Positions 1-64,000 of a stretch of 64,000 bases of DNA are shown here, piece after piece. The translations under genes and the position numbers were made by a program. The notes beneath the pieces are model-generated. The model ran no database searches and was not told where the DNA came from. It saw nothing but the letters and a program-made list of their open reading frames with translations. This DNA comes from an uncultured Alphaproteobacteria bacterium. GTDB lineage: Bacteria; Pseudomonadota; Alphaproteobacteria; RF32; CAG-239. Where the stretch lies: the NCBI GenBank assembly GCA_949493535.1, contig CASZWJ010000001.1, forward strand, positions 204,850-268,849. The letters run 5' to 3'. The first letter of the stretch is position 1; every line of letters begins with the position of its first letter.

Positions 1-624
1 TTCATTGTAGCCTTCAAGCATGTTAATCCGCCCGTTGTTTTTCAGGCGGATGGTGCCGTTGGGCAACAAGGTGCCGCCGAGTTTGTCCGCCCAGCTTTGC
101 GGATTGTTTTTGACGCTCAAATCCAAATCAGGTTCGGCCATTGCCGCCCGCTGGATTTTTTGTATGGTTTTTTTGCCGTAATCCTGATTGAGAATCCGGA
201 AAAACTCCGGTGGAAAAAATTCGCCCGAATCCGATTTTTTTAATTCTTCTTTTTGTTCGGCAACTTTTCGCAAAACGGCATTGACAAAGCCGCCGACATA
301 TTTGTCGGCCGTTTTTTTCGTGATTTCGACATAGGAATTGATGACGGCATAATCGGGAGTGTTAAGGTATAAAATTTCCGCCGTTCCCAGATACAACGCG
401 TATTTTCCTGACGCAGCCGCGGCCGGCAGTTTCTTTTTTACAAATTTTTTTAAAGTTTTTTTGATGAAAACCAAATGGCGCAGCGCGGTCAAAACCAACA
501 TATTTATAAAAGCGGAATCCTGCGGCGGAATTTCCGGCATGCCGAGTTTGGCATCACTGAAAAAGACTTTTTCATCCAGAATTTTCTGCATTATTTCAAC
601 GGCAATGCGGCGCGGTTCGGTCAT
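1..624 (-). CDS. rsmB: 16S rRNA (cytosine-C5) methyltransferase RsmB, N-terminal part (cut by window edge)
   Basis: The reading frame is open from an ATG at 622-624 to the left edge of the window, giving about 208 residues with no stop. The N-terminal ~135 residues look like the NusB-type RNA-binding domain of RsmB/Sun: a helical stretch beginning RRIAVEIMQKIL, then LYLGTAEILYL and YVGGFVNAVLRKV. The catalytic Rossmann domain lies beyond the edge. The family methylates C967 of 16S rRNA with SAM. It is transcribed away from the DUF3576-leuS block. The assignment rests on the NusB-like domain only, so another NusB-domain methyltransferase is possible. Confidence 0.85.
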   Translation of the reverse strand, partial: MTEPRRIAVEIMQKILDEKVFFSDAKLGMPEIPPQDSAFINMLVLTALRHLVFIKKTLKKFVKKKLPAAAASGKYALYLGTAEILYLNTPDYAVINSYVEITKKTADKYVGGFVNAVLRKVAEQKEELKKSDSGEFFPPEFFRILNQDYGKKTIQKIQRAAMAEPDLDLSVKNNPQSWADKLGGTLLPNGTIRLKNNGRINMLEGYNE

Positions 625-752
625 GGTTTTCCTTCTTGTCCTTTATTTAACATTCGGGCGTATTGTAGTGGAAGTTTTTTATTAAGTCTATTGTGTTTTG
701 CAGAAAATTACTTTATTCTCAGCTAAAGTTTAAACAAATGAAGGATTGTATT

Positions 753-1190
753 ATGAAAAAGCTTATTCCGGCATTTTTGCTTTGTTCAATTTTTTTGTGC
801 GGCTGTTCATATCTTTCAAAATTGAACCCGTGGGGCGGTACCGAAGAAGAAAAAGTTTACGAAGCTCCCGAAGTCAACGAATTCTTGTGGCGGGCTGCTC
901 TTGACAAAACAAAATTTATGCCTTTGTCGGTTAAAGATGCCAAAAGCGGAAGGATTGTTACCGGCTGGTATCAGGTTGCCGGCCAGCCGGCCGAACGTTT
1001 TAAGCTTGAAATCAGAGTGCTTTCGGAAAAGCTTAGGGCCGATTGTTTGAAAGTCAGCGGCACCGTTGAGAAGACAGTTAACGGAAAATGGAGCGGGGAA
1101 CCGATGAAGCGTTCTATGCTTAATGCCATAGAGCTTTCTATTCTGGAAAGGGCCAGAGTTTTATACCAGCAAAGTTTAGATAATGATTAA
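753..1190 (+). CDS. DUF3576-family outer-membrane lipoprotein
   Basis: A 145-residue protein with a lipoprotein signal peptide: MKKLIPAF, a hydrophobic core, then FLCGC with the lipidated Cys at residue 18. The ATG at 753 is chosen because AAGGA lies about 8 bases upstream and it puts the signal at the N-terminus; a longer frame exists from 693. The C-terminal ~100 residues resemble the alphaproteobacterial DUF3576 family, whose role is unknown. It lies 21 bp ahead of leuS, a linkage I recall from other alphaproteobacteria. Probable envelope protein; no enzymatic motif seen. Confidence 0.8.
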   Translation: MKKLIPAFLLCSIFLCGCSYLSKLNPWGGTEEEKVYEAPEVNEFLWRAALDKTKFMPLSVKDAKSGRIVTGWYQVAGQPAERFKLEIRVLSEKLRADCLKVSGTVEKTVNGKWSGEPMKRSMLNAIELSILERARVLYQQSLDND

Positions 1191-1211
1191 TGTGACTAGG
1201 AATTTAGGAAA

Positions 1212-3695
1212 ATGAGCGACAGATATAACGGAAAAAACAGTTATGAAGAATGGTCGAAAGAATGGAAATTAGAAGACCGTTATAATTTTAAGACTATTGA
1301 AAGCAAATGGCAGAAAATCTGGAATAATGAAGAAGCTTATAAGGTTGAAATAAATAAAGATAAAGAGAAATTTTATGCGTTGGTCGAATTTCCTTATCCG
1401 TCCGGTGCCGGCCTGCATGTGGGGCATCCGCGTTCTTATACGGCGCTTGACGTTATCTCCCGCAAAAAACGCATGCAGGGATTTAATGTTTTATATCCCA
1501 TGGGTTTTGATGCTTTTGGCCTGCCTGCCGAAAACTATGCGATTAAAACCGGCGTGCATCCTGCCGTTTCTACCAAAGCCAATATCGAAAACTTTACCCG
1601 CCAGTTGAAATCTCTCGGATTCAGTTTCGACTGGGACAGATGTTTTAATACCTGCGATCCCGAATATTACAAATGGACGCAATGGATGTTCATTAAGTTT
1701 TTTGAAAAAGGGCTGGCTTATAAAGACAAAATCGCAATCAACTGGTGTCCGAGCTGCAAGGTCGGCTTGGCCAATGAAGAGGTTGTCAACGGCTGCTGCG
1801 AGCGCTGCGGCGCCCAAGTCGTGCGCAAGGACAAAGAGCAATGGATGATTGCCATTACCAAATATGCCGACCGACTGATTAATGATTTGGACGATTTGGA
1901 TTTTATCGACCGCGTTAAATCGCAGCAGGTAAACTGGATCGGCCGTTCGGAAGGCGCCGAGCTTGATTTCGGTTTGGCCGACAAGAACGGCAACGCGCTT
2001 GAAGACAAAAGCATAACCGTCTTTACAACCCGTCCGGATACGACTTTCGGCGTGACTTATATGGTTTTGGCGCCGGAACATGAATTTGTAGAAAAATATA
2101 TGGACAGATTTGAGAATCCGGAAGAAGTTAAAGCATACGTTGCTGAAACAGCCAAAAAATCTGATTTGCAGCGCAATATGAGCGATGTCAAAACAGGTGT
2201 TGAGCTGAAAGGCATTAAGGCGAAGAATCCTTATACCGGCGCTTTGATTCCGGTTTATATTTCCGATTATGTCCTGACCGGTTACGGTACGGGCGCAATT
2301 ATGGCCGTGCCGGCGCATGACCAACGCGATTATGATTTTGCCAAAGCATTTAACCTGCCGATTATTCAGGTTTTGGAAGGCGGCGATATTTCCGAGAAGG
2401 CCTATGAAGAAGACGGGCCGCACATTAATTCTTCTTTCCTTGACGGTATGAACAAAGAAGACGGTATGCGCGCCGCGATTGATTATGCGGTTAAAAACGG
2501 TTTCGGACGTTCTAAAATTAACTATAAACTGCGTGACTGGGTATTCTCGCGCCAGCGTTACTGGGGCGAGCCGATACCGATGGTCTATTGCGAACATTGC
2601 GGCTGGCAGCCGATACCCGAATCCGAATTGCCTTTGACTTTGCCGGAAGTTCCTGATTTTCATCCGAATGACGAAGGCGAATCGCCGTTGTCAAAAGCCG
2701 GAGACTGGTTGAACGCAACTTGTCCGAAGTGTGGCGGACATGCCCGCAGAGAAACGGATACGATGCCGAACTGGGCCGGTTCCTCATGGTATTTCCTGCG
2801 TTATTGCGATCCGCATAATGACAAGGAATTTGCTTCAAAAGAAGCGCTGGACTATTGGATGAATGTTGACTGGTATAACGGCGGCATGGAGCATACGACT
2901 TTGCACCTGCTTTATTCCCGTTTCTGGCACAAGTTCTTGCATGATTGCGGTTTGGTTTCAACCAAAGAGCCTTATAACCGTCGGACGTCGCATGGCATGA
3001 TTTTGGCCGAGAACGGCGAGAAAATGTCAAAATCCCGCGGCAACGTGATTAATCCCGATGATATTGTCGCCGCTTATGGTGCCGATACGTTCCGTTTATA
3101 TGAAATGTTTATCGGGCCTTTCGATCAGGTTGCCATGTGGTCGGAAGAGAGCCTGATGGGCGTTTACCGTTTTGTTAATAAAGTTTACGGATTGTTCAAA
3201 AAAGTTGCAGATGTTCCTGCTTCCGAAAAAGATTTGCGGGCAATGCACAAATGTATTTTGGAAGTGACAGAGCGTATCGACCAGATGAAGTTTAATACAG
3301 CGGTTTCTTCTTTAATGGAGTATGTAAATTATATGTCGGGTCTGGAAAAAATTCCTTCCGAAATGTATTTGACGCTGCTCCGTCTGCTTTCTCCGTTCAC
3401 GCCGCATTTGGCTGAAGAAATGTGGGCGCGTATGGGCAAAACAACTTTAATCGTTGCCGAAGAATGGCCGGTCGGCGATGCCAAACTTGCCCAGGATAAT
3501 GTGGTGACAATTGCCGTTCAAATCTGCGGCAAAATGCGCGGCACGATTGAAATGCCGAAAGACGCTCCGCAGGCTGATGTTGAGAAAGCGGCTCTGGCTC
3601 TTGAGAATGTTAAGCGCCAGCTGGAAGGACAGCAAGTTGTTAAGGTTATTGTTGTTCCGAACAGAATCTGCAATATTGTTGCCAAGGCAGCTTAA
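1212..3695 (+). CDS. leuS: Leucyl-tRNA synthetase
   Basis: An 827-residue class Ia aminoacyl-tRNA synthetase that charges tRNA-Leu in the cytoplasm. The HIGH-type signature reads HVGH (69-72) in the LeuRS context PYPSGAGLHVGHPR. The KMSKS loop is at 604-608 (KMSKSRGNVINPDDIV). The connective peptide carries the editing domain (TTRPDTTFGVTYMVLAPEH), and Cys pairs (CPSC/CERC, CEHC/CPKC) suggest Zn-binding insertions. Start at 1212 follows TTTAGGAAA. It is followed by a strong terminator before lptE, so leuS and lptE-holA are separable units. Length is normal for a bacterial LeuRS. Confidence 0.98.
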   Translation: MSDRYNGKNSYEEWSKEWKLEDRYNFKTIESKWQKIWNNEEAYKVEINKDKEKFYALVEFPYPSGAGLHVGHPRSYTALDVISRKKRMQGFNVLYPMGFDAFGLPAENYAIKTGVHPAVSTKANIENFTRQLKSLGFSFDWDRCFNTCDPEYYKWTQWMFIKFFEKGLAYKDKIAINWCPSCKVGLANEEVVNGCCERCGAQVVRKDKEQWMIAITKYADRLINDLDDLDFIDRVKSQQVNWIGRSEGAELDFGLADKNGNALEDKSITVFTTRPDTTFGVTYMVLAPEHEFVEKYMDRFENPEEVKAYVAETAKKSDLQRNMSDVKTGVELKGIKAKNPYTGALIPVYISDYVLTGYGTGAIMAVPAHDQRDYDFAKAFNLPIIQVLEGGDISEKAYEEDGPHINSSFLDGMNKEDGMRAAIDYAVKNGFGRSKINYKLRDWVFSRQRYWGEPIPMVYCEHCGWQPIPESELPLTLPEVPDFHPNDEGESPLSKAGDWLNATCPKCGGHARRETDTMPNWAGSSWYFLRYCDPHNDKEFASKEALDYWMNVDWYNGGMEHTTLHLLYSRFWHKFLHDCGLVSTKEPYNRRTSHGMILAENGEKMSKSRGNVINPDDIVAAYGADTFRLYEMFIGPFDQVAMWSEESLMGVYRFVNKVYGLFKKVADVPASEKDLRAMHKCILEVTERIDQMKFNTAVSSLMEYVNYMSGLEKIPSEMYLTLLRLLSPFTPHLAEEMWARMGKTTLIVAEEWPVGDAKLAQDNVVTIAVQICGKMRGTIEMPKDAPQADVEKAALALENVKRQLEGQQVVKVIVVPNRICNIVAKAA

Positions 3696-3714
3696 AAACT
3701 GCGAATGAAATATA

Positions 3715-3752
3715 AAAAACACGCCGAGACGTTTGTCCGGCGTGTTTTTTTT
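3715..3752 (+). terminator. Rho-independent terminator after leuS
   Basis: Perfect 8-bp stem ACACGCCG (3719-3726) with CGGCGTGT (3738-3745), 11-nt loop, followed by a run of T to 3752. It ends the leuS transcript. Confidence 0.9.
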
Positions 3753-3910
3753 GAGGGTGTTTGCTTTAGATTAGTTAAAGGCATTTTCTAAAAGAAAATG
3801 GTTTGGCAAAGCAAAAAGAACGGTGACGCTGATTTCTGCAAAAAAATGATAGACTTGCTTAGCATTTATGCTAAAGTTCTTGCAGATGATGTTTTAAGTG
3901 GATTTTGTTG

Positions 3911-4450
3911 ATGAAAAAAATACTTTCTCTTTGCTTGGTTTGTTTATTGGTCGCTTGCGGTTTTGAACCGCTTTATGTGCAGAAAAAACATGACAACCTC
4001 TGGTATTTCGGCGGCGAGTTTGACACGTCGATTACCGAAGCTATGTCAGAAATTAAAATCCAGACGATTTCCGAACGTTTCGGACAGCAGGTTCGCAATG
4101 AATTGCTTGATATGTTGACACCGCTTGGGCAGCCGCGCAATCCGAAGTATCGCCTTTATGTTGATGTGGCGCCGAAAGAAATTATGCAGCAGGCTTTGCG
4201 TAAAGATATTACCGCAACCCGCGAAAGAGTCCGTTACAGCGTTAATTATCGTTTGGTTGAGGGCAATACGGAATTAGTCAGCGGAGACAGTATCGCTTAT
4301 GTCAGTTATGATATTTTGGCCAATCCGTATTCGACAACGACGGCCAAAAAGAAAATGGAAGGCAATGCAGCTAAGATTATTGCCAATGATATTGCTTTGC
4401 GAATCGGTGCATTTTTCCATGCTTATTTTAAGAAAGGCGTCCAGCCGTGA
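3911..4450 (+). CDS. lptE: LPS-assembly lipoprotein LptE
   Basis: A 179-residue lipoprotein with signal MKKILSLCLVCLLVACGF; the lipidated Cys is residue 16. LptE is the outer-membrane lipoprotein that plugs the LptD barrel and helps insert LPS. The family is poorly conserved, so the call rests on length, the lipobox followed by GFEPLY, which is typical of alphaproteobacterial LptE, and position between leuS and holA. ATG 3911 is chosen over the in-frame TTG at 3905. Its TGA overlaps the GTG of holA (GTGA), implying translational coupling. An unrelated small lipoprotein cannot be fully excluded. Confidence 0.85.
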   Translation: MKKILSLCLVCLLVACGFEPLYVQKKHDNLWYFGGEFDTSITEAMSEIKIQTISERFGQQVRNELLDMLTPLGQPRNPKYRLYVDVAPKEIMQQALRKDITATRERVRYSVNYRLVEGNTELVSGDSIAYVSYDILANPYSTTTAKKKMEGNAAKIIANDIALRIGAFFHAYFKKGVQP

Positions 4451-5481
4451 TTTATAAGCAGGCGCAAATTGACAAGTATTTGAAAAAGCCGGAACCGCAG
4501 ATTAAAGCTTTTGTCGTTTACGGCAGCAATGACGGTTTGGTTAACGAGTATGTCAAAAAGCTGGTGCAGACTGTTTCCAAAGATTTGTATGATCCGTTCA
4601 GCGTGGTTTATCTGAACGGTTCGGATGTGAATGCCGAAGTCAGCACTTTGTTTGCCGAATATTCCAGCCAGTCGCTTATGGGCGGGCGCCGCGTGATTGT
4701 GATTAAAGATGCGGACAATAATTTGACCAAGCATCTCAAAACAATGTTTGATGACTCAAAAACCGATACTCTGGTTGTGATTTCTTCAACTTCGCTGACC
4801 AAAAAGTCTTCTTTGGTTTCTTTGGCCGAAGAGCGTGACGATATGGGGTTAATCGCCTGTTATGAAGACCGCGACGAAGATATTTTTAATACGGCGCGCA
4901 GCATGTTTATTGAAAACGGGCTGACGATTAACAGCGAGGCTTTGCAGCTTTTGTGTGCCCGCCTGTCGAATGACCGCAAAACTAATTTGGGCGAGATTGA
5001 AAAGCTGATTACTTATATGGGCGATAAGAAAAACGTGTCGGTTGAAGATATTCAAAACTGTATCAGCGACCAGTCCAGTTCCAGCAGCGACGATATCTGC
5101 TATTTTGCCGCGGGAGGGCAGAGCGAAAAAGCCTTAAAGGCATTTCGCAAAATGATTAACGAGGGAAATGAACCGATTTCGATTGTCCGTTCGTTGTCTT
5201 ATCATTTTAGCAAAATTCTGACGGCAAAAGGCTTTGTCGAGAAGGGTGAAGCGATTGACAAAGTGATGTATAAGCTGACGCCGAGAGTTATTTTTTTCAG
5301 AGAAAGCAGTTTTAAAAAGCAAGTGGCGATATGGTCCAGAGACCGTCTGTTTTCCGTTTTGGAGCTGTTATACAAAGCCGAGCGAGACTGTAAGACGACC
5401 AATATGCCGGTTGAAGAAATTGTGTCGTATACGATTATGCAGATTTCGTCTGCGGCCGCCCGCTTGTCAAAAATTGTTTAG
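4447..5481 (+). CDS. holA: DNA polymerase III delta subunit
   Basis: A 344-residue protein with a GTG start overlapping lptE by 4 bp. HolA is the clamp-loader subunit that opens the beta clamp. It resembles the family across its length: N-terminal AAA-like domain opening IYKQAQIDKYLKKPEPQIKAFVVYGSNDGLVNEYVKKL (in several parts), then a helical lid and collar (RLSNDRKTNLGEIEKLITYMGD). As expected for delta, no functional Walker A motif is visible. It closes the leuS-lptE-holA neighbourhood and is followed by two copies of the TGTAC hairpin repeat. Confidence 0.93.
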   Translation: MIYKQAQIDKYLKKPEPQIKAFVVYGSNDGLVNEYVKKLVQTVSKDLYDPFSVVYLNGSDVNAEVSTLFAEYSSQSLMGGRRVIVIKDADNNLTKHLKTMFDDSKTDTLVVISSTSLTKKSSLVSLAEERDDMGLIACYEDRDEDIFNTARSMFIENGLTINSEALQLLCARLSNDRKTNLGEIEKLITYMGDKKNVSVEDIQNCISDQSSSSSDDICYFAAGGQSEKALKAFRKMINEGNEPISIVRSLSYHFSKILTAKGFVEKGEAIDKVMYKLTPRVIFFRESSFKKQVAIWSRDRLFSVLELLYKAERDCKTTNMPVEEIVSYTIMQISSAAARLSKIV

Positions 5482-5510
5482 GGCGTTTGCAAAAGGCTCT
5501 TCATGTTTGG

Positions 5511-5554
5511 AATTTTATTGCTCATGTATCGGTTGTATACATGGCTTAAAAATT
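5511..5554. repeat. TGTAC-hairpin repeat, copy 1 (variant, 3' of holA)
   Basis: Imperfect palindrome: AATTTTATTGCTCATGTAT, loop CGGTT, then GTATACATGGCTTAAAAATT. It has the layout of the copies at 31355, 41088 and 41964 (AT-rich lower stem, TCATGTA left tip) but with T in place of C at the tip. Lies 30 bp after the holA stop and may fold at the 3' end of that transcript. Confidence 0.6.
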
Positions 5555-5589
5555 GTCTAGCGGGCATCTAATACAGAAATAGCGGATAG

Positions 5590-5630
5590 CCGGTTTGATC
5601 ATGTACTTCTTGTACACTCCGTTTGCCAAC
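5590..5630. repeat. TGTAC-hairpin repeat, copy 2 (between holA and DUF378 gene)
   Basis: Contains the family tip TCATGTAC (5599-5606), loop TTCTT, then GTACACT (5612-5618), exactly as in the tuf and rplA copies. The lower stem is degenerate here. GATAGC at 5585 and GCTATC near 5655 could close a larger fold. No coding potential is seen in 5482-5682. Confidence 0.6.
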
Positions 5631-5682
5631 TTTCTTATTTCTTATTATTTGCCTCGCTATCCAATTTTTTTCTTGGTTTTGA

Positions 5683-5880
5683 TTATACTCTCGGGCTGCT
5701 GATGTATGGCGAAACGAGCAGGTACAAAGCGGCCAAACCGACCAGAATGTAAGTGATTGTCGTGAAAACGCTGGCGCCGAATAAAAATGTGACGAAGTTG
5801 AAGTTAAACAAACCGATTGAACCCCAGTTCAAGCCGCCGATAATTGTCAGGATTGACGATAATTTATTTAAAAAATTCAT
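5683..5880 (-). CDS. DUF378 (YuzA-like) small membrane protein
   Basis: A 65-residue protein with two predicted transmembrane segments. The opening MNFLNKLSSILTIIGGLNWG and the later GLAALYLLV are characteristic of DUF378 proteins, small inner-membrane proteins of unknown function. Start at 5880 follows AAAGGACAATTCA, a good ribosome site. It is divergent from the methyltransferase that begins downstream of it on the other strand. An overlapping plus-strand extension is a shadow. Confidence 0.85.
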   Translation of the reverse strand: MNFLNKLSSILTIIGGLNWGSIGLFNFNFVTFLFGASVFTTITYILVGLAALYLLVSPYISSPRV

Positions 5881-5971
5881 TGAATTGTCCTTTCAAAAAA
5901 AACAGTTGGGTAATTTATACATTTATGATATAGCTTCTTTCATCACGTTTTCAATGAGGCAAGGTCAGGTT

Positions 5972-6670
5972 ATGTATAGCGACAAGTTTCAAAAATTTAT
6001 TGATGTTTGGGCGAAAGAATTTGCAATTGAGCGCAGTATTGACGAGAAAATCTGCTGTGATAAAGACGGCAATCCGTTGCCTTGGTATACTTATCCGGCA
6101 ATTGAGTATTTGTCGCAATTTGATTATGGCAATAAGAAAATTTTTGAATACGGTTGCGGTTATTCTTCGCAGTTCTGGGCGCGTCGGGCTCAAAAAGTTA
6201 TCAGCATTGAAGACAATAAAGAATATTTTGCCCGCTGGCAGCAAGAATTTAATGAAAGCAATTTGGATATTCGCTGGCGGGATGAGGGCGAAATTTATGA
6301 AAAAGCGATTTTTGAAGAAGACAGCCTTTTTGACGTTATTGTGATTGACGGCAAGAGGCGGGTGGAATGTGCCGAAGCAGCGGTTAAGAAGCTGGCTGCG
6401 GGCGGTATGATAATCCTTGATGACAGTGACAGGATTAATACCAGCCGCGAATATGTCGACGCGGTTGCCTGTTTGAAAAAAGCCGATTTGATTCAGGTTG
6501 ATTTTTACGGTTTTTGCCCGATGAACAATTATACCAAAACAACATCTTTGTTTTTATCCCGCGATTTTAATTTTTGTTCGTTATATCAGGTCCAGCCGAT
6601 TAACGGAATCGGAAATTTATGGAGCATGTCTCGTCGGGAGCGCAAATCTTTTTGGAAAAAATCAATCTAA
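5972..6670 (+). CDS. Putative SAM-dependent methyltransferase
   Basis: About 232 residues from ATG 5972, preceded by AAGGTCAGG. Motif I of class I methyltransferases is visible as FEYGCGYSSQFWA (58-70), followed by an acidic strand end (SIEDNKEYF) and a VIVIDGKRR/MIILDDSDR pair matching motifs II and III. The substrate cannot be told. An upstream ATG at 5954 is possible. The frame stays open to 5753, but that part is antisense to the DUF378 gene and has no ribosome site, so I leave it out. A terminator follows at once. Confidence 0.75.
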   Translation: MYSDKFQKFIDVWAKEFAIERSIDEKICCDKDGNPLPWYTYPAIEYLSQFDYGNKKIFEYGCGYSSQFWARRAQKVISIEDNKEYFARWQQEFNESNLDIRWRDEGEIYEKAIFEEDSLFDVIVIDGKRRVECAEAAVKKLAAGGMIILDDSDRINTSREYVDAVACLKKADLIQVDFYGFCPMNNYTKTTSLFLSRDFNFCSLYQVQPINGIGNLWSMSRRERKSFWKKSI

Positions 6671-6709
6671 AAAACGTATTGCGGCTGAAGAGCGGCAATA
6701 CGTTTTTTT
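6669..6709. terminator. Bidirectional terminator
   Basis: Stem AACGTATTGC (6673-6682) with GCAATACGTT (6695-6704), flanked by A-run and T-run. Serves the methyltransferase on plus and the small membrane protein on minus. Confidence 0.9.
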
Positions 6710-6717
6710 GTTAAGAG

Positions 6718-6933
6718 TCAGGTGTCTTCAACCTGTTCGTCAAGCGGGGATTGCAACGGGGCTGTGATTGCTGCATAAAAGGAGCAGAGAAGCGTGATGA
6801 CAATGAACGCAATGACATAAGGACGTGTTGTCGGGTTGATCAGTCCGTAAATAATTAACCCGACAGCTCCGATTGTATAGGTACAGAGGCCCAGCATAAT
6901 CAGAGAATGGATTTTTGAGTCTTTTGACTTCAT
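6718..6933 (-). CDS. Small hypothetical membrane protein
   Basis: 71 residues with two hydrophobic segments (about residues 11-31 and 38-58) and a short acidic tail ending EQVEDT. I do not recognise the family. Start at 6933 has AAAGGCT upstream. It ends right at the bidirectional terminator, as a real gene would. Function unknown. Confidence 0.6.
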   Translation of the reverse strand: MKSKDSKIHSLIMLGLCTYTIGAVGLIIYGLINPTTRPYVIAFIVITLLCSFYAAITAPLQSPLDEQVEDT

Positions 6934-7056
6934 AGCCTTTAGGATTTAATAGTAATACTTGAATATATATAGAAAAAATCTTTAGCAAATGAATAATTAT
7001 TGAGATTTGCTAAGTCTATTTCCTAAAATATCTCTTGGCAAGAAGTAAATGTATTT

Positions 7057-7701
7057 TTAATCGGCAAGACTGCTGATTTCGGCGCGCAGTTCATCCAATC
7101 CCTGTTTTTTTTCTGAGCTGGTTGCAATAATGTCAACATAAGCTGCCGCGTGTTTTTTTATTGCCTCTTTTGTTTCAGCCATTACTTTTTCTAAGGCATT
7201 CCGGCTGATTTTATCTGTTTTGGTCAGGATAATCTGATAAGTGACCGCGGCTTTATCCAGCATATCCATAATTTCGGTATCTACTTTTTTTATGCCGTGG
7301 CGCGAATCAATCAAAACAAAGACACGCTTCAGGTTTACGCGCCCCTGCAAATAGGCAAATATCAGCTTTTGCCATTGTTTGACAATACTTTCCGGCGCTT
7401 GGGCAAAGCCATAGCCGGGCAGGTCTACAATATGAATTTGATTATTCAGGTTAAAGTAGTTTAATTGCTGGGTGCGTCCGGGGGTGTTTGACGTTTTGGC
7501 CAGCCCTTTTTGCGAGGTCAGCGCATTAATAATGCTCGATTTTCCGACATTTGACCTGCCGGCAAAAGCGACTTCCGGCATTTCCGTTAACGGCAGTTGT
7601 TCCAGATGAGCCACACCGAGGACAAAGGTGCAAGGCTGTTTAAACAACTCTTTGCCTTTGTCCAATTGTTCTTGTGTGAACTCCGGTGCGGTAAACTCCA
7701 T
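7057..7701 (-). CDS. engB: Ribosome biogenesis GTPase EngB/YsxC
   Basis: A 214-residue small GTPase. G1 is GRSNVGKS (48-55), G3 DLPGYG (93-98), G4 TKTD (159-162), with the family sequence [13 protein letters not shown] as switch I. EngB assists late assembly of the large ribosomal subunit. It is the last gene of the minus-strand cluster rpmH-rnpA-yidD-yidC-engB; its ATG directly abuts the yidC stop, so the two are co-transcribed. Confidence 0.97.
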
Positions 7702-9375
7702 TTATTTTACTCCGTTTTTGCGCATAATGGCTTTTTGTTGAATGATTGAGAGAATATTGCTCAAACTCCAGTAAATAACCAAACCTGATGCAAAATGTCC
7801 GAGCATGAAGGTAAAGATTATCGGCAGCATCAGGAACATGCGTGCTTGATCCTTGTTGGTCGGCGCAGGGTTCAGACGCTGTTGGATAAACATGGTAATG
7901 CCCATGATTATCGGCCAGACGCCTACATCAAGCAAGGTCGGAATCGGCAGGTGGATAATTTTTGAAATTGTCAGCGGATCCGGTGCCGACAAATCTTTAA
8001 TCCAGCCGATAAACGGCGCGTGGCGGATTTCAATTGATATGTTCAAAACTTTATACAAGGAGAAGAAAACCGGAATTTGAATCAGCATAGGCAGGCAGCC
8101 GGCCGCCGGGTTGATTTTTTCTTTGCGGTAAAGAAGCATGGTTTCCTGCTGAAGCTTCATTTTGTCTTCGCCATAGCGTTCTTGAAGTTCTTTCAATTTC
8201 GGTTGGATTTTTTTCATTTTTGACATGCTGTCAAAAGATTTGCTGGCAATCGGATACATCGCCAGACGCAGCAAGGCCGCAAACAAAAGGATTGCCCAGC
8301 CCATATTGCCGATGATGTGGAACAGGAAGTCTAAGATATAGAAAAACGGTTTGGTCAGGAAATAATACCAACCGAAGTCTACTGCCAAGTCAAATTTTTC
8401 GATATTGAACTGTTTGGTATATTTATCGAGCAATTTAATTTCTTTTGCACCGGCAAACATTTTAACGCTGTTGGTGCCGACGGAAGAAGCTTCTATCGTT
8501 ACCGGAGCGCCGACGTAATCCGCCTGATAATTTTGCGGCGCGGTGTTGCTGAATTTGATTTTGCTTTCAGCATCATTTGTCAGAATGAAAGCGCTGAACC
8601 AGTAATGGTCGGAAAATCCGGCCCAGCCGCCTGTGGTTTTGAATGTTTCCGGTTCGCCTTTTTTTAATTTGCCGTATTTGATTTCTTTCAGGTCAGAATC
8701 GATAACGCCAATCAAACCTTCGTGAATTACGCCGCCTTTGGCATTCTCGGGGTCAATGCTGCGTTTGATTAAACCGTATGGGTATAACGTGATTTTGTTG
8801 CCGGTGTTGTTTTCAACGGCTTGGTCGATTTTGAACATGTAGTTTTCATCAACGGAAATTTTGCGGATGAATTTTATTCCTTGTCCGTTGCTCCATTCTA
8901 AAATCAACGGAGATGAGGGCGTTAATTCCGTACCTTTGATTGCCCAGACGGTATTGTTGTCGGGAACTTTTATTTGAGAATCTGTCGCCAGCCAGCCGAA
9001 TTCGGCATAATAAGGATTTTGGGTTTTAGCCGGGGCAAAGAGTTCGACATCAGAGCTGTCCGGATTGAGCGTTTGTTTGTATTTTGCCAAATAAAGCTCG
9101 TCAAAACGGCCGCCTTTGGCGCGGATGCTGCCGAATAATGACGGTGTGGCGATTTTGATACGTTTATCCTGAGAAAGGACGGTGTTCTTGTCTAAAGGCG
9201 TTTCGTCAAAAGTAACAGTGTTGCCGTTTTGCGCCGTATCTTCTGTCTGAATAACAGCTTCGGGAGCAGGCGTTTCTGTTTTGATTTCTTTTTTCGGGAA
9301 AATGGCATTTGTTACAAAAATTATGACAAGCGCCGAGATAACGGCTAAATATAATCCCTTAAGATCATCTTTCAT
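7702..9375 (-). CDS. yidC: Membrane protein insertase YidC
   Basis: A 557-residue Oxa1/YidC-family protein. An N-terminal transmembrane helix (about 7-26) is followed by a large periplasmic domain (to ~340), then the conserved five-helix C-terminal core with FDSMSKMKKIQPKLKELQER in the cytoplasmic loop and AAGCLPMLIQIPVFFSLYKV. It inserts and folds inner-membrane proteins alone or with SecYEG. Length and architecture are the Gram-negative type. It is 110 bp downstream of yidD and immediately upstream of engB. Confidence 0.97.
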   Translation of the reverse strand: MKDDLKGLYLAVISALVIIFVTNAIFPKKEIKTETPAPEAVIQTEDTAQNGNTVTFDETPLDKNTVLSQDKRIKIATPSLFGSIRAKGGRFDELYLAKYKQTLNPDSSDVELFAPAKTQNPYYAEFGWLATDSQIKVPDNNTVWAIKGTELTPSSPLILEWSNGQGIKFIRKISVDENYMFKIDQAVENNTGNKITLYPYGLIKRSIDPENAKGGVIHEGLIGVIDSDLKEIKYGKLKKGEPETFKTTGGWAGFSDHYWFSAFILTNDAESKIKFSNTAPQNYQADYVGAPVTIEASSVGTNSVKMFAGAKEIKLLDKYTKQFNIEKFDLAVDFGWYYFLTKPFFYILDFLFHIIGNMGWAILLFAALLRLAMYPIASKSFDSMSKMKKIQPKLKELQERYGEDKMKLQQETMLLYRKEKINPAAGCLPMLIQIPVFFSLYKVLNISIEIRHAPFIGWIKDLSAPDPLTISKIIHLPIPTLLDVGVWPIIMGITMFIQQRLNPAPTNKDQARMFLMLPIIFTFMLGHFASGLVIYWSLSNILSIIQQKAIMRKNGVK

Positions 9376-9485
9376 GCGTTCAAAATCCTTTTAATTAACT
9401 GGCATTGCGGCATGTATTGCAAAACTGCCGCTATTTATAAATATCTGGCTAATATTTATTATATTTCTTTTGTTAAAGCAAGCTT

Positions 9486-9743
9486 TTATCTTTGGTTATG
9501 CGGTGTTTTCACCGTTTTTGCCGGAGGAACCGGATCATATCCCGAACCGCCCCAAGGGTGGCAGCGCAGAATCCTTTTGCATCCGAGCCATAATCCTTTT
9601 ATGATTCCATGGGTTTGTAGCGCTTCTATCATATATTGCGAACAAGACGGCTGATAACGGCAAACGCCGGGACAAAGCGGGGATAAGAATTTTTGGTAAA
9701 ATTTAACCAACAGAATCAGCAGTTGGCGAATCAGCTTTTTCAT
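9486..9743 (-). CDS. yidD: Membrane protein insertion efficiency factor YidD
   Basis: 85 residues containing the whole YidD signature: [20 protein letters not shown], then [14 protein letters not shown] and [17 protein letters not shown]. YidD is a small amphipathic inner-membrane protein that aids YidC. The gene overlaps the 3' end of rnpA by 41 bp in another frame, the usual arrangement in this cluster. Confidence 0.95.
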
Positions 9744-10104
9744 CTGTCGACTCTTTGGTTAGGAGTTTGTTTAAACGTTTCAGGGCGGTAAACATGTTGT
9801 GCCGCAAATCAGAGAAATCGCAGGAAGCCGTGTTATAACGCCCGATTAAAACATAGTCGGTGCGGGGCAGGGCATTGTCTGCAAAAATTTCTCGCGCGGC
9901 AGCGCGTAATCTTCTTTTGGTGCGGTTGCGCAAGTGGGCTTTGCCGATTTTTTTTGTTGCCGTGTAGCCCAAGCGGCAACTTTCGTCTTTTGCGCATAAA
10001 TTTTGAGCCGCCTGCAGGATTAAACCGGATGTGACCATCTTTAACCCTTTGGAGGCGACTCTGACGAAATCTTTTCTCTTTTTTAAGATTAAAACTTCTA
10101 CCAT
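9703..10104 (-). CDS. rnpA: Ribonuclease P protein component
   Basis: 133 residues. The RNase P protein signature is the RNR motif RNRTKRR (59-65) on a basic helix, preceded by KKIGKAHL. It binds the catalytic RNA and helps 5' maturation of tRNAs. It starts 12 bp after rpmH. The C-terminal ~20 residues are an acidic tail ([14 protein letters not shown]) lying in the overlap with yidD. Confidence 0.95.
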
Positions 10105-10116
10105 TATGGTTCCAGA

Positions 10117-10251
10117 CTAGGCTGAAAGTCTTTTGCGACCTCTAGCGCGACGAGCTGCAATCACTTTGCGGCCGCCTTTGGTTTCCATACGAGCGCGAAA
10201 GCCGTGGCGACGGGCTCTGACCAATTTACTCGGTTGATAAGTACGTTTCAT
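10117..10251 (-). CDS. rpmH: 50S ribosomal protein L34
   Basis: A 44-residue basic protein beginning [20 protein letters not shown] and continuing with [20 protein letters not shown], the L34 family over its full length. Start ATG at 10249-10251, stop TAG at 10117-10119. A ribosome site GGAG lies about 7 bases upstream. It is the first gene of the rpmH-rnpA-yidD-yidC-engB unit, with a near-consensus promoter about 120 bp upstream. Confidence 0.97.
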
Positions 10252-10367
10252 TTGTTTTCTCCGGTTAAGGCTGATTGTTCAGCCGATTGTTTTTAGTTAT
10301 TTAAAATCTCCAATCTGTTAAGGGAGATTCTCGGAAATTTATCCCGGCCTTTGCCGAGATATTCGTT

Positions 10368-10396
10368 TTTATAAAGATTAATCCGGCCAAAGTCAA
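10368..10396 (-). promoter_or_regulatory. Promoter of rpmH operon
   Basis: On the minus strand, -35 TTGACT (10391-10396), a 17-bp spacer, and -10 TATAAA (10368-10373). The -35 box touches the end of the upstream gene's terminator. The leader to rpmH contains a CTCGGCAAAGGCC...TTTCCGAG hairpin. Confidence 0.75.
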
Positions 10397-10434
10397 TAAA
10401 AAAAGGGCTTAAAATTCATAATTTTAAGCCCCGT
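10396..10434 (-). terminator. Terminator of the Bax-inhibitor-like gene
   Basis: Read on the minus strand, GGGGCTTAAAATT is followed by a 3-nt loop and AATTTTAAGCCC plus a T-run. Its T-run runs directly into the rpmH promoter, so termination and re-initiation are packed together. Confidence 0.9.
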
Positions 10435-10454
10435 AGCAAATTGTTTTTATTCAA

Positions 10455-11177
10455 TTAACGGCGTTCGCCCATCAAATTCATCAATGAGATGAAAATGTTA
10501 ATGAAGTCAAGATAAAGGTTTAAAGCGCCGCGGACAGCTTTGCGTCCGATCATGTCCGCGCTGTCTTGTTCATAATACATCTGGCGGATTGCCTGCGTGT
10601 CAAAAGCAGTTAAGCCGGTGAAGATGATGACGGAAATGATTGAAACGGCGTAACTTAAGCCGGTGCTGTGCATAAACAGGTTTACGATTGAGGCTGCAAT
10701 CAAGCCCCACAATCCCATGATGAAGAATGAACCGATACCGGTTAAATCTTTTTTAGTGGTATAGCCATATATGCTCATTCCGCCGAATGTTGCTGCCGTA
10801 ATCAAAAAGACGCGGGCAACGCTGGCGCCGGTATAAGCCATTAAAATTGGGGTTAAGGATATGCCCATGATTGCGGAGAAGCCCCAAAACATTCCCTGAA
10901 CCTGAGCCAGGGTTCCGCGGTTTAATACCCAGCCGAAGGCAAAAACCATGATTAACGGTGCCAAGAAGCACAGCCAGCCAAATCCGCTTAAGCCGATGCC
11001 GCCATTGGCAGAAATGCTGAAAAACAGGCGAAACAGCGCCGGGGTGTGGGCAATCAGATATGCTGTCAGGGCGGTCAGGCATAAGCCTCCGGTCATGTAG
11101 TTGTATACTTTAAGCATGTATTGGCGCAAGCCTTCGTCAACATAAGTTCTGGCTTGGACATTGGTTTTGGTTTCCAT
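10455..11177 (-). CDS. Bax inhibitor-1/YccA family membrane protein
   Basis: 240 residues with about seven hydrophobic segments. The family features are the N-terminal VDEGLRQYMLKVYNYMTGGL, the central TFGGMSIYGYTTKKDLTGIG, and the C-terminal LYLDFINIFISLMNLMGERR. Bacterial members (YccA, YbhL, YetJ) are inner-membrane proteins linked to FtsH regulation or calcium leak; the exact role here is not known. Monocistronic, with its own terminator before the rpmH promoter. Confidence 0.92.
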   Translation of the reverse strand: METKTNVQARTYVDEGLRQYMLKVYNYMTGGLCLTALTAYLIAHTPALFRLFFSISANGGIGLSGFGWLCFLAPLIMVFAFGWVLNRGTLAQVQGMFWGFSAIMGISLTPILMAYTGASVARVFLITAATFGGMSIYGYTTKKDLTGIGSFFIMGLWGLIAASIVNLFMHSTGLSYAVSIISVIIFTGLTAFDTQAIRQMYYEQDSADMIGRKAVRGALNLYLDFINIFISLMNLMGERR

Positions 11178-11252
11178 AACGGTGTGTCTCCTGTTAAATT
11201 TTCTTCTTCTGATAATATAGGGAAATTTAGTTAAAAAATCAATAGAACATCA

Positions 11253-11909
11253 TTATTCATACAAATAAAGATCTTTGCCGTGCTGTTTGAGCCAGAGACG
11301 CCCTTCGCCGCAACGGGGAAAAAGGCTTTTGACGCACTGCCAAAATTCTTTTGAATGATCTTGGTGGCGCAGATGCGAAACTTCGTGGGCAATTAAATAG
11401 CTGATGACAAATTCGGGAGCCAAGGCAATTCGCCAGTTATAGTTTATGTTGTCTAATGTCGAGCAGCTGCCCCAACGCGATTTGGTGTCTTTAATAGCGA
11501 CATTTTTGACCTGACAGCCGATTTTCTCAGCCATTTGGCGAGATAGTTTGAGAAATTCTTTTTGGGCTGTTTTTTTGATATAATCGCAGATACGGCGGTG
11601 GAGGAATTCCTCTCCGCCAGATACAAAAAGCCTGTCACCTTCTGTATAGGCGCCGCGCCGGCTTTGCGGCGTGTGGCAAATGGTATAAGTCTGACCGAGA
11701 ATCGAAATTGTTTCTCCGTTTTCAAAACGGCGGGCAACCGGAATTTTTGCCAGATTTTCCTCTATCCATTTCCGGTGTTCATTAACAAAGTTGACCGCTT
11801 TTTGTGCTGCGCAGCGGGAAGGTATTGTTAACACCGGTATGCGCTCTTTGGCGTCAATGCGAAGGGTCAGGCGTTTGGCTTTCGGAGACTTTATTATTTT
11901 TATCTCCAT
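11253..11909 (-). CDS. YgjP-like zinc metallopeptidase (DUF45/WLM-type)
   Basis: About 218 residues. The metal-binding signature HEVSHLRHQDH (175-185) and the downstream FW...LFP, with SRWGSCS before it, are typical of the YgjP/M48-related DUF45 family. The third ligand probably lies in HQDHSKEFW. Cellular role unknown. I choose ATG 11909, which puts AKRLTLRID about ten residues in as in relatives and leaves 19 bp after the neighbour. In-frame starts at 11963 (ATG) and 11972 (TTG) would overlap the YcgN-like gene. Confidence 0.82.
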   Translation of the reverse strand: MEIKIIKSPKAKRLTLRIDAKERIPVLTIPSRCAAQKAVNFVNEHRKWIEENLAKIPVARRFENGETISILGQTYTICHTPQSRRGAYTEGDRLFVSGGEEFLHRRICDYIKKTAQKEFLKLSRQMAEKIGCQVKNVAIKDTKSRWGSCSTLDNINYNWRIALAPEFVISYLIAHEVSHLRHQDHSKEFWQCVKSLFPRCGEGRLWLKQHGKDLYLYE

Positions 11910-11928
11910 ATTGAGTGCCTGCTGAATA

Positions 11929-12438
11929 TCAAAGGTCTTGCCAGTCAACAATGTAATTTTCATAGTCTTCAATTCCTGTTTCGGAGACTGTTTCTCTGCC
12001 TTTTAATGACATGCCGGCTTTGTGTACGGTATCGGCACGTCCGGTAAGCAAAGGATGCCAGTCTGGCAGATTATAACCGTTATCCAAAAGCCAATAGGCG
12101 CAGGTTTTGGGCAACCAGCGCGGTTTTTCCCTAATGGCGGCCAAGTCGATATCCCGACAGTCTTCAACTTTTTCAAAGCGGCGTTCATAAATGCGGCAAA
12201 GGCAGTTTTGGCAGTCTAAAAAGCGGCAGCGTGTGTTTGTGAATTTAATCTTGCCTTTTATTTCAAGCTTGTTCAGGCAGCATTTGCCGCAGCCGTCGCA
12301 CAGGAGCTCCCATTCTTCTTTGCTCATTTCCTCAAGTTTTTTCTTTTTCCAGAATTCTTTTTCGAATCGGTCAAGATTATCGAAACGGCTTTGCGGATCA
12401 TAAGCGTCTTCGGGAAAATATTGTTTATCCGAACTCAT
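11929..12438 (-). CDS. YcgN-like cysteine-cluster protein, copy 1
   Basis: 169 residues. Contains the UPF0153/YkgJ-type cluster CDGCGKCC, then CRFLDCQNCLC and the PDWHPLLTGRAD motif typical of YcgN. The Cys residues are spaced as if to bind Zn or an Fe-S cluster; function is unknown. Its ATG overlaps the stop of the next gene upstream by 4 bp, and that gene is a paralogue, so this looks like a tandem duplication in one operon. Confidence 0.85.
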   Translation of the reverse strand: MSSDKQYFPEDAYDPQSRFDNLDRFEKEFWKKKKLEEMSKEEWELLCDGCGKCCLNKLEIKGKIKFTNTRCRFLDCQNCLCRIYERRFEKVEDCRDIDLAAIREKPRWLPKTCAYWLLDNGYNLPDWHPLLTGRADTVHKAGMSLKGRETVSETGIEDYENYIVDWQDL

Positions 12439-12869
12439 GGTTCTTCATCCTCAAGAATGTGGTCTTCCCAATCTTCTTCTTTGACCAGAAGTTCTGAAGT
12501 ACAGCGCCCTTTTATGCTGTGTTTTTCTTCCAACGGTTTGCCTGTTATCAGCGGGTGCCAGTCCGGCAGCGTGCCTGTCGTGTATAAAAAACGGTAAGCG
12601 CAGGCCTGAGGCATCCATTTGATTTTATCGACATTGTTCATGTCCAGTTTCAGGCATTCCGGAACCAGTTTGCAGCGTTCTTCATAGCAGGTGCAATTAC
12701 AATTCTCATGATTAAAGTAACGGCAAACCAAATCGGTATAATAGACTTCGTCACTGTCTTCGTCTTGAAGTTTTATCTGGCAGCAGCGCCCGCAGCGGCA
12801 GCAGATTGCCTCCCATTCTTCCGAAGTGAAGTCTTCCAGAGATTTTTTTTCCCAAAATTTTTCAGACAA
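12435..12869 (-). CDS. YcgN-like cysteine-cluster protein, copy 2 (TTG start)
   Basis: About 144 residues, paralogous to the gene downstream: FWEKKSLEDFTSEEWEAICC against FWKKKKLEEMSKEEWELLCD, then CGRCC, CRYFNHENCNC and PDWHPLITGKP. The cluster here is CCRCGRCC, with an extra Cys. I choose TTG at 12869 because AGGGAAAATAAC precedes it and it matches the normal start of the family; the longer frame to 12917 also lacks an ATG. Overlaps copy 1 by 4 bp (ATGA). Confidence 0.8.
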   Translation of the reverse strand: MSEKFWEKKSLEDFTSEEWEAICCRCGRCCQIKLQDEDSDEVYYTDLVCRYFNHENCNCTCYEERCKLVPECLKLDMNNVDKIKWMPQACAYRFLYTTGTLPDWHPLITGKPLEEKHSIKGRCTSELLVKEEDWEDHILEDEEP

Positions 12870-12936
12870 GTTATTTTCCCTTTTTTTACGTTTATTATTG
12901 TAGACTATAGCAAACAAAGATTAAGGAGACCTAAAA

Positions 12937-13245
12937 ATGTTTGGCTGGCTGGCAAAAATGTTACTGCAGACTCCGGTACAAAATTCTTGTTCCTGCTGTG
13001 AAGGCAAGCGCGAACGCTTGGAGAAAATGCGCCAACAAATAGAAAAAGGCGAAGTTGACGAAGAGAATCCTCAGGATTGCAGCGATGTTATTCTCAACTG
13101 CGATACGCCGGAACATGATTATACCGGCAAAATTCTCGGTTCGATGTTTGTCAGCCCCTATCACGTTACGGTTAACGGACAGCCTCAATCAGATGCTTCT
13201 GCCGGTGAAAATTCCTGCAATCGCGGCGGCAAGTGCCGCGATTGA
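12937..13245 (+). CDS. Hypothetical cysteine-rich protein
   Basis: 102 residues starting at an ATG with a strong ribosome site (AAGGAGACC). There are Cys residues at both ends: NSCSCCEGKRERL near the N-terminus and SCNRGGKCRD at the C-terminus, separated by an acidic middle. No family is recognised. It is divergent from the YcgN-like pair, sharing a ~67-bp intergenic region, so a functional link to those Cys-cluster proteins is possible but unproven. Its TGA directly abuts the dnaB stop on the other strand with no spacer. Confidence 0.65.
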   Translation: MFGWLAKMLLQTPVQNSCSCCEGKRERLEKMRQQIEKGEVDEENPQDCSDVILNCDTPEHDYTGKILGSMFVSPYHVTVNGQPQSDASAGENSCNRGGKCRD

Positions 13246-14727
13246 TTATTCTGCGCCGATTTGGTCAGGCAGATACTCTTCTTTTGCCAGATTACCGAAC
13301 TGGGTAAATTCGCCGTTCCAAAACAGCTGAATCGTGCCGGTTGAGCCGTGGCGGTTTTTACCGATGATGACCTCTGAAATATTCTGGGTGGCTCGGACGC
13401 GGGCTTCCCATTCTTCGTGGCGTTTTTGCAAATGTTCAGGCGTTTCTGCGGCTTTTTGCTGCGGTTCTTCGTTTTGCAGGTAATAGTTTTCGCGATAAAT
13501 AAACATAACGCTGTCGGCGTCTTGCTCGATAGAACCGGATTCACGAAGATCGGACATTAACGGGCGTTTGTCATCGCGCTGCTCAACGCCGCGGTTTAAT
13601 TGGGACAGGGCAATAACCGGAAGGTTAAGCTCTTTAGCCAGAATTTTTAGCCCTCGCGAGATTTCCGAAAGTTCTTGCACGCGGTTGCCTTCATTCTTTT
13701 TAGAGCCGCTGCCCATAATCAGTTGGATATAGTCGATTACGATTAAGCCTAAGCCTTTATTGCGTTTAAGGCGGCGGGCGCGGGTGCGTATGGAGTTGAT
13801 GTTCAGGCCCGGCGTGTCATCAATATAAATCGGAATTTTTTCAAGTTCGCGGACGGCTGCGGCAATGCGGGTAAATTCGGCATTGTCCAGTTCGCCGGTA
13901 CGCATTTTGTGGGCGTTGGTTTGGGTGACGGTTGAAAGGATACGGCTGGCCAATTGGTCGGCAGACATTTCCAGAGAGAAGAACGCCACGCCTTTTTTTG
14001 AGGGTTCCATGCTTTTATTGTGATACATATAATCGGCAACATTATAAGCGATATTCGTCGCCAGTGCGGTTTTTCCCATTGCCGGACGGGCAGCGATAAT
14101 AATCAAGTCGGAGTTGTTCAGTCCGCCGGTTTTGTTGTCTAAAGCGTCAAGCGCGGTCGGAAGGCCTGAAATTTTGCCTTCTTTTTGATAGGCCTCTTCA
14201 ATATTGCTGAGCGAGGTGGTTAAAGCTTCTCCGAAATCGACGAAGCCGCCTTGGTGTTCTCCCTGATTTGCCAACTCAAAAAGTTTCTTTTCGGCAGATT
14301 CAATCTGCTCCATGGCATCGGAGTCCAAGTCTTCTTTTGAGGCTTCGTTGACAATATCAAAACCTGTGGCAATCAATTCGCGGCGCAGATATTTATCATA
14401 AATAAACTGGGCGTAGTATTCGGCATTTGTCAAAGGTGTGGCGCTGTCTGCCAGCTTTACTAAATATTGGTGTCCGCCTACTTCGTTTAAGGTGTTTTCC
14501 TGCTCAAAGTAATTTTTGAGAGTAATGACGTCGGCAATGTGTCCGCGGGTGATAAGTTTGGAGATAACATCAAAAATCTTTGCGTGAGTCGAATCGGCAA
14601 ATTGCTGCGGTTTTAAAAATTCAGAAACTTTTTCAAATGCTTTGTTATTGGCGAGAATTGCACCGAGCAATGCTTGTTCTGCTTCAAGGTTTTGCGGGAG
14701 TTTGCTCACATCAATCGTATTGTCCAT
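13246..14727 (-). CDS. dnaB: Replicative DNA helicase
   Basis: A 493-residue DnaB. The N-terminal helical domain starts PQNLEAEQALLGAIL. The RecA-like C-terminal domain has Walker A ARPAMGKT (213-220), the conserved FSLEMS, LIVIDYIQL as Walker B, and SQLNRGVEQRDDKRP with the arginine-finger region. It unwinds DNA ahead of the replisome and loads primase. There is no sign of an intein. It converges on the Cys-rich gene with zero spacing. Confidence 0.98.
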   Translation of the reverse strand: MDNTIDVSKLPQNLEAEQALLGAILANNKAFEKVSEFLKPQQFADSTHAKIFDVISKLITRGHIADVITLKNYFEQENTLNEVGGHQYLVKLADSATPLTNAEYYAQFIYDKYLRRELIATGFDIVNEASKEDLDSDAMEQIESAEKKLFELANQGEHQGGFVDFGEALTTSLSNIEEAYQKEGKISGLPTALDALDNKTGGLNNSDLIIIAARPAMGKTALATNIAYNVADYMYHNKSMEPSKKGVAFFSLEMSADQLASRILSTVTQTNAHKMRTGELDNAEFTRIAAAVRELEKIPIYIDDTPGLNINSIRTRARRLKRNKGLGLIVIDYIQLIMGSGSKKNEGNRVQELSEISRGLKILAKELNLPVIALSQLNRGVEQRDDKRPLMSDLRESGSIEQDADSVMFIYRENYYLQNEEPQQKAAETPEHLQKRHEEWEARVRATQNISEVIIGKNRHGSTGTIQLFWNGEFTQFGNLAKEEYLPDQIGAE

Positions 14728-14851
14728 GGGAATCTTTCTCGGGTTTGGTGGTCTTTAGTTCGACTAACTTATAATCAAAAAAAATTTGAATTACAAATGG
14801 AATAAACGAATAAAATTTTCAGGGCTGTGGATAGCGGGGATTATGGGGATA

Positions 14852-14892
14852 AAAAAATACCTTCCGCAGATTTTGGGAAGGCATTTTAATTG
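14852..14892 (-). terminator. Terminator of rpmB
   Basis: On the minus strand, GCCTTCC...GGAAGG stem followed by a T-run (the A-run at 14849-14855 on plus). Separates rpmB from dnaB. 14728-14850 holds no other recognisable feature. Confidence 0.75.
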
Positions 14893-14915
14893 TTTAATAC
14901 TTTTGAAGCTTTTAA

Positions 14916-15194
14916 TTATTTCGCTTTAGCGATTGTTTTTTTGATTTTGATTGCTTCATCGCTCAGTTTGGTGTTGGAAGTAGATTCCAAATAAGCATCC
15001 AAACCGCCGTTGTGTTCAATAGAACGCAAAGTTTTAGAGCAAACTTTCAGCTTGAAAATTCGACCGAGTTTTTCGCTCAACAGCGAAACAACCTGCAGGT
15101 TAGGCAGAAAACGGCGGCGGGTTCTGTTGTTAGCGTGGCTGACATTGTTGCCGCTCATAACGCCGGTGCCTGAAATATCACACTTTTTAGCCAT
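14916..15194 (-). CDS. rpmB: 50S ribosomal protein L28
   Basis: 92 residues, opening MAKKCDISGTGVMSGNNVSH and continuing NRTRRRFLPNLQ, the L28 family signature. Small basic protein of the large ribosomal subunit. It is a single-gene unit with its own terminator; rpmG is not adjacent. Start has AAGGATAAT upstream. Confidence 0.97.
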   Translation of the reverse strand: MAKKCDISGTGVMSGNNVSHANNRTRRRFLPNLQVVSLLSEKLGRIFKLKVCSKTLRSIEHNGGLDAYLESTSNTKLSDEAIKIKKTIAKAK

Positions 15195-15362
15195 TGTTAT
15201 TATCCTTAAATTTTATCAATGAAATGAACTTGTTGCTTGTTAATACATATTATTAGGAGATTAGTCAAGAGAAAAGTTGCTAAAAAAGGGCTAAATTTGC
15301 TGAAATCATAAAATTTTGCTGGAATTGTAAAATAAAGTGGTGTATTAGATGAAAAGTCTGAT

Positions 15363-15439
15363 GTACCTGTAGCTCAGTTGGATAGAGCGTTGGCCTCCGA
15401 CGCCAAAGGCCGCGGGTTCGACTCCTGCCAGGTACGCCA
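15363..15439 (+). tRNA. tRNA-Arg (anticodon CCG)
   Basis: 77 nt folding into a full cloverleaf: acceptor GTACCTG with CAGGTAC, D arm GCTC...GAGC, anticodon stem TTGGC/GCCAA with loop CTCCGAC (anticodon CCG), T arm GCGGG-TTCGACT-CCTGC, and an encoded GCCA end. Reads CGG codons. Confidence 0.97.
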
Positions 15440-15445
15440 TGATAC

Positions 15446-15482
15446 GAAGCTCCGTTTATAAATGCGGGGCTTTTTTGTTTTT
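15446..15482 (+). terminator. Terminator of tRNA-Arg
   Basis: Stem AAGCTCCG (15447-15454) with CGGGGCTT (15465-15472), one G-T pair, then a T-rich tract. Immediately follows the tRNA. Confidence 0.85.
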
Positions 15483-15485
15483 TAG

Positions 15486-15529
15486 GGCAGAGCCGAACCG
15501 AGGTTCGTTCTGGCTCATAGGCTCTGCCG
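15486..15529. repeat. Inverted degenerate copy of the tRNA-Arg T-arm and hairpin
   Basis: GGCAGAGCCGAACC (15486-15499) is the reverse complement of the tRNA segment GGTTCGACTCCTGCC (15415-15429) apart from one substitution and one deleted base. The copy itself sits in a hairpin, GGCAGAGCC...GGCTCTGCC, with GAACC-GAGG-TTC inside. No gene covers it. The tRNA-Trp locus shows the same arrangement. Confidence 0.55.
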
Positions 15530-15559
15530 AAGGCAGTCGCCAACTCGCTGCGGCCTTGC

Positions 15560-15594
15560 AAAAAAAATTCCCTCACGCAGAGGGAATTTTTTTA
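15560..15594. terminator. Bidirectional terminator (dps / tRNA-Arg side)
   Basis: Perfect stem AAAATTCCCTC (15564-15574) with GAGGGAATTTT (15580-15590), flanked by A and T runs, just beyond the dps stop. Confidence 0.9.
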
Positions 15595-15595
15595 T

Positions 15596-16084
15596 TTATT
15601 CATCATCAGATTCTTCATCTTCTTCCATTTCAATCGGCAGGTCGTCATCTTGTAGCATGGCTCTGAGCATCCAAGAATGTTTTGCATAAATTTCCAAATA
15701 TTCTTCGAGTTTATTCGCGACCAAGAAATTGTCTTTTTTATCGGCCTCATCGCGGATTTTTTTTGCCTGTTGCATGATTTTATCGCAATCGCCGTCCAAT
15801 ATTTGCAGGACTTCATAGGCGGAATAATCTCGGCTTTCAATTTCATCAATTGTCGTGTTTTCAAGATAATCAGCCATTGCTGCCAAAGGCATTTCATTTT
15901 GCATTTTCATAAGTTCTGCAATCTCGTCAAATTGCAGTTGGAACATTTTATATAATTTTTCGGTCAGTTTATGGACGATAATAAATTTCGAACCGGTGAC
16001 ATTCCAATGCAGATTGTGAACTTTGATGTTCATAGCGGCGAGGTCTGCCAGAAAAATATTTAATTGATTTTTTCGTGAAGCCAT
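15596..16084 (-). CDS. dps: Dps-family DNA-protection/ferroxidase protein
   Basis: 162 residues of the ferritin-like Dps family. The intersubunit ferroxidase ligands have the family spacing: His26 (in HNLHWNVTG), His38, Asp53 and Glu57. Dps 12-mers oxidise and store iron with peroxide and protect DNA. The C-terminal tail is very acidic (EMEEDEESDDE), so DNA binding by a basic tail, as in E. coli, is unlikely. Start has AAGGAGAAA upstream. Single gene, divergent from the esterase. Confidence 0.93.
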   Translation of the reverse strand: MASRKNQLNIFLADLAAMNIKVHNLHWNVTGSKFIIVHKLTEKLYKMFQLQFDEIAELMKMQNEMPLAAMADYLENTTIDEIESRDYSAYEVLQILDGDCDKIMQQAKKIRDEADKKDNFLVANKLEEYLEIYAKHSWMLRAMLQDDDLPIEMEEDEESDDE

Positions 16085-16262
16085 TTTCTTTCTCCTTATG
16101 ATTTCATTAAACAGAACAATATTGGAGATAAGCCGCCATTCAACATTTGTTAGGGTTTATAAACCAAAGATAGGCGGATTGAATGCAAAAAGAGTTGTGA
16201 GCCGTTATTGAAGTCAACCGTAAAGAGCTTATATCTTTTTTAAGCTAACAGGAGGAAAGATT

Positions 16263-17225
16263 ATGTCTCAAATTCAATTAATGAAAAAAGAGAAAGCTTT
16301 TATAGAAAAATTGGCGGAAGCCGGAGGAAAGCCACTTTATGAGTTGACGCCTGAAGAGGCCAGACAGGTTTTGCTGGGCGCCCAAAATATGGATATTGAT
16401 GTGCCGGATGTTCGGAAGCAAAAAATTTCAATTAAGCTTAAAGACGGCGGGGAAATGCCCGTCATTATCATGCGGCCGGCTGATATTGATGATGTTTTGC
16501 CCGTTATATTTTATATTCACGGGGGCGGCTGGGTTATGGGCGATGATGTAACGCATGACCGTCTTATCCGCGAATTGGCTGACGGTGTTCCGGCAGCTGT
16601 TGTTTTTCCTGTTTACTGCCAGTCTCCGGAAGCTCAGTTTCCGAAGACCACGGATGATTTGTTCTTTGTTTTGGAATATATGGCGAAACATGCCGAAGAA
16701 TATGATCTTGATGTCTCAAAACTGATTGTTGCCGGAGACAGTGTCGGCGGCAATATGGCAACGGTTATGGCTTTGATGGCAAAGGCTCAGGGAAATAGCC
16801 CGAAAATTGATTTCCAGCTGCTTTTTTATCCGGTAACGGATGCTGATTTTTCAAATGAATCATATCAAATTTTTGCAAACGGCCCATGGCTGACCAAAAA
16901 AGCGATGGAATGGTTTTGGGATCAATATGCGCCGGATAAGAAGGATCGTCAGAATATTTATGCTTCGCCGTTAAAGGCCGATATTGAGCAGTTGAAAGAT
17001 TTGCCGCCGGCTTTGATTATTACGGATGAAAACGATGTCTTGCGCGACGAGGGCGAGGCTTATGCCCGCAAGCTTGATGCTGCCGGCGTGGAGACGACAT
17101 CTGTCCGTTTTAACGGGACTTTTCATGATTTTGTTATGCTCAATGCTCTTGTGGATACGGCTGCATCAAGGACAGCAATTGATTTTGCCATTTCCCGCTT
17201 GCAGGAAGTTTTTTTTGCCGAATAA
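16263..17225 (+). CDS. Alpha/beta hydrolase, HSL-type (family IV) carboxylesterase
   Basis: 320 residues. The oxyanion-hole motif HGGG is at 86-89, the nucleophile elbow GDSVGG at 158-163 (Ser160), and the triad is completed by Asp258 (TDENDVLRDEG) and His288 (FHDF). This layout is that of hormone-sensitive-lipase-type esterases. No signal peptide, so a cytoplasmic esterase acting on short acyl esters is likely; the substrate is unknown. Start has AGGAGGAAAG upstream. Single gene with a bidirectional terminator. Confidence 0.9.
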   Translation: MSQIQLMKKEKAFIEKLAEAGGKPLYELTPEEARQVLLGAQNMDIDVPDVRKQKISIKLKDGGEMPVIIMRPADIDDVLPVIFYIHGGGWVMGDDVTHDRLIRELADGVPAAVVFPVYCQSPEAQFPKTTDDLFFVLEYMAKHAEEYDLDVSKLIVAGDSVGGNMATVMALMAKAQGNSPKIDFQLLFYPVTDADFSNESYQIFANGPWLTKKAMEWFWDQYAPDKKDRQNIYASPLKADIEQLKDLPPALIITDENDVLRDEGEAYARKLDAAGVETTSVRFNGTFHDFVMLNALVDTAASRTAIDFAISRLQEVFFAE

Positions 17226-17236
17226 TAAAACAAATA

Positions 17237-17267
17237 AAAAAGGCTCTGAAACCAGAGCCTTTTTTTG
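17237..17267. terminator. Bidirectional terminator
   Basis: GGCTCTG (17242-17248) pairs with CAGAGCC (17253-17259), with A-run before and T-run after. Serves the esterase and the DUF805 gene. Confidence 0.9.
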
Positions 17268-17284
17268 TTATTCTTCAAAAAAAC

Positions 17285-17668
17285 TTAAGCAGCTTTTTTC
17301 TGATTGGAAGAATTGTTGTCTTTTTTGAATTTGTCTGTAGGCATGCAGAACAAAACCAATAAAGCAATCGGTCCGGCAACGGGAATCAATGCGATAAGGT
17401 AAAACCAGCCGGAAAGGTTGATGTCGCGCAGACGGCGAACGCCGATTGCAATGCTTGGAACCAGCAAAGCCAAACTCAAAACCAAAGTGAAAACCTGAGC
17501 GTTGATGATTCTGTCAATAATGCTGAAGGGAATGCTGACAACTACATAGCACAAAATGAAATACCAGTATTGAGAACGGGTAGCACGGCCTTTGAAGTCA
17601 GCATATTGAGTTTTCAAAACATTTACAAAATATTGGTTAAAACCATTTTTAAGTTTTTCTAAGTTCAT
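17285..17668 (-). CDS. DUF805 family inner-membrane protein
   Basis: 127 residues with several hydrophobic helices. The DUF805 (YhaH-like) features are YADFKGRATRSQYWYF near the N-terminus and GVRRLRDINLSGWFYLI in the middle. The role of the family is unknown. ATG at 17668 is chosen because AGGAGAAAGATA precedes it directly; a longer frame to 17686 would include the ribosome site. The C-terminus is basic. Confidence 0.9.
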   Translation of the reverse strand: MNLEKLKNGFNQYFVNVLKTQYADFKGRATRSQYWYFILCYVVVSIPFSIIDRIINAQVFTLVLSLALLVPSIAIGVRRLRDINLSGWFYLIALIPVAGPIALLVLFCMPTDKFKKDNNSSNQKKAA

Positions 17669-17922
17669 TATCTTTCTCCTAAACAAAACGGGATAAAAAA
17701 TACCGGAATTCCGGAATATTTTCTATTGCTTTTAATCAAATACTTATTCATTAAAAATGCAAATAAAAAATTTAGGATATTAATAAAAAAGTGTATGTTT
17801 ATATATTCATGTAAGTTGAGGTATCGGTTTTTTGGATAGCAGATGTCTGATATTCGTGATTGTCGCAGTAAGACGCTTGTGTTAGAATCTTTCATATTTA
17901 CATGATTTGGACGGAGCAGTTA

Positions 17923-18810
17923 ATGATCTCTAAAAAAGATATTTCCAAGCTTGAGGGGTTGTTGTACCTTTATGCTGTTTCAAAAACCAACAGCAAACGC
18001 GAAGTGGCCGGAAAGCTTGGAACGTCTGTTGATACTGTCAGCAAATATTTGTCTGATTTGGAAAGTGAACTTAAAACTTATCTTTTGGTCAGCAATGGCC
18101 GAGGAACGGTCATTACGCCCGAGGGCGAACGGATACTTGATGCCGCGAATGATATTGTGCGTGTTATGCGCAGTATAAGCGAGATTGATAACGAGGCTGC
18201 GGAAGATATATACAACGGATGCGTTAAGATAGGCATGCCGGATTCCATAGCTGATTATATCGGTTCGGAGTGGCTGGCTGATTTTTATCAGAAATATCCC
18301 GATGTTCAGGTCGAAAACCAAATCATGTCAGGGCTTTCCCGTTCTGATGCAGATATCTGGCTGCAATATGAGCCGCCTGTCGATATGGACGGGAGCTGGA
18401 TGCTGATTCGATCTAAAATGGTGCCGTGCGGCCTGTTTGCTTCGCAACAGTATATTGAAAAGTTCGGCGTGCCGAAAAGTGTGGGCGATTTATTGGAAAA
18501 TCATCGGATTTGCGATAAAGACAACCATGAGCGCTGTGTGAACGGCTGGAAAGATTTGGCTGACAAGGCCAAGCATTTGGTTTATCGCACAAATTCAATC
18601 TTTTCGCACCGTTCTGTGTTGAATAAGGGGATTGGCATCGGCGTTTGCCCGCTTTCATATGGTTGTGAGAATTTAGTTCATATTTTGAAGAAAGAAATCG
18701 GTTTTACGCTTAACGTCTATTTAATGGCCGCAAGGGAAGCTTTGGATATTCCCCGCGTTCGAGCTTTGCTTGATTATTTGAAAAACGTGCTTGATGAAAG
18801 ATATGCATAG
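17923..18810 (+). CDS. LysR-family transcriptional regulator
   Basis: About 295 residues. The N-terminal winged helix-turn-helix spans roughly residues 5-65 (SKREVAGKLGTSVDTVSKYLSDLE), followed by the LysR substrate-binding fold (VKIGMPDSIADYIG... and a C-terminal lobe). ATG 17923 has GGAGCAGTTA upstream; an in-frame ATG at 17902 lies before it. The HTH is more divergent than usual. The target is unclear: neighbours are the DUF805 gene (divergent) and a lipoprotein (convergent). Confidence 0.85.
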   Translation: MISKKDISKLEGLLYLYAVSKTNSKREVAGKLGTSVDTVSKYLSDLESELKTYLLVSNGRGTVITPEGERILDAANDIVRVMRSISEIDNEAAEDIYNGCVKIGMPDSIADYIGSEWLADFYQKYPDVQVENQIMSGLSRSDADIWLQYEPPVDMDGSWMLIRSKMVPCGLFASQQYIEKFGVPKSVGDLLENHRICDKDNHERCVNGWKDLADKAKHLVYRTNSIFSHRSVLNKGIGIGVCPLSYGCENLVHILKKEIGFTLNVYLMAAREALDIPRVRALLDYLKNVLDERYA

Positions 18811-18821
18811 ATGTTCCGTTC

Positions 18822-18850
18822 AAAAAAGCCTCCGTCAGGAGGCTTTTTTT
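18822..18850. terminator. Bidirectional terminator
   Basis: AAGCCTCC (18826-18833), GTCA loop, GGAGGCTT (18838-18845), with A-run and T-run on the two sides. Shared by the LysR gene and the facing lipoprotein gene. Confidence 0.9.
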
Positions 18851-19136
18851 ATTCTCTGATTAATGGCGCCGGGTTTTTGGAATGTTGCGGCGACTGGTTC
18901 TTCATGAAAACATTTTCATTGCTGTCTTTGCGCCCTTCGACCTGAAGCTGAGGATTAACAAAATTTGTATTTCCCCGCTCATAAAAATAAAAATCGCGAC
19001 GAATAGCTGCTTTGTCTTTAATTGACAATTCATTCCATTCTTTTTCGCTCATGCCGTACGGAAAAGTTTCTTTCGGAGCGCTTGTGAAGCAGGCGGAAAC
19101 AGCCAGCACCATTCCTAACATGATTAACTTCTTCAT
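18849..19136 (-). CDS. Small hypothetical lipoprotein
   Basis: 95 residues beginning MKKLIMLGMVLAVSACFTS, a lipoprotein signal with lipobox AVSAC (Cys at 16). The rest is hydrophilic (FPYGMSEKEWNELSIKDKAA). ATG 19136 follows GGAGGACAGGATA, an excellent ribosome site, which decides the start over 19151. No family recognised. Confidence 0.75.
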   Translation of the reverse strand: MKKLIMLGMVLAVSACFTSAPKETFPYGMSEKEWNELSIKDKAAIRRDFYFYERGNTNFVNPQLQVEGRKDSNENVFMKNQSPQHSKNPAPLIRE

Positions 19137-19370
19137 TATCCTGTCCTCCATAATATATCATCGAATATTATAGTATAATTTTTGCCGTTTTTCTACAAAA
19201 GATTAATTTTGTGTACAGAATAATCGGCCTGCCAGCTAAAAATTTTAATTAATGGAATCTTTAGAATCAAAGTTGTATGATTTCAGGCATAACGAATGCG
19301 AATCTGAGCTTTGTTTTGAGCCGGATATCGTTATAACAAATATGGTATCAATTATATAAGGAAAATTTAT

Positions 19371-21800
19371 ATGTTGAGTTTGAAAAAAATCGGTGCTTTT
19401 ACATCGGCGTTCTTGCTGATGTTGGCAGCGTTTACAGGTAAAGCTTCGGCTTCGGAGATTGATTTGAATATTCCGATGCTGGATGTCGGTTACAATATTT
19501 TCGGCTATGCCGTCACAGGTTCTCAAATCTTGTTTTATGGTTTGGGAATTTGTGTTTTAGGGCTGTTTTTCGGTTTGTATGAATTTGTAAAAATCAAAAA
19601 AATGCCGGCACATAAATCAATGTTAGATGTGTCTGACCTGATTTATTCGACTTGCAAAACCTATATGAAGCAACAAGCCAAATTGTTGGTTGTTTTGGAA
19701 GTTTTCATTGCCGCCTGCATTTTCTATTATTTCTTCGGGTTGCAGTCTACGCCGCTGCCGAAGGTTTTGACAATTCTCAGCTGGTCGGTTCTCGGGATTC
19801 TCGGTTCTTACTGTGTGGCTTGGTTCGGCATGCGTATTAATACTTACGCCAATTCCCGCACCGCTTTTGATTCTCTTAAAGGCAAAGCCTATTCTGTTAT
19901 GAGCCTGCCGCTGCGTTCCGGTATGTCTATCGGCGTTATGCTTATTTGCGTTGAGCTGATTATGATGATTGCCATTCTGCTCTTTGTTCCAAGAGACAGT
20001 GCCGGCGCTTGCTTTATCGGTTTTGCTATTGGCGAATCGCTTGGCGCTTCCGCATTGCGTATCTGCGGCGGTATTTTTACCAAGATTGCCGACATCGGCG
20101 CAGACTTGATGAAGATTATTTTTAAAATTGATGAAGACGATGCCCGCAATCCGGGGGTGATTGCCGATTGTGTCGGCGATAATGCCGGCGACTCTGTCGG
20201 TCCGACTGCCGACGGTTTTGAAACATACGGCGTAACCGGCGTGGCTCTCATCAGCTTTATCGTTCTCGGTGCCGGCATGATGTATATGCCGAACGGAGAG
20301 CTTGCTCTGATGCAGAATGGAATTGATATTCAGGCGCGTTTGATTGTCTGGATTTTCACCATGCGCTTGTTGATGATTGTGACGTCAATGGTGTCTTACT
20401 GGCTGAACTCAAAAGTCTGCAAAGCCATTTTCGGCAACAGACAATCATTCAATTTTGAAACGCCGTTGACCTCTTTGGTTTGGTTTACATCCATTATCTC
20501 CATTCTGGTTACTTTCGGCGTCTCTTATGTTATGATCGGCGATATGGGCGACGATTTGTGGTGGAAACTTTCGGTCATCATTTCCTGCGGTACTTTGGCT
20601 GCGGCTTTGATTCCCGAGTTTACCAAAGCCTTTACGTCTTCAAAATCAAAACACGTGGCAGAGATTGTCAATGCCAGCCGCGAAGCAGGCGCTTCCCTGA
20701 ATATTATTTCGGGTATTGTGGCCGGTAACTTCTCCGCTTTCTGGAATGGTCTGGTTATTGTCGGTTTGATGGCTGTGGCTTACTTCACGTCTATTTCCGG
20801 CTTGGATCCGTATATGGTCTATCCGACAGTATTTGCTTTCGGTTTGGTCGCTTTCGGTATGCTCGGCATGGGACCTGTAACAATTGCCGTCGACAGCTAT
20901 GGCCCGGTTACCGATAATGCCCAGTCTGTTTTTGAATTGTCTCAGATTGAAGATATTAAAGGCATTCACAAAGAGATTGAAAAAGATTATGGTTTTAATC
21001 CCGATTTTGAACAAGGCAAACAGCTGCTGGAAGAAAATGATTCTGCCGGCAATACGTTCAAAGCAACGGCTAAGCCGGTTTTAATCGGTACAGCCGTTAT
21101 CGGTGCAACAACGATGATTTTCTCGATCATTTTGCTGCTCAATCTGAAATTAATGCTGCTTGATCCGAATGTTTTGTTCGGCATGATTTTGGGCGGCGCG
21201 GTTATTTACTGGTTCTCCGGCGCTTCCATGCAGGCGGTTTCGACCGGTGCTTATCGCGCAGTCAACTACATCAAAGAACATATTCACCTTGACGGAAAAA
21301 CAGCCGCATCCGAAACGGATACCAAAAAGGTTGTTAAAATCTGCACGCAATATGCGCAGAAGGGAATGTTCAACATTTTTGTTGTTATTTTCTCCTTTAC
21401 GATTGCATTTGCCTGCTTTGATGCCAACCTTTTTGCCAGTTATCTGATTTCAATTGCCATTTTTGGCCTGTTCCAGGCTTTGTTTATGGCCAATGCCGGC
21501 GGCGCTTGGGATAATGCCAAGAAAGTGGTTGAGGTTGATTTGCATGAAAAAGGCACTGACTTGCATGCTGCAACCGTGGTCGGCGATACGGTCGGCGATC
21601 CTTACAAGGATACATCTTCCGTTGCGCTGAACCCCATTATCAAGTTCACAACCTTGTTTGGTTTGCTGGCTGTCGAAATGGCGGTTGCAGCTCCGCGCTG
21701 TATTTCTCTCGGCCTTGGCATTTTCTTCTTTGTTGTCGGATTGGCTTTTGTTTTAAAGTCTTTCTACGGCATGCGTATTGAAACGACCAAGAACCAATAG
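19371..21800 (+). CDS. hppA: Membrane-bound proton-translocating pyrophosphatase (divergent type)
   Basis: 809 residues with about 16 hydrophobic segments and an N-terminal signal-like segment. PPi-binding motifs are present: DIGADLMKI, EDDARNPGVIADCVGDNAGD, and near the C-terminus DNAKK and GDTVGDPYKDTS. These couple PPi hydrolysis to cation transport across the inner membrane. At the position that sets potassium dependence the sequence is GNTFKA with Lys564, as in K+-independent enzymes (GNTTKA). The motif VGDNAGDSVGPTADGFETYG differs from the common form, pointing to a divergent branch, possibly the Na+-regulated proton pumps. Proton pumping is inferred. Confidence 0.93.
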   Translation: MLSLKKIGAFTSAFLLMLAAFTGKASASEIDLNIPMLDVGYNIFGYAVTGSQILFYGLGICVLGLFFGLYEFVKIKKMPAHKSMLDVSDLIYSTCKTYMKQQAKLLVVLEVFIAACIFYYFFGLQSTPLPKVLTILSWSVLGILGSYCVAWFGMRINTYANSRTAFDSLKGKAYSVMSLPLRSGMSIGVMLICVELIMMIAILLFVPRDSAGACFIGFAIGESLGASALRICGGIFTKIADIGADLMKIIFKIDEDDARNPGVIADCVGDNAGDSVGPTADGFETYGVTGVALISFIVLGAGMMYMPNGELALMQNGIDIQARLIVWIFTMRLLMIVTSMVSYWLNSKVCKAIFGNRQSFNFETPLTSLVWFTSIISILVTFGVSYVMIGDMGDDLWWKLSVIISCGTLAAALIPEFTKAFTSSKSKHVAEIVNASREAGASLNIISGIVAGNFSAFWNGLVIVGLMAVAYFTSISGLDPYMVYPTVFAFGLVAFGMLGMGPVTIAVDSYGPVTDNAQSVFELSQIEDIKGIHKEIEKDYGFNPDFEQGKQLLEENDSAGNTFKATAKPVLIGTAVIGATTMIFSIILLLNLKLMLLDPNVLFGMILGGAVIYWFSGASMQAVSTGAYRAVNYIKEHIHLDGKTAASETDTKKVVKICTQYAQKGMFNIFVVIFSFTIAFACFDANLFASYLISIAIFGLFQALFMANAGGAWDNAKKVVEVDLHEKGTDLHAATVVGDTVGDPYKDTSSVALNPIIKFTTLFGLLAVEMAVAAPRCISLGLGIFFFVVGLAFVLKSFYGMRIETTKNQ

Positions 21801-21814
21801 AGGTTTAGGCTGTT

Positions 21815-21853
21815 AAACAAAAACCCCTGTCTCAGCGGCAGGGGTTTTTGTTG
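21815..21853. terminator. Bidirectional terminator (hppA / CDF transporter)
   Basis: ACAAAAACCCCTG (21817-21829) pairs fully with CAGGGGTTTTTGT (21839-21851). Confidence 0.92.
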
Positions 21854-22840
21854 TTAACGGCGTTTCTTTTTCAGATTTTTTTTGAGTTTGTGGTCGAGCC
21901 GTTCTTCCTTGATGCCGACAGGGTCTTGGTGAATGACGATGACGGCGTTGGGGTAGGCGTCCAGCAAGTTGTCTTCAACCAAATCAGTCATGTCATGCGC
22001 GGCAGCAAGAGACAGGTCGCCGTCCAATTCCAAATGAAATTCAAACATATAACGTCCGCCCAAGTCGCGTGTGCGCAAATCATGCAACCCTTTGGAAAAC
22101 GGGCATTCCATAACAATTTTGGAAATGTCGCTGCGGATTTCATCGCTTAATTCCGCGTCCATTAAGGTTTTGACGGCGTCTAACGCAATGTGATACGCAT
22201 TATAGAGCAGGTAGGCTGAAATGGCGACGGCAGTCAGGCTGTCAAACCAGCTGACTGCAAAAAATTTGACGACAAACAAAGAGACAATGATTGATATGTT
22301 TGTCATAATGTCGACCATATAATGTGCGCTGTCAGCGCTGATAGCCTGAGACTCGGTCATGCGGGTAACGTAGCGCTGGTAGCTGACCAGAGCAATTGTC
22401 GAAATCAATGCGATAACCATGATAACAATACCGGCGGTTGTTTGTTCTATCGGCTGCGGGTAGAACAGGCGGCGGATTCCGTCATACATAATGAAAATGC
22501 CGGAACCGGCAATGAAAGCCGACTGAATAAGCGCCGAAATAGATTCTGCCTTGCCATAGCCATAGCGGAAATAATAGCTTTCCGGCTGGGAGGAAAACCT
22601 GACGGCTACAACGGTTGCCGCCGAGGCAAAAATATCCGTCAGGCTGTCTATCATTGAAGATAAAACAGCCAATGAACCGGTATACATTGCGCCGAATATT
22701 TTAAGCAGGCACAGGCTGATTGATAACGTAAGGCTTGCGGCGGTCGCCGATTTTTTCAGTTTATTTTTTTGTTCCTGTGTCAGATATTTCGTTTGGGACA
22801 ACATTTCTGATTTTTTCCATTGCAGTTTTTGTAATTTCAT
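21854..22840 (-). CDS. Cation diffusion facilitator (FieF/CDF-type) metal efflux transporter
   Basis: 328 residues, six transmembrane helices and a C-terminal cytoplasmic domain. Metal-site residues are visible as SMIDSLTD (helix 2) and HYMVD (helix 5). The C-terminal domain contains the HDLRTRDLGGRYMFEFHLELD and IHQDP features of CDF proteins. Likely exports Fe(II)/Zn(II)-type cations. The start at 22840 has CAGGG upstream and overlaps the large ABC gene by 80 bp; ATG 22804 is an alternative. Last gene of the rlmB-to-CDF minus-strand run. Confidence 0.9.
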   Translation of the reverse strand: MKLQKLQWKKSEMLSQTKYLTQEQKNKLKKSATAASLTLSISLCLLKIFGAMYTGSLAVLSSMIDSLTDIFASAATVVAVRFSSQPESYYFRYGYGKAESISALIQSAFIAGSGIFIMYDGIRRLFYPQPIEQTTAGIVIMVIALISTIALVSYQRYVTRMTESQAISADSAHYMVDIMTNISIIVSLFVVKFFAVSWFDSLTAVAISAYLLYNAYHIALDAVKTLMDAELSDEIRSDISKIVMECPFSKGLHDLRTRDLGGRYMFEFHLELDGDLSLAAAHDMTDLVEDNLLDAYPNAVIVIHQDPVGIKEERLDHKLKKNLKKKRR

Positions 22841-25800
22841 AGAAATTGCCCTGCATATATTCAGAAAAAGTTTTTAACGTCGTGTCTTTCGGTACAGAGG
22901 CAAAATCGTAAGTTACAAAATATTTACTCTCTTTTTCCCAAAAAGAAAGTTTTATTTTCTCGTTGCCCTCAACTTGCAGGTTTATGACAAATAATTCCTT
23001 AGGATTTTTTATGTCTTCAGAAACTCCTGTAATTTCGGTATTGAGCATATATTTTGCCAGGTCAGCAAGGATGTTTTTGTCTGTTATATGATTGAAGCTT
23101 AAGAAGCGTCCGAATCTTAAATCCCAAAGCCTGCTGAATGTCCATTCGCTTTGTTTTGTTGATAAGTCTATCAATTCTATTTCAACCAGCCAGACTTGGA
23201 ATTGGTTGTCAAATTTGATATATGCGGCTCTTGTGCCCCGTCCGATTTCAATATCATAACGGCCGACTTCAAAGGCTTCAATGGTTTGCCCCGTTTTGTT
23301 TTTCAGTTCGACTCTGATGTTAGGAGAATCGTTAACAGTTATCGGTTGTAATCCGAATTTTGACAGGTTTTCGGCTTTGTCTGATTTTTTCTCATAATAA
23401 CGGGCTTCAATCAGCGCGCTTAAGAAACTGCGCATACGGTCTTGCAGAACCAGCAGGTGCGGTTCTCCTTCCAGTTTCCAAAGGTTGTCTTCTTTATAGA
23501 AATTCAGGCTTTGTCCGTGTCCGGCCAGCGTTATTTTTTCAATTTCGTTAATTTTGCTGCCAAGGCCGGCAAAGAAAGGTTTGCCTTCATAGGAATCTAT
23601 TTCTCCGCGGCTGTCCGTATAAACCGACAGGATGCCCGTTCCCAGCAAGAGCAATGTTGCTGATGCCAAAGGCAGTATTTTGCCGCCGTGAAATCTGTTT
23701 GCGTTCCGAATTGTTTTGCGATACTTTCCTGTGAACAGCATATAGAGGATGATACCGGCTATAATGGCCAATGGCACGGCGTAGATATTGAAAAATTTTA
23801 CTTTGGTGTCGATTTTGTTTATTTCAGTATTTAAATCTTTGCCGATATTACGCAGCTCTTGGCGCTGGCTGTCCAGTTTTTTGCGTATATTGGCAATGAT
23901 TGCCAGTTCGTCCGGCGTGAAATTGTCGCGCCCTTCAAAATTCTTTTTGCCCCAAATTTCTGTCAGGCCTTCTTTAGTGTGTTCTATACGGTCAAGAATT
24001 TCCTGTTCTTTAATTTTGAAATTTTGGCGCGCTTGTTTACGCAGATTTTCAATTCCGCCGAATTTTCGTTCTTTGGCAGATTTGCCGCGCAATTCAATCA
24101 GGCTGTCTTCTCCGGTCAGGATATCAAGCGAATTGAGGACAAAGTTGGCATTGTCAAAAATCGGGATAATCAGGTTGCCGTCCTGCATTGTTATCGTTTT
24201 GGCCCAGAAGTTGTCATAAAGCAGATCCGTATCGGCTACGGCAATGACTTCAAAGGGGCGTTGCGGTGACTTGCTAACGATGTGAACCGCTATAATCTTA
24301 GTGTAATTGTCTTTTTTGAACTTGCGCAGCAGCTGGTTGGGATCAAGGTTTTTTTGTGCCCATTCGGCGCTGACTGCGGCTGAATTTATGCTTGATTTAA
24401 GCAGAGGAATAAAGAGAATGTCTTGGGAATCTGACGGGCTCAGCGCAGAAGCCGAACTGACCAGAAATTGTTTTAAGTTTTTTGTTTCAGGCATCATATG
24501 GTTGATGTCTTCAAAGGGGATATAAAATTGCAGCAGGTCTTGCGTGTAGTTTGGATTTGCGGAGTCTTTCCCCAACTGTACGGTTAACGAGTTGTCCAAA
24601 TCAGCTACCACGGCATTTTTGTTGAATTGGAATCCCCAATCTTTATCCAAGCCGCCCAAATCAGAGGATTTGAATTCTTCCGTTACCGGTGCAAAAGTGC
24701 GCTGGGCGTCGGTTGCAACGTCCAAAAATACCATAACTTTGCCGCCGCCATAACTATAATTGCGGATAGCTTCAATCATATCTTGGCTGAAGTCGCGCGG
24801 ATGTATAATTATCAGAGCGTCAAGCTCATCGGAAATATCTTCGGCGTTGGAAAGCGATTTGACGTTATAAAATTTTTCCAGTTGGTTGATGATTTCCCAA
24901 CGAGAGGTTGCCACATTCTGAATAACAGTGTCAAAAATCGGCAGCGTGCTAATGATGCCGATATTCTTTTTCCGGTGGTGCAATTGATAGATTGTTTCGG
25001 TTAAGTCTTGCTCCAGCAGGTTTTGGCGTTCCAAAGCCAAAAACGGAATTGCTGAAAAGTCGTCAATGCTGTTGCTGACTGTTAAGCCGAAATAAGCTGG
25101 CTGGTTGATGTCAATCAACGGTATGGCTTTTAAGCCGCGGCTGATTGCATGGTCTTCAGCCTTGCTGAACGGTTCCGGATTATAAACGGCATAATTTAAT
25201 TTTCCGTCCGAAAGGGCTTCGTATTGTTTCAGCATAATGCGGATTTGGTCAAACATCAGCCGGAAAGACGGATTGCGGCGGCCCAGTTCATCCGTGTAAT
25301 AAAGTTTGACGGTTATGGGTTCCGGCAGGTTTTTTAATGTTTTGCGCGTGGTATCCGTCAGCGTGAATATTTTTTCTTCGGTAAAGTCATATTGGACAGA
25401 GCGGGTTAAGTTATTGGCTATCAGATTAAGCCCTATAAAGCCGAGCAAAAGGAATAAGAATACCAGCAGATAATAATTGCGGCTGGTGGATTTTAAGAAA
25501 CTGGCGGTGCCTGCCGTTCTAAAGCTGACAATAATTACGGTTGTAAAATTGAACAGCAGAATAATTGAGGCAAAAAAGATAATATCGCGTGCTTCAACCA
25601 AGCCGCGGCTGATTGTGAAAAAGTGGGTTTCAAAGCTGAATGAGGCTATCATATCAACGATTGAGAGCGGCGCAAACAAGCGGAAGAAAGACAAAACGTA
25701 TTCCAAACCGCTGAGCATGAACAGCAAGTTGGCGATAACAGCCAGAACCAAGGCGATAACCTGATTTTTGGTGAGGGCAGACATCGTTTGGGAAATGGCA

Positions 25801-26240
25801 AGCATGCAGCCGGCAAGAATCCAGCTGCCGATATAGCTGACGGCAATGACGGAATTGTCAGGAGATCCCAGCAGGTTTACCGTAATCCAAAAAGGAAAAG
25901 TCAGAAGCAAAGCTAAGCCAGAGAAAATCCAAGACGCAAAAAATTTGCCCCAAACGAGATTGGCGGTAGAAACCGGCATGGTCATAATCTGGACAATGGT
26001 TTTGGTTCTGAATTCTTCGGACCACAAACGCATTGATATACCGGGCAGAAACAGCAGATAAAGCCATGGCTGATAAGAGAACATCGGCAGCAGCGAGGCT
26101 TGCCCACGGTCAAAGAAATTGCCGAAATATATCGCAAAAGAGCCGTTGAGCAGCAAAAAGGCGATTAAATAAACATATGCCAGCGGAGAAGTAAAGTAAC
26201 GGATTAATTCGTTTTTGGTGACAATCCATAAATTTTTCAT
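22761..26240 (-). CDS. Fused ABC permease-GldG-DUF4340 protein
   Basis: A single 1159-residue frame. Residues ~1-250 form an ABC-2 (GldF-like) permease with six hydrophobic segments, opening MKNLWIVTKNELIRYFTSPL. Residues ~260-835 are a GldG-type part: a membrane anchor, then YDFTEEKIFTLTDTTRKTLK and a large extracytoplasmic domain ending in another helix. Residues ~850-1155 resemble DUF4340 (SKINEIEKITLAG...LWKLEGEP). In many proteobacteria these are two or three separate genes. Its start codon overlaps the ABC ATPase stop (TAATG). Substrate unknown; gliding function is not implied. Confidence 0.85.
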   Translation of the reverse strand: MKNLWIVTKNELIRYFTSPLAYVYLIAFLLLNGSFAIYFGNFFDRGQASLLPMFSYQPWLYLLFLPGISMRLWSEEFRTKTIVQIMTMPVSTANLVWGKFFASWIFSGLALLLTFPFWITVNLLGSPDNSVIAVSYIGSWILAGCMLAISQTMSALTKNQVIALVLAVIANLLFMLSGLEYVLSFFRLFAPLSIVDMIASFSFETHFFTISRGLVEARDIIFFASIILLFNFTTVIIVSFRTAGTASFLKSTSRNYYLLVFLFLLLGFIGLNLIANNLTRSVQYDFTEEKIFTLTDTTRKTLKNLPEPITVKLYYTDELGRRNPSFRLMFDQIRIMLKQYEALSDGKLNYAVYNPEPFSKAEDHAISRGLKAIPLIDINQPAYFGLTVSNSIDDFSAIPFLALERQNLLEQDLTETIYQLHHRKKNIGIISTLPIFDTVIQNVATSRWEIINQLEKFYNVKSLSNAEDISDELDALIIIHPRDFSQDMIEAIRNYSYGGGKVMVFLDVATDAQRTFAPVTEEFKSSDLGGLDKDWGFQFNKNAVVADLDNSLTVQLGKDSANPNYTQDLLQFYIPFEDINHMMPETKNLKQFLVSSASALSPSDSQDILFIPLLKSSINSAAVSAEWAQKNLDPNQLLRKFKKDNYTKIIAVHIVSKSPQRPFEVIAVADTDLLYDNFWAKTITMQDGNLIIPIFDNANFVLNSLDILTGEDSLIELRGKSAKERKFGGIENLRKQARQNFKIKEQEILDRIEHTKEGLTEIWGKKNFEGRDNFTPDELAIIANIRKKLDSQRQELRNIGKDLNTEINKIDTKVKFFNIYAVPLAIIAGIILYMLFTGKYRKTIRNANRFHGGKILPLASATLLLLGTGILSVYTDSRGEIDSYEGKPFFAGLGSKINEIEKITLAGHGQSLNFYKEDNLWKLEGEPHLLVLQDRMRSFLSALIEARYYEKKSDKAENLSKFGLQPITVNDSPNIRVELKNKTGQTIEAFEVGRYDIEIGRGTRAAYIKFDNQFQVWLVEIELIDLSTKQSEWTFSRLWDLRFGRFLSFNHITDKNILADLAKYMLNTEITGVSEDIKNPKELFVINLQVEGNEKIKLSFWEKESKYFVTYDFASVPKDTTLKTFSEYMQGNFYEITKTAMEKIRNVVPNEISDTGTKK

Positions 26241-26968
26241 TATTTGTCTCCTGCAGTCAATTTTTTGAAAGCCTGTTCCAATGTTTGCGCATCCGCTTTA
26301 AAAAGAATATCTTTCAAAGTTCCGTCGACAAGTATTCGGCCCTTGTTTATTAAGAGGATGCGGGTTGCGATTGATTCCGCTTCTTCCAATAAATGGGTTG
26401 AAATAAGAATGGTTTTGTCTTTTCCCATTTCTTTTATCAGGTTGCGCATATGTTCTTTTTGATTGGGATCAAGCCCGTCCGTCGGTTCGTCCAGCAGCAA
26501 AATTTCGGGGTCGGATAAAATGCTTTGCGCAAAACCCACGCGTCGCAAGTAGCCTTTGGAAAGAGTTTCTATTTTCTGATCCATAATATTTGTGATTTTG
26601 GCGGTTTCTGCAACGGCATTGACGCGTTTGGCTTTGTCTTTGCCGTAAAAACCTCTTAATTCCGCCATGTAATTTAAAAAAGTGCGGACGTTTAAGTCAG
26701 GATAGAGCGGAGAGCCTTCCGGCAAGAAACCGATGTGTTTTTTTGCTTCGAGCGCATTTTCGCCGATGTTTTTACCGCAGACTAAAATTTCTCCGGAACT
26801 TGGAGCTAAAAATCCGGTAATCATATTCATCAGGGTTGATTTTCCGGCGCCGTTTGGACCGAGAATGGCTATTATTTCTCCGGTTTGGGCTTTAAAGCTT
26901 AAATCATTGACGGCATGGAGACTGCCAAAATTTTTGTTCAGATTTTTAATTCGGAGAGATGTCTGCAT
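26240..26968 (-). CDS. ABC transporter ATP-binding protein (GldA-like)
   Basis: 242 residues. Walker A GPNGAGKS (37-44), signature LSKGY (136-140), Walker B ILLLDEP (156-162) followed by TDGLDP, and the H-loop STHLLEE. It is the ATPase for the permease-GldG fusion immediately downstream, coupled by a 1-bp stop/start overlap. The drug/lipid-exporter type (CcmA/GldA) is the closest family. Starts 3 bp after the binding-protein-like gene stop. Confidence 0.95.
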   Translation of the reverse strand: MQTSLRIKNLNKNFGSLHAVNDLSFKAQTGEIIAILGPNGAGKSTLMNMITGFLAPSSGEILVCGKNIGENALEAKKHIGFLPEGSPLYPDLNVRTFLNYMAELRGFYGKDKAKRVNAVAETAKITNIMDQKIETLSKGYLRRVGFAQSILSDPEILLLDEPTDGLDPNQKEHMRNLIKEMGKDKTILISTHLLEEAESIATRILLINKGRILVDGTLKDILFKADAQTLEQAFKKLTAGDK

Positions 26969-26971
26969 GGC

Positions 26972-27937
26972 TTATTCCTTTATTGACGTTATTTGACCGT
27001 CACGGACTGCTTTTATTGCGGAAGGAACGGCAATAATTCCGTCTTTTGCATTGTTTTTCGAAATATAGCCGCTGATTGTTTTGGGGGCGGGCAATAAATC
27101 TTTTTTGAAATTTTTTTCGTAAGCGCCGATAAGGGTTTTCAGGGCTGTTCCGGCCAGCTCGGCATCGTAGGCGCCTGCAACAGAGCCGGCAGAACGCGTG
27201 TTGTCGTAAAGTTTGGGATTGTCGGTTACGTCAACCGTGTAAAGTGTTGAAATGTTAAAATTGCTGATGCCGTTGTCATGCAGCTGTTCTGTTAAAACAT
27301 CAATTTCTGACGGAGCTCCGACAAGCAGGAATAAATCGGTGTCGTTGTTGCGCAGGAGGTTAATCAGCGTTCCGAAATCATTTTGTCCGGGATGAATGAC
27401 GGCGCCGGCCAGGCCATAAGTATCAGGCAGGGCATTTTTAAATGTTTGGGCGAGAGAGCGGTAGTCACCTTGGGCTGCTGTGATAAAGCCGATGTTTTTG
27501 AAGCTGCGCCGGCTTAAATCTTTGACAAATAAGTCCGAGATCTGCTTGTAGGGGCTGTGAATGATAAATTTTTCGGGCGTTTCGGCATTTATTGCCAAAG
27601 TGGCGCGGGGTTCCGGTGCAAACTCCACACGGATATCTGCTTTGGCGGAATTTTTATCCTGTGTTGTATCGGTATTACTGTCTTTGAAAAGAATATCGTA
27701 TTTGTAACGGACTTTTGCCGCGCTGTCGTTGATAATCTGCTGCATGGCGTTTTTTGCCGCAAGCCCTACACGGGCATTGGGGCCGGAGAGGGGAAGATAT
27801 GCATTGATTTTTATAAGCGGGCGGGCAATTGTTTCCGTGCGTCTGGGCTGATAAGTTGCGGCAAAAATCGTTGCCAATGCGGTTATCACGGCAACGGCCA
27901 GTAAAATTATTTTGGTACGCAATGCCATTAAATGCAT
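26972..27937 (-). CDS. Periplasmic-binding-protein-like (Leu/Ile/Val-binding fold) exported protein
   Basis: 321 residues with an N-terminal uncleaved or cleaved signal (MALRTKIILLAVAVITALAT). The body resembles the peripla_BP_6 fold: INAYLPLSGPNARVGLAAKNA, then FKNIGFITAAQGDYRS and DTDLFLLVGAPSE. Such proteins usually bind amino acids or act as penicillin-binding-protein activators (LpoA-like). It is shorter than usual. It lies between rlmB (14 bp) and the ABC ATPase (3 bp), so it may serve that exporter, although exporters rarely need binding proteins. Start has GGAGAATATC upstream. Confidence 0.75.
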   Translation of the reverse strand: MHLMALRTKIILLAVAVITALATIFAATYQPRRTETIARPLIKINAYLPLSGPNARVGLAAKNAMQQIINDSAAKVRYKYDILFKDSNTDTTQDKNSAKADIRVEFAPEPRATLAINAETPEKFIIHSPYKQISDLFVKDLSRRSFKNIGFITAAQGDYRSLAQTFKNALPDTYGLAGAVIHPGQNDFGTLINLLRNNDTDLFLLVGAPSEIDVLTEQLHDNGISNFNISTLYTVDVTDNPKLYDNTRSAGSVAGAYDAELAGTALKTLIGAYEKNFKKDLLPAPKTISGYISKNNAKDGIIAVPSAIKAVRDGQITSIKE

Positions 27938-27951
27938 GATATTCTCCGTTT

Positions 27952-28713
27952 TTATTTTTTATTTATTTCATATAAAGCTATTGCCGCGGCGGTTGAGACA
28001 TTCAAGCTTTCAACTTTTTCGGATATGGGCAGTTTGACCGTCATGTCGCAGCTTTCTTCTACCAGACGTCGCATGCCTTTGCCTTCGGATCCCATAATGA
28101 TGGCCGTTTTCCCTGACTTGTTGATTTCATCAATATAAGTTTCGGCATAGCCGTCCATGCCGATTGTCCAAAAGCCGGCGTCTTTAAGCTGCTGAATGGC
28201 GCGCGACAAGTTGGTGACGCGGCAAATCGGCAGGTGTTCGATTGTGCCGGCAGAAGCTTTTGCCATGGTTCCGGTTTCTGCCGGAGAATTTTTATCCTGT
28301 AAAATAAGGGCCAATGTATCAAATGCAACGCAGGAACGGATAATCGCACCAATATTCTGCGGGTCGGTTACCTGATCAAGAATCAGGATATGGCAGCGGT
28401 TTTTCTGGTCGGCCATGATACAGATATCTTCTAACGAATAATCTTCCAATTCGCTGCAATATACCGCGAATCCCTGATGTACGGCGTCACGCGGCAAAAC
28501 TCTGTCGATTTCTTTTTTGTCGACGGTGTTGATAATGCCGGTATTGATTTTGTTTTGTTGGCAGACGGCTTTTATTTCGTCAAAATTGTCTTTGGTGCAG
28601 AGGATTTTACTGACGCGGCGGCGCGGGTTGTTGAGAACGGCCATAACCGGATGGCGTCCGTAAAGAATGCTTCCGGCAGCGTTGTTTGAATTGTTATTGC
28701 GGTTTTTTGACAT
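27952..28713 (-). CDS. rlmB: TrmH-family 23S rRNA (guanosine-2'-O) methyltransferase RlmB
   Basis: 253 residues. The substrate-binding N-terminal domain begins ILYGRHPVMAVLNN. The SPOUT domain carries the three TrmH motifs: LDQVTDPQNIGAIIRS, IIMGSEGKGM and LPISEKVESLNVSTAAAIAL. RlmB methylates G2251 in the peptidyl-transferase P loop of 23S rRNA. First gene of the minus-strand run that continues into the ABC exporter. Confidence 0.92.
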   Translation of the reverse strand: MSKNRNNNSNNAAGSILYGRHPVMAVLNNPRRRVSKILCTKDNFDEIKAVCQQNKINTGIINTVDKKEIDRVLPRDAVHQGFAVYCSELEDYSLEDICIMADQKNRCHILILDQVTDPQNIGAIIRSCVAFDTLALILQDKNSPAETGTMAKASAGTIEHLPICRVTNLSRAIQQLKDAGFWTIGMDGYAETYIDEINKSGKTAIIMGSEGKGMRRLVEESCDMTVKLPISEKVESLNVSTAAAIALYEINKK

Positions 28714-28779
28714 GGTATTCCTCAGTTGTTTAATTTTTTTGATATTTTAATGTAAAAATCTTAATTTTCTATTTTTATT

Positions 28780-29667
28780 TTAACTGATGACTTTGCGCAA
28801 AATGCCGCCGGCGTTTTGTAAAAGTTTTTCCGCCTGTTCTTTGCTTACGCCTTTTATTGCCATAACACAGGCTGTCTTGACGTTTTTGCCGCTGGCGGCA
28901 ATGTATTTTTCCGCTTTCTCATATGGTATTTTTGCTATTTCGGAAACAATGCGGCAGCCGCGGTCAATAAGTTTTTCATTTACCATGCGCACGTCGATCA
29001 TATAGTTTTCATAAGTTTTTCCAATGCGAATCATGGCGCCGGTCGAAAGCATGTTTAATATCATTTTTTGTGCGGTGCCCGATTTCATGCGCGAGGAACC
29101 GGTTATCGGTTCTTCTCCGACAACAGGGTTGATGAAAATATCGGAAAACTCTTTGAGTTTTGCTTCCGGATTTGAGGATATGCCGATTGTTTTGATGCCG
29201 CGTTTGCGGGATTCTTCCAATATTGCCAACACATAGCGCGGGCCGCCGTTGGCAGAAATGCCTACGACAATATCGTTTTGTGTCGGGTTGAAAGAGGCTA
29301 AATCTTCTAAGCCGAGTTCGGGATTGTCTTCGGAGTTTTCGATAGAAAAACGCAGCGCTTTGTCGCCGCCGGCAATATAGCCGCAGACCATGCCGTGTTC
29401 GACGCCGAAGGTCGGCCAGCATTCGGAAGCGTCTAAAACGCCGAGGCGCCCCGAGGTTCCGGCGCCGAAATAGGCAAGGCGTCCGCCGTTACGGAATGCT
29501 TCGGCAATCAGTTCTATCGCTTCGCCGATTTGCGGCGTTACTTTTTCAATCGCTTCCGCGACTTTTTTATCCTCGCGATTTAAGGTTTTTGCAATTTCGG
29601 CGCCGCCCATTAAGTCAATATCGGCGGTTTCCGGATTTCTTTTTTCGGTTAAGGCTATGGAATTCAT
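28780..29667 (-). CDS. murQ: N-acetylmuramic acid 6-phosphate etherase
   Basis: 295 residues from ATG 29667, which has GGAG 7 bases upstream; the frame is open further up to 29796 but that part is unlike the family. The SIS fold shows FGAGTSGRLGVLDASECWPT (about 67-86), with Glu82 in the position of the catalytic glutamate, plus a second conserved block VVGEEPITGSSRMKSGTAQK. MurQ cleaves the lactyl ether of MurNAc-6-P to GlcNAc-6-P during cell-wall recycling. Its partner kinase gene anmK lies at 37.6-39.0 kb. Confidence 0.96.
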   Translation of the reverse strand: MNSIALTEKRNPETADIDLMGGAEIAKTLNREDKKVAEAIEKVTPQIGEAIELIAEAFRNGGRLAYFGAGTSGRLGVLDASECWPTFGVEHGMVCGYIAGGDKALRFSIENSEDNPELGLEDLASFNPTQNDIVVGISANGGPRYVLAILEESRKRGIKTIGISSNPEAKLKEFSDIFINPVVGEEPITGSSRMKSGTAQKMILNMLSTGAMIRIGKTYENYMIDVRMVNEKLIDRGCRIVSEIAKIPYEKAEKYIAASGKNVKTACVMAIKGVSKEQAEKLLQNAGGILRKVIS

Positions 29668-29785
29668 TTTTTTCTCCATGAATATTTTGTTCAATTTTAA
29701 CTGCCAGAAGTTAATAAAAAGAAAAAAGAAGCGGCCGCTTTTATTCACAATATGAAAATAATTTGGCCGTTTAGTAAAAAAGGGG

Positions 29786-29814
29786 TTGACAAACACGGCA
29801 AAATACGATTATTT
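29786..29814 (+). promoter_or_regulatory. Promoter of tRNA-Tyr/tRNA-Gly/tuf
   Basis: Consensus -35 TTGACA (29786-29791) and, after 17 bp, TTATTT (29809-29814). No other strong promoter precedes the tRNA-tuf unit. The -10 box is weak, so exact placement is tentative. Confidence 0.55.
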
Positions 29815-29868
29815 GCCTGTTAGTGAATATCAAGAGGAATGTTCCTCACTCCTGAATTTCGTTTTATC

Positions 29869-29953
29869 GGAGGGGTGGCAGAGCGGTCAAATGCAACGGA
29901 CTGTAAATCCGTCGACTTAGTCTACGATGGTTCGAATCCATCCCCCTCCACCA
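29869..29953 (+). tRNA. tRNA-Tyr (anticodon GTA)
   Basis: 85 nt, class II with a long variable arm. Acceptor GGAGGGG with CCCCTCC, anticodon stem GGACT-GTA-AATCC, T loop TTCGAAT, encoded ACCA end. Confidence 0.96.
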
Positions 29954-29991
29954 TTCGGTTTCAGGTTTACTCTCGATAAGAGGCAAATTAA

Positions 29992-30065
29992 GCGGGTGTA
30001 GCTCAATGGTAGAGCAGAAGCCTTCCAAGCTTATGACGGGGGTTCGATTCCCCTCACCCGCTCCA
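29992..30065 (+). tRNA. tRNA-Gly (anticodon TCC)
   Basis: 74 nt. Acceptor GCGGGTG with CACCCGC, anticodon loop CTTCCAA (TCC), T arm GGGGG-TTCGATT-CCCCT, encoded TCCA end. Ends 57 bp before tuf and is presumably co-transcribed with it. Confidence 0.97.
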
Positions 30066-30122
30066 AAAATTTCCCCCTTTTCGAATCGTTCTAACAACAT
30101 AAACAATTAGGATATTTATACA

Positions 30123-31313
30123 ATGGCAAAAGAGAAATTTGAGCGGAGCAAGCCGCACTGCAACATTGGCACGATTGGTCACGTAGACCATGGTAAGACG
30201 ACCTTGACGGCAGCAATCACAAAAGTATTGGCAGAAGAAGGCGGCGCAAGCTTCACAGCTTATGATCAGATTGATAAAGCGCCTGAAGAAAAAGCACGCG
30301 GTATCACCATTTCTACCTCACACGTAGAATATGAAACCCCGAATCGTCACTATGCACACGTAGACTGCCCGGGCCACGCCGACTATGTTAAAAACATGAT
30401 TACCGGTGCCGCTCAGATGGACGGCGGTATCTTGGTTGTATCTTCAGCCGACGGTCCGATGCCGCAAACTCGTGAACATATCTTGTTGGCTCGCCAAGTA
30501 GGCGTTCCTGCATTGGTTGTTTACATGAACAAAGTAGACCAGGTAGACGATCCTGAATTGTTGGACTTGGTAGAAATGGAAATCCGCGACCTGTTGAGCT
30601 CTTATGACTTCCCGGGCGATGAAATTCCGATTATCAAAGGTTCAGCTTTGGCAGTATTGGAAAACGGCGACAAAACGATCGGCCATGATTCCATTATTGA
30701 ATTGATGAAAGCAGTAGACAGCTACATTCCGCAGCCGGAACGTCCGAAAGATCAGCCGTTCTTGATGCCGATTGAAGACGTATTCTCCATTTCCGGCCGT
30801 GGTACGGTAGTTACCGGCCGTGTCGAACGCGGTGTCTTGCATGTAGGTGATGATATTGAAATCGTAGGTATCAGACCGACCCAGAAAACGACCTGTACCG
30901 GTATCGAAATGTTCCGCAAATTGTTGGACGAAGGCGAAGCCGGCGACAACATCGGTGTACTTTTGCGCGGTACGAAGAGAGAAGAAGTTGAACGCGGCCA
31001 GGTTTTGGCAGCACCGGGAACAATTACCCCGCATACAGACTTCACTTGCGAATGCTATATTCTGACGAAAGAAGAAGGCGGCCGTCATACACCGTTCTTC
31101 AGCAACTATCGTCCTCAGTTCTATTTCCGTACGACAGACGTCACCGGTTCAATTGAACTTCCTGCCGGAACAGAAATGGTAATGCCTGGCGATAACATCA
31201 CCATGACAGCAAAATTGATTCACCCGATTGCTATGAACGAAGGTCTTCGTTTCGCAATCCGTGAAGGTGGTCGTACTGTCGGTGCCGGCGTTGTTTCTAA
31301 AATCTTGAAATAA
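30123..31313 (+). CDS. tuf: Elongation factor Tu
   Basis: 396 residues, full-length EF-Tu. G1 GHVDHGKT (19-26), DCPGH (G3), and the G4 region, which reads [10 protein letters not shown] rather than the usual N-K-x-D followed by M. Delivers aminoacyl-tRNA to the ribosome. The tRNA-Tyr/tRNA-Gly/tuf order is as in the ancestral tufB locus, but secE lies 5.5 kb downstream instead of adjacent. The coding sequence shows strong codon bias. Confidence 0.99.
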
Positions 31314-31354
31314 TCCGAGAAGCTCGCAATAACGGCGACTAATCGTAAAAAATA

Positions 31355-31408
31355 GAAAAAGCTGAAAATTCATGTACGCTTATGTACACTAGGATTTTCA
31401 GCTTTTTC
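31355..31408. repeat. TGTAC-hairpin repeat, copy 3 (tuf 3' end)
   Basis: GAAAAAGCTGAAAAT is followed by TCATGTAC, loop GCTTAT, GTACACTAGG and ATTTTCAGCTTTTTC. The lower stem is 15 bp and perfect; the tip is the family motif. It lies 41 bp after the tuf stop and is followed by a T-rich stretch, so it may act as the tuf terminator. Confidence 0.75.
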
Positions 31409-31490
31409 ATTTTTACTTCTATTCGCTCGTTCTATCGAGCTTCTATGAGATTGCGTGAGGGGGAAAATTCACACACCAGAATTTCGGCCG

Positions 31491-31540
31491 CTTTGTTTTT
31501 CACGCTATAAGCCTCAAATCTCAAACTTTTAGAAAGAGAG
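31491..31540. repeat. Imperfect direct repeat, left copy
   Basis: Begins near GCCGCTTTGTTTTTCACGC and ends in CTTTTAGAAAG. It aligns with 31904-31957: TTTGTTT(T/C)TCA(C/T)GC.ATAAGC and CTTTTAGAAA are shared. Both copies can be read on the minus strand as related peptides (SKS....AY..(K/R)NK..E). It lies inside the interrupted hairpin between 31459 and 31560. Confidence 0.45.
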
Positions 31541-31703
31541 TAGAAGCCTAGGATTTTCTCTCTTCTTTTTTGTTTCTACTGATCTCAAATATCGGATTGC
31601 AACCTATTTAAGAATTTTGATTGGGTATATTATCGAAAATCAATGGGGCAGCCCACGCAGTTTATGATGTTTTAAGAAATTGAAGCAGAATAAAAAATGC
31701 AAA

Positions 31704-31752
31704 GGGAGAAAATTCATGTATGTTTTTGGACACCGGATTTTCTCTCTTTTTT
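31704..31752 (+). repeat. TGTAC-hairpin repeat, copy 4 (variant, terminator-like)
   Basis: GGGAGAAAAT, then TCATGTAT-GTTTTT-GGACACCGG, then ATTTTCTCTC followed by TTTTTTT. Lower stem GAGAAAAT/ATTTTCTC is perfect; the tip deviates from GTAC. The trailing T-run makes it look like a working terminator. Confidence 0.6.
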
Positions 31753-31903
31753 TACTCAGTCTGAACGAGTCTCCGCATCCTCATTAAAAAGGTTGAGTCT
31801 TTCAGTTCCTAAGGTAAAAGACGACTTTCTGAAAAAAAAGCCGTCTTTTGTTTGGATATTATCTTAAATGCCTGTTTTTAATTTGTCTTGAGGGGAGAGT
31901 TTC

Positions 31904-31957
31904 AATCACTTTGTTTCTCATGCGATAAGCAGCAGACTGTGAGCTTTTAGAAAAGTG
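31904..31957. repeat. Imperfect direct repeat, right copy
   Basis: Begins CACTTTGTTTCTCATGCGA and ends CTTTTAGAAAAGTG. Partner of 31491-31540. Not associated with a hairpin arm here. Confidence 0.45.
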
Positions 31958-32055
31958 TCTAACGGAGAGCAGATTGCCGATAGGGGATTGTTGCTTTGAT
32001 TTCAAATTCAATTGATTGAAAGCAATTTGTTTTTGTTTCTGTGTGATATTTTTAT

Positions 32056-32087
32056 TACAAAAAAAGAGCTGCAATCGCAGCTCTTGA
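32056..32087 (-). terminator. Terminator of the ankyrin-like gene
   Basis: AAGAGCTGC (32064-32072) pairs with GCAGCTCTT (32077-32085); the A-run on the left is the T-run of the minus-strand transcript. Confidence 0.85.
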
Positions 32088-32116
32088 TTGGTTTTGAGGA
32101 GAAGATGAGGAGAATT

Positions 32117-32530
32117 TTAACGAAGTACCGAATTCAGAAATTGATTGTTCGTTTCGGTTTTTAGCTTTAATTGCTTTTCTTTGCGTTTTCTTTCTTCTTC
32201 TTCCTGACGCAGCTCTTGGTGCTTTTTTTCATGTTCTTCGTTGCTCCAGATTGTATAAAGTTCCATAATGCCGAGAGCGCCGAAGTGCTGCAAAAGGCGT
32301 TGCATCGGATCTGATTTAGCCTTTTGGAGCAAGCATGTTTCGATAACGTGCTTTCCGGATTCATGCGGAAGGGGGGGAATTTCATCATAAATTTTCTGGT
32401 TCACATCGACTGTTTTTGTGGACAGAATTTTGTATGCTTTTTGTATGTTATCGTTTTCAACAGCGGTTCTGAGACGCTCAAAGGTGTTATTACGGAAGAA
32501 ACCAAAGAGCTTTTTAATGAATTTGTTCAT
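32117..32530 (-). CDS. Hypothetical protein with weak ankyrin-like segment and charged coiled coil
   Basis: 137 residues. Residues ~18-75 (LRTAVENDNIQKAYKILSTK, then VDVNQKI) resemble a degenerate ankyrin repeat. Residues ~98-125 are a highly charged helix (EEHEKKHQELRQEEEERKRK) likely to form a coiled coil. No signal peptide or membrane helix. Start has no strong ribosome site. It has its own terminator, which supports a real gene. Function unknown; it sits in the accessory insertion between tuf and secE. Confidence 0.55.
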   Translation of the reverse strand: MNKFIKKLFGFFRNNTFERLRTAVENDNIQKAYKILSTKTVDVNQKIYDEIPPLPHESGKHVIETCLLQKAKSDPMQRLLQHFGALGIMELYTIWSNEEHEKKHQELRQEEEERKRKEKQLKLKTETNNQFLNSVLR

Positions 32531-32650
32531 AGATAATTTATTTTTTATAAGGTTAATAAGAAGTTTTGTAAATATAACTTAACATATTTTTTGTTTTTGT
32601 GCAAATATTTTTTTGTCTATTTTTTGCGGCGGGATTAGGGTAAAAAGTAC

Positions 32651-32681
32651 TTGACTTAGAGTAAGCTCTAAAGATTATAGT
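32651..32681 (+). promoter_or_regulatory. Promoter with internal inverted repeat, upstream of DXS-like gene
   Basis: -35 TTGACT (32651-32656) and a -10 near TTATAG/TATAGT (32675-32681). Between them lies TTAGAG-TAAG-CTCTAA (32656-32671), a 6-bp inverted repeat with a 4-bp spacer, positioned like a repressor operator. Confidence 0.5.
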
Positions 32682-32713
32682 TGCTGTAATTTAATTTTAT
32701 AAAAGGAAGAACT

Positions 32714-34459
32714 ATGGCTGATTATGAAGTTTTGAAAACGATTAACTCTCCTAAAGATGTTAAAGATTTGTCATTTATGGCGCTTAATGAATTGTGCGAA
32801 GAAATGCGAAGCGCTGTTCTGAACCGTGTCAGTAGGATAGGCGGGCACGTAGGGCCGAATTTGGGCGTTATCGAATTGACTGTTGCTTTGCATTATGTTT
32901 TTAATTCTCCGGTTGATAAAATGGTTTGGGATGTCAGCCATCAGAGTTATCCGCATAAGATGTTGACCGGACGCGCTGCCGGATTTTATGACGAAACAAA
33001 ATTCAGCGAAATTTCCGGTTATACGGCGCCACAAGAAAGCGAGCATGATATTTTTACCGTCGGACATACATCTACCTCTGTCAGTTTGGCAGCAGGCTTG
33101 GCGAAGGCCCGTGACTTTAAGGGCGAAAAGCATAATGTTATTGCAATAATCGGTGATGGTTCACTTTCCGGAGGCGAAGCTTTTGAAGGGTTGGACAATG
33201 CCGGCGATTTCAAATCAAACTTTATCGTGATTGTCAATGATAATGAAATGTCAATTGCAGAAAACTATGGCGGCTTGTATGGCAATCTGTCGAAACTGCG
33301 CGAAACAAAAGGAGCTGCGCAGGATAATTATTTCAAAGCGCTCGGATTTGATTATCGGTATGTGGAAGAAGGCAATGATGTTGTCAAGTTGATAACGGAA
33401 CTGATGAAAGTGAAAGATATTGACCATCCGGTAGTTGTTCATATCCATACGCTTAAGGGCAACGGATATCGTCCGGCAGAGGAAAATAAGGAAGCATTCC
33501 ATTGGTCGTTGCCTTTTGATGTGGAGAGCGGCAAGCTTTTGCCTTTTAACGGCGGCGAATCATATGGCAGTATTGTTGCCGATTATTTGGAAAACAGAGT
33601 TCGGCAGGATAAGTCGCTGGCTGTTGTGAATGCCGGTACGCCCGGTGCGGTTTGTATGCGTGATTTTCGTAGCAGACATCCTGATAATTTCTTTGATGTC
33701 GGCATAGCGGAAGAGCATCTGATTGCATTTATTTCCGGTATGGCAAAATCGGGTTTGAAGCCGGTCGGTTTGTTTTTCGGCGGTTTTATCCAGAGAACTT
33801 ATGACCAGTTGTCTCAGGATTTATGTTTAAATAAAAGTCCGGCAGTGATAGTTCTTGAAAACTGCGGAATAACAGGTATGGATGTGACGCATTTATCTAT
33901 TTTTGATATTGCAATGATTAGCAGTATTCCAAATTTGGTCGGTTTGGCGCCAAGCTGCAAGAGTGAAGCAATCCGTATGCTGGATTGGGCTTTTGCTCAA
34001 AAAGATTTTCCGGTCGTTATCAGAACTCCGGCGGATATTTCTCAAAATCTGATTTATGAACCCAAACAGGATATTGAACTTAATAAATTTGAAATGCTGA
34101 AGAAAGGTTCAAAAGTTGCGTTACTAGGTTTGGGAAATTTCCTTAAACTTGCGGAAGATACGGCAGAATTATTGAAAGAAAAAGGTATTGAAGCGACAAT
34201 TATCAATCCGCGTTTTACCACGGCACTTGACGAAGATATGCTTTCTTCTTTGGTTGAAAACCATAATATTGTTGTTACCTTGGAGGATGGTGTTCTTGCC
34301 GGCGGATTTGGCGAGAAAGTTGCCGCATTTTATGGCGATAAACCGGTCAAGGTTTATAACTTCGGCGCTTATAAAGAATTTACGGACAGGGTTCCGGTGG
34401 CGGAATTGCTAGAGCGTTATGAGTTGACGCCGGCGCAGATTGTGCGAAAAATTATGTAA
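32714..34459 (+). CDS. DXS-like thiamine-diphosphate transketolase
   Basis: 581 residues, shorter than classical DXS (about 620). It has the ThDP motif GDGSLSGG...NDNEMSI, the N-terminal IELTVALHYVFN with HQSYPHKMLTGR, the HTLKGNGYRPAEE block with FHW, and GIAEEH carrying the catalytic Glu. The two arginines that bind the glyceraldehyde-3-phosphate phosphate in DXS (DRAG and YPRG motifs; E. coli Arg420 and Arg478) are replaced: ENCGI and RTPAD. In this respect it resembles the DXS-like proteins of Lactobacillales. DXP synthesis is therefore not assured; a related acyloin or ketol transfer is possible. Good ribosome site (AAAGGAAGAACT). Confidence 0.8.
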   Translation: MADYEVLKTINSPKDVKDLSFMALNELCEEMRSAVLNRVSRIGGHVGPNLGVIELTVALHYVFNSPVDKMVWDVSHQSYPHKMLTGRAAGFYDETKFSEISGYTAPQESEHDIFTVGHTSTSVSLAAGLAKARDFKGEKHNVIAIIGDGSLSGGEAFEGLDNAGDFKSNFIVIVNDNEMSIAENYGGLYGNLSKLRETKGAAQDNYFKALGFDYRYVEEGNDVVKLITELMKVKDIDHPVVVHIHTLKGNGYRPAEENKEAFHWSLPFDVESGKLLPFNGGESYGSIVADYLENRVRQDKSLAVVNAGTPGAVCMRDFRSRHPDNFFDVGIAEEHLIAFISGMAKSGLKPVGLFFGGFIQRTYDQLSQDLCLNKSPAVIVLENCGITGMDVTHLSIFDIAMISSIPNLVGLAPSCKSEAIRMLDWAFAQKDFPVVIRTPADISQNLIYEPKQDIELNKFEMLKKGSKVALLGLGNFLKLAEDTAELLKEKGIEATIINPRFTTALDEDMLSSLVENHNIVVTLEDGVLAGGFGEKVAAFYGDKPVKVYNFGAYKEFTDRVPVAELLERYELTPAQIVRKIM

Positions 34460-34462
34460 GGT

Positions 34463-34490
34463 GAGGGCGGTGTTAAACCGCCCTTTTTTC
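34463..34490 (+). terminator. Terminator of the DXS-like gene
   Basis: GGGCGGT (34465-34471) with ACCGCCC (34477-34483), then TTTTTT. Confidence 0.9.
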
Positions 34491-34512
34491 GTTCGGATAA
34501 ATAAAAAAAGAC

Positions 34513-34541
34513 TTGATTTATTTATCAGAGTTGTGTATCTA
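34513..34541 (+). promoter_or_regulatory. Promoter of tRNA-Trp
   Basis: -35 TTGATT (34513-34518), 17-bp spacer, -10 TATCTA (34536-34541). A small inverted repeat AAGCTC-AAGT-GAGCTT follows at 34551-34566, just before the tRNA. Confidence 0.55.
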
Positions 34542-34578
34542 ATAAATCACAAGCTCAAGTGAGCTTGAATTTTATGTT

Positions 34579-34654
34579 AGGGGTATAGCTCAGTTGGTAG
34601 AGCGTCGGTCTCCAAAACCGAATGTCGTGAGTTCGAATCTTACTGCCCCTGCCA
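34579..34654 (+). tRNA. tRNA-Trp (anticodon CCA)
   Basis: 76 nt. Acceptor AGGGGTA with TGCCCCT, anticodon loop CTCCAAA (CCA), T loop TTCGAAT, encoded GCCA end. In many bacteria it sits between tuf and secE, as it does here despite insertions. Confidence 0.97.
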
Positions 34655-34690
34655 ATAAAAAAGTCCGCTTTAGGCGGGCTTTTTTATTGG
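34655..34690 (+). terminator. Terminator of tRNA-Trp, core of a larger palindrome
   Basis: CAATAAAAAAGTCCGC (from 34653) pairs with G(C)GGGCTTTTTTATTG (to 34690). Pairing continues on both sides into the tRNA T-arm and a downstream inverted copy. Confidence 0.88.
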
Positions 34691-34719
34691 CATTTAGGGG
34701 CGGTTGGTGAGAACTCACG
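34691..34719. repeat. Inverted degenerate copy of the tRNA-Trp 3' half
   Basis: Read in reverse complement, 34691-34719 gives CGTGAGTTC, then 12 less similar bases, then GCCCCT and GCC, matching tRNA-Trp 34626-34653 (CGTGAGTTC...GCCCCTGCC). Together with the terminator it makes a ~94-bp palindrome (34626-34719). Confidence 0.6.
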
Positions 34720-34821
34720 AGGGAGTGAGTTTGAACCGCAGTTTGCAGGCGGGCAGAGAACGCCGGTTGCGAGGGACGAGCAAGCAAACAAGGTCGGCGA
34801 AGCGGAAGCGCAGCCAATCGT

Positions 34822-34833
34822 CTGCCCCTGCCA
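34822..34833 (+). repeat. Direct copy of the tRNA-Trp 3' end (att-like)
   Basis: CTGCCCCTGCCA repeats the last 12 bases of tRNA-Trp (34643-34654), 179 bp downstream. tRNA 3'-end duplications of this kind mark integration of tRNA-targeting elements. 34720-34821 is GC-richer than its surroundings and has no gene I trust. Confidence 0.5.
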
Positions 34834-34839
34834 CTCAAG

Positions 34840-34868
34840 ATAAACCGTCCGAGAGAGCGGTTTTTCTT
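34840..34868 (+). terminator. Terminator-like hairpin after the duplicated tRNA end
   Basis: AAACCG(TC) at 34842 pairs with (GA)CGGTTT at 34858-34863, then TTTCTTTT. No gene lies immediately upstream except the duplicated tRNA end. Confidence 0.6.
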
Positions 34869-35023
34869 TTATAAAACAAGCATTTAACCGAGTCCGTGTG
34901 AGGTCGCTGTGAAAGTGTAGTTTTCGGGTAGTCACACGACTTTCCTAGATAAGTATTCTTATAAATCAATGTGCTAATAAAATTTATTCTGAACTATTTT
35001 CGGGAATAATTTTTCTCAATGAG

Positions 35024-35062
35024 ATGTGTGGACTTGTTGGTATGATTGCAGAAATTAAATAA
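35024..35062 (+). pseudogene. Possible remnant of a class II glutamine amidotransferase gene
   Basis: A 12-codon frame MCGLVGMIAEIK then TAA. MCGLVG is the N-terminus of class II (Ntn) glutamine amidotransferases, where Cys2 is the nucleophile; phage-encoded versions often begin this way. Everything after codon 12 is lost. Tentative because of its size. Confidence 0.35.
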
Positions 35063-35177
35063 AACAATATTCTAAAAGCTGTTTAAAAATAAAATATTCG
35101 CTTGCAATTTGTAGATATTCTAGTGGCTTACAATTATCACTTGGGGGTAGTGTATCTAAATTTCAGGTGATTTTTTT

Positions 35178-35216
35178 ATTTAAACCGTTGGTTAATTCCG
35201 GCGGTTTTTTTGTTTT
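35178..35216 (+). terminator. Orphan terminator
   Basis: AAACCGTTGG (35182-35191), 6-nt loop, CCGGCGGTTT (35198-35207), then TTTTTGTTTTT. No intact gene upstream ends here, so its gene was probably deleted. Confidence 0.7.
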
Positions 35217-35247
35217 TAAATGACTGTTATGTAAGAAAGGAAATATA

Positions 35248-35649
35248 ATGTCAATTTTTAATCTTAATAAAGATGTTGCTACATTTTCTGCAGTTGCTGA
35301 AGAAGATATGATTCCGCTTAAAACTTATCTTAAAAAATTCGGGGCTTATGATACGCCGTCTTATGGAATGACCTGATATCCCGATAATGAATTATTTGAA
35401 GGAATCAAAACGTACCAAAGAAAAAATAATTTAACTGTAGACGGGACAATGAAAAGAGAGGGCGAAACAATTTGCTCAGTAAATTGTACTGCACTTATAT
35501 TCATTGCGTTGATTATCTTAATTGTACCCTCTGTTTATGCTTTACGAAAGGTGAAGGATAATATAAAGAAAGCAAATTTTGCTGTTGTTGTTCCATTTTT
35601 TCTATATTTAGGAAAGTTTATATATTATAAGTATTTCTCCAATATATAA
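35248..35649 (+). pseudogene. Pseudogene: peptidoglycan-binding-like domain plus membrane tail, in-frame TGA
   Basis: One frame runs from ATG 35248 (ribosome site AAGGAAATATA) to TAA 35647-35649, interrupted only by TGA at 35374-35376. Before it: SIFNLNKDVATFSAVAEEDM... After it: YPDNELFEGIKTYQRKNNLT and VDGTMKREGET, matching the spacing of PG_binding_1-type domains (F...IK.FQ...L.VDG...G). The C-terminal ~55 residues hold two hydrophobic segments, reminiscent of phage lysis proteins. Normal genes here use TGA as stop, so recoding is unlikely. Confidence 0.65.
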
Positions 35650-35745
35650 TGTTTATCTGTAAAAAAAATCGTGGATTGTCCTATGTGTTTTGCCGTTCAG
35701 GATAAAATTGTTTTAAGGTGAGTTTTTTCTAGCGGCTGAGGGAAA

Positions 35746-35786
35746 TAAAAAAACAGTTCCGGTGTTTAAGCGGAACTGTTTTTTTC
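35746..35786. terminator. Bidirectional terminator
   Basis: AACAGTTCCG (35752-35761) with CGGAACTGTT (35771-35780), flanked by A-run and T-run. Ends the kinase gene on minus. Confidence 0.9.
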
Positions 35787-35805
35787 TTGAAATGCGGAAG
35801 ATTAT

Positions 35806-36420
35806 TCAGACTTCAATAAATTCGTCGACAATCTGTTTGAATTGTTTGGCTCTTTTTTGAACGAGCGGGGCTCGTTTGATAATCAGTTCGCGCGGAGTGT
35901 GGCGCTGAATTTCCTGCTCGCGGGCAGAAACTCTTTCCAGAGCTGTATTGACATCGCATTTTAGGTAATACATTTTAGTTTTGTAGCCGGCTTTTTTTGC
36001 TTCTTGCATGAGCGCAAGATGAAGTTCCGGAGTGCCGCTATGATCTAAAAAGATGTTCTTTTTTTGTTTTATGGCTCTTGTTAATAACTCATAGCCGGCA
36101 ATTCGGCTTGGAATTTCCCAACGGGCAAATGCCTCTTTCAAGCCCAAAGATGAAGAGTCTTTGTGATAAGTCGGCAGTTTATCCATAACATCATCGAAGC
36201 TGACAAATACATAATCGGAAAAAAGGTTTTTGTTCTTTTTCCAGAAAGTTGATTTTCCTGATCCGGGGATTCCCAACATATGGACAAGGCATGGCTTGTC
36301 ACTTTTTTTTGCGTTCTTTAATGTCTGAGATATAATGGGTTCAAAGGCAGATTTAATCTCTTTGTTTTCTTTATATGAGAACGGAATGACCTCGTTCCAA
36401 TTCATTTTTTTTAATGTCAT
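35806..36420 (-). CDS. Zeta-toxin-like P-loop kinase
   Basis: 204 residues. P-loop GIPGSGKST (50-58), then VFVSFDDVMDKLP with the acidic residues expected for the substrate side, IFLDHSGTPELHL, and a C-terminal RHTPRELIIKRAPL in the region of the zeta-toxin R-x-x-x-R lid. Zeta toxins phosphorylate UDP-N-acetylglucosamine; related enzymes act on nucleotides or proteins. No epsilon-type antitoxin is next to it. Start weakly supported (no clear ribosome site). It lies in the accessory insertion before secE. Confidence 0.7.
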   Translation of the reverse strand: MTLKKMNWNEVIPFSYKENKEIKSAFEPIISQTLKNAKKSDKPCLVHMLGIPGSGKSTFWKKNKNLFSDYVFVSFDDVMDKLPTYHKDSSSLGLKEAFARWEIPSRIAGYELLTRAIKQKKNIFLDHSGTPELHLALMQEAKKAGYKTKMYYLKCDVNTALERVSAREQEIQRHTPRELIIKRAPLVQKRAKQFKQIVDEFIEV

Positions 36421-36848
36421 GGTTTTTATGCGCTTTTAGATTGAATGTTTTATAATTTCCAATATCCAACGTTCCAACTATAGCATAATTTTATGCCGTC
36501 TTCAAGACGAAATTTGTCAAAATAATTTTTGTGGGTGTCGGCGATTTGCAAAGCGCCGTTTCTGTTTAAGAAATGGCGCTGGGCAGATTTAAGCTTCAAT
36601 GAACATATATTCCCAACCTTTGAGAAGGGAAAACTGATTCTCTGAGCAGGCGGAAACGGCCGGAGCGGCTGATAAAAATCGGCAAAGTCTAAAAATAATG
36701 TTGCATTGTGGCAAATTATAGTTTATGTTTCCGGTAAATCGGTCGGTTTCGGCGCGATTGTTGCCGCGTATCCGTATTTTGGCAGCTGTTGCAGAGAGAA
36801 TCGGCTAAAGACGGTTTTAATTTATTAAAAAATAGGATGAATTCAACC
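36421..36848. other. Intergenic region upstream of secE
   Basis: 428 bp with no credible gene. It contains a hairpin AGCGCC-G-TTTCT...AGAAA-T-GGCGCT (36552-36580) without a T-run, and a candidate promoter for secE-nusG. A frame joined to secE from 36789 lacks family similarity. Confidence 0.5.
36701..36729 (+). promoter_or_regulatory. Candidate promoter of secE-nusG
   Basis: TTGCAT (36701-36706), 17-bp spacer, TATGTT (36724-36729). The -35 type resembles those before rplK and rpoB (TTGCAA). Confidence 0.4.
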
Positions 36849-37046
36849 ATGGCAAAAGTAAGTCCATTGCAGTTTTACAGGCAAGTTAAACAAGAGGTTA
36901 AAAAGGTTACCTGGCCGACAAAAAACGAAGTGATTAAAACTTCTATTATGGTTATGATTATCGTGGCCATTGCTTCTACGTTTTTCTTTTTTGTAGACCA
37001 GATTCTCGGTTGGGTCGTCAAATTAGTTTTAGGTCTGGGAGAATAG
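36849..37046 (+). CDS. secE: Preprotein translocase subunit SecE
   Basis: 65 residues from ATG 36849, matching the usual single-helix alphaproteobacterial Sec[21 protein letters not shown], then TWPTKNEV and one transmembrane helix (about 29-52). AGGA lies upstream. SecE is the essential stabilising subunit of the SecYEG channel. Four bp before nusG. Confidence 0.96.
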
Positions 37047-37050
37047 TTTT

Positions 37051-37581
37051 ATGGACGCTCGTTGGTATGTTGTAAATGTTCATTCCGGTTCGGAGAAAAA
37101 AGTTTCCGAATCAATCAAAGAACAAGCCGTTTTGAAAAAAATGGAAGATAAAATTCTTGATATTTTGGTCCCGACAGAAGAAGTCGTTGAAGTTAAAAAA
37201 GGTGCCAAAGTCAGTTCTGAGCGCAAATTCTTCCCCGGTTATATCTTGGTTAAAATGATTATGACCGATGATGCTTGGCATTTGATTAAAAATAATCCGA
37301 AAGTAACCAACTTTTTAGGCAGCCGCAATAAGCCTTTCCCGATTACCGAGGCTGAGGCTCAGCGCATTATTACCCAAATGCAGGAAGGTATTGAACGCCC
37401 GCAGACAGTTGTCGATTACGAAGTCGGCGAGCAGGTTCGCGTTAATGACGGTCCGTTTGCATCATTCATCGGTTTGGTTGAAGAGGTCGATGTTGAAAAG
37501 ACACGTTTGAAAGTTTCTGTTTCTATTTTCGGACGTTCTACTCCGGTTGAGTTGGAATTTTCTCAGGTCGAGAAAGTATAG
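37051..37581 (+). CDS. nusG: Transcription termination/antitermination protein NusG
   Basis: 176 residues: NGN domain from [15 protein letters not shown], with [10 protein letters not shown] and [11 protein letters not shown], and a C-terminal KOW domain [19 protein letters not shown]. Binds RNA polymerase and links it to Rho and ribosomes. Normally rplK follows directly; here a terminator and two minus-strand genes intervene. Confidence 0.98.
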
Positions 37582-37598
37582 TTTGAGAAATGAAGATA

Positions 37599-37628
37599 TG
37601 AAAGCCCCGCAATCGGCGGGGCTTTTTG
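37599..37628. terminator. Bidirectional terminator between nusG and anmK
   Basis: AAAGCCCCGC (37601-37610) pairs with GCGGGGCTTT (37616-37625), then TT. It cuts the usual nusG-rplK linkage. Confidence 0.92.
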
Positions 37629-37637
37629 TTATGAAGG

Positions 37638-38963
37638 TTAGTCTTTGTACCAACCAGAGGCAGCTCTGGACCAGCGTTGTTTGTTTTTGCCGCCGGGTGT
37701 GGCAATGATGCCGCCGACGGTCGGCCTGAGGCAGCCGGTCGTTTCAGGATAAGAAAAAGGTTCGTTTGTCAATTTGCATTTGGCCATGTCGGCAAAAATG
37801 CGGGCTTCCATATATTTGCCGTTATAGCCGTAAAAATCGGACCATTCGACATTTGGCTGCGGCGTGAAAATTTTGTTAAATTGTTTTTGATGTTCGGGCA
37901 AAACCTCAACTTTACCGGCCAGCAAGTTTTTGAAATCATTATAAACGACCGGATTTCTCCAGCCGCCGCCAAAAACCAGAAAGTATTTGGGGAAATCGTA
38001 ATTCTCGGAAATAAAAGCCAGGTTGTAAGCGAAGATATAAGCGCTGAAAAATTCTGCCGTACGGACGCGGTCGGCAAACGGAAAGCTTCTGTCCAGCAAT
38101 TCCGGGATTGCGCGGTACCAAGCCGGGTCGGAAGATTTGGGCGGCGGGAGCAAGATGAAATTTTCGCGGTTATGGGTCTGGACGGCGTTTTCAAAAAGCA
38201 ACCGCAGCAAACGGTAATTTACTTTGCCTCGTTTCCCTGTTTCTCCGTCTAAATCGCAGGGAAGATTTTTTTCTTCCCTCATCAACAAATCGATGAAATG
38301 GTTGAACGGGCCGGTATCCCATCCCAATACGATTTCTTTGCCGGTTATTTTGTCTTTGGTGATGACGGCAATATTGCCGGTGTTGCCGCCGTTGCAGAAT
38401 GCGACCGGAAAAATTTCTTTGCTGATTAAATCGTTGGCTATATGGCGGTTGTGGATTGGAGCGAGCGGTGCGCCTTCGCCAAGGTTCATAATATCGTCAG
38501 AACGGAAATCAAAAGCGACGGGAATGCCTGTAAGGTCTGCCAGCATTTGCCCGCTGCCGATTTGCAGGGTATAAATCTGTCTCGGGTCGCGGCTGTTTGC
38601 TATTGACGGTGGGCAGTGGGCGCAGGTTTGTCCGTGAAACCCTATCATGTCAATCGTTTCTTTGGAAATGTGATTTTGTTCCAGGAGTTGTAAAATGGTG
38701 TCGGCAACCAGCTTGATGTAATTGTCGTGAATTTCATCAAATCGGTTTTCCTTGTTGCCGGCAATGCGGTCTATATCTCCGCCATTTTGAGCAAGCATGA
38801 ATTTTAACTGGCGAAAACGGTTTCCGGTTTCAATCGGAATATCAATACTTAATCCGCATATGTCTTTTATTGATTGTCCGTCAAACTCGGTCAGGACGAC
38901 ATCAACGGCGTCTAAAGAATTTCCGGTCATGACGCCGATGCAGCGGTAAGTTTTCTGCTCCAT
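37638..38963 (-). CDS. anmK: Anhydro-N-acetylmuramic acid kinase (long variant)
   Basis: 441 residues against about 370 for E. coli AnmK. The N-terminal ATP-site motif reads GVMTGNSLDAVD (10-21) instead of the usual GxMSGTSxDGxD. The catalytic region GWDTGP (214-219) with FNHFID and the C-terminal VFGGGWRNP are present. AnmK opens and phosphorylates anhydroMurNAc to MurNAc-6-P, the MurQ substrate. The extra length and altered motif suggest a subfamily. Minus strand, wedged between nusG and rplK. Confidence 0.88.
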   Translation of the reverse strand: MEQKTYRCIGVMTGNSLDAVDVVLTEFDGQSIKDICGLSIDIPIETGNRFRQLKFMLAQNGGDIDRIAGNKENRFDEIHDNYIKLVADTILQLLEQNHISKETIDMIGFHGQTCAHCPPSIANSRDPRQIYTLQIGSGQMLADLTGIPVAFDFRSDDIMNLGEGAPLAPIHNRHIANDLISKEIFPVAFCNGGNTGNIAVITKDKITGKEIVLGWDTGPFNHFIDLLMREEKNLPCDLDGETGKRGKVNYRLLRLLFENAVQTHNRENFILLPPPKSSDPAWYRAIPELLDRSFPFADRVRTAEFFSAYIFAYNLAFISENYDFPKYFLVFGGGWRNPVVYNDFKNLLAGKVEVLPEHQKQFNKIFTPQPNVEWSDFYGYNGKYMEARIFADMAKCKLTNEPFSYPETTGCLRPTVGGIIATPGGKNKQRWSRAASGWYKD

Positions 38964-39035
38964 GCTTTATTCTCCGTTCTTATAGATATAAAGATAGGCA
39001 TAGGATAGCAGAATTTTTGATTTAGTCTACAAAAT

Positions 39036-39064
39036 TTAAGCCCCAACGGAAGTTGAGGCTTTAT
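39036..39064 (-). terminator. Weak terminator of the gene at 39082
   Basis: AAGCCCCAAC (39038-39047) pairs with GTTGAGGCTT (39053-39062), one mismatch, followed on minus by AAATTTTG. Modest T-content. Confidence 0.5.
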
Positions 39065-39081
39065 GGGTTAAATACTAAATT

Positions 39082-39582
39082 TTATGCCAATACGCGCAGA
39101 ACTATTTTCTGGCGGCGGAAGTTGTCAATTTTGCAATCGACAGCCCTTCCTGTGCGGGCATGGCGGCAACGTTTGGTTACAACCAGAACGTTTTCTGCCA
39201 GAAGCACGGTCATGGTAGCGCCGTGAATTTCTGTAATGGTGCCGGAAACTCGGCTGCCGATCGGGTGCAGGGCGATATATTCGTCCGCGGGCAGCATTGC
39301 CGGAGTGACAAGGTAAGTCAGTCCGTAGAAGTTTTTCGGCGGCTTGCAGATTTTGTTGACAACGACCGAAATGTCTTGTCCTTTGCGAAAGACCAGATGC
39401 GGGTTAAAGCGGTGGCCTTTGACAAAGAATGCAGCGTTTTCGGTGACGGTTTGTGTGCCTCTTTTGGTCGTAATCACACGCGTGATTTCAAAAAAGACGC
39501 GGTCATCTTTAATTTGCGAAATGACGGCCGGGAAGACGCTGTTAATTTTGAACGCCTGCCTTTTTTCATTTGAGGTTGTCAT
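39082..39582 (-). CDS. Hypothetical protein with S1/OB-like C-terminal segment
   Basis: 166 residues, no signal peptide or membrane helix. The C-terminal part IGSRVSGTITEIHGATMTVLL, followed by a basic segment (VTKRCRHARTGRAVDCKIDN), has the alternation of an S1/OB-fold RNA-binding domain; this is only a resemblance. The N-terminal half is unassigned. It sits between nusG and rplK on the opposite strand and is not a known member of that locus. Possible RNA-binding protein. Confidence 0.55.
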   Translation of the reverse strand: MTTSNEKRQAFKINSVFPAVISQIKDDRVFFEITRVITTKRGTQTVTENAAFFVKGHRFNPHLVFRKGQDISVVVNKICKPPKNFYGLTYLVTPAMLPADEYIALHPIGSRVSGTITEIHGATMTVLLAENVLVVTKRCRHARTGRAVDCKIDNFRRQKIVLRVLA

Positions 39583-39799
39583 AGCTTTTATTTTTAGGGG
39601 TTAATACTCAAGCAAAATTATTATGAAACCGAGTAATCCCGAACAGAAACTTATCCATAATAATTTTTCATTGATTCTCTTTATAACATATTTTTTTATG
39701 GCTTTCAAGAAAAATAGACAAAATGCCGAAAAATATTCGCGTGTTAAATTTTTTGTGACTCTAATCAAGGGGTTGAAACGTAATAATGTAAAAAAATGC

Positions 39800-39827
39800 T
39801 TGCAAATTGAATCGTTTGTGGTATACA
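39800..39827 (+). promoter_or_regulatory. Promoter of rplKA
   Basis: -35 TTGCAA (39800-39805), 16-bp spacer, -10 TATACA (39822-39827). The leader carries a hairpin AAAGGGCAGA-TTC-TGCCTTT (about 39839-39861). No gene in 39583-39945; a frame extending rplK upstream to 39910 is not used. Confidence 0.65.
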
Positions 39828-39945
39828 GGGGCGACTCTTAAAGGGCAGATTCTGCCTTTTAAGGTTACGAATCGTAAATTTTATTAACATAATTCGTGGG
39901 AGACCAGCCATGGTCAGCACCACGAACCCGAATAAGAGGTATATA

Positions 39946-40383
39946 ATGGCTAAGTCTAAAAAGAAGATTTTAGGTTTAATCAAGCTTCAGATTCCGGCAG
40001 GCAAAGCTAACCCTTCTCCTCCGGTCGGTCCTGCTTTGGGCCAAAAAGGCTTGAACATCATGGATTTCTGCAAACAGTTTAACGCTGCTACTCAGAAGAT
40101 GGAACCGGGTATTCCTGTTCCTGTCGTTATCACGGCTTTTGAAGATAAATCCTTCACATTTGTAACCAAACTTCCTCCGGTCAGCTACTATATTAAAAAG
40201 GCTGCCAATGTTAAAAGCGGTTCTAAAGAACCGACTAAGGTTGTTGCCGGTCAGATTACAATGGCTCAGGTTAAAGAAATTGCTGAAGCTAAATTGCCTG
40301 ATTTGAACTGCTCTACTGTTGAAGCAGCTATGAACATGGTAAAAGGCCAGGCATATTCTATGGGCATCAAGGTAGTGGAGTAG
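39946..40383 (+). CDS. rplK: 50S ribosomal protein L11
   Basis: 145 residues from ATG 39946 (AAGAGGTATATA upstream): [32 protein letters not shown] and the C-terminal rRNA-binding domain. L11 forms the GTPase-associated centre with 23S rRNA. Four bp from rplA. Confidence 0.98.
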
Positions 40384-40387
40384 GACA

Positions 40388-41071
40388 ATGCAGGGAAAAA
40401 GAATCGTAAACGCATATAAAACAGTTGATAAAAATCAGGCTTATACTCTGAAAGACGCTGTTAAAATCGTTAAAGAAAATGCAACTGCAAAATTTGACGA
40501 AACCATTGATGTTGCAATTAACCTCGGCGTTGATCCGAAACATGCTGACCAAATGGTTCGCGGCGTATGCTCTTTGCCTCATGGCAACGGCAAAACCGTT
40601 CGCGTTGCTGTTTTGGCTCAGGGTGAAAAAGCTGATGAAGCTAAAGCTGCCGGTGCTGATATTGTCGGCGCAGAAAGCCTGATTGATTCTATCCTTTCCG
40701 GTAAAGTTGATTTTGACCGCTGCATCGCTACTCCCGACATGATGGGATTGGCCGGTAAAGTTGCCCGCGTTTTGGGTCCTAAAGGCTTGATGCCGAACCC
40801 GAAATTGGGTACTGTTACGACAGATGTCGCTAATGCCGTTAAGAAAGCCAAAGCCGGTGAAGTTCAATATCGTGTTGAAAAGAACGGTATTGTTCACGCA
40901 GGTGTTGCTAAGGCTTCTTTCAGCGAAGAGCAAATCTATGATAACGCAAAAACCTTTATTGACGCTATCGTTAAAGCTAAACCCACAGGTGCCAAAGGTA
41001 CTTATATGAAGAAAGTTTCTTTGAGCAGCACTATGGGTGTCGGCATCAAAGTCGACGTGTCGGCTTTGTAA
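40388..41071 (+). CDS. rplA: 50S ribosomal protein L1
   Basis: 227 residues, complete L1: [20 protein letters not shown], then [18 protein letters not shown]1 forms the mobile stalk at the E site and, in E. coli, represses its own operon; the rplK leader hairpin could be a target, but this is not shown. Followed by a TGTAC hairpin. Confidence 0.98.
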
Positions 41072-41087
41072 TATTGCTGTCATGCTT

Positions 41088-41138
41088 GTAGATTTTTCGC
41101 TCATGTACCTTTAATTGTACACTTCGCTCAAAATCTAC
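41088..41138. repeat. TGTAC-hairpin repeat, copy 5 (rplA 3' end)
   Basis: GTAGATTTTTCGCTCATGTAC, loop CTTTAATT, GTACACTTCGCTC, then AAAATCTAC. Nearly identical to the copy at 41964 except for the loop, while the lower stem differs from that of the tuf copy. Lies between rplA and the rplJ leader. Confidence 0.8.
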
Positions 41139-41259
41139 GGCGCAGCACAACAATCTTCCAAAGCCTTTGCTTTGAGTTGATTGGGGTGCAAGAAAAGTTT
41201 TGGGTGGTGGACTCATCACCACCCGCTCTTCAAGAGCAGAGATGATATCAACCCTCTTG

Positions 41260-41360
41260 AAAAAACTGTCCAAGACTGCAGGTGGCGCAAGCCCTAAATA
41301 TCCTGCATAGACGGGAGTAGAGAAATATTTAATATCTTTTTTCTCCTGGACAGATTAGGT
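41260..41360 (+). promoter_or_regulatory. L10 leader (autoregulatory rplJL leader RNA)
   Basis: CTGTCCA (41266-41272) closes with TGGACAG (41347-41353). Inside, TGCAGG (41277-41282) pairs with CCTGCA (41302-41307), followed by TAGACGGGAG. This arrangement matches the leader bound by the L10-(L12)4 complex. The rest of 41139-41451 contains a second hairpin region but no gene. Confidence 0.72.
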
Positions 41361-41451
41361 CCCGTTATTGAGGGGCAGAGTAATCTGTTTTTTCAATAGC
41401 GGAAATGTGTTGAAATGCATCATGAATATGATGTTTATTTGGAGACAATAA

Positions 41452-41934
41452 GTGAATCGCGAAGAAAAAGCACAATTGCTCAGCGAACTGAATGAATTGT
41501 TCACAAAATCTGAAATCGTTGTCGTTTCTCACTACAAAGGTTTGACGGTTGCAGAAGTTTCAGAACTGCGTGACAATATCAGAAAAGTAGGTGCTGGCTT
41601 TAAAGTTACTAAAAATCGCATTACTCGTCTGGCTCTTAAAGGCACAAACTTTGAAAATTTGATCGATTTATTCAAAGGCCCGACAGCTATTGCTTTCGCC
41701 AATGATCCGATTTCTGCATGCAAAGCTTGTGTTGAATTTGCTAAAACCAATGAAAAACTGATTGTTGTCGGCGGTGCTATGGGAACAGGTGTTCTCTCCG
41801 TTGAAGAAATCAAAAAATTGGCTGCTATTCCTTCTATGGACGAGCTCAGAGCCAAAATCATCGGTTTGCTGCAGGCTCCTGCCGCTCAGTTGGCAAGAGT
41901 TACCAAGGCTTACAGCGAAAAAGAAGCTGCTTAG
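41452..41934 (+). CDS. rplJ: 50S ribosomal protein L10
   Basis: 160 residues with a GTG start, after GGAGACAATAA. The opening NREEKAQLLSELNELF and VVSHYKGLTVAEVSELR and the C-terminal L12-binding helix are typical. L10 anchors L7/L12 dimers on the ribosomal stalk and binds its own leader upstream. Confidence 0.97.
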   Translation: MNREEKAQLLSELNELFTKSEIVVVSHYKGLTVAEVSELRDNIRKVGAGFKVTKNRITRLALKGTNFENLIDLFKGPTAIAFANDPISACKACVEFAKTNEKLIVVGGAMGTGVLSVEEIKKLAAIPSMDELRAKIIGLLQAPAAQLARVTKAYSEKEAA

Positions 41935-41963
41935 TTATTTTTCGTTTTATGCGGGTTCTGCTT

Positions 41964-42013
41964 GTGGATTTTTCGCTCGTGTACTGTTTGTGTACACTTC
42001 GCTCAAAATCTAC
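41964..42013. repeat. TGTAC-hairpin repeat, copy 6 (rplJ-rplL)
   Basis: GTGGATTTTTCGCTCGTGTAC, loop TGTTTGT, GTACACTTCGCTC, then AAAATCTAC. Shares the lower stem and the flank GGCGCA with the copy at 41088. Its place between L10 and L12 genes could influence their unequal expression (L12 is needed in several copies per L10). Confidence 0.8.
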
Positions 42014-42103
42014 GGCGCATTACCTCACCTAAAACAAAAAATGGTAAGCGAATGAGTAATAAGATTTTTAATTTGATTTAATTTATTTATTTGGAGAAAA
42101 AAT

Positions 42104-42475
42104 ATGGCCGATTTAGCCAAATTAGTTGATGAATTGTCAGCTTTGACTGTTATGGAAGCTGCTGACTTGTCTAAAATGTTAGAAGAAAAATGGGGCGTTT
42201 CTGCCGCTGCTGCCGTTGCTGTTGCTGCCGGTGGTGCTGCCGGTGCCGCTGCTGCTGAAGAAAAAGATGAATTTGATGTTATCTTGGCTGATGCCGGTGC
42301 AAACAAAATTAACGTTATTAAAGAAATCCGTGCTATTACCCAGTTGGGCTTGAAAGAAGCTAAAGACTTGGTTGACGGTGCTCCGAAGACTGTTAAAGAA
42401 GGTGCTCCGAAAGCTGAAGCTGAAGAAATCAAAAAGAAATTGGAAGCTGCCGGTGCTAAAGTTGAACTCAAGTAA
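42104..42475 (+). CDS. rplL: 50S ribosomal protein L7/L12
   Basis: 123 residues: N-terminal dimerisation domain, an Ala/Gly-rich hinge (about 36-52), and the C-terminal domain with [20 protein letters not shown] (part) that contacts translation factors. Strong ribosome site GGAGAAAA. Followed by a terminator, so rpoBC is not co-transcribed by default. Confidence 0.98.
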
Positions 42476-42513
42476 TTTGAGTTTTGCTTAACCGTTCTTT
42501 CAGAACAAAATTT

Positions 42514-42556
42514 CAGAAAGCCGAAATCCGGAACAGGATTTCGGCTTTCTTGTTTG
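42514..42556 (+). terminator. Terminator after rplL
   Basis: Perfect 14-bp stem GAAAGCCGAAATCC (42516-42529) with GGATTTCGGCTTTC (42536-42549), then TTGTTTGTTT. Confidence 0.9.
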
Positions 42557-42564
42557 TTTAAAGT

Positions 42565-42606
42565 TAAAAAAGCTTCGTATCTGTTGGATAAGACACGAAG
42601 CTTTTG
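42565..42606 (-). terminator. Terminator of the minus-strand membrane gene
   Basis: AAAAGCTTCGT...ACGAAGCTTTT (about 42568-42604) with a 16-nt loop; the T-run is on the minus strand. Confidence 0.8.
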
Positions 42607-43287
42607 TTAATTTTTCAGCCATTTGATATAGCAAAAAAACGGAATGACAATGGTATACTTAATAAGCAAAAAGAGCACAAAACAGATACATGTCAAAAAG
42701 GTTAAGATAATGCATAGAACAATTGCTATCAGGGTAGACAGTGCAATTATCACAAAAACGTTGCAGTCATTCAATACATAAAGACAAACGACGAAAACCG
42801 CTATCCAAAGGCAAAGAATGATACTGTTTAAGGCGATGCAATTTCTTAATCTGTTTTTGTAACCTGATTCATAATCATCAGTATCGCAGCAATCTAACTT
42901 GAAATAGTTGGCTGATAATGTTTTTATAGGATGGGCTATTCCTATGCAGCCAACAAAAATTAAACCGAATGATATAAAGGTGATGATAATGGCAATCAAT
43001 GCATTGATAAAGCTTCTGTTTTCCGGAGCAAGAGAGCTATAGTTTCCATAAAATCCACAGCAGAGAGCTGTCATAATCAGAACGGAAAATAAGATTTTGA
43101 ATAAAATCCGCCGCCATGCAGGCGCTTCATCTAAATCAAGCCAATCAATTGCTTTATACCAAAGTTGTTTCAAAGCGGAAGATCGGGGGGTGATTTTCGG
43201 ATAAGGGACTATTGCTACTATTGAAAAGACCCAAACCATTCCGGCCAAAACTGATGCGATAATCGCAATAATAGATAATACGTTCAT
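42607..43287 (-). CDS. Hypothetical multi-pass membrane protein
   Basis: 226 residues with about five hydrophobic segments, including an N-terminal one (residues 4-27) and a long C-terminal pair. Between the first two there is a soluble loop with ALKQLWYKAIDWLDLDEAPA. No family recognised; no ATPase or enzyme motif. It belongs to the insertion between rplL and rpoB. Start at 43287 has no clear ribosome site. Confidence 0.6.
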   Translation of the reverse strand: MNVLSIIAIIASVLAGMVWVFSIVAIVPYPKITPRSSALKQLWYKAIDWLDLDEAPAWRRILFKILFSVLIMTALCCGFYGNYSSLAPENRSFINALIAIIITFISFGLIFVGCIGIAHPIKTLSANYFKLDCCDTDDYESGYKNRLRNCIALNSIILCLWIAVFVVCLYVLNDCNVFVIIALSTLIAIVLCIILTFLTCICFVLFLLIKYTIVIPFFCYIKWLKN

Positions 43288-43537
43288 AAATATAAAGTTT
43301 AGATTAATAATGTTTATTGGAGCTGCAGAATAGGCGTTTTCGAACTTTTTGTCAATATAATGGCGATGAATAAATATTGCCCCTTATAAATGTAATGCAG
43401 ATGATTTTGCCTGTTTACATGATGTGCGCAGTATGGTAGTTTATACCAAATTTTGATTATCAGTATTAAGCATTATGTCAAAATATCATTTTTGAGAGTT
43501 TATATTTTTATTTTAATCATTTCTTAAATCAAATCTT

Positions 43538-44044
43538 ATGGATAAAAACAAAATTGTTGAATCTGTGTTAATTCAGATTAAAAAACATGACATTGCCGAT
43601 GAAGTTCTTTCGGCTTTGAATGCGAAAAAAAATGCGGACAGGCATTTTGACCGTTACTATAATAATAAAACGGGAGAAGTTGTCGGTTTGATTTATGGCG
43701 ATTTTGTTATCTTGAAGCAGACGTCGCCGGAAAAAATGAACTGGAGAGATGCCGAGGCTTATTGCCAAACGCTTGTTATTAATGGTATTCAGGCGGAACT
43801 TTGTCCGATTATGCCGGAATGGAAAAAGGACGTTGAGGCAGGTACGCAAGATTTGGCGGCTGCTTTGCATGAGATTGGCGCTGAAAATCTGGACAGCCCG
43901 ACATGGTGTGAAGCATATCTGCAGTCAGAATCTTTGTTCGGCGAATTATTTGCATGGTACTTACGCTTCGGGGCAAATCTTTCTAACGGATGCAAATGTG
44001 ACTACAAATTTTATGTACGTCCGGTTTTGCGCCTGAAAAAATGA
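43538..44044 (+). CDS. Hypothetical protein with DUF1566/Lcl-like C-terminus
   Basis: 168 residues, soluble. Residues ~47-60 (VVGLIYGDFVILK) start a domain that ends FYVRPVLRLKK; the closing VRPV-R is the mark of DUF1566/Lcl-type domains, as is the Trp/Phe-rich stretch SLFGELFAWYLRFGAN. The N-terminal 45 residues are helical. Function unknown. Starts with ATG and no clear ribosome site, followed by its own terminator. Confidence 0.6.
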   Translation: MDKNKIVESVLIQIKKHDIADEVLSALNAKKNADRHFDRYYNNKTGEVVGLIYGDFVILKQTSPEKMNWRDAEAYCQTLVINGIQAELCPIMPEWKKDVEAGTQDLAAALHEIGAENLDSPTWCEAYLQSESLFGELFAWYLRFGANLSNGCKCDYKFYVRPVLRLKK

Positions 44045-44054
44045 CTTGAGTGAG

Positions 44055-44094
44055 AAACAAAAGGTTCTTCTTTTAAGAAGGACCTTTTGTTGCA
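44055..44094 (+). terminator. Terminator of the DUF1566-like gene
   Basis: CAAAAGGTTCTTCTT pairs with AAGAAGGACCTTTTG, short loop, then TTGC. A-rich before and T-rich after are modest. Confidence 0.75.
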
Positions 44095-44102
44095 TTTAGC
44101 GC

Positions 44103-44131
44103 TTTACAATTATTTTTTAAGCCTCTAATCT
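44103..44131 (+). promoter_or_regulatory. Promoter of candidate structured RNA
   Basis: -35 TTTACA (44103-44108), exactly 17 bp, -10 TAATCT (44126-44131). Predicted start near 44138. Confidence 0.5.
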
Positions 44132-44137
44132 GTTATC

Positions 44138-44336
44138 GGATATGCAAAAGCGTATTCAGGGCGTCGAAAACCCTTTTCATAGATAGTCGCATCGTATATG
44201 GCGACTGATAAATTATATGCCGATTTCTGTCATGGACGGATGTCGGCGAATAAGGTCTTGGCCAAATAAGCCGAGCCGTCTTTATCTATGAACGGTTTTC
44301 GAACATCCGCCCACCTCTTTCGGTGGGTTTTGTTTT
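44138..44336 (+). ncRNA. Candidate structured non-coding RNA or riboswitch (four-way junction)
   Basis: A ~200-nt stretch with a promoter before and an intrinsic terminator at its end. Closing stem: CGAAAACC (44165-44172) with GGTTTTCG (44294-44301), and TCATAGATA (44177-44185) with TATCTATGA (44283-44291). Inside are three hairpins: GTCGC/GCGAC (44186-44205), GCCGA-CTGTC/GACGG-TCGGC (44219-44247), and CTTGGC/GCCGAG (44257-44275). It does not match tmRNA, 6S, RNase P, SRP or any riboswitch motif I know. It could be a stand-alone RNA or a leader of the lipoprotein gene at 44361. Confidence 0.5.
44310..44336 (+). terminator. Terminator of the candidate structured RNA
   Basis: CCCACC (44310-44315), loop TCTTTC, GGTGGG (44322-44327), then TTTTGTTTT. 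It ends 24 bp before the lipoprotein start codon, so it could also act as an attenuator. Confidence 0.85.
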
Positions 44337-44360
44337 AACTGTAATGATTGGATGTTCAAT

Positions 44361-44774
44361 ATGAAAAAACTGTTTTTATTTTTTATAGCCGTCAGTTTTC
44401 TGAGCGGCTGTTCGACGATTATGCGGGATAACAATCAAAATATTCCGATTTCTGCAAATGTTGAAAAAGTGAATTTCAAAATAAAGAACCGGTCGGGGCG
44501 GACGGTTATGGAAGGCGTGACGCCGTATACCGTTAATCTTAAAACGTCACGCGATGGCGGATATTTTTCGCCCGAGAAATACACAATAGAAGCTACAAAA
44601 GAGGGATATACCCCGATAACGCAGGAAATAGATTGGCATGTCAGTAAATGGTATTCTCTCGGTAATTTAGGTTTTGGCTTTTTGTTGGGATATTTAGTCA
44701 TCGATCCGATCAGCGGTGATATGTATTATCTTGACGAAGATGTTGAGTTAACAATGACGCCAATTAAGAAATAG
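44361..44774 (+). CDS. PEGA-like lipoprotein
   Basis: 137 residues with signal MKKLFLFFIAVSFLSGCS (lipidated Cys at 17). The body KNRSGRTVMEGVTPYTVNLK followed by PEKYTIEATKEGY resembles a PEGA domain, a small beta-fold common in surface lipoproteins. A short hydrophobic stretch LGNLGFGFLLGYLVI follows. ATG 44361 is chosen because GGATGTTCAAT precedes it; ATG 44352 is in frame. It may be controlled by the upstream RNA/terminator. Confidence 0.7.
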   Translation: MKKLFLFFIAVSFLSGCSTIMRDNNQNIPISANVEKVNFKIKNRSGRTVMEGVTPYTVNLKTSRDGGYFSPEKYTIEATKEGYTPITQEIDWHVSKWYSLGNLGFGFLLGYLVIDPISGDMYYLDEDVELTMTPIKK

Positions 44775-44953
44775 GGAGAAAAAAAGCCCTTTTTTATATT
44801 ATGGCTTTGACAAAAAATGCGTTTTTGTGTTTTGGGGCGGTAAATGTTTAGAAACGAATCGCTAAAAAGCAAAAAATGAGTCTTTTCGACTCTTTAGAGA
44901 AATTTTGCTGTGTAAAAAAGATAAAAAACTTGACTCGCGGTGAAGAATAATTC

Positions 44954-44981
44954 TTGCAATTTTAGACTCAAGAGGTATAAA
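44954..44981 (+). promoter_or_regulatory. Promoter of rpoBC
   Basis: -35 TTGCAA (44954-44959), 16-bp spacer, -10 TATAAA (44976-44981). Same layout as the rplK promoter. 44775-44953 shows no gene. Confidence 0.65.
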
Positions 44982-45158
44982 TAGACGAATTTAAAATCTA
45001 TTATTTTGCGAATCGCGGCCAAGAGAATTTTTTGTTCGAGGGTTTGGCGCGATTTCTGTTTTTTAAAAATCGATTTTTTTACATAACCTTCTGCGGTCGG
45101 GGTGCGGTGTTCTTCCGCCGGTATAGTCGCAGAATCATAACCTAAGGATTAAAGCACA
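44982..45158 (+). other. rpoB leader region
   Basis: About 175 nt between the predicted start of transcription and rpoB. It can form a long hairpin, GAATCGCGGCCAA with TTTGGCGCGATTTC (about 45009-45058). No coding frame. A leader of this size could host autoregulation, but nothing specific is recognised. Confidence 0.45.
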
Positions 45159-48100
45159 ATGTTGAAATCTTATACGAACAAAAAACGTGTAAGAAGAAGT
45201 TTCGGCAGAATCGATGCTGTTGCAGATATGCCGAGCTTAATCGAAATTCAAAAAGGTTCTTATGACAGCTTTATCCAGGCACCGGGGGCAGAACCCTGCG
45301 AGTTTGGTCTGGAAGAAGTTTTCAAATCAATTTTCCCAATTAAAGATTTTTCCGGAAACGGCGAATTAGAGTTTGTTAAATATGAACTCGAAGAGCCGAA
45401 ATATGATGTTGACGAATGCATCAAACGCGACATGACTTATGCCGCGCCGGTCAAAGCAACCCTGCGTTTGGTTGTTTGGGATACTGATGAAGCCACCGGA
45501 GCCAAATCTATTCACGATATTAAAGAACAAGACGTTTACATGGGCGATATTCCGCTCATGACGGATAAAGGTACGTTTATCTGCAACGGTACCGAGCGCG
45601 TCGTTGTTTCTCAGATGCACCGTTCTCCGGGCGTTTTCTTTGACCATGACAAAGGCAAAACCGTTGCTTCAGGTAAATATTTGTTTGCTGCCCGCGTTAT
45701 TCCTTATCGCGGTTCTTGGCTTGATTTTGAATTTGATGCCAAAGATTTGATGTATGCCCGTATTGACCGCCGCCGCAAATTGCCTGTTACTTCTATTTTG
45801 TATTCTTTGTATTCCAAAGAAACCGAAGAGAAAATTGCAAAGCTGGCTAAAGAAGGCAAGAAGATTGATCCGGCCGAAATCAAAGGCATGGATAAAGAAG
45901 AAATCTTAAATTACTTCTATGATGCCGATACTTATGTTGCCGATAAAAAAGTCTGGAAAGTTAAATTTGAACCGGCTCGTATGAAAGGCGTTAAATTTGA
46001 CTTTGATTTGGTTAATGCCAAAACCGGCGATGTGGCTTTGGAAAAAGGCAAAAAACTTTCTCCGCGTCTGGCTCAGAAATTGGCTGATGACGGTTTGGAA
46101 TATTATAAGGTTGCCGCAGACCAGCTGATTGGCAAATTCTTGGCTTCTAACGTTGTTGAAAACAAAACCGGCGAGATTATTGCCGAAGCGGGCGATGAAA
46201 TTACCGAAGAGATTTTGGAAAACATCGCCAAAGCCAAAATCGGCGAAATCAAAACTCTGTTTATTGATAATGTTAATGTCGGACCTTATATCCGTAACAC
46301 GCTGGCTTCTGACAAAAACTCCTGCCGTGAAGAAGCTTTGTTGGATATTTACCGTGTTATGCGTCCGGGCGAACCGCCTACCTATGAAACGGCTGACCAG
46401 TTGTTCCACGGTTTGTTCTTTGATTTAGAGCGCTATGATTTGTCTTCTGTCGGCCGCGTTAAAATGAATGTGGCTTTGGACATTTCTTTTGACGATGCTC
46501 CTGACGATTACCGCGTTTTGCGCAAAGACGATATTCTGCGCATTGTCAAACGCTTGGTTGAACTGCGTGACGGCAAAGGCGAGGTTGATGATATTGACCA
46601 CCTCGGCAACCGTCGTGTCCGCTCTGTCGGCGAATTGATGGAAAACCAATACCGCATGGGTTTGCTCAGAATGGAAAGAGCCATTCGCGAAAGAATGTCT
46701 TCCGAAGTTTTGAACAATGTTAAGCCTCAGGATTTGGTCAATGCCAAACCGATTGCTTCCGTTATTCGCGAGTTCTTCGGTTCTTCCCAGTTGTCTCAAT
46801 TTATGGATCAGAACAACCCGTTGTCCGAGATTACCCACAAGCGCCGCTTGTCTGCTTTGGGCCCCGGCGGTTTGTCTCGTGAACGAGCCGGCTTTGAAGT
46901 CCGCGACGTACACCCGACCCACTACGGACGTATCTGCCCGATTGAAACGCCTGAAGGTCCGAACATCGGTTTGATTAACTCTTTGTCCACTTATGCCCGC
47001 ATCAACAAATACGGCTTCATTGAATGTCCGTATCGCAAAGTTGTTGACGGAGTGGTTACAAGCGAAGTCGTTTATTTGTCCGCCAATGAAGAAGGCAAGT
47101 TCAAAATCGCCGAAGCTAATGCAAAAGTCAAAGCAGACGGCCATTTTGAAAATGATTTGATTGCCTGCCGCAAAGCCGGTGAATTCGAATTTGCAAAACC
47201 CGAAGAAATCGATTTTATCGACGTTTCTCCGAAACAGTTGGTTTCTGTCGCTACGGCTTTGATTCCTTTCTTGGAAAACGATGACGCGAACCGTGCATTG
47301 ATGGGTGCAAACATGCAGCGCCAAGCTGTTCCTTTGCTCCGCTCCGAGGCTCCGTTGGTCGGTACCGGCGTTGAAGGCACTGTTGCCAAAGATTCCGGCG
47401 CGACTGTCGTGGCCAAACGTGATGGTATTGTTTCGCAGGTTGACGCTACCCGTATCGTTGTTACCTCTGAAGGTGAAAACGTTACCGATGCCGGCGTTGA
47501 TATTTACAAGTTGCAGAAGTTCCGCCGTTCTAACCAAAATACCTGCATCAATCAGGTTCCGTTGGTTAAGGTCGGCGACAAGGTTAAAGCCGGCGATATT
47601 ATGGCTGACGGCCCTTGTACTGAAATGGGCGAACTGGCTCTCGGTAAAAACGTTCTGGTTGCTTTCATGCCTTGGAACGGTTTGAACTACGAGGATGCTA
47701 TTTTGCTTTCCGAACGTATTTCCCGCGATGATGTCTTCACTTCTTTGCATATTGAAGAATTTGAAGTTATGGCTCGCGATACGAAACTCGGTCAGGAAGA
47801 AATTACCCGCGATATTCCGAACGTTGGTGAAGAAGCTCTGCGCAACCTCGACGAGGCCGGCATTGTCTACATCGGCGCCGAAGTTAAAGCCGGTGATATT
47901 CTGGTCGGTAAGGTTACGCCGAAAGGCGAATCTCCGGTTACTCCGGAAGAGAAATTGCTGCGAGCCATCTTTGGCGAAAAAGCTTCTGATGTCCGCGATA
48001 CTTCTCTGCGTGTTCAGCCGGGTATTGAAGGTATTGTCGTTGACGTTCATGTCTTCTCCCGCCGCGGCGTTGAGAAAGACGAGCGCGCTTTGTCTATCGA

Positions 48101-49331
48101 GCAGGAAGAAATTTCTGCTTTGGCCAAAGACCGCGATGATGAAATCAATATTATCCGCACCAGCTTTGAAAATCGTTTGAAATCTATGCTGCTCGGTCAT
48201 GTTGTTGTTGATGCTCCGAAAGGCGTTTCGAAGAACACGACCCTGACCGCAGATGTGTTAGAGGCTCTGCCTTCTTCTCAATGGCGTAAGATTGTCATTA
48301 AAGACGAAGACATTATGTCTAAGATTGAAGAACTGGTTGCGGCTTATGACGCACGCGTTGAAAAGATTCAAAAACACTTTGACAACAAAGTTGAAAAAGT
48401 ACAACGCGGCGATGATTTGCTTCCGGGCGTTTTGAAGATGGTTAAAGTCTTTATTGCGACCAAACGTAAAATCCAAACCGGTGATAAAATTGCCGGACGC
48501 CACGGTAACAAAGGTACCATTTCCCGTGTTCTGCCTTTGCAGGATATGCCTTATATGGAAGACGGTACTCCGGTTGACATCGTGTTGAACCCGCTCGGCG
48601 TGCCTTCACGTATGAACGTGGGACAAATTTTGGAAACTCACTTGGGCTGGGCTGCCAAAGAACTCGGCAAGCAGCTGAATGATATGATGGAACAGTACAA
48701 GAGAGGCGAAAAGACCATTAAAGAACTCAACGAAGAACTGAAAAACGTTTACGGTGAGAAACAGTTTAAGGAGGATATTACCTCTTTGAACGAAGAAGAA
48801 TTGGTCGAAATGGTTTCCAACCTCAAAAACGGTGTGCCGATGGCTACTCCGGTATTTGACGGCGCCAGCGGCGCAGACATCAACTCTATGCTGACTTTGG
48901 CCGGCTTGCCGACCTCAGGCCAGATTGATTTGTATGACGGCCGTACCGGTGAGAAATTTGACCGTAAAGTTACCGTTGGTATTATCTATATGCTTAAACT
49001 TCACCACATTGTTGACGAGAAAATGCACGCCCGTTCAGTCGGTCCGTACTCTCTCGTTACCCAACAGCCTCTGGGCGGTAAGGCCCAATTCGGCGGTCAA
49101 CGTTTCGGTGAAATGGAAGTATGGGCGCTCCAGGCTTACGGTGCTGCTTATACCTTGCAGGAAATGTTGACAGTTAAGTCCGATGACGTTAACGGCCGTA
49201 CTAAGGTTTATGAGGCTATTGTCCGCGGTGATGACGGTTTTGAGGCAGGTATTCCCGAATCCTTTAACGTTTTGGTTAAAGAAATCAAATCCCTGTGCTT
49301 GAACGTTGAACTGTTGAACGAAGAAGTTTAA
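45159..49331 (+). CDS. rpoB: DNA-directed RNA polymerase subunit beta
   Basis: 1390 residues, complete beta subunit. The rifampicin-pocket region reads [20 protein letters not shown] followed by [18 protein letters not shown] and the C-terminal [19 protein letters not shown] are conserved. Core catalytic subunit of RNA polymerase. 20 bp before rpoC. Unusually, it is 2.7 kb from rplL and has its own promoter. Confidence 0.99.
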
Positions 49332-49351
49332 GGTAAAGGAGTAAGATATAA

Positions 49352-52300
49352 ATGAATGATATAATGAAATATTTTGGTCAGCAGGTCTCAGGTGAATCTT
49401 TTGACCAGATTAAAATTTCAATTGCCTCTCCTGAACAAATTCGTTCTTGGTCTTATGGTGAAGTCAAAAAACCGGAAACCATTAACTATCGTACGTTCAA
49501 ACCTGAACGCGACGGTTTGTTCTGCGCTCGCATTTTCGGTCCTGTCAAAGACTATGAATGCTTGTGCGGCAAATATAAGAGAATGAAATACCGCGGCGTC
49601 GTTTGCGAAAAGTGCGGCGTTGAGGTTACTCTTTCCAAAGTCCGCCGCGAGAGAATGGGCCATATTGAGTTAGCCGCTCCGGTTGCTCATATCTGGTTCC
49701 TGAAATCTCTGCCGAGCCGTATCGCTATCCTGACCGATATTCCGATGAAGGCTTTGGAACGCGTTCTGTATTTTGAAAGCTACATCGTTATTGAGCCGGG
49801 TTTGACACCTTTGGCCGTGAACGAGCTTTTGAGCGAAGAACAGTATCAGGAAGCTATTGACGAATATGGCGAGGATTCTTTCCGTGCCGGTATCGGTGCA
49901 GAAGCTTTGAAAGAAATTCTTGCTTCTATCGATTTGGAAGCAGAACAGGAAGCTATCCGTGCCGAGCTGAAAGACAATGCTTCTGAAGCTAAGCGCAAAA
50001 AATTGGTTAAACGCCTGAAAATCATTGAAGCCTTCTTGGAATCAAATACCAAGCCGGAATGGATGATTTTAGATGTTCTGCCGGTTATTCCGCCAGAATT
50101 GCGTCCTTTGGTTCCGTTAGACGGCGGCCGTTTTGCCACCTCTGATTTGAACGATTTGTACCGCCGCGTTATTAACCGTAACAACCGTTTGAAGAGATTA
50201 ATGGAATTGCATGCTCCCGACATTATTATCCGTAATGAAAAGAGAATGCTGCAAGAATCCGTTGATGCTTTGTTTGATAACGGCCGCCGCGCCCGCGCGA
50301 TTACCGGTACGAACAAACGTCCGCTGAAATCTCTGTCAGATATGTTGAAAGGTAAACAAGGCCGTTTCCGTCAGAACCTCTTGGGTAAACGCGTTGACTA
50401 CTCCGGCCGTTCGGTTATTACCGTTGGTCCCGAGCTCAAACTGCACCAGTGCGGCCTGCCTAAGAAAATGGCTCTGGAATTGTTCAAACCTTTCGTTTAT
50501 GCAAAACTGGAACTCTATGGCCACGCTACCACGATTAAAGCTGCCAAACGCATGGTAGAAAAAGAGCGTCCGGAAGTTTGGGATATTCTGGAAGAAGTTA
50601 TCCGCGAGCATCCGGTTATGCTGAACCGTGCGCCGACCCTGCACAGACTGGGTATTCAGGCTTTTGAACCTGTTTTGGTTGAGGGTAAGGCTATCCATTT
50701 GCACCCGCTCGTTTGTACCGCGTTCAACGCCGACTTCGACGGTGACCAAATGGCTGTTCACGTTCCGTTGTCTGTTGAGGCTCAGTTGGAAGCCCGCGTT
50801 TTGATGATGTCTACCAACAACATCCTCTCTCCAGCTTCCGGCAAGCCGATTATCGTTCCTTCGCAAGACATGGTTTTGGGTATTTACTACCTGACCTATG
50901 AAGCAGAAGGTTTGACCGGCGAAGGTTCCGTTTTTGCGGATATGGATGAGGTTGAGATGGCTCTGGACGCCAAAGCCGTTGATTTGCATTCCAAAATCAA
51001 ATGCCGCATGGAATATGTGACCGATGACGGCGAAATCAAAACCGGCATTGTTGAGACAACTCCGGGCCGTATTTTGGTTTCTCAAATTCTGCCGAAGCAT
51101 AAGAATGTTCCGTTCTCTCTGGTTAACCGTTTGGTTAAGAAGAAAGAAATCGGCGAAATCATTGACATCGTCTATCGTCACTGCGGACAGAAAGAGACTG
51201 TTCTGTTCGTAGACAAGATTATGACCTTAGGTTTCACCAATGCTTGTAAGGCCGGTATTTCTTTCGGTAAAGACGATTTGATTGTTCCTGATGCCAAGAA
51301 AGAACTCATTGCCGAAACAGAAAAACAGGTTAAAGAGTTTGAACAGCAGTATCAAAACGGTTTGATTACCAAAGGCGAGAAATATAACAAAGTGGTCGAT
51401 ATCTGGGCTGCCTGCACAGATAAGATTGCCGATGAAATGATGAAAAACATTTCAAAAACCGAAAACGGCTATATCAACTCCGTATACATGATGGCTCACT
51501 CCGGCGCCCGCGGTTCTGCCGCCCAAATGCGCCAGCTGGCCGGTATGCGCGGTTTGATGGCTAAACCTTCAGGCGAAATTATCGAACAACCGATTATTTC
51601 AAACTTTAAAGAAGGTTTGACCGTGTTGGAATACTTCAATTCTACCCACGGTGCCCGTAAAGGTTTGGCTGATACCGCTTTGAAAACAGCTAACTCAGGT
51701 TATCTGACCCGCCGTCTGGTTGACGTTGCCCAAGATGTGGTTATTACCGAAACAGATTGTGGTACCGAGCGCGGCATTATCGTTCGTCCGGTTGTTGACG
51801 GCGGTAACGTTATTGTTTCAATCGGCGAAAGAATCCTCGGCCGTACCATTCAGGAAGATGTTTTGCATCCTGAAACCGGCGAATTGATTCTGCCCAAAGG
51901 CAAACTCGTTGATGAAAACGATATTGAAGCTGTTGAAAAAGCCGGTGTCGAACAGGTTAAAATCCGTTCAGTCCTGACTTGCGAAACTAAAGACGGTGTC
52001 TGCGCTGCTTGTTACGGCCGTGATTTGGCTCGCGGTACTCCGGTTAATATCGGCGAAGCTGTCGGCGTTATTGCCGCTCAGTCAATCGGTGAACCTGGTA
52101 CCCAGCTGACCATGAGAACCTTCCACATCGGCGGTGCTGCTCAGAAAGGCGCCGAACAGGCTTCTGTTGAAGTTCCGTTTGCCGGCGTGATGAAACTTGA
52201 AAACCAGCATTTGGTTCACAATAAGGAAGGCAACGGCATTATCTTGTCCCGTAACTGCGAAGTTGTTATCGTTGATGCAAACGGCCGCGAGAAATCCCGC

Positions 52301-53518
52301 CACCATGTTCCTTACGGTACTAAACTTTTGGTTAATGAAGGCGACAAGGTTAAGAAAGGCCAGAAAGTTGCCGAGTGGGATCCGTTTACCGTTCCGGTTA
52401 TTTCTGAAAAAGCCGGTAAGGTTGAACTGGTTGACTTGATTAACAATATTTCCGTTAAGGAAAATATCGACGAGACTACAGGTATTACTTCAAAAGTCGT
52501 TATCGACTGGCGTTCAAGCGCTGCCAATGCCGGTTTGAAACCGAGTATTGTTTTGAAGGATGCCAAAGGCAAACCCGTTACTTATGATAACGGCAAAGAA
52601 GTTCGCTACTATGTGTCTGTTGACGCTATTTTGTCCGTTGACAACGGCCAGCAGATTGAAGTCGGCGATGTTCTTGCCCGTATTCCGAGAGAAAGCTCCA
52701 AGACCAAAGATATTACCGGTGGTCTGCCGCGCGTTGCCGAGCTGTTTGAAGCCCGCCGCCCGAAAGATCAGGCTATTATCTCCGATATTGACGGTATGGT
52801 TGAATTTGGCAAAGACTATAAGGCTAAACAGCGTATAACCGTTGTACCGAAGAAAGGTGAAGCTATCGAATATCTGATTCCGAAAGGACGCCATTTGGTT
52901 GTTCAAGACGGCGATGTTGTCAAGAAAGGCGATATGCTGGTTGAGGGTATTCCTGCTCCGCATGATATTCTGCGTGTTCTCGGTGTTGAAAAACTCGCTG
53001 AATATCTGGTTAAGGAAGTCCAAGACGTTTACCGTCTGCAAGGCGTGAAGATTAATGATAAGCACATCGAAGTTATTGTTTCGCAAATGTTGCGCAAAGT
53101 TGAAATTACCGCCCCCGGCGATACAACTTTCCTCGTTGGCGAACAGGTTGACCGCGATGTCTTTGAAGCAGAAAATGCAAAAGTAATTGCCAAAGGCGAA
53201 ATACCGGCTGTTGCCGACCCGATTTTGCTTGGTATTACCAAAGCTTCTTTGCAGACCAAGTCATTTATCTCTGCTGCTTCGTTCCAGGAAACAACCCGTG
53301 TCTTGACCGAGGCTGCCGTTGAAGGCAAAGTCGACAAGTTGAGTGGTTTGAAAGAAAACGTTATCGTCGGCCGCTTGATTCCTGCCGGTACGGGTAATGT
53401 TCTCCGTGCTCTGAAGAAAGTTGCAGCTCAGAACGATAAAGAAATTTTGTCGCTCAAAGAAGAGGCTGCTCAAGCTCAGCTGGAACATTCCGAAGCTTCG
53501 GAAACACCTGCAGAGTAA
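49352..53518 (+). CDS. rpoC: DNA-directed RNA polymerase subunit beta'
   Basis: 1388 residues. The Mg-binding triad is NADFDGD (459-465; Asp461, 463, 465). The N-terminal Zn site is [20 protein letters not shown], and the second Cys cluster includes [13 protein letters not shown]. Catalytic subunit of RNA polymerase. Strong ribosome site AAAGGAGTAAG. The acidic tail ([15 protein letters not shown]) is lineage-specific. Confidence 0.99.
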
Positions 53519-53542
53519 GCTTGCAATAAAGCTGAATGCCAG

Positions 53543-53572
53543 AAAAACTCCCGATCTCTCGGGAGTTTTTTT
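53543..53572 (+). terminator. Terminator after rpoC
   Basis: AACTCCCGA (53546-53554), TCTC loop, TCGGGAGTT (53559-53567), then TTTTT. Confidence 0.93.
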
Positions 53573-53636
53573 GTTGCATTATAAATGATTTATGATAGAT
53601 TAATTCCGATTTATCAATTAAATATTTTTTACGTTT

Positions 53637-53798
53637 ATGGAACATGTAATTTATGGTGCAGTTATAGCTGTGCTGGCGATTTTGCTTATTATTGAGATTA
53701 GAAAACCCAAGTGCCAATGCCACAAGAAACATGATGACAGTAGTCACTGTGGCGGATGTTGCGGATGCGGACATTGCCGGGACTATGATGAAGAGTAA
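53637..53798 (+). CDS. Small cysteine-rich single-pass membrane protein
   Basis: 53 residues. One transmembrane helix (about residues 4-21, VIYGAVIAVLAILLIIE) is followed by a His/Cys-rich tail: KCQCHKKHDD, then HCGGCCGCGHCRDYDEE. The layout resembles FeoB-associated Cys-rich membrane proteins, but no feo genes are nearby. Eight Cys and four His in the tail suggest metal binding. The ATG at 53637 lacks a clear ribosome site, which lowers confidence. It lies between the rpoC terminator and the next bidirectional terminator, as a separate unit. Confidence 0.6.
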   Translation: MEHVIYGAVIAVLAILLIIEIRKPKCQCHKKHDDSSHCGGCCGCGHCRDYDEE

Positions 53799-53849
53799 TC
53801 TTCTTTGGTCTGTCAAAAGGTAACTGAGTTTTGTCTTTTTAGACAGTGT

Positions 53850-53893
53850 TATTAAAAAAGCTCCTCGCTGTTGCAGCGAAGAGCTTTTTTTAT
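53850..53893. terminator. Bidirectional terminator
   Basis: AAAAAAGCTCCTCGCTG (53854-53870) pairs with CAGCGAAGAGCTTTTTT (53874-53890), one mismatch. Serves the small Cys-rich gene and the 661-residue protein. Confidence 0.92.
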
Positions 53894-53908
53894 TGAGCAA
53901 ATAATCCC

Positions 53909-55894
53909 TTATTTGTTTCTTGCGTTGCGATGATTTTTCAGAACCTGCAGGAAGTTATTGTCAGTTCCCTGAGTACCGTATTCAGCGCTTCCCGGTCCCA
54001 TGCGTTCTGAGCCGATTGTTTTCTTGCCTGGGGTGCCTTCAATAATTTTTCCCTTATTATTGATAAGGTTGCCAAAATCGTCAACATGATTAAACGCAGC
54101 GTAAATTCTATCAGCATCCTGTCCGGAAATCCGGCCGCTGAACATACGGTTGATAGCTGCACCTACTTTAGAATTTGGAAAGTTCTGGGTAACAATCCGC
54201 ATTTTGTAAGCAATTTCGGCAACAGAGACCGGTTTTTCCTCTTTAGAACTGTCGTGGCGGACAAATTGTTCTTTATCTAACTTGCCGTGAGCGAGTAGTT
54301 TTTTGATTGTCAGCAGGTCTGCTTTGTTGGCTTTTTCCGCATCATGGAAATTGATTTTTTCCTGTTCAGCTTTGAAACCGGCAGAGCGTTCCAGATAAAA
54401 ACCGTCAACCAAATCATTTGGGTCGAGCGTTATGGTATCCTGCTTAACGACGATTTCTTTGTCCGGCGTGTTGTTTTTGCCGTCATCCGGTTTGGGGGGG
54501 ACAGCATCGCCGTTGCCGTTGCAGTTTTTCGGCATGAACAAAAGAGCTGCTGCTGTTGCCGCGGCAGCTGCCAAAGCTGCAATTTTTTTCCAATTGCGTT
54601 TAACTTTATCTTTCAGGCGTCCCCACCAGCCTTTTTTCTTTTCCGGCTCTTTAGTTTTTTCTCCCGCGATTATTGCGGACGGAATATTGGAATTGTTCTC
54701 ATTGCCGTTTGACGGCGGTATCGGGATAATGCCGGCAACAGGCATTTTTCTTTTTTCTTCTTTTTTGCGGTTCGTTTCCGGTTGAGTGATAGCATTGCTG
54801 TTTTCTTCTTCTTCCGGTGTTTCCATACCGATTGTGAAATCAGGGGAAGCTTCGGCTTGTCCTTTTTCTCTTTGAGCCGCATTGGCTGCCAGACCGCCTA
54901 AAATGCCGGCAAGCGCAGCGTTTGCATTATCTTTGACACTATCGACAATGGCGGCTTTTTTCTGATATTCTTTTTTATTCTTCAGAATTTTTTCTTTTCT
55001 GGATTTAGCCATTAAATCCATTAATTTATCATAAGCGGCTTTACCTTCCGGTGTTAATTCGCCTTTGTAATTTGTTCCGAAAACTTTAATGAATTGCAGC
55101 ATTGTTTCATAACTGTCGTTATCAATAGCCATATTGCCGCCGGCAAATTTTTTCAAATCGGCAATGCTGTTTTCATGCAGGCTTTCAAACGCAGTGGCGT
55201 TGTCTTTCCCGTTCAGCAATTCTTCTTGGTAATCAAGAATTTTTTGCAAATCATCTTTGCTGTAGCCTTTGATGTTTTTGATTTCTTCATTATTGATACC
55301 GTCTATCAAAGTTTGATATAATTCTTGTTCTGTCAGAGGTATTGCTTTTTCTTTTTCAGAGGTTCTGTTTGTTTCCGGCTGTTTGTTTTCAAATGTAGAG
55401 GAGTGAGGTTCAAATTCTTTCTCGACTTGGCTGTTTTCAAAGAGTTTGTCCTGATATTGGCGCAAGCCGGTTAAGTCAATGAACTCACTGCCGTATATGA
55501 AGTCGTCTTCTTTCAAACGGGTTGCGAGCATTTCTTTAACAGCAGCTTTTTTATCGGCAGGAATTTCGCCGTTGAAAAAGTCGGCAAAGCTTTTGACTGC
55601 ACTTTCTTTTTCTTGTTCGGTTTTGGCATAAGCAACGGCTACGGCCAATTCTTCAAATTTGTTGTTGGCAATATCTTCCAATTTCAGTTCAACTTTATTA
55701 GCTGCGGGGGTGAAGACGGGTTTGTCTGCTCCGGCATTCAGATTTTGTTTTTTATTGCGGCGTTTGAGGCTTACTTCTTTTGTTTCGGCGTTTGTTGTTT
55801 CGGCTCCTGCGTTTATGTTTCTTTTCTGTTTTTCCATATTGGCGCCGGTACGGTTAGCAGCAGTTCCTTTAGGGGTTGAATTGGTTTTAGCCAT
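53909..55894 (-). CDS. Large hypothetical single-pass membrane protein
   Basis: 661 residues, no family recognised. Residues 1-435 are hydrophilic and charged, with low-complexity Asn/Lys/Glu segments and a helical middle (AVAYAKTEQEKESAVKSFAD). A basic stretch (GWWGRLKDKVKRNWKK) precedes one Ala-rich transmembrane helix (about 436-454, ending FMPKNC). Residues ~455-661 form a second domain of unknown fold, probably periplasmic. Not a transporter or enzyme by any motif I see. Divergent from an exported protein gene; ATG 55894 has GAGAAAGTCAAA upstream. Confidence 0.7.
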   Translation of the reverse strand: MAKTNSTPKGTAANRTGANMEKQKRNINAGAETTNAETKEVSLKRRNKKQNLNAGADKPVFTPAANKVELKLEDIANNKFEELAVAVAYAKTEQEKESAVKSFADFFNGEIPADKKAAVKEMLATRLKEDDFIYGSEFIDLTGLRQYQDKLFENSQVEKEFEPHSSTFENKQPETNRTSEKEKAIPLTEQELYQTLIDGINNEEIKNIKGYSKDDLQKILDYQEELLNGKDNATAFESLHENSIADLKKFAGGNMAIDNDSYETMLQFIKVFGTNYKGELTPEGKAAYDKLMDLMAKSRKEKILKNKKEYQKKAAIVDSVKDNANAALAGILGGLAANAAQREKGQAEASPDFTIGMETPEEEENSNAITQPETNRKKEEKRKMPVAGIIPIPPSNGNENNSNIPSAIIAGEKTKEPEKKKGWWGRLKDKVKRNWKKIAALAAAAATAAALLFMPKNCNGNGDAVPPKPDDGKNNTPDKEIVVKQDTITLDPNDLVDGFYLERSAGFKAEQEKINFHDAEKANKADLLTIKKLLAHGKLDKEQFVRHDSSKEEKPVSVAEIAYKMRIVTQNFPNSKVGAAINRMFSGRISGQDADRIYAAFNHVDDFGNLINNKGKIIEGTPGKKTIGSERMGPGSAEYGTQGTDNNFLQVLKNHRNARNK

Positions 55895-56070
55895 TTTGAC
55901 TTTCTCCGAGAGTTGTTGTTTGTTTTGCTCTTAATAATACATTGTTTTTCGAAAAAATCAACTTATTTTGTCTATAGAGTCTATTTTTTTATTGATGTTC
56001 TTTAGCCGTTACTTGTATTTTGTCTGAAAATGATTATCTCAAAAGAAAAGGTGCTAACAAGGAGAAAAAT

Positions 56071-56586
56071 ATGAAAAGAACGTTGTTATTTCTTGGCTTG
56101 GTTTCAGCGTTTGGTCTTGGTGCGTATTCGCTTGAAGCCGCTGAAAATCAGATTAATATTGAAGAAGAATTGCCGGCGGATTCTTCTGCTCCGACAGAGT
56201 TTTTCGGTTCGGCGGCTAATGCTTCCGGCGGACAAAATGAAAGTCTGGTCGAGCAAAATCCCGACGAAGGAAATCCATTGGGGAATCCGATAGCGCCTAT
56301 GCCTCAACAGCAGGAACCGTCTCCCGTTCCAACGGATTCCGTTTCCGCAGGGGATGCTCCTTCCGCTTCTGCTTCTGAACAGGTTTCCGGTATCAAGCCG
56401 ATAGAGCAGAGTAGCGAGCAAGGTATTCTCAAGCCGTGGGAAGAACCGTTGCCGCAGCCGAGCGATAAGATTGAAAATGAGCTTTACCAGTCAGGAAATG
56501 ATATTATTGACGTGCAGGCTTATCCGATTAAAGACGTTTCGACCGTAACCGAACCGAATATTCAGCCGCGGATTATTACGCAGTAG
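56071..56586 (+). CDS. Exported acidic Pro/Gln/Ser-rich protein
   Basis: 171 residues from ATG 56071, which has AAGGAGAAAAAT upstream (an earlier ATG at 56020 is in frame but precedes the ribosome site). N-terminal signal peptide MKRTLLFLGLVSAFGLGAYS with a likely cleavage after LEAA. The mature part is acidic and disordered, with PMPQQQEPSPVPTDS and QPSDKIENELY. No domain recognised. Divergent from the 661-residue gene over a ~175-bp AT-rich region that presumably holds both promoters. Confidence 0.7.
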   Translation: MKRTLLFLGLVSAFGLGAYSLEAAENQINIEEELPADSSAPTEFFGSAANASGGQNESLVEQNPDEGNPLGNPIAPMPQQQEPSPVPTDSVSAGDAPSASASEQVSGIKPIEQSSEQGILKPWEEPLPQPSDKIENELYQSGNDIIDVQAYPIKDVSTVTEPNIQPRIITQ

Positions 56587-56601
56587 AATTTGAGCGTAAA
56601 A

Positions 56602-56636
56602 GCAAGGCTGCTTAATAATATAAGCAGCCTTTTGTA
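56602..56636. terminator. Bidirectional terminator
   Basis: AAGGCTGCTTA (56604-56614), 6-nt loop, TAAGCAGCCTT (56621-56631), then TTG. Serves the exported protein and trmB. Confidence 0.85.
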
Positions 56637-56638
56637 AT

Positions 56639-57445
56639 TTAAATCCGTTTAAAATCGAGGAAAACCGGCCGTCTGCCTTCGCGAATGGCTTTTTGTTGGT
56701 ATTTGGTTTTGACCCAGTCTGCCGGTTCTTTTTTCCAATCATTGCCGCATCGGGCAGTCCATTCGAAAGCCTGACATGCAGCCAGCTGGCGCAGAGCCCA
56801 GCCTTTGTAGACTTTGTGGTCGGTTGCAATTCTGAGAATGCCTCCGGGGCGCAGAATACGTGAAATCTCGGCAAGATTGTCGGGATTGATGAAGCGGCGG
56901 TGGGCATGGCGCTTTTTGGGCCAAGGATCAGGAAAGAGCACAAAGACCTTATCTAAAAAATTGTCAGGAATTTGTTTAAACAATAATCTGATGTCATCGT
57001 CAAAAACACGGATATTGTCGGTTCTGCCGTCTTCCAGCGTAATTTTTTCCGGCAAGTCCGTACCTTCTTTGATGCCGGTAATTAAGGTCAGTAAATTTGC
57101 GACGCCGTTTTGAAAAACCTCTGCGCCGATATAGCCGGTTTGAGGATTGTTTTTTGCCTGTCCGGCCAAATGCTGCCCGTCGCCAAAGCCTATTTCCAGC
57201 GCAGTCTCTTCAACCGGAAGCCCAAAAAGGGTTTGTTTATCAAAAACACTATCCGGCGTGATTTTTATTTCAGGCAGAAAAATGTCAAGCAATGTTGTTT
57301 TGGCTTTGCGAATGATACGCCCTTTGCGCCGTCCGTAAAATTTTGGACGGTTATGTCCGTCATAAGGCGTGAAGCCCGAGTTTGCCGGTTCTACTTCTAT
57401 TTTGACGTAGCCTTGTTGCAATGTTGTTTTTTTATCTATAAGCAT
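56639..57445 (-). CDS. trmB: tRNA (guanine-N7)-methyltransferase TrmB
   Basis: 268 residues. SAM-binding LEIGFGDGQHLAGQA, GAEVFQNGV, the conserved FPDPWPKKRHAHRR and a C-terminal T-KY-x(n)-G substrate motif (VKTKYQQKAIREGR). Makes m7G46 in tRNA. Overlaps the end of metK by 10 bp and uses AGAGGAG inside it as ribosome site. The first ~40 residues are a basic extension. trmB after metK is a common alphaproteobacterial order. Confidence 0.95.
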   Translation of the reverse strand: MLIDKKTTLQQGYVKIEVEPANSGFTPYDGHNRPKFYGRRKGRIIRKAKTTLLDIFLPEIKITPDSVFDKQTLFGLPVEETALEIGFGDGQHLAGQAKNNPQTGYIGAEVFQNGVANLLTLITGIKEGTDLPEKITLEDGRTDNIRVFDDDIRLLFKQIPDNFLDKVFVLFPDPWPKKRHAHRRFINPDNLAEISRILRPGGILRIATDHKVYKGWALRQLAACQAFEWTARCGNDWKKEPADWVKTKYQQKAIREGRRPVFLDFKRI

Positions 57446-58587
57446 TTTTTGAACTCCTCTGCCAAATCAAGCCGTTCCCATGAAAAACCGCCGTCACTTT
57501 CCGGTTTGCGGCCAAAATGTCCGTAAGCTGCCGTGCGCCGGTAAATCGGTTGGCGCAGGTTCAGACGGTTGATAATGCCGCGGGGGGTTAAATCTACATT
57601 ATCTTTTATTGTTTGGATAATGCAGCTTTCGTCAACTTTATTGCTGCCCTTGCAGTCGATAAATAATGACAACGGTTCCGCAATGCCGATTGCATAAGAC
57701 AGTTGCAGCAGGCATTCGTTACATAAACCGGCCGCGACGATGTTTTTTGCCAGATAACGCAGCATATAAGCGGCGGAACGGTCAACTTTGGTCGGGTCTT
57801 TTCCTGAAAAAGCACCGCCTCCGTGTGGGGCATAACCGCCGTAATTGTCTACAATGATTTTGCGTCCGGTTAAGCCGGTATCGCCATCGGGGCCGCCGAT
57901 GACAAAACGTCCGGTCGGGTTGATTAATATATCTTCATCTGCCGGCATCCAGCCTTGCGGTAGGCTTTGTTCTATAATTTTTTTTACTGTTTCCCTTATT
58001 TCATTTTGTGATAATTCGGCATCGTGTTGTGTTGAGACAACAATTTTCCTGACACCGACAGGGATTCCTTGGTCGTATTCCAGCGTTACCTGACTTTTGG
58101 CATCGGGCTGTAGTCCTTTTGCCAAACCGGAACGGCGGCTAATTGACATGTTTTCTAAAATGCGGTTGGAAAGGTGGATTGCCAAAGGCATGTATTCCGT
58201 ATCAAAACCGTGTTCTTTTTTTGCATAGCCGAACATGATGCCCTGATCTCCGGCACCGTTAATGTCTACGCCCAGAGCAATATCTGCCGATTGTCCGTGG
58301 ATCAGGTTTGTTATTTCAACGTTCTTCCAGTTAAAACCGTTTTGCTCGTAGCCGATATTTTTGATGCAGTTGCGAATCGCATTTTCTAACTCTTCAGCCG
58401 GAACGTCCTCATTGCTTTTGGTCTCGCCGGCGATAATGACTTTGTTTGTGGTTGCCAGAGTTTCGACGGCAACACGTGCAAATTTGTCATGCTTGAGATA
58501 GGTGTCCAGCACAGCATCGGAAATTTGGTCGCAGACTTTGTCCGGATGTCCTTCCGATACTGATTCACTTGTAAAAAGATACTTCAT
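57436..58587 (-). CDS. metK: S-adenosylmethionine synthetase
   Basis: 383 residues. GHPDKVCDQISDA (13-25), GAGDQGIMFGYA, and the P-loop-like GGGAFSGKDPTKVDRSAAY are diagnostic. Makes SAM from Met and ATP. No SAM riboswitch is apparent in the ~100 bp upstream, which holds the terminator of the regulator gene. Confidence 0.98.
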   Translation of the reverse strand: MKYLFTSESVSEGHPDKVCDQISDAVLDTYLKHDKFARVAVETLATTNKVIIAGETKSNEDVPAEELENAIRNCIKNIGYEQNGFNWKNVEITNLIHGQSADIALGVDINGAGDQGIMFGYAKKEHGFDTEYMPLAIHLSNRILENMSISRRSGLAKGLQPDAKSQVTLEYDQGIPVGVRKIVVSTQHDAELSQNEIRETVKKIIEQSLPQGWMPADEDILINPTGRFVIGGPDGDTGLTGRKIIVDNYGGYAPHGGGAFSGKDPTKVDRSAAYMLRYLAKNIVAAGLCNECLLQLSYAIGIAEPLSLFIDCKGSNKVDESCIIQTIKDNVDLTPRGIINRLNLRQPIYRRTAAYGHFGRKPESDGGFSWERLDLAEEFKKCL

Positions 58588-58625
58588 ATTATTGTCCTGA
58601 CGAATATGTTGGTCGGTTCTTCATA

Positions 58626-58664
58626 CCATAAGAAAAAAGCCGGCAAAAAGCCAGCTTTTTTTGT
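58626..58664. terminator. Terminator between the XRE regulator and metK
   Basis: AAAAAAGCCGGC with GCCAGCTTTTTT (about 58632-58661), one mismatch. Symmetric, but lies downstream of the minus-strand regulator and upstream of metK, so metK needs a promoter between here and 58588 or reads through. Confidence 0.75.
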
Positions 58665-58688
58665 CAGTGTGATTTTGGTGTTAATTAT

Positions 58689-59186
58689 TTATGCTTCGTC
58701 TTCATCATTATTATAAGTTGTTTTAGACATGGCAATAATTAAGTCGAACATATGTTTCGCTGCTTTGCGGTTGCTTATTTTGTAATATGCTTTAACCAAC
58801 TCAATCGTTTCTTGGCGATGCATCGGATCCAAGTCAATGTTTTCATTGTCTTCTGCCAATTCGGTCGGCATACTGTCAGGAATACTGAACATGCGCGGGC
58901 TTTGGTTGGCAACTTCTTTATCCATATCTTCATAGAAGAAGCCGATCGGCACTTCCAAAACTTTGCCGATATCCCAAAGGCGGCTGGCTCCAACGCGGTT
59001 CATTCCTCTTTCGTATTTCTGAACCTGTTGAAAGGTGAGACCCAGCAAGGAGGCCAGTTTTTCCTGACTTAGCCCGAGGAGGGTTCGTCTCAGACGAATG
59101 CGGTTTCCGACATGGACGTCAATCGGATTTGGTTCACCTTGCGGCGTGCGTCCCCGGCTAGATCTTTTAATTACTTCTGCAGTCAT
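58689..59186 (-). CDS. XRE-family transcriptional regulator
   Basis: 165 residues. Helix-turn-helix at about 26-82: VGNRIRLRRTLLGLSQEKLA, then LLGLTFQQVQKYERGMNRV. The C-terminal half (ELVKAYYKISNRKAAKHMFD) is that of the alphaproteobacterial regulators encoded next to lnt and metK. Its targets are not known. The 140 bp upstream are extremely AT-rich with several TATAAT-like words, so the promoter cannot be fixed. Confidence 0.9.
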   Translation of the reverse strand: MTAEVIKRSSRGRTPQGEPNPIDVHVGNRIRLRRTLLGLSQEKLASLLGLTFQQVQKYERGMNRVGASRLWDIGKVLEVPIGFFYEDMDKEVANQSPRMFSIPDSMPTELAEDNENIDLDPMHRQETIELVKAYYKISNRKAAKHMFDLIIAMSKTTYNNDEDEA

Positions 59187-59328
59187 ATTTCAGTTTTCCT
59201 TTATATTATATTATAATATATAAATATGATTTTCAGGCTATTACGTCAACATATATTTTATATAATATGTTATATTGTTAATTGATTATAATGCTAATAT
59301 AATGTTTTATACTATAAATATCAATATT

Positions 59329-60879
59329 TTACCGTAATGGCAAGCGCATAAAAAATGCAAATCCAATATTCATGAGGCATAATATAAGCGGAATTAAATT
59401 GCCAAAACGGCCGTATATTGTCGGTAAAAACATCTGTTTTGGCAAATTGGCATCAAGCCAGCCTTTTTTATCCAGCCCGAGAGAGGCTATTATTTTTCCG
59501 TAGGGAGAAATGACTGCGCTGATACCGGAGTTAGCCGCTCTGACAATTGTGCGCCCTTCTTCTAAAGCGCGCAGTCTGGTGGTGACCAGATGTTGGTAAG
59601 GGCCTTGGGAATGTCCGTACCAGCCGTCATTAGTCAGATTTATCAGCCAGTTGGGGCGGTTGTCAGAGCTGATTATCCGGTGGGGAAAGATGATTTCATA
59701 GCAAATCAATGTGCCGAAACCGGGAATATCCGGAAGTTTGGTAACGGAAGGGCCGCTTCCGGGCAGGAAATCTGTGACGGCGTTGGTTACGGGGCGTATC
59801 CATTCGGGCAAAATCGAACGCAACGGGATATATTCTCCGAACGGGACCAAATGCGATTTGTCATACGAGGCTGCGATTTTCCCTTCATCGTTTATAGCAA
59901 ACATTGAATTCAACGGACGAAATTCGCCGTTATGGTACTGATAACGAACAAGGCCGGTTATTAAATAGCCCTGAGGCGGAACGGCTCTGGCTATTTGTGC
60001 CAGATATCTTGGTTCGAAATCCAGCGGAAAAGGCGTTGCGGTTTCTCCCCAGATGACTATTTTTGTTTTTTCTAACCCCGGTGCCTGAGACAATTTGATA
60101 TATTCGGCAAAATTGTCTTCAAGTTTTTGGCTGTTCCATTTCATGGCTTGGGGGATTGAAGGCTGGACGATGCGAACGGCCAAGTCAGACGGCGACGTAT
60201 CAGCCTGTTTCAGGCGGCAAAAACCATAACCGTAAGCGGTTGCTGCCAGAGACAGAGGGATAAGCAAGGCGGCAAAAGCCCTTTTTTTGCTTGGAGAATA
60301 CATATATAATGCCGGAGCCGTAAAAATCATAAGTACCAATAATGACAAGCCATAAGTTCCGATGAGGGCTGCCGCTTGCAGCATCGTGTCGGAAAAGGAG
60401 AGGGAAGAGCCCAGCAGATTCCATGGAAAACCGGTGAAAATGAAGCTCCTGATCCATTCGAACAAAACCCAGAATGCACTGAAGCTCAGGTAACGAGCCG
60501 GAAGCCCGTTAAAAAAGCGGCTTAACAGGGCCGGAAAAGCGACAAATAAACCGAAGAATCCGCCAGCCGCAGCTAATGTCAGCGGATAAAGCCAGCCAAA
60601 TCGTGCCGCGTCAATCAAAAGCGCATTGCCGATCCATGCCATGTTGCAGGCAAAATAGCCAAATCCGAACCAATAGCCGACAGCAAATGCGTTTTTTTTG
60701 GTTCCCGCTGAATTTATCAGCAACAGTAAAATCGGGAATGATAGAAATCCGAGCCAAAACATGCTGTGCGGAGGCAAGACCGCAACAGAAAGCACGCCGG
60801 ATATGAAAGCCAGTTTTTTTGGGGATCGGGCAAACAGCTTAAGCTTTGGACGAATGGCTTGCAGGAGTTTCATCTTCAT
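59329..60879 (-). CDS. lnt: Apolipoprotein N-acyltransferase
   Basis: 516 residues: N-terminal membrane region of about six helices, a nitrilase-like periplasmic domain, and a last helix. Catalytic residues are visible as Glu in VIWGETATPFP, Lys in KSHLVPFGEY, and Cys in GTLICYEIIFP. Lnt adds the third acyl chain to lipoproteins, consistent with the several lipoproteins in this window. The start at 60879 overlaps corC by 41 bp; ATG 60873 is possible. Confidence 0.96.
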   Translation of the reverse strand: MKMKLLQAIRPKLKLFARSPKKLAFISGVLSVAVLPPHSMFWLGFLSFPILLLLINSAGTKKNAFAVGYWFGFGYFACNMAWIGNALLIDAARFGWLYPLTLAAAGGFFGLFVAFPALLSRFFNGLPARYLSFSAFWVLFEWIRSFIFTGFPWNLLGSSLSFSDTMLQAAALIGTYGLSLLVLMIFTAPALYMYSPSKKRAFAALLIPLSLAATAYGYGFCRLKQADTSPSDLAVRIVQPSIPQAMKWNSQKLEDNFAEYIKLSQAPGLEKTKIVIWGETATPFPLDFEPRYLAQIARAVPPQGYLITGLVRYQYHNGEFRPLNSMFAINDEGKIAASYDKSHLVPFGEYIPLRSILPEWIRPVTNAVTDFLPGSGPSVTKLPDIPGFGTLICYEIIFPHRIISSDNRPNWLINLTNDGWYGHSQGPYQHLVTTRLRALEEGRTIVRAANSGISAVISPYGKIIASLGLDKKGWLDANLPKQMFLPTIYGRFGNLIPLILCLMNIGFAFFMRLPLR

Positions 60880-61744
60880 TCTGCCGGAGAGACGGGGTTA
60901 CAATCATTATTTTTTTTATGCGGCGCGGATCAACGTCTAAAATACGGAATTTGATGCCGTTCAGACCGTCAATAACTTCTCCGCGGCTGGGAATGCGCTG
61001 GGCAATGTGGAAGACGAGTCCGCCCAGCGTATCTATGTCTTCTTCACTGTCATCCAGACCTTCATAAAGGTCTATTCCCGAAATGTCTTTGATTTCGTCA
61101 AGTTCCGCTCTGGCATCGGCGACAATCATGTTTTCTTCTTGCATTAAGATAACCGGATGATCGTCAAAGTCATACTCGTCTTCAATATCGCCGACAATTT
61201 CTTCCAAAAGGTCTTCAATTGTAACCAGCCCGTCAATTCCGCCGTATTCGTCAATAACCATTGCCATGTGAATTTTGTTCATTTGCATGTCGCTCAGCAA
61301 GTCTAAGACCCGCATTGCCGGCGAAACAAATTTGATTTCCCGGTTGGCCAGCTCTTCGACTTTTTTGTCTTTGTTGCCTTTCAACAGAGTTTTTACCAAG
61401 TCTATTACATGGATAATGCCGATGATATCATCCAGAGATTCTCCGTAAATAGGAATACGCGAATGCCCTTTGGCAACCATAAGTTCCGCCAGCTCGCCGA
61501 CCGTGCCTGATTTGTGAAAAGCAACAATGTTGGCTCTCGGAACCATGGCATGACCGCATTTTTTATCTTTAAGGCACAAGATATTGTTTAATAAAAGCTG
61601 TTCATGTTTGCTGAATTGTTCTTCACCGTTTACATTGGCTTCTTCAATCAAATCTTCAATCGTTTCACGTACCGTTTCGCATGATTTTCTTGTGAAAATG
61701 CTTTTGAAAAAGCTCGGCTTCTGGTGATGGTTGTCGTCAGTCAT
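60839..61744 (-). CDS. corC: CorC/YbeX-type CBS-domain protein
   Basis: 301 residues without membrane helices. Two CBS domains (about 65-190; MVPRANIVAF..., GHSRIPIYGESLDDIIGIIH in part) and a C-terminal CorC_HlyC domain. The motif VIDEYGGIDGLVTIEDLLEE is typical. Linked to Mg/Co efflux and ribosome or membrane homeostasis; mechanism uncertain. Nine bp from ybeY and overlapping lnt. Confidence 0.93.
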   Translation of the reverse strand: MTDDNHHQKPSFFKSIFTRKSCETVRETIEDLIEEANVNGEEQFSKHEQLLLNNILCLKDKKCGHAMVPRANIVAFHKSGTVGELAELMVAKGHSRIPIYGESLDDIIGIIHVIDLVKTLLKGNKDKKVEELANREIKFVSPAMRVLDLLSDMQMNKIHMAMVIDEYGGIDGLVTIEDLLEEIVGDIEDEYDFDDHPVILMQEENMIVADARAELDEIKDISGIDLYEGLDDSEEDIDTLGGLVFHIAQRIPSRGEVIDGLNGIKFRILDVDPRRIKKIMIVTPSLRQNEDETPASHSSKA

Positions 61745-61753
61745 AATATTCGT

Positions 61754-62272
61754 TTACTCCTGATAAGGATTGGCTATGTCCATAGTTTTTAAGATTTGAA
61801 TTTCGAAGTCTTCCATATATTCGGCTTCATCGTCTTCAATATGGTCGAACCCCAGCAAGTGCAGAAGGCCGTGTGTGAACAGATGGCAATAGTGGTCATG
61901 AAGAGTAATGTTTTTTTCTTTTGCTTCGCGTTGCATGGTTTCAAACGCAATGATGATGTCTCCCAGTTCAATTTTGTCTGAAAGGGAAATGTCCTGTTCA
62001 AAGTTTTCATCGTCAATGTTGGCAAAAGACAAAACGTTTGTCGGCTTGTCCATGTTTCGAAATTCATTGTTGAGTTCATGAACATGTTTATCATTGCTTA
62101 AAGCCAGATTAACGCTTAATGGCTTGTTCAGATTAAGAAAATCTATTTCTTCGTGTTCTTTAACATAGCCGATAACGTTGCCGAAAACTTCCTGCGAAAT
62201 TTTTTCAACTTCCGGCAGGGCGTTAATCCAGCCTTGTTCCTCTATGCCGGCATTAAGTTCAAGATTATTCAT
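61754..62272 (-). CDS. ybeY: Endoribonuclease YbeY
   Basis: 172 residues from ATG 62272, which overlaps the phoH stop by 8 bp; a non-ATG extension to 62323 is less likely. The zinc site is H134-x3-H138-x5-H144 in HGLLHLLGFDH, preceded by the acidic LGDIIIAFE. YbeY matures 16S rRNA 3' ends and takes part in ribosome quality control. Part of the miaB-phoH-ybeY-corC-lnt block. Confidence 0.96.
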   Translation of the reverse strand: MNNLELNAGIEEQGWINALPEVEKISQEVFGNVIGYVKEHEEIDFLNLNKPLSVNLALSNDKHVHELNNEFRNMDKPTNVLSFANIDDENFEQDISLSDKIELGDIIIAFETMQREAKEKNITLHDHYCHLFTHGLLHLLGFDHIEDDEAEYMEDFEIQILKTMDIANPYQE

Positions 62273-63236
62273 CGCCGTACTGCTTTTGGCTTTTTTCTTC
62301 ATATGCTTTAACGATTTTAGCAACGAGGCCGTGACGGACGACGTCTGTCGAGTTGAAGCGGACCGAACTGATGCCTTGTGTATCTTTTAAGGTTTCCAGA
62401 GCATCGCGCAAACCCGAGATGACCCCGCGCGGCAAGTCAACCTGGCTTAAGTCGCCGTTAACCACCATGCGGGAATTTTCACCCAGACGGGTCAGAAACA
62501 TTTTCATCTGCATCGGAGTTGTATTCTGCGCTTCATCCAAAATGACAAAAGCATTGGTCAAAGTGCGACCGCGCATGAATGCCAGAGGGGCGATTTCGAT
62601 CTCGCCGATAGCAATTTTTTTGTCAACCTGTTCGGCTGGCAGCATTTCATAAAGGGCATCGTACAGCGGGCGTAAATACGGATCTACTTTTTCTTTCAAA
62701 TCGCCGGGCAGAAAGCCGAGGTTTTCACCGGCTTCCACGGCCGGACGCGACAAAATTATTTTATCGATTTTGCCTTCAAGCATCATAGAGACGGCCAGAG
62801 CGACGGCAAGATAGGTTTTACCGGTACCGGCAGGGCCTAAGCCAAACACAAGCTCGTTTTTCATCATTTCCTGAATGTATTGGGCTTGGGTTGCCGAACG
62901 TGGATAAATATGGCGTTTTTTCGTTTTTAAAACGATGTCATTTAAGTTTTGTTCGTCTGAGCTATCAGAGGCCGTGCCGGCGTTATTCATGCGGAGAGCC
63001 GCTTTAACTTCTTCTTCGCCGATTTCAATGCCGCGGCTGACCTTATTGTATAATGCGTCTATGGTGTTTTTGGCCTGGTCTACGGCTTCTTGGCTGCCTT
63101 TGATATTTATTTGGTTGCCGAAAGAGGAAATCTCAACGCCGAGGATTTTTTCTATCAGGCGCAGATTGTTGTCCTGAGGCCCCACCAACTGTTGGATTAA
63201 AAGGTTATTATAGAGTTCAAAACTAATATCAGCCAT
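62265..63236 (-). CDS. ybeZ: PhoH-family ATPase (YbeZ)
   Basis: 323 residues from ATG 63236, with AAGGATAAG upstream; a longer frame to 63260 overlaps miaB. Walker A GPAGTGKT (134-141), Walker B FVILDEAQNTT and GDLSQVDLP follow. An N-terminal KH-like region precedes the ATPase. Putative RNA helicase or RNase partner of YbeY. Four bp after miaB. Confidence 0.95.
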   Translation of the reverse strand: MADISFELYNNLLIQQLVGPQDNNLRLIEKILGVEISSFGNQINIKGSQEAVDQAKNTIDALYNKVSRGIEIGEEEVKAALRMNNAGTASDSSDEQNLNDIVLKTKKRHIYPRSATQAQYIQEMMKNELVFGLGPAGTGKTYLAVALAVSMMLEGKIDKIILSRPAVEAGENLGFLPGDLKEKVDPYLRPLYDALYEMLPAEQVDKKIAIGEIEIAPLAFMRGRTLTNAFVILDEAQNTTPMQMKMFLTRLGENSRMVVNGDLSQVDLPRGVISGLRDALETLKDTQGISSVRFNSTDVVRHGLVAKIVKAYEEKSQKQYGDE

Positions 63237-63240
63237 AATC

Positions 63241-64000
63241 TTATCCTTCCATAACGCCACTCAGCGAGTTGGTAGTGGCTTCAGTTACTTTTATGTTTAC
63301 AATTTTGTTCATATATTCTTTGCCAAGTTCGGCATGAAGGTTCTGCATGTACGGAGTGCGGCCGATAAGCTGGCCGGCATGGCGCCCTTTCATGTCAAAA
63401 AGAACCGGCATTATTTTACCTACAGATTCTTTATTAAACTTTAACTGATAGGAAAATAATAAATCCTGTAAAATATCCAAGCGCTCTTTTTTTATTTTTT
63501 CTTCAACCTGATTTTTCATCAAGGCAGCCGGTGTTCCCGCGCGGCGGCTGTATTTGAAAGAAAAAGCCTGAATGAATTTGACATGGTTGACAATATCCAG
63601 AGTGGCCTGAAAATCGGAATCTTCTTCTCCGGGAAAACCGACGATGAAATCCGAGGACATCCGCAGTTCCGGATTTGCCGTTTGCAGTTTTTCTACAACA
63701 CGCAGATAATCGGCGGAATTGTGCCGGCGGTTCATGGCTTTTAATATTTTATCAGACCCTGATTGAACCGGAAGATGCAGGTAAGGCATAATTTGTTTCA
63801 AATCCCGGTGGCAGGCGATTAATTCGTCATCAACGTCGGCAGGGTATGAGGTTGTATAACGAATCCTTTTCAAGCCGTCAATTTTCGCTAATTCTCTCAG
63901 CAGATAAGCTAAATTTTGCTCTTTTCCCGATGCGTCTTCTCCATGGTAGGAATTGACATTTTGTCCGAGAAGGTTGATTTCAAGCGTACCGCCGTCTATC
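63241..64000 (-). CDS. miaB: tRNA-2-methylthio-N6-dimethylallyladenosine synthase MiaB (C-terminal part, cut by window edge)
   Basis: About 253 residues of a radical-SAM methylthiotransferase, open to the right edge. EINLLGQNVNSYHGED is the MiaB signature; the radical-SAM fold continues with LHLPVQSGSDKILKAMNRRH and DFIVGFPGEEDSDF, and a C-terminal TRAM domain. The N-terminal domain and the CxxxCxxC cluster lie outside. Adds the methylthio group at A37 of tRNAs reading UNN codons. Confidence 0.96.
   Translation of the reverse strand, partial: IDGGTLEINLLGQNVNSYHGEDASGKEQNLAYLLRELAKIDGLKRIRYTTSYPADVDDELIACHRDLKQIMPYLHLPVQSGSDKILKAMNRRHNSADYLRVVEKLQTANPELRMSSDFIVGFPGEEDSDFQATLDIVNHVKFIQAFSFKYSRRAGTPAALMKNQVEEKIKKERLDILQDLLFSYQLKFNKESVGKIMPVLFDMKGRHAGQLIGRTPYMQNLHAELGKEYMNKIVNIKVTEATTNSLSGVMEG

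Follow-up and report, generated by a model that had tools for sequence, protein, structure and literature searches.

Among the described systems closest to the RNA reported here are the C4 antisense RNAs of phages P1 and P7 (Rfam RF01695 and RF03163, clan CL00128). In the phage P1 annotation, which we used as a yardstick record, the elements follow each other in the order promoter, a1, b1, C4, a2, b2, and icd, and Rfam confirms both C4 and c4-a1b1 in this phage. RNase P removes the 5' part of phage C4. The C4 RNA itself works as a separate processed RNA (PMC5320573). In Acinetobacter baumannii, the Group 1 C4-derived sRNAs have multiplied in the chromosome, carry a longer 5' region, and show apparent processing at a GG (PMC5320573), and the sRNA-Xcc1 (RF02221) of Xanthomonas precedes symE in integron cassettes (PMC12444791). 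Literature searches for C4-like RNAs of the kind described below, situated before bacterial genes, turned up nothing closer.

The RNA and its promoter-like site occupy positions 44103 to 44336 on the plus strand of the window, by which we mean the whole analyzed stretch of 64,000 nucleotides from an uncultured alphaproteobacterium. A promoter-like site read in the sequence (44103-44131), with TTTACA at 44103-44108 and TAATCT at 44126-44131 separated by 17 nt, leads us to expect a transcription start near 44137-44138. It is followed by a 5' hairpin, P0 (44138-44157), recognized by folding and by homologue comparison, and by the 5' side of a bipartite closing stem, in which 44159-44185 pairs with 44281-44308. 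The lower 5' strand, GGGCGTCGAAAACC (44159-44172), is a1-like and pairs with the a' tail, GGTTTTCGAACATCC (44294-44308), whereas the upper 5' strand, V1 (44176-44185), is b1-like and covaries with its 3' partner V2 (44281-44291), which in the C4 fold also serves as loop b'. This stem encloses three inner hairpins: P2 (44185-44206; AGTCG...CGACT), whose consensus pairs changed on both sides; P3 (44217-44247), identified by folding, with a nearly invariant GGAT/GTCGG in the alignment and including GGACGGATGT, which is at once an SD look-alike and the 5' strand of the C4-type outer stem; and P4 (44252-44274), placed by fold and alignment, with an AAGG...GCC region and then AAGCCGAG. Positions 44234-44320 make up a C4/sRNA-Xcc1-like domain, as judged from sub-threshold Rfam matches and from the C4 fold that appears once the 5' part is removed. 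The a' tail is complementary to the leader and holds the anti-SD segment GAACATCC (44301-44308); an intrinsic terminator (44309-44336), detected by scanning and showing compensatory changes in homologues, follows directly. Beyond it lie the SD region GGATGTTC of the next gene (44350-44357), an a2-like target, and the probable target itself, an ORF for a 137-aa lipoprotein (44361-44774, plus strand), whose ATG at 44361 is 24 nt 3' of the terminator. Two neighboring features were also observed. A strong A/T-rich inverted repeat at 44058-44093, ending an upstream gene of 168 aa (43538-44044), is probably the terminator of that gene and would insulate the RNA promoter. Farther upstream, the stretch 41195-41450 before rplJ matches the ribosomal protein L10 leader and Arrc08 weakly, below threshold, and is probably an L10 leader.

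The initial annotation had listed promoter-like hexamers, a bipartite closing stem, three inner hairpins, and a terminator, all of which are present, together with the 5' hairpin at 44138-44157 that it had not listed. The segment 44130-44345 has an MFE of -84.4 kcal/mol, compared with -53.4 +/- 3.7 in dinucleotide shuffles (z -8.4). Since an RNAalifold consensus alone mixed junction and C4-type pairs, we compared the pairing of each strand with its own partner and with swapped partners. Among 98 distinct copies, own pairing of the upper closing stem averaged -9.69 kcal/mol and swapped pairing -2.25, and the corresponding values for the lower closing stem were -16.2 and -11.0 kcal/mol; in a further test, the pairing had a z of 41 for the upper and 14 for the lower stem. 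The covariation among homologues that had been proposed as a check of the closing stem was thereby found, as overwhelming compensatory change in these copies, and it supports the four-way junction closed by a bipartite stem, as first described. The observation as a whole is confirmed and lies far beyond chance. The 5' hairpin (MFE below -4) occurs in 95% of the 98 homologues versus 20% of shuffles, and in the terminators of homologues both members of pairs have changed while the T-run is kept. For the promoter, a promoter-like score of at least 8 was found upstream of 63% of homologues and in 30% of shuffles, and the distance from the end of the -10 box to the AGGG block is 20 to 31 nt in about two thirds of the copies; a generic promoter scan of the window did not call a plus-strand promoter at 44103-44131. 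We regard this promoter, on sequence grounds, as supported but not proven. The broader proposal, of a real structured RNA that has a promoter-like sequence and a terminator of its own and is linked to the lipoprotein gene, is supported.

No Rfam family, riboswitch classes included, reaches its gathering score for the window RNA, so that the earlier statement that it fits no class holds in this sense. It does not hold in another: sRNA-Xcc1 (RF02221) matches 44234-44320, in the 3' half, over its full length with 36.7 bits versus a gathering score of 53, C4 (RF01695) matches 44228-44318 over its full length with 29.5 bits versus 45, and the layout is that of P1 c4. Scanned against Rfam, 12 homologous or sister loci stayed below every threshold; in 34 relatives, the sRNA-Xcc1 model exceeded its cut-off of 53 in none, and RF01695 had no match at E 0.01. 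The window lacks a match to RF03163 (a1/b1), but it has an equivalent 5' strand, which pairs with b' and a'. As in C4, the RNA is complementary to the next gene's leader, here through the a' tail and not through the b' loop, and no phage or prophage antirepressor was found as the target, the targets being lipoproteins, outer-membrane proteins, pilins, glycosyltransferases, and others. In predicted folds, the 3' part cut at 44234 refolds as C4, tying ACATCC to the internal GGATGT, whereas in the intact RNA the C4 fold is about 25 kcal/mol worse than the junction; the GG at 44234 and this C4 fold of the 3' part make 5' processing by RNase P possible. Given that C4 and sRNA-Xcc1 both match the 3' half below their cut-offs, the window RNA represents a new, real and widespread non-phage branch of the C4-like kind, previously uncatalogued and apparently serving envelope genes.

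A covariance model built from 29 copies finds the RNA in 93 of the 101 genomes sampled from the bacterial family, frequently with several copies each; across the class, 21 of 289 genomes gave a match. Most of the named matching records come from uncultured gut Alphaproteobacteria, among them Azospirillum sp. CAG:239. Five copies are present in the genome that contains the window (1.7 Mb, 21 contigs), the other four being 72 to 81% identical to the window copy. A phage-borne RNA was considered and rejected: none of the 80 listed stretches of viral contigs sharing a conserved 15-mer matches the covariance model, and the 15-mer matches are chance. Weak sRNA-Xcc1 matches in relatives reveal further subfamilies with the same plan and different sequences. 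Their tails often match other SDs (GCTCC/GGAGC, ACTCC/GGAGT, and CCTCC/GGAGG), and their C4 outer stem, tail-leader, and tail-upstream pairings are each better than 1000 permutations. A sixth, distant sRNA-Xcc1-like RNA in the window's genome (L430, contig C3, 110825-110909, minus strand) belongs to another subfamily and precedes a 166-aa membrane-protein-like ORF. One sister C4-like subfamily (L431, L432, L433, L444, and L449) precedes small HTH proteins of the antitoxin/repressor type, with the tail GAGCTCC facing the SD GGAGCT.

The tail and the leader of the following gene are linked by complementarity, with GAACATCC (44301-44308) being the exact complement of GGATGTTC (44350-44357). For 152 RNA-leader pairs, none of 1000 permutations scored as well as the tails with their own leaders, and the complementarity had a z of 6.5, compared with -0.3 in a control stretch at +200, although these permutation tests leave shared ancestry in, and relatedness inflates the tail-leader statistics. 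The variants of the tail follow the leader: a G before AACATCC in the RNA meets a C or T after GGAYGTT in the leader in 61 of 73 cases, a T (TAACATCC) meets an A in 8 of 10, a C (CAACATCC) meets a G in both of two, and copies with AGCATCC meet a leader GGATGC in three of seven. These variants are nevertheless seen repeatedly, in more than one genus and in families distinct from each other. In the window's genome, the same SD motif precedes the genes behind the other four copies, and among 30 matches to GGATGTT-ATG, plausible gene starts lie only behind the five RNAs. A trans regulon defined by the SD motif was rejected, as the matches outside the five RNA loci are intragenic or lack a plausible gene. 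The V2 loop is not complementary to the leader downstream (z = 0), so that there is no b2, and a b2-like target of this loop was rejected likewise. The predicted read-through fold keeps the junction closed while 44301-44308 pairs with 44350-44357. Predicted pairing of the SD with the anti-SD segment is 0.75 for the window copy and 0.75 to 0.97 for the window copy and L003 to L005 together; predicted occlusion in cis is 0.02 for L002, and of 104 loci only 28% have a value above 0.8. A recognizable GGATGTT-like motif is missing behind the RNA in 79 of 206 copies.

The orientation toward the following gene is strict. Counting ORFs of at least 75 aa around copies with enough flank (n = 191), we found an ATG-initiated ORF no more than 45 nt 3' of the RNA in 161 loci, with 29.6 expected at random positions, and on the 5' side in 3. 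The genes that follow are often those of lipoproteins or outer-membrane proteins; in all, they encode lipoproteins, outer-membrane proteins, autotransporters, PEGA proteins, pilin-like proteins, and glycosyltransferases, as well as some methyltransferases and restriction enzymes, and they have neither a single common family nor a shared pathway. The lipoprotein in the window has a lipobox-like N terminus, a weak LPAM_1 match below the cut-off, and a match to phrog_6823 (E 2e-29), and it shares about 40% identity with gp15 of epsilon34, a P22-like phage (L489, 2501-2920), whose gene adjoins mnt/arc/ant. Given this identity to relatives in P22-like phages, a phage origin of the cargo is possible, even if no phage was found to carry the RNA. 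Three congeners keep the 300 nt that precede rpoB, yet have neither the RNA nor the lipoprotein gene at this place, so that the unit in the window is variable cargo at the rpoB-upstream site. Two of the three carry ankyrin-repeat-like ORFs there instead, and the stretch before rpoB (window 42476-45158; L451 and L453) is a cargo hot spot. Five orphan copies (L241, L268, L294, L388, and L395) lie upstream of ftsH and end in a terminator, and the ftsH gene behind them has a separate promoter-like stretch. The SD target and motif are absent behind these five copies, which may be stand-alone trans sRNAs.

The reading that we consider likely, although well short of certain, is that this C4-type antisense/leader module represses the lipoprotein gene behind it by blocking its SD, mainly in cis. 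The RNA probably acts as an off-switch that is portable and has the C4 antisense RNA of phage P1 as a relative. Transcription driven by 44103-44131 would start at about 44138; a1 and b1 then pair with b' and the upper a' tail, as the covariation shows, closing the four-way junction and leaving GAACATCC available. The terminator would stop most transcripts and so yield a stable RNA about 195 nt long. In read-through transcripts, GAACATCC pairs with GGATGTTC, as covariation again shows, and the hidden SD would presumably preclude translation; the released RNA may hide the SD in trans likewise. More speculatively, removal of the 5' part might let the 3' part refold as C4 and tie ACATCC to the internal GGATGT, which would change or relieve repression, so that relief could come through processing or through a partner. 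Since the predicted read-through fold includes the SD pairing and the C4 fold is far less stable, repression seems the likeliest way of working. The module would have spread with acquired envelope genes, or been placed before them, across a family of gut Alphaproteobacteria. The covarying closing stem and the kept 5' hairpin, strict orientation, tail-leader covariation, the predicted read-through fold, the element order of P1 c4, the sister subfamilies that keep the complementarity, and the loop rule in genuine sRNA-Xcc1 members all argue for this reading. Against it, some copies have only weak occlusion in cis by prediction, a GGATGTT-like motif is missing behind many, and with highly efficient termination there would be no clear need for SD blocking as a further layer.

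Locus-by-locus covariation and the lack of other targets in the window's genome favor action in cis, and the five orphan copies before ftsH may point to a trans role. A rival reading is a stand-alone trans sRNA whose main targets are elsewhere or are all sister leaders, the linkage to the lipoprotein gene reflecting spread only. Such an RNA would account for the separate promoter-like site and terminator, for a tail so nearly invariant that copies could act on each other's leaders, and for the orphan copies that have no SD target, and it would resemble C4, which acts as a separate processed RNA (PMC5320573). We nevertheless consider it unlikely, as tail variants follow the leader of their own locus and no GGATGTT stands at gene starts of this genome besides the five linked ones.

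The initial annotation had also proposed a riboswitch or attenuator. Leader position, a terminator, and mutually exclusive folds (junction versus C4 fold) with an anti-SD segment would all suit a ligand-sensing riboswitch or a protein-sensing attenuator that controls the terminator and SD of envelope genes, yet the target genes share no pathway, the stem is the most variable part, no conserved pocket was identified, and an advantage of about 25 kcal/mol for the junction is a poor balance for a small ligand. The sister relation to C4-like RNAs, moreover, accounts for the layout without one. We find nothing that supports a ligand and consider this reading quite improbable; that the RNA precedes many unrelated envelope genes and has the SD of the next gene as its conserved partner points to antisense, SD-blocking control. 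A mobile palindromic DNA element, such as a MITE or an integron-like attC site, would suit a multi-copy, palindromic sequence beside variable cargo genes, with the rpoB-upstream site holding other genes in congeners, and sRNA-Xcc1 travels in integron cassettes (PMC12444791). That the sequence is such an element and no RNA is nonetheless very improbable: the orientation to the following gene is fixed (161 versus 3), the SD complement is conserved though the spacer is not, and the terminator has a T-run. A MITE or repeat element was rejected on orientation and leader covariation, and an integron cassette, suggested by sRNA-Xcc1, was rejected because the integron integrase TIGR02249 had no match over cut-off in 34 genomes, including that of the window.

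Beyond repression of the lipoprotein gene in cis, it is tempting, if somewhat doubtful, to regard the C4-type RNA as a general portable silencing module of gut Alphaproteobacteria, of which each copy guards one acquired envelope gene through a tail that mirrors the SD of that gene, with cross-talk in trans and an ftsH orphan as a shared master RNA. If true, this would be an RNA network for surface variation unrelated to phage immunity. The reading as a C4-type repressor would itself show that an RNA design of phage immunity (C4) now regulates surface genes widely within a large gut lineage that is uncultured. Because the RNA tail and the SD would co-evolve, the target could be read directly from sequence.

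The window RNA and C4 of P1/P7 share the order promoter, 5' hairpin, a1, b1, C4 domain, a2, and gene, as well as the outer stem, two inner hairpins, a GG at the possible processing site, and a CCACC-like 3' end; the closing stem corresponds to the a1-b1/b'-a' pairing, the tail to a', and the SD target to a2. Unlike P1 C4, the window RNA has a terminator directly after the C4 domain, contacts the SD by the a' tail instead of the b' loop, and lacks b2, and RNAs of its type appear to target bacterial envelope genes instead of a phage antirepressor operon and are present in many copies per genome. With sRNA-Xcc1, it shares the full-length match of its 3' half and the position upstream of a probably controlled gene, there the symE cassette (PMC12444791); sRNA-Xcc1 pairs with the leader by its loop, whereas the window RNA does so by its tail, and the longer junction form is characteristic of the latter. 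In sRNA-Xcc1 members over cut-off, from other Pseudomonadota, the loop is complementary both to the leader downstream and to the region upstream, but not to a control stretch, so that they too obey the rule by which a tail or loop matches the next leader as well as the 5' part of the RNA itself. The A. baumannii Group 1 sRNAs share with the window RNA the chromosomal multiplication of C4-type RNAs, the longer 5' region, and the GG motif, but are recognized by the Rfam C4 motif, unlike the window RNA, and occur in a different bacterial class with different gene content; their targets were left open (PMC5320573), whereas the partner of the window RNA is the SD of the adjacent gene. The tail/loop rule offers a way to assign targets to such C4-like RNAs with open targets, those of Acinetobacter being one example.
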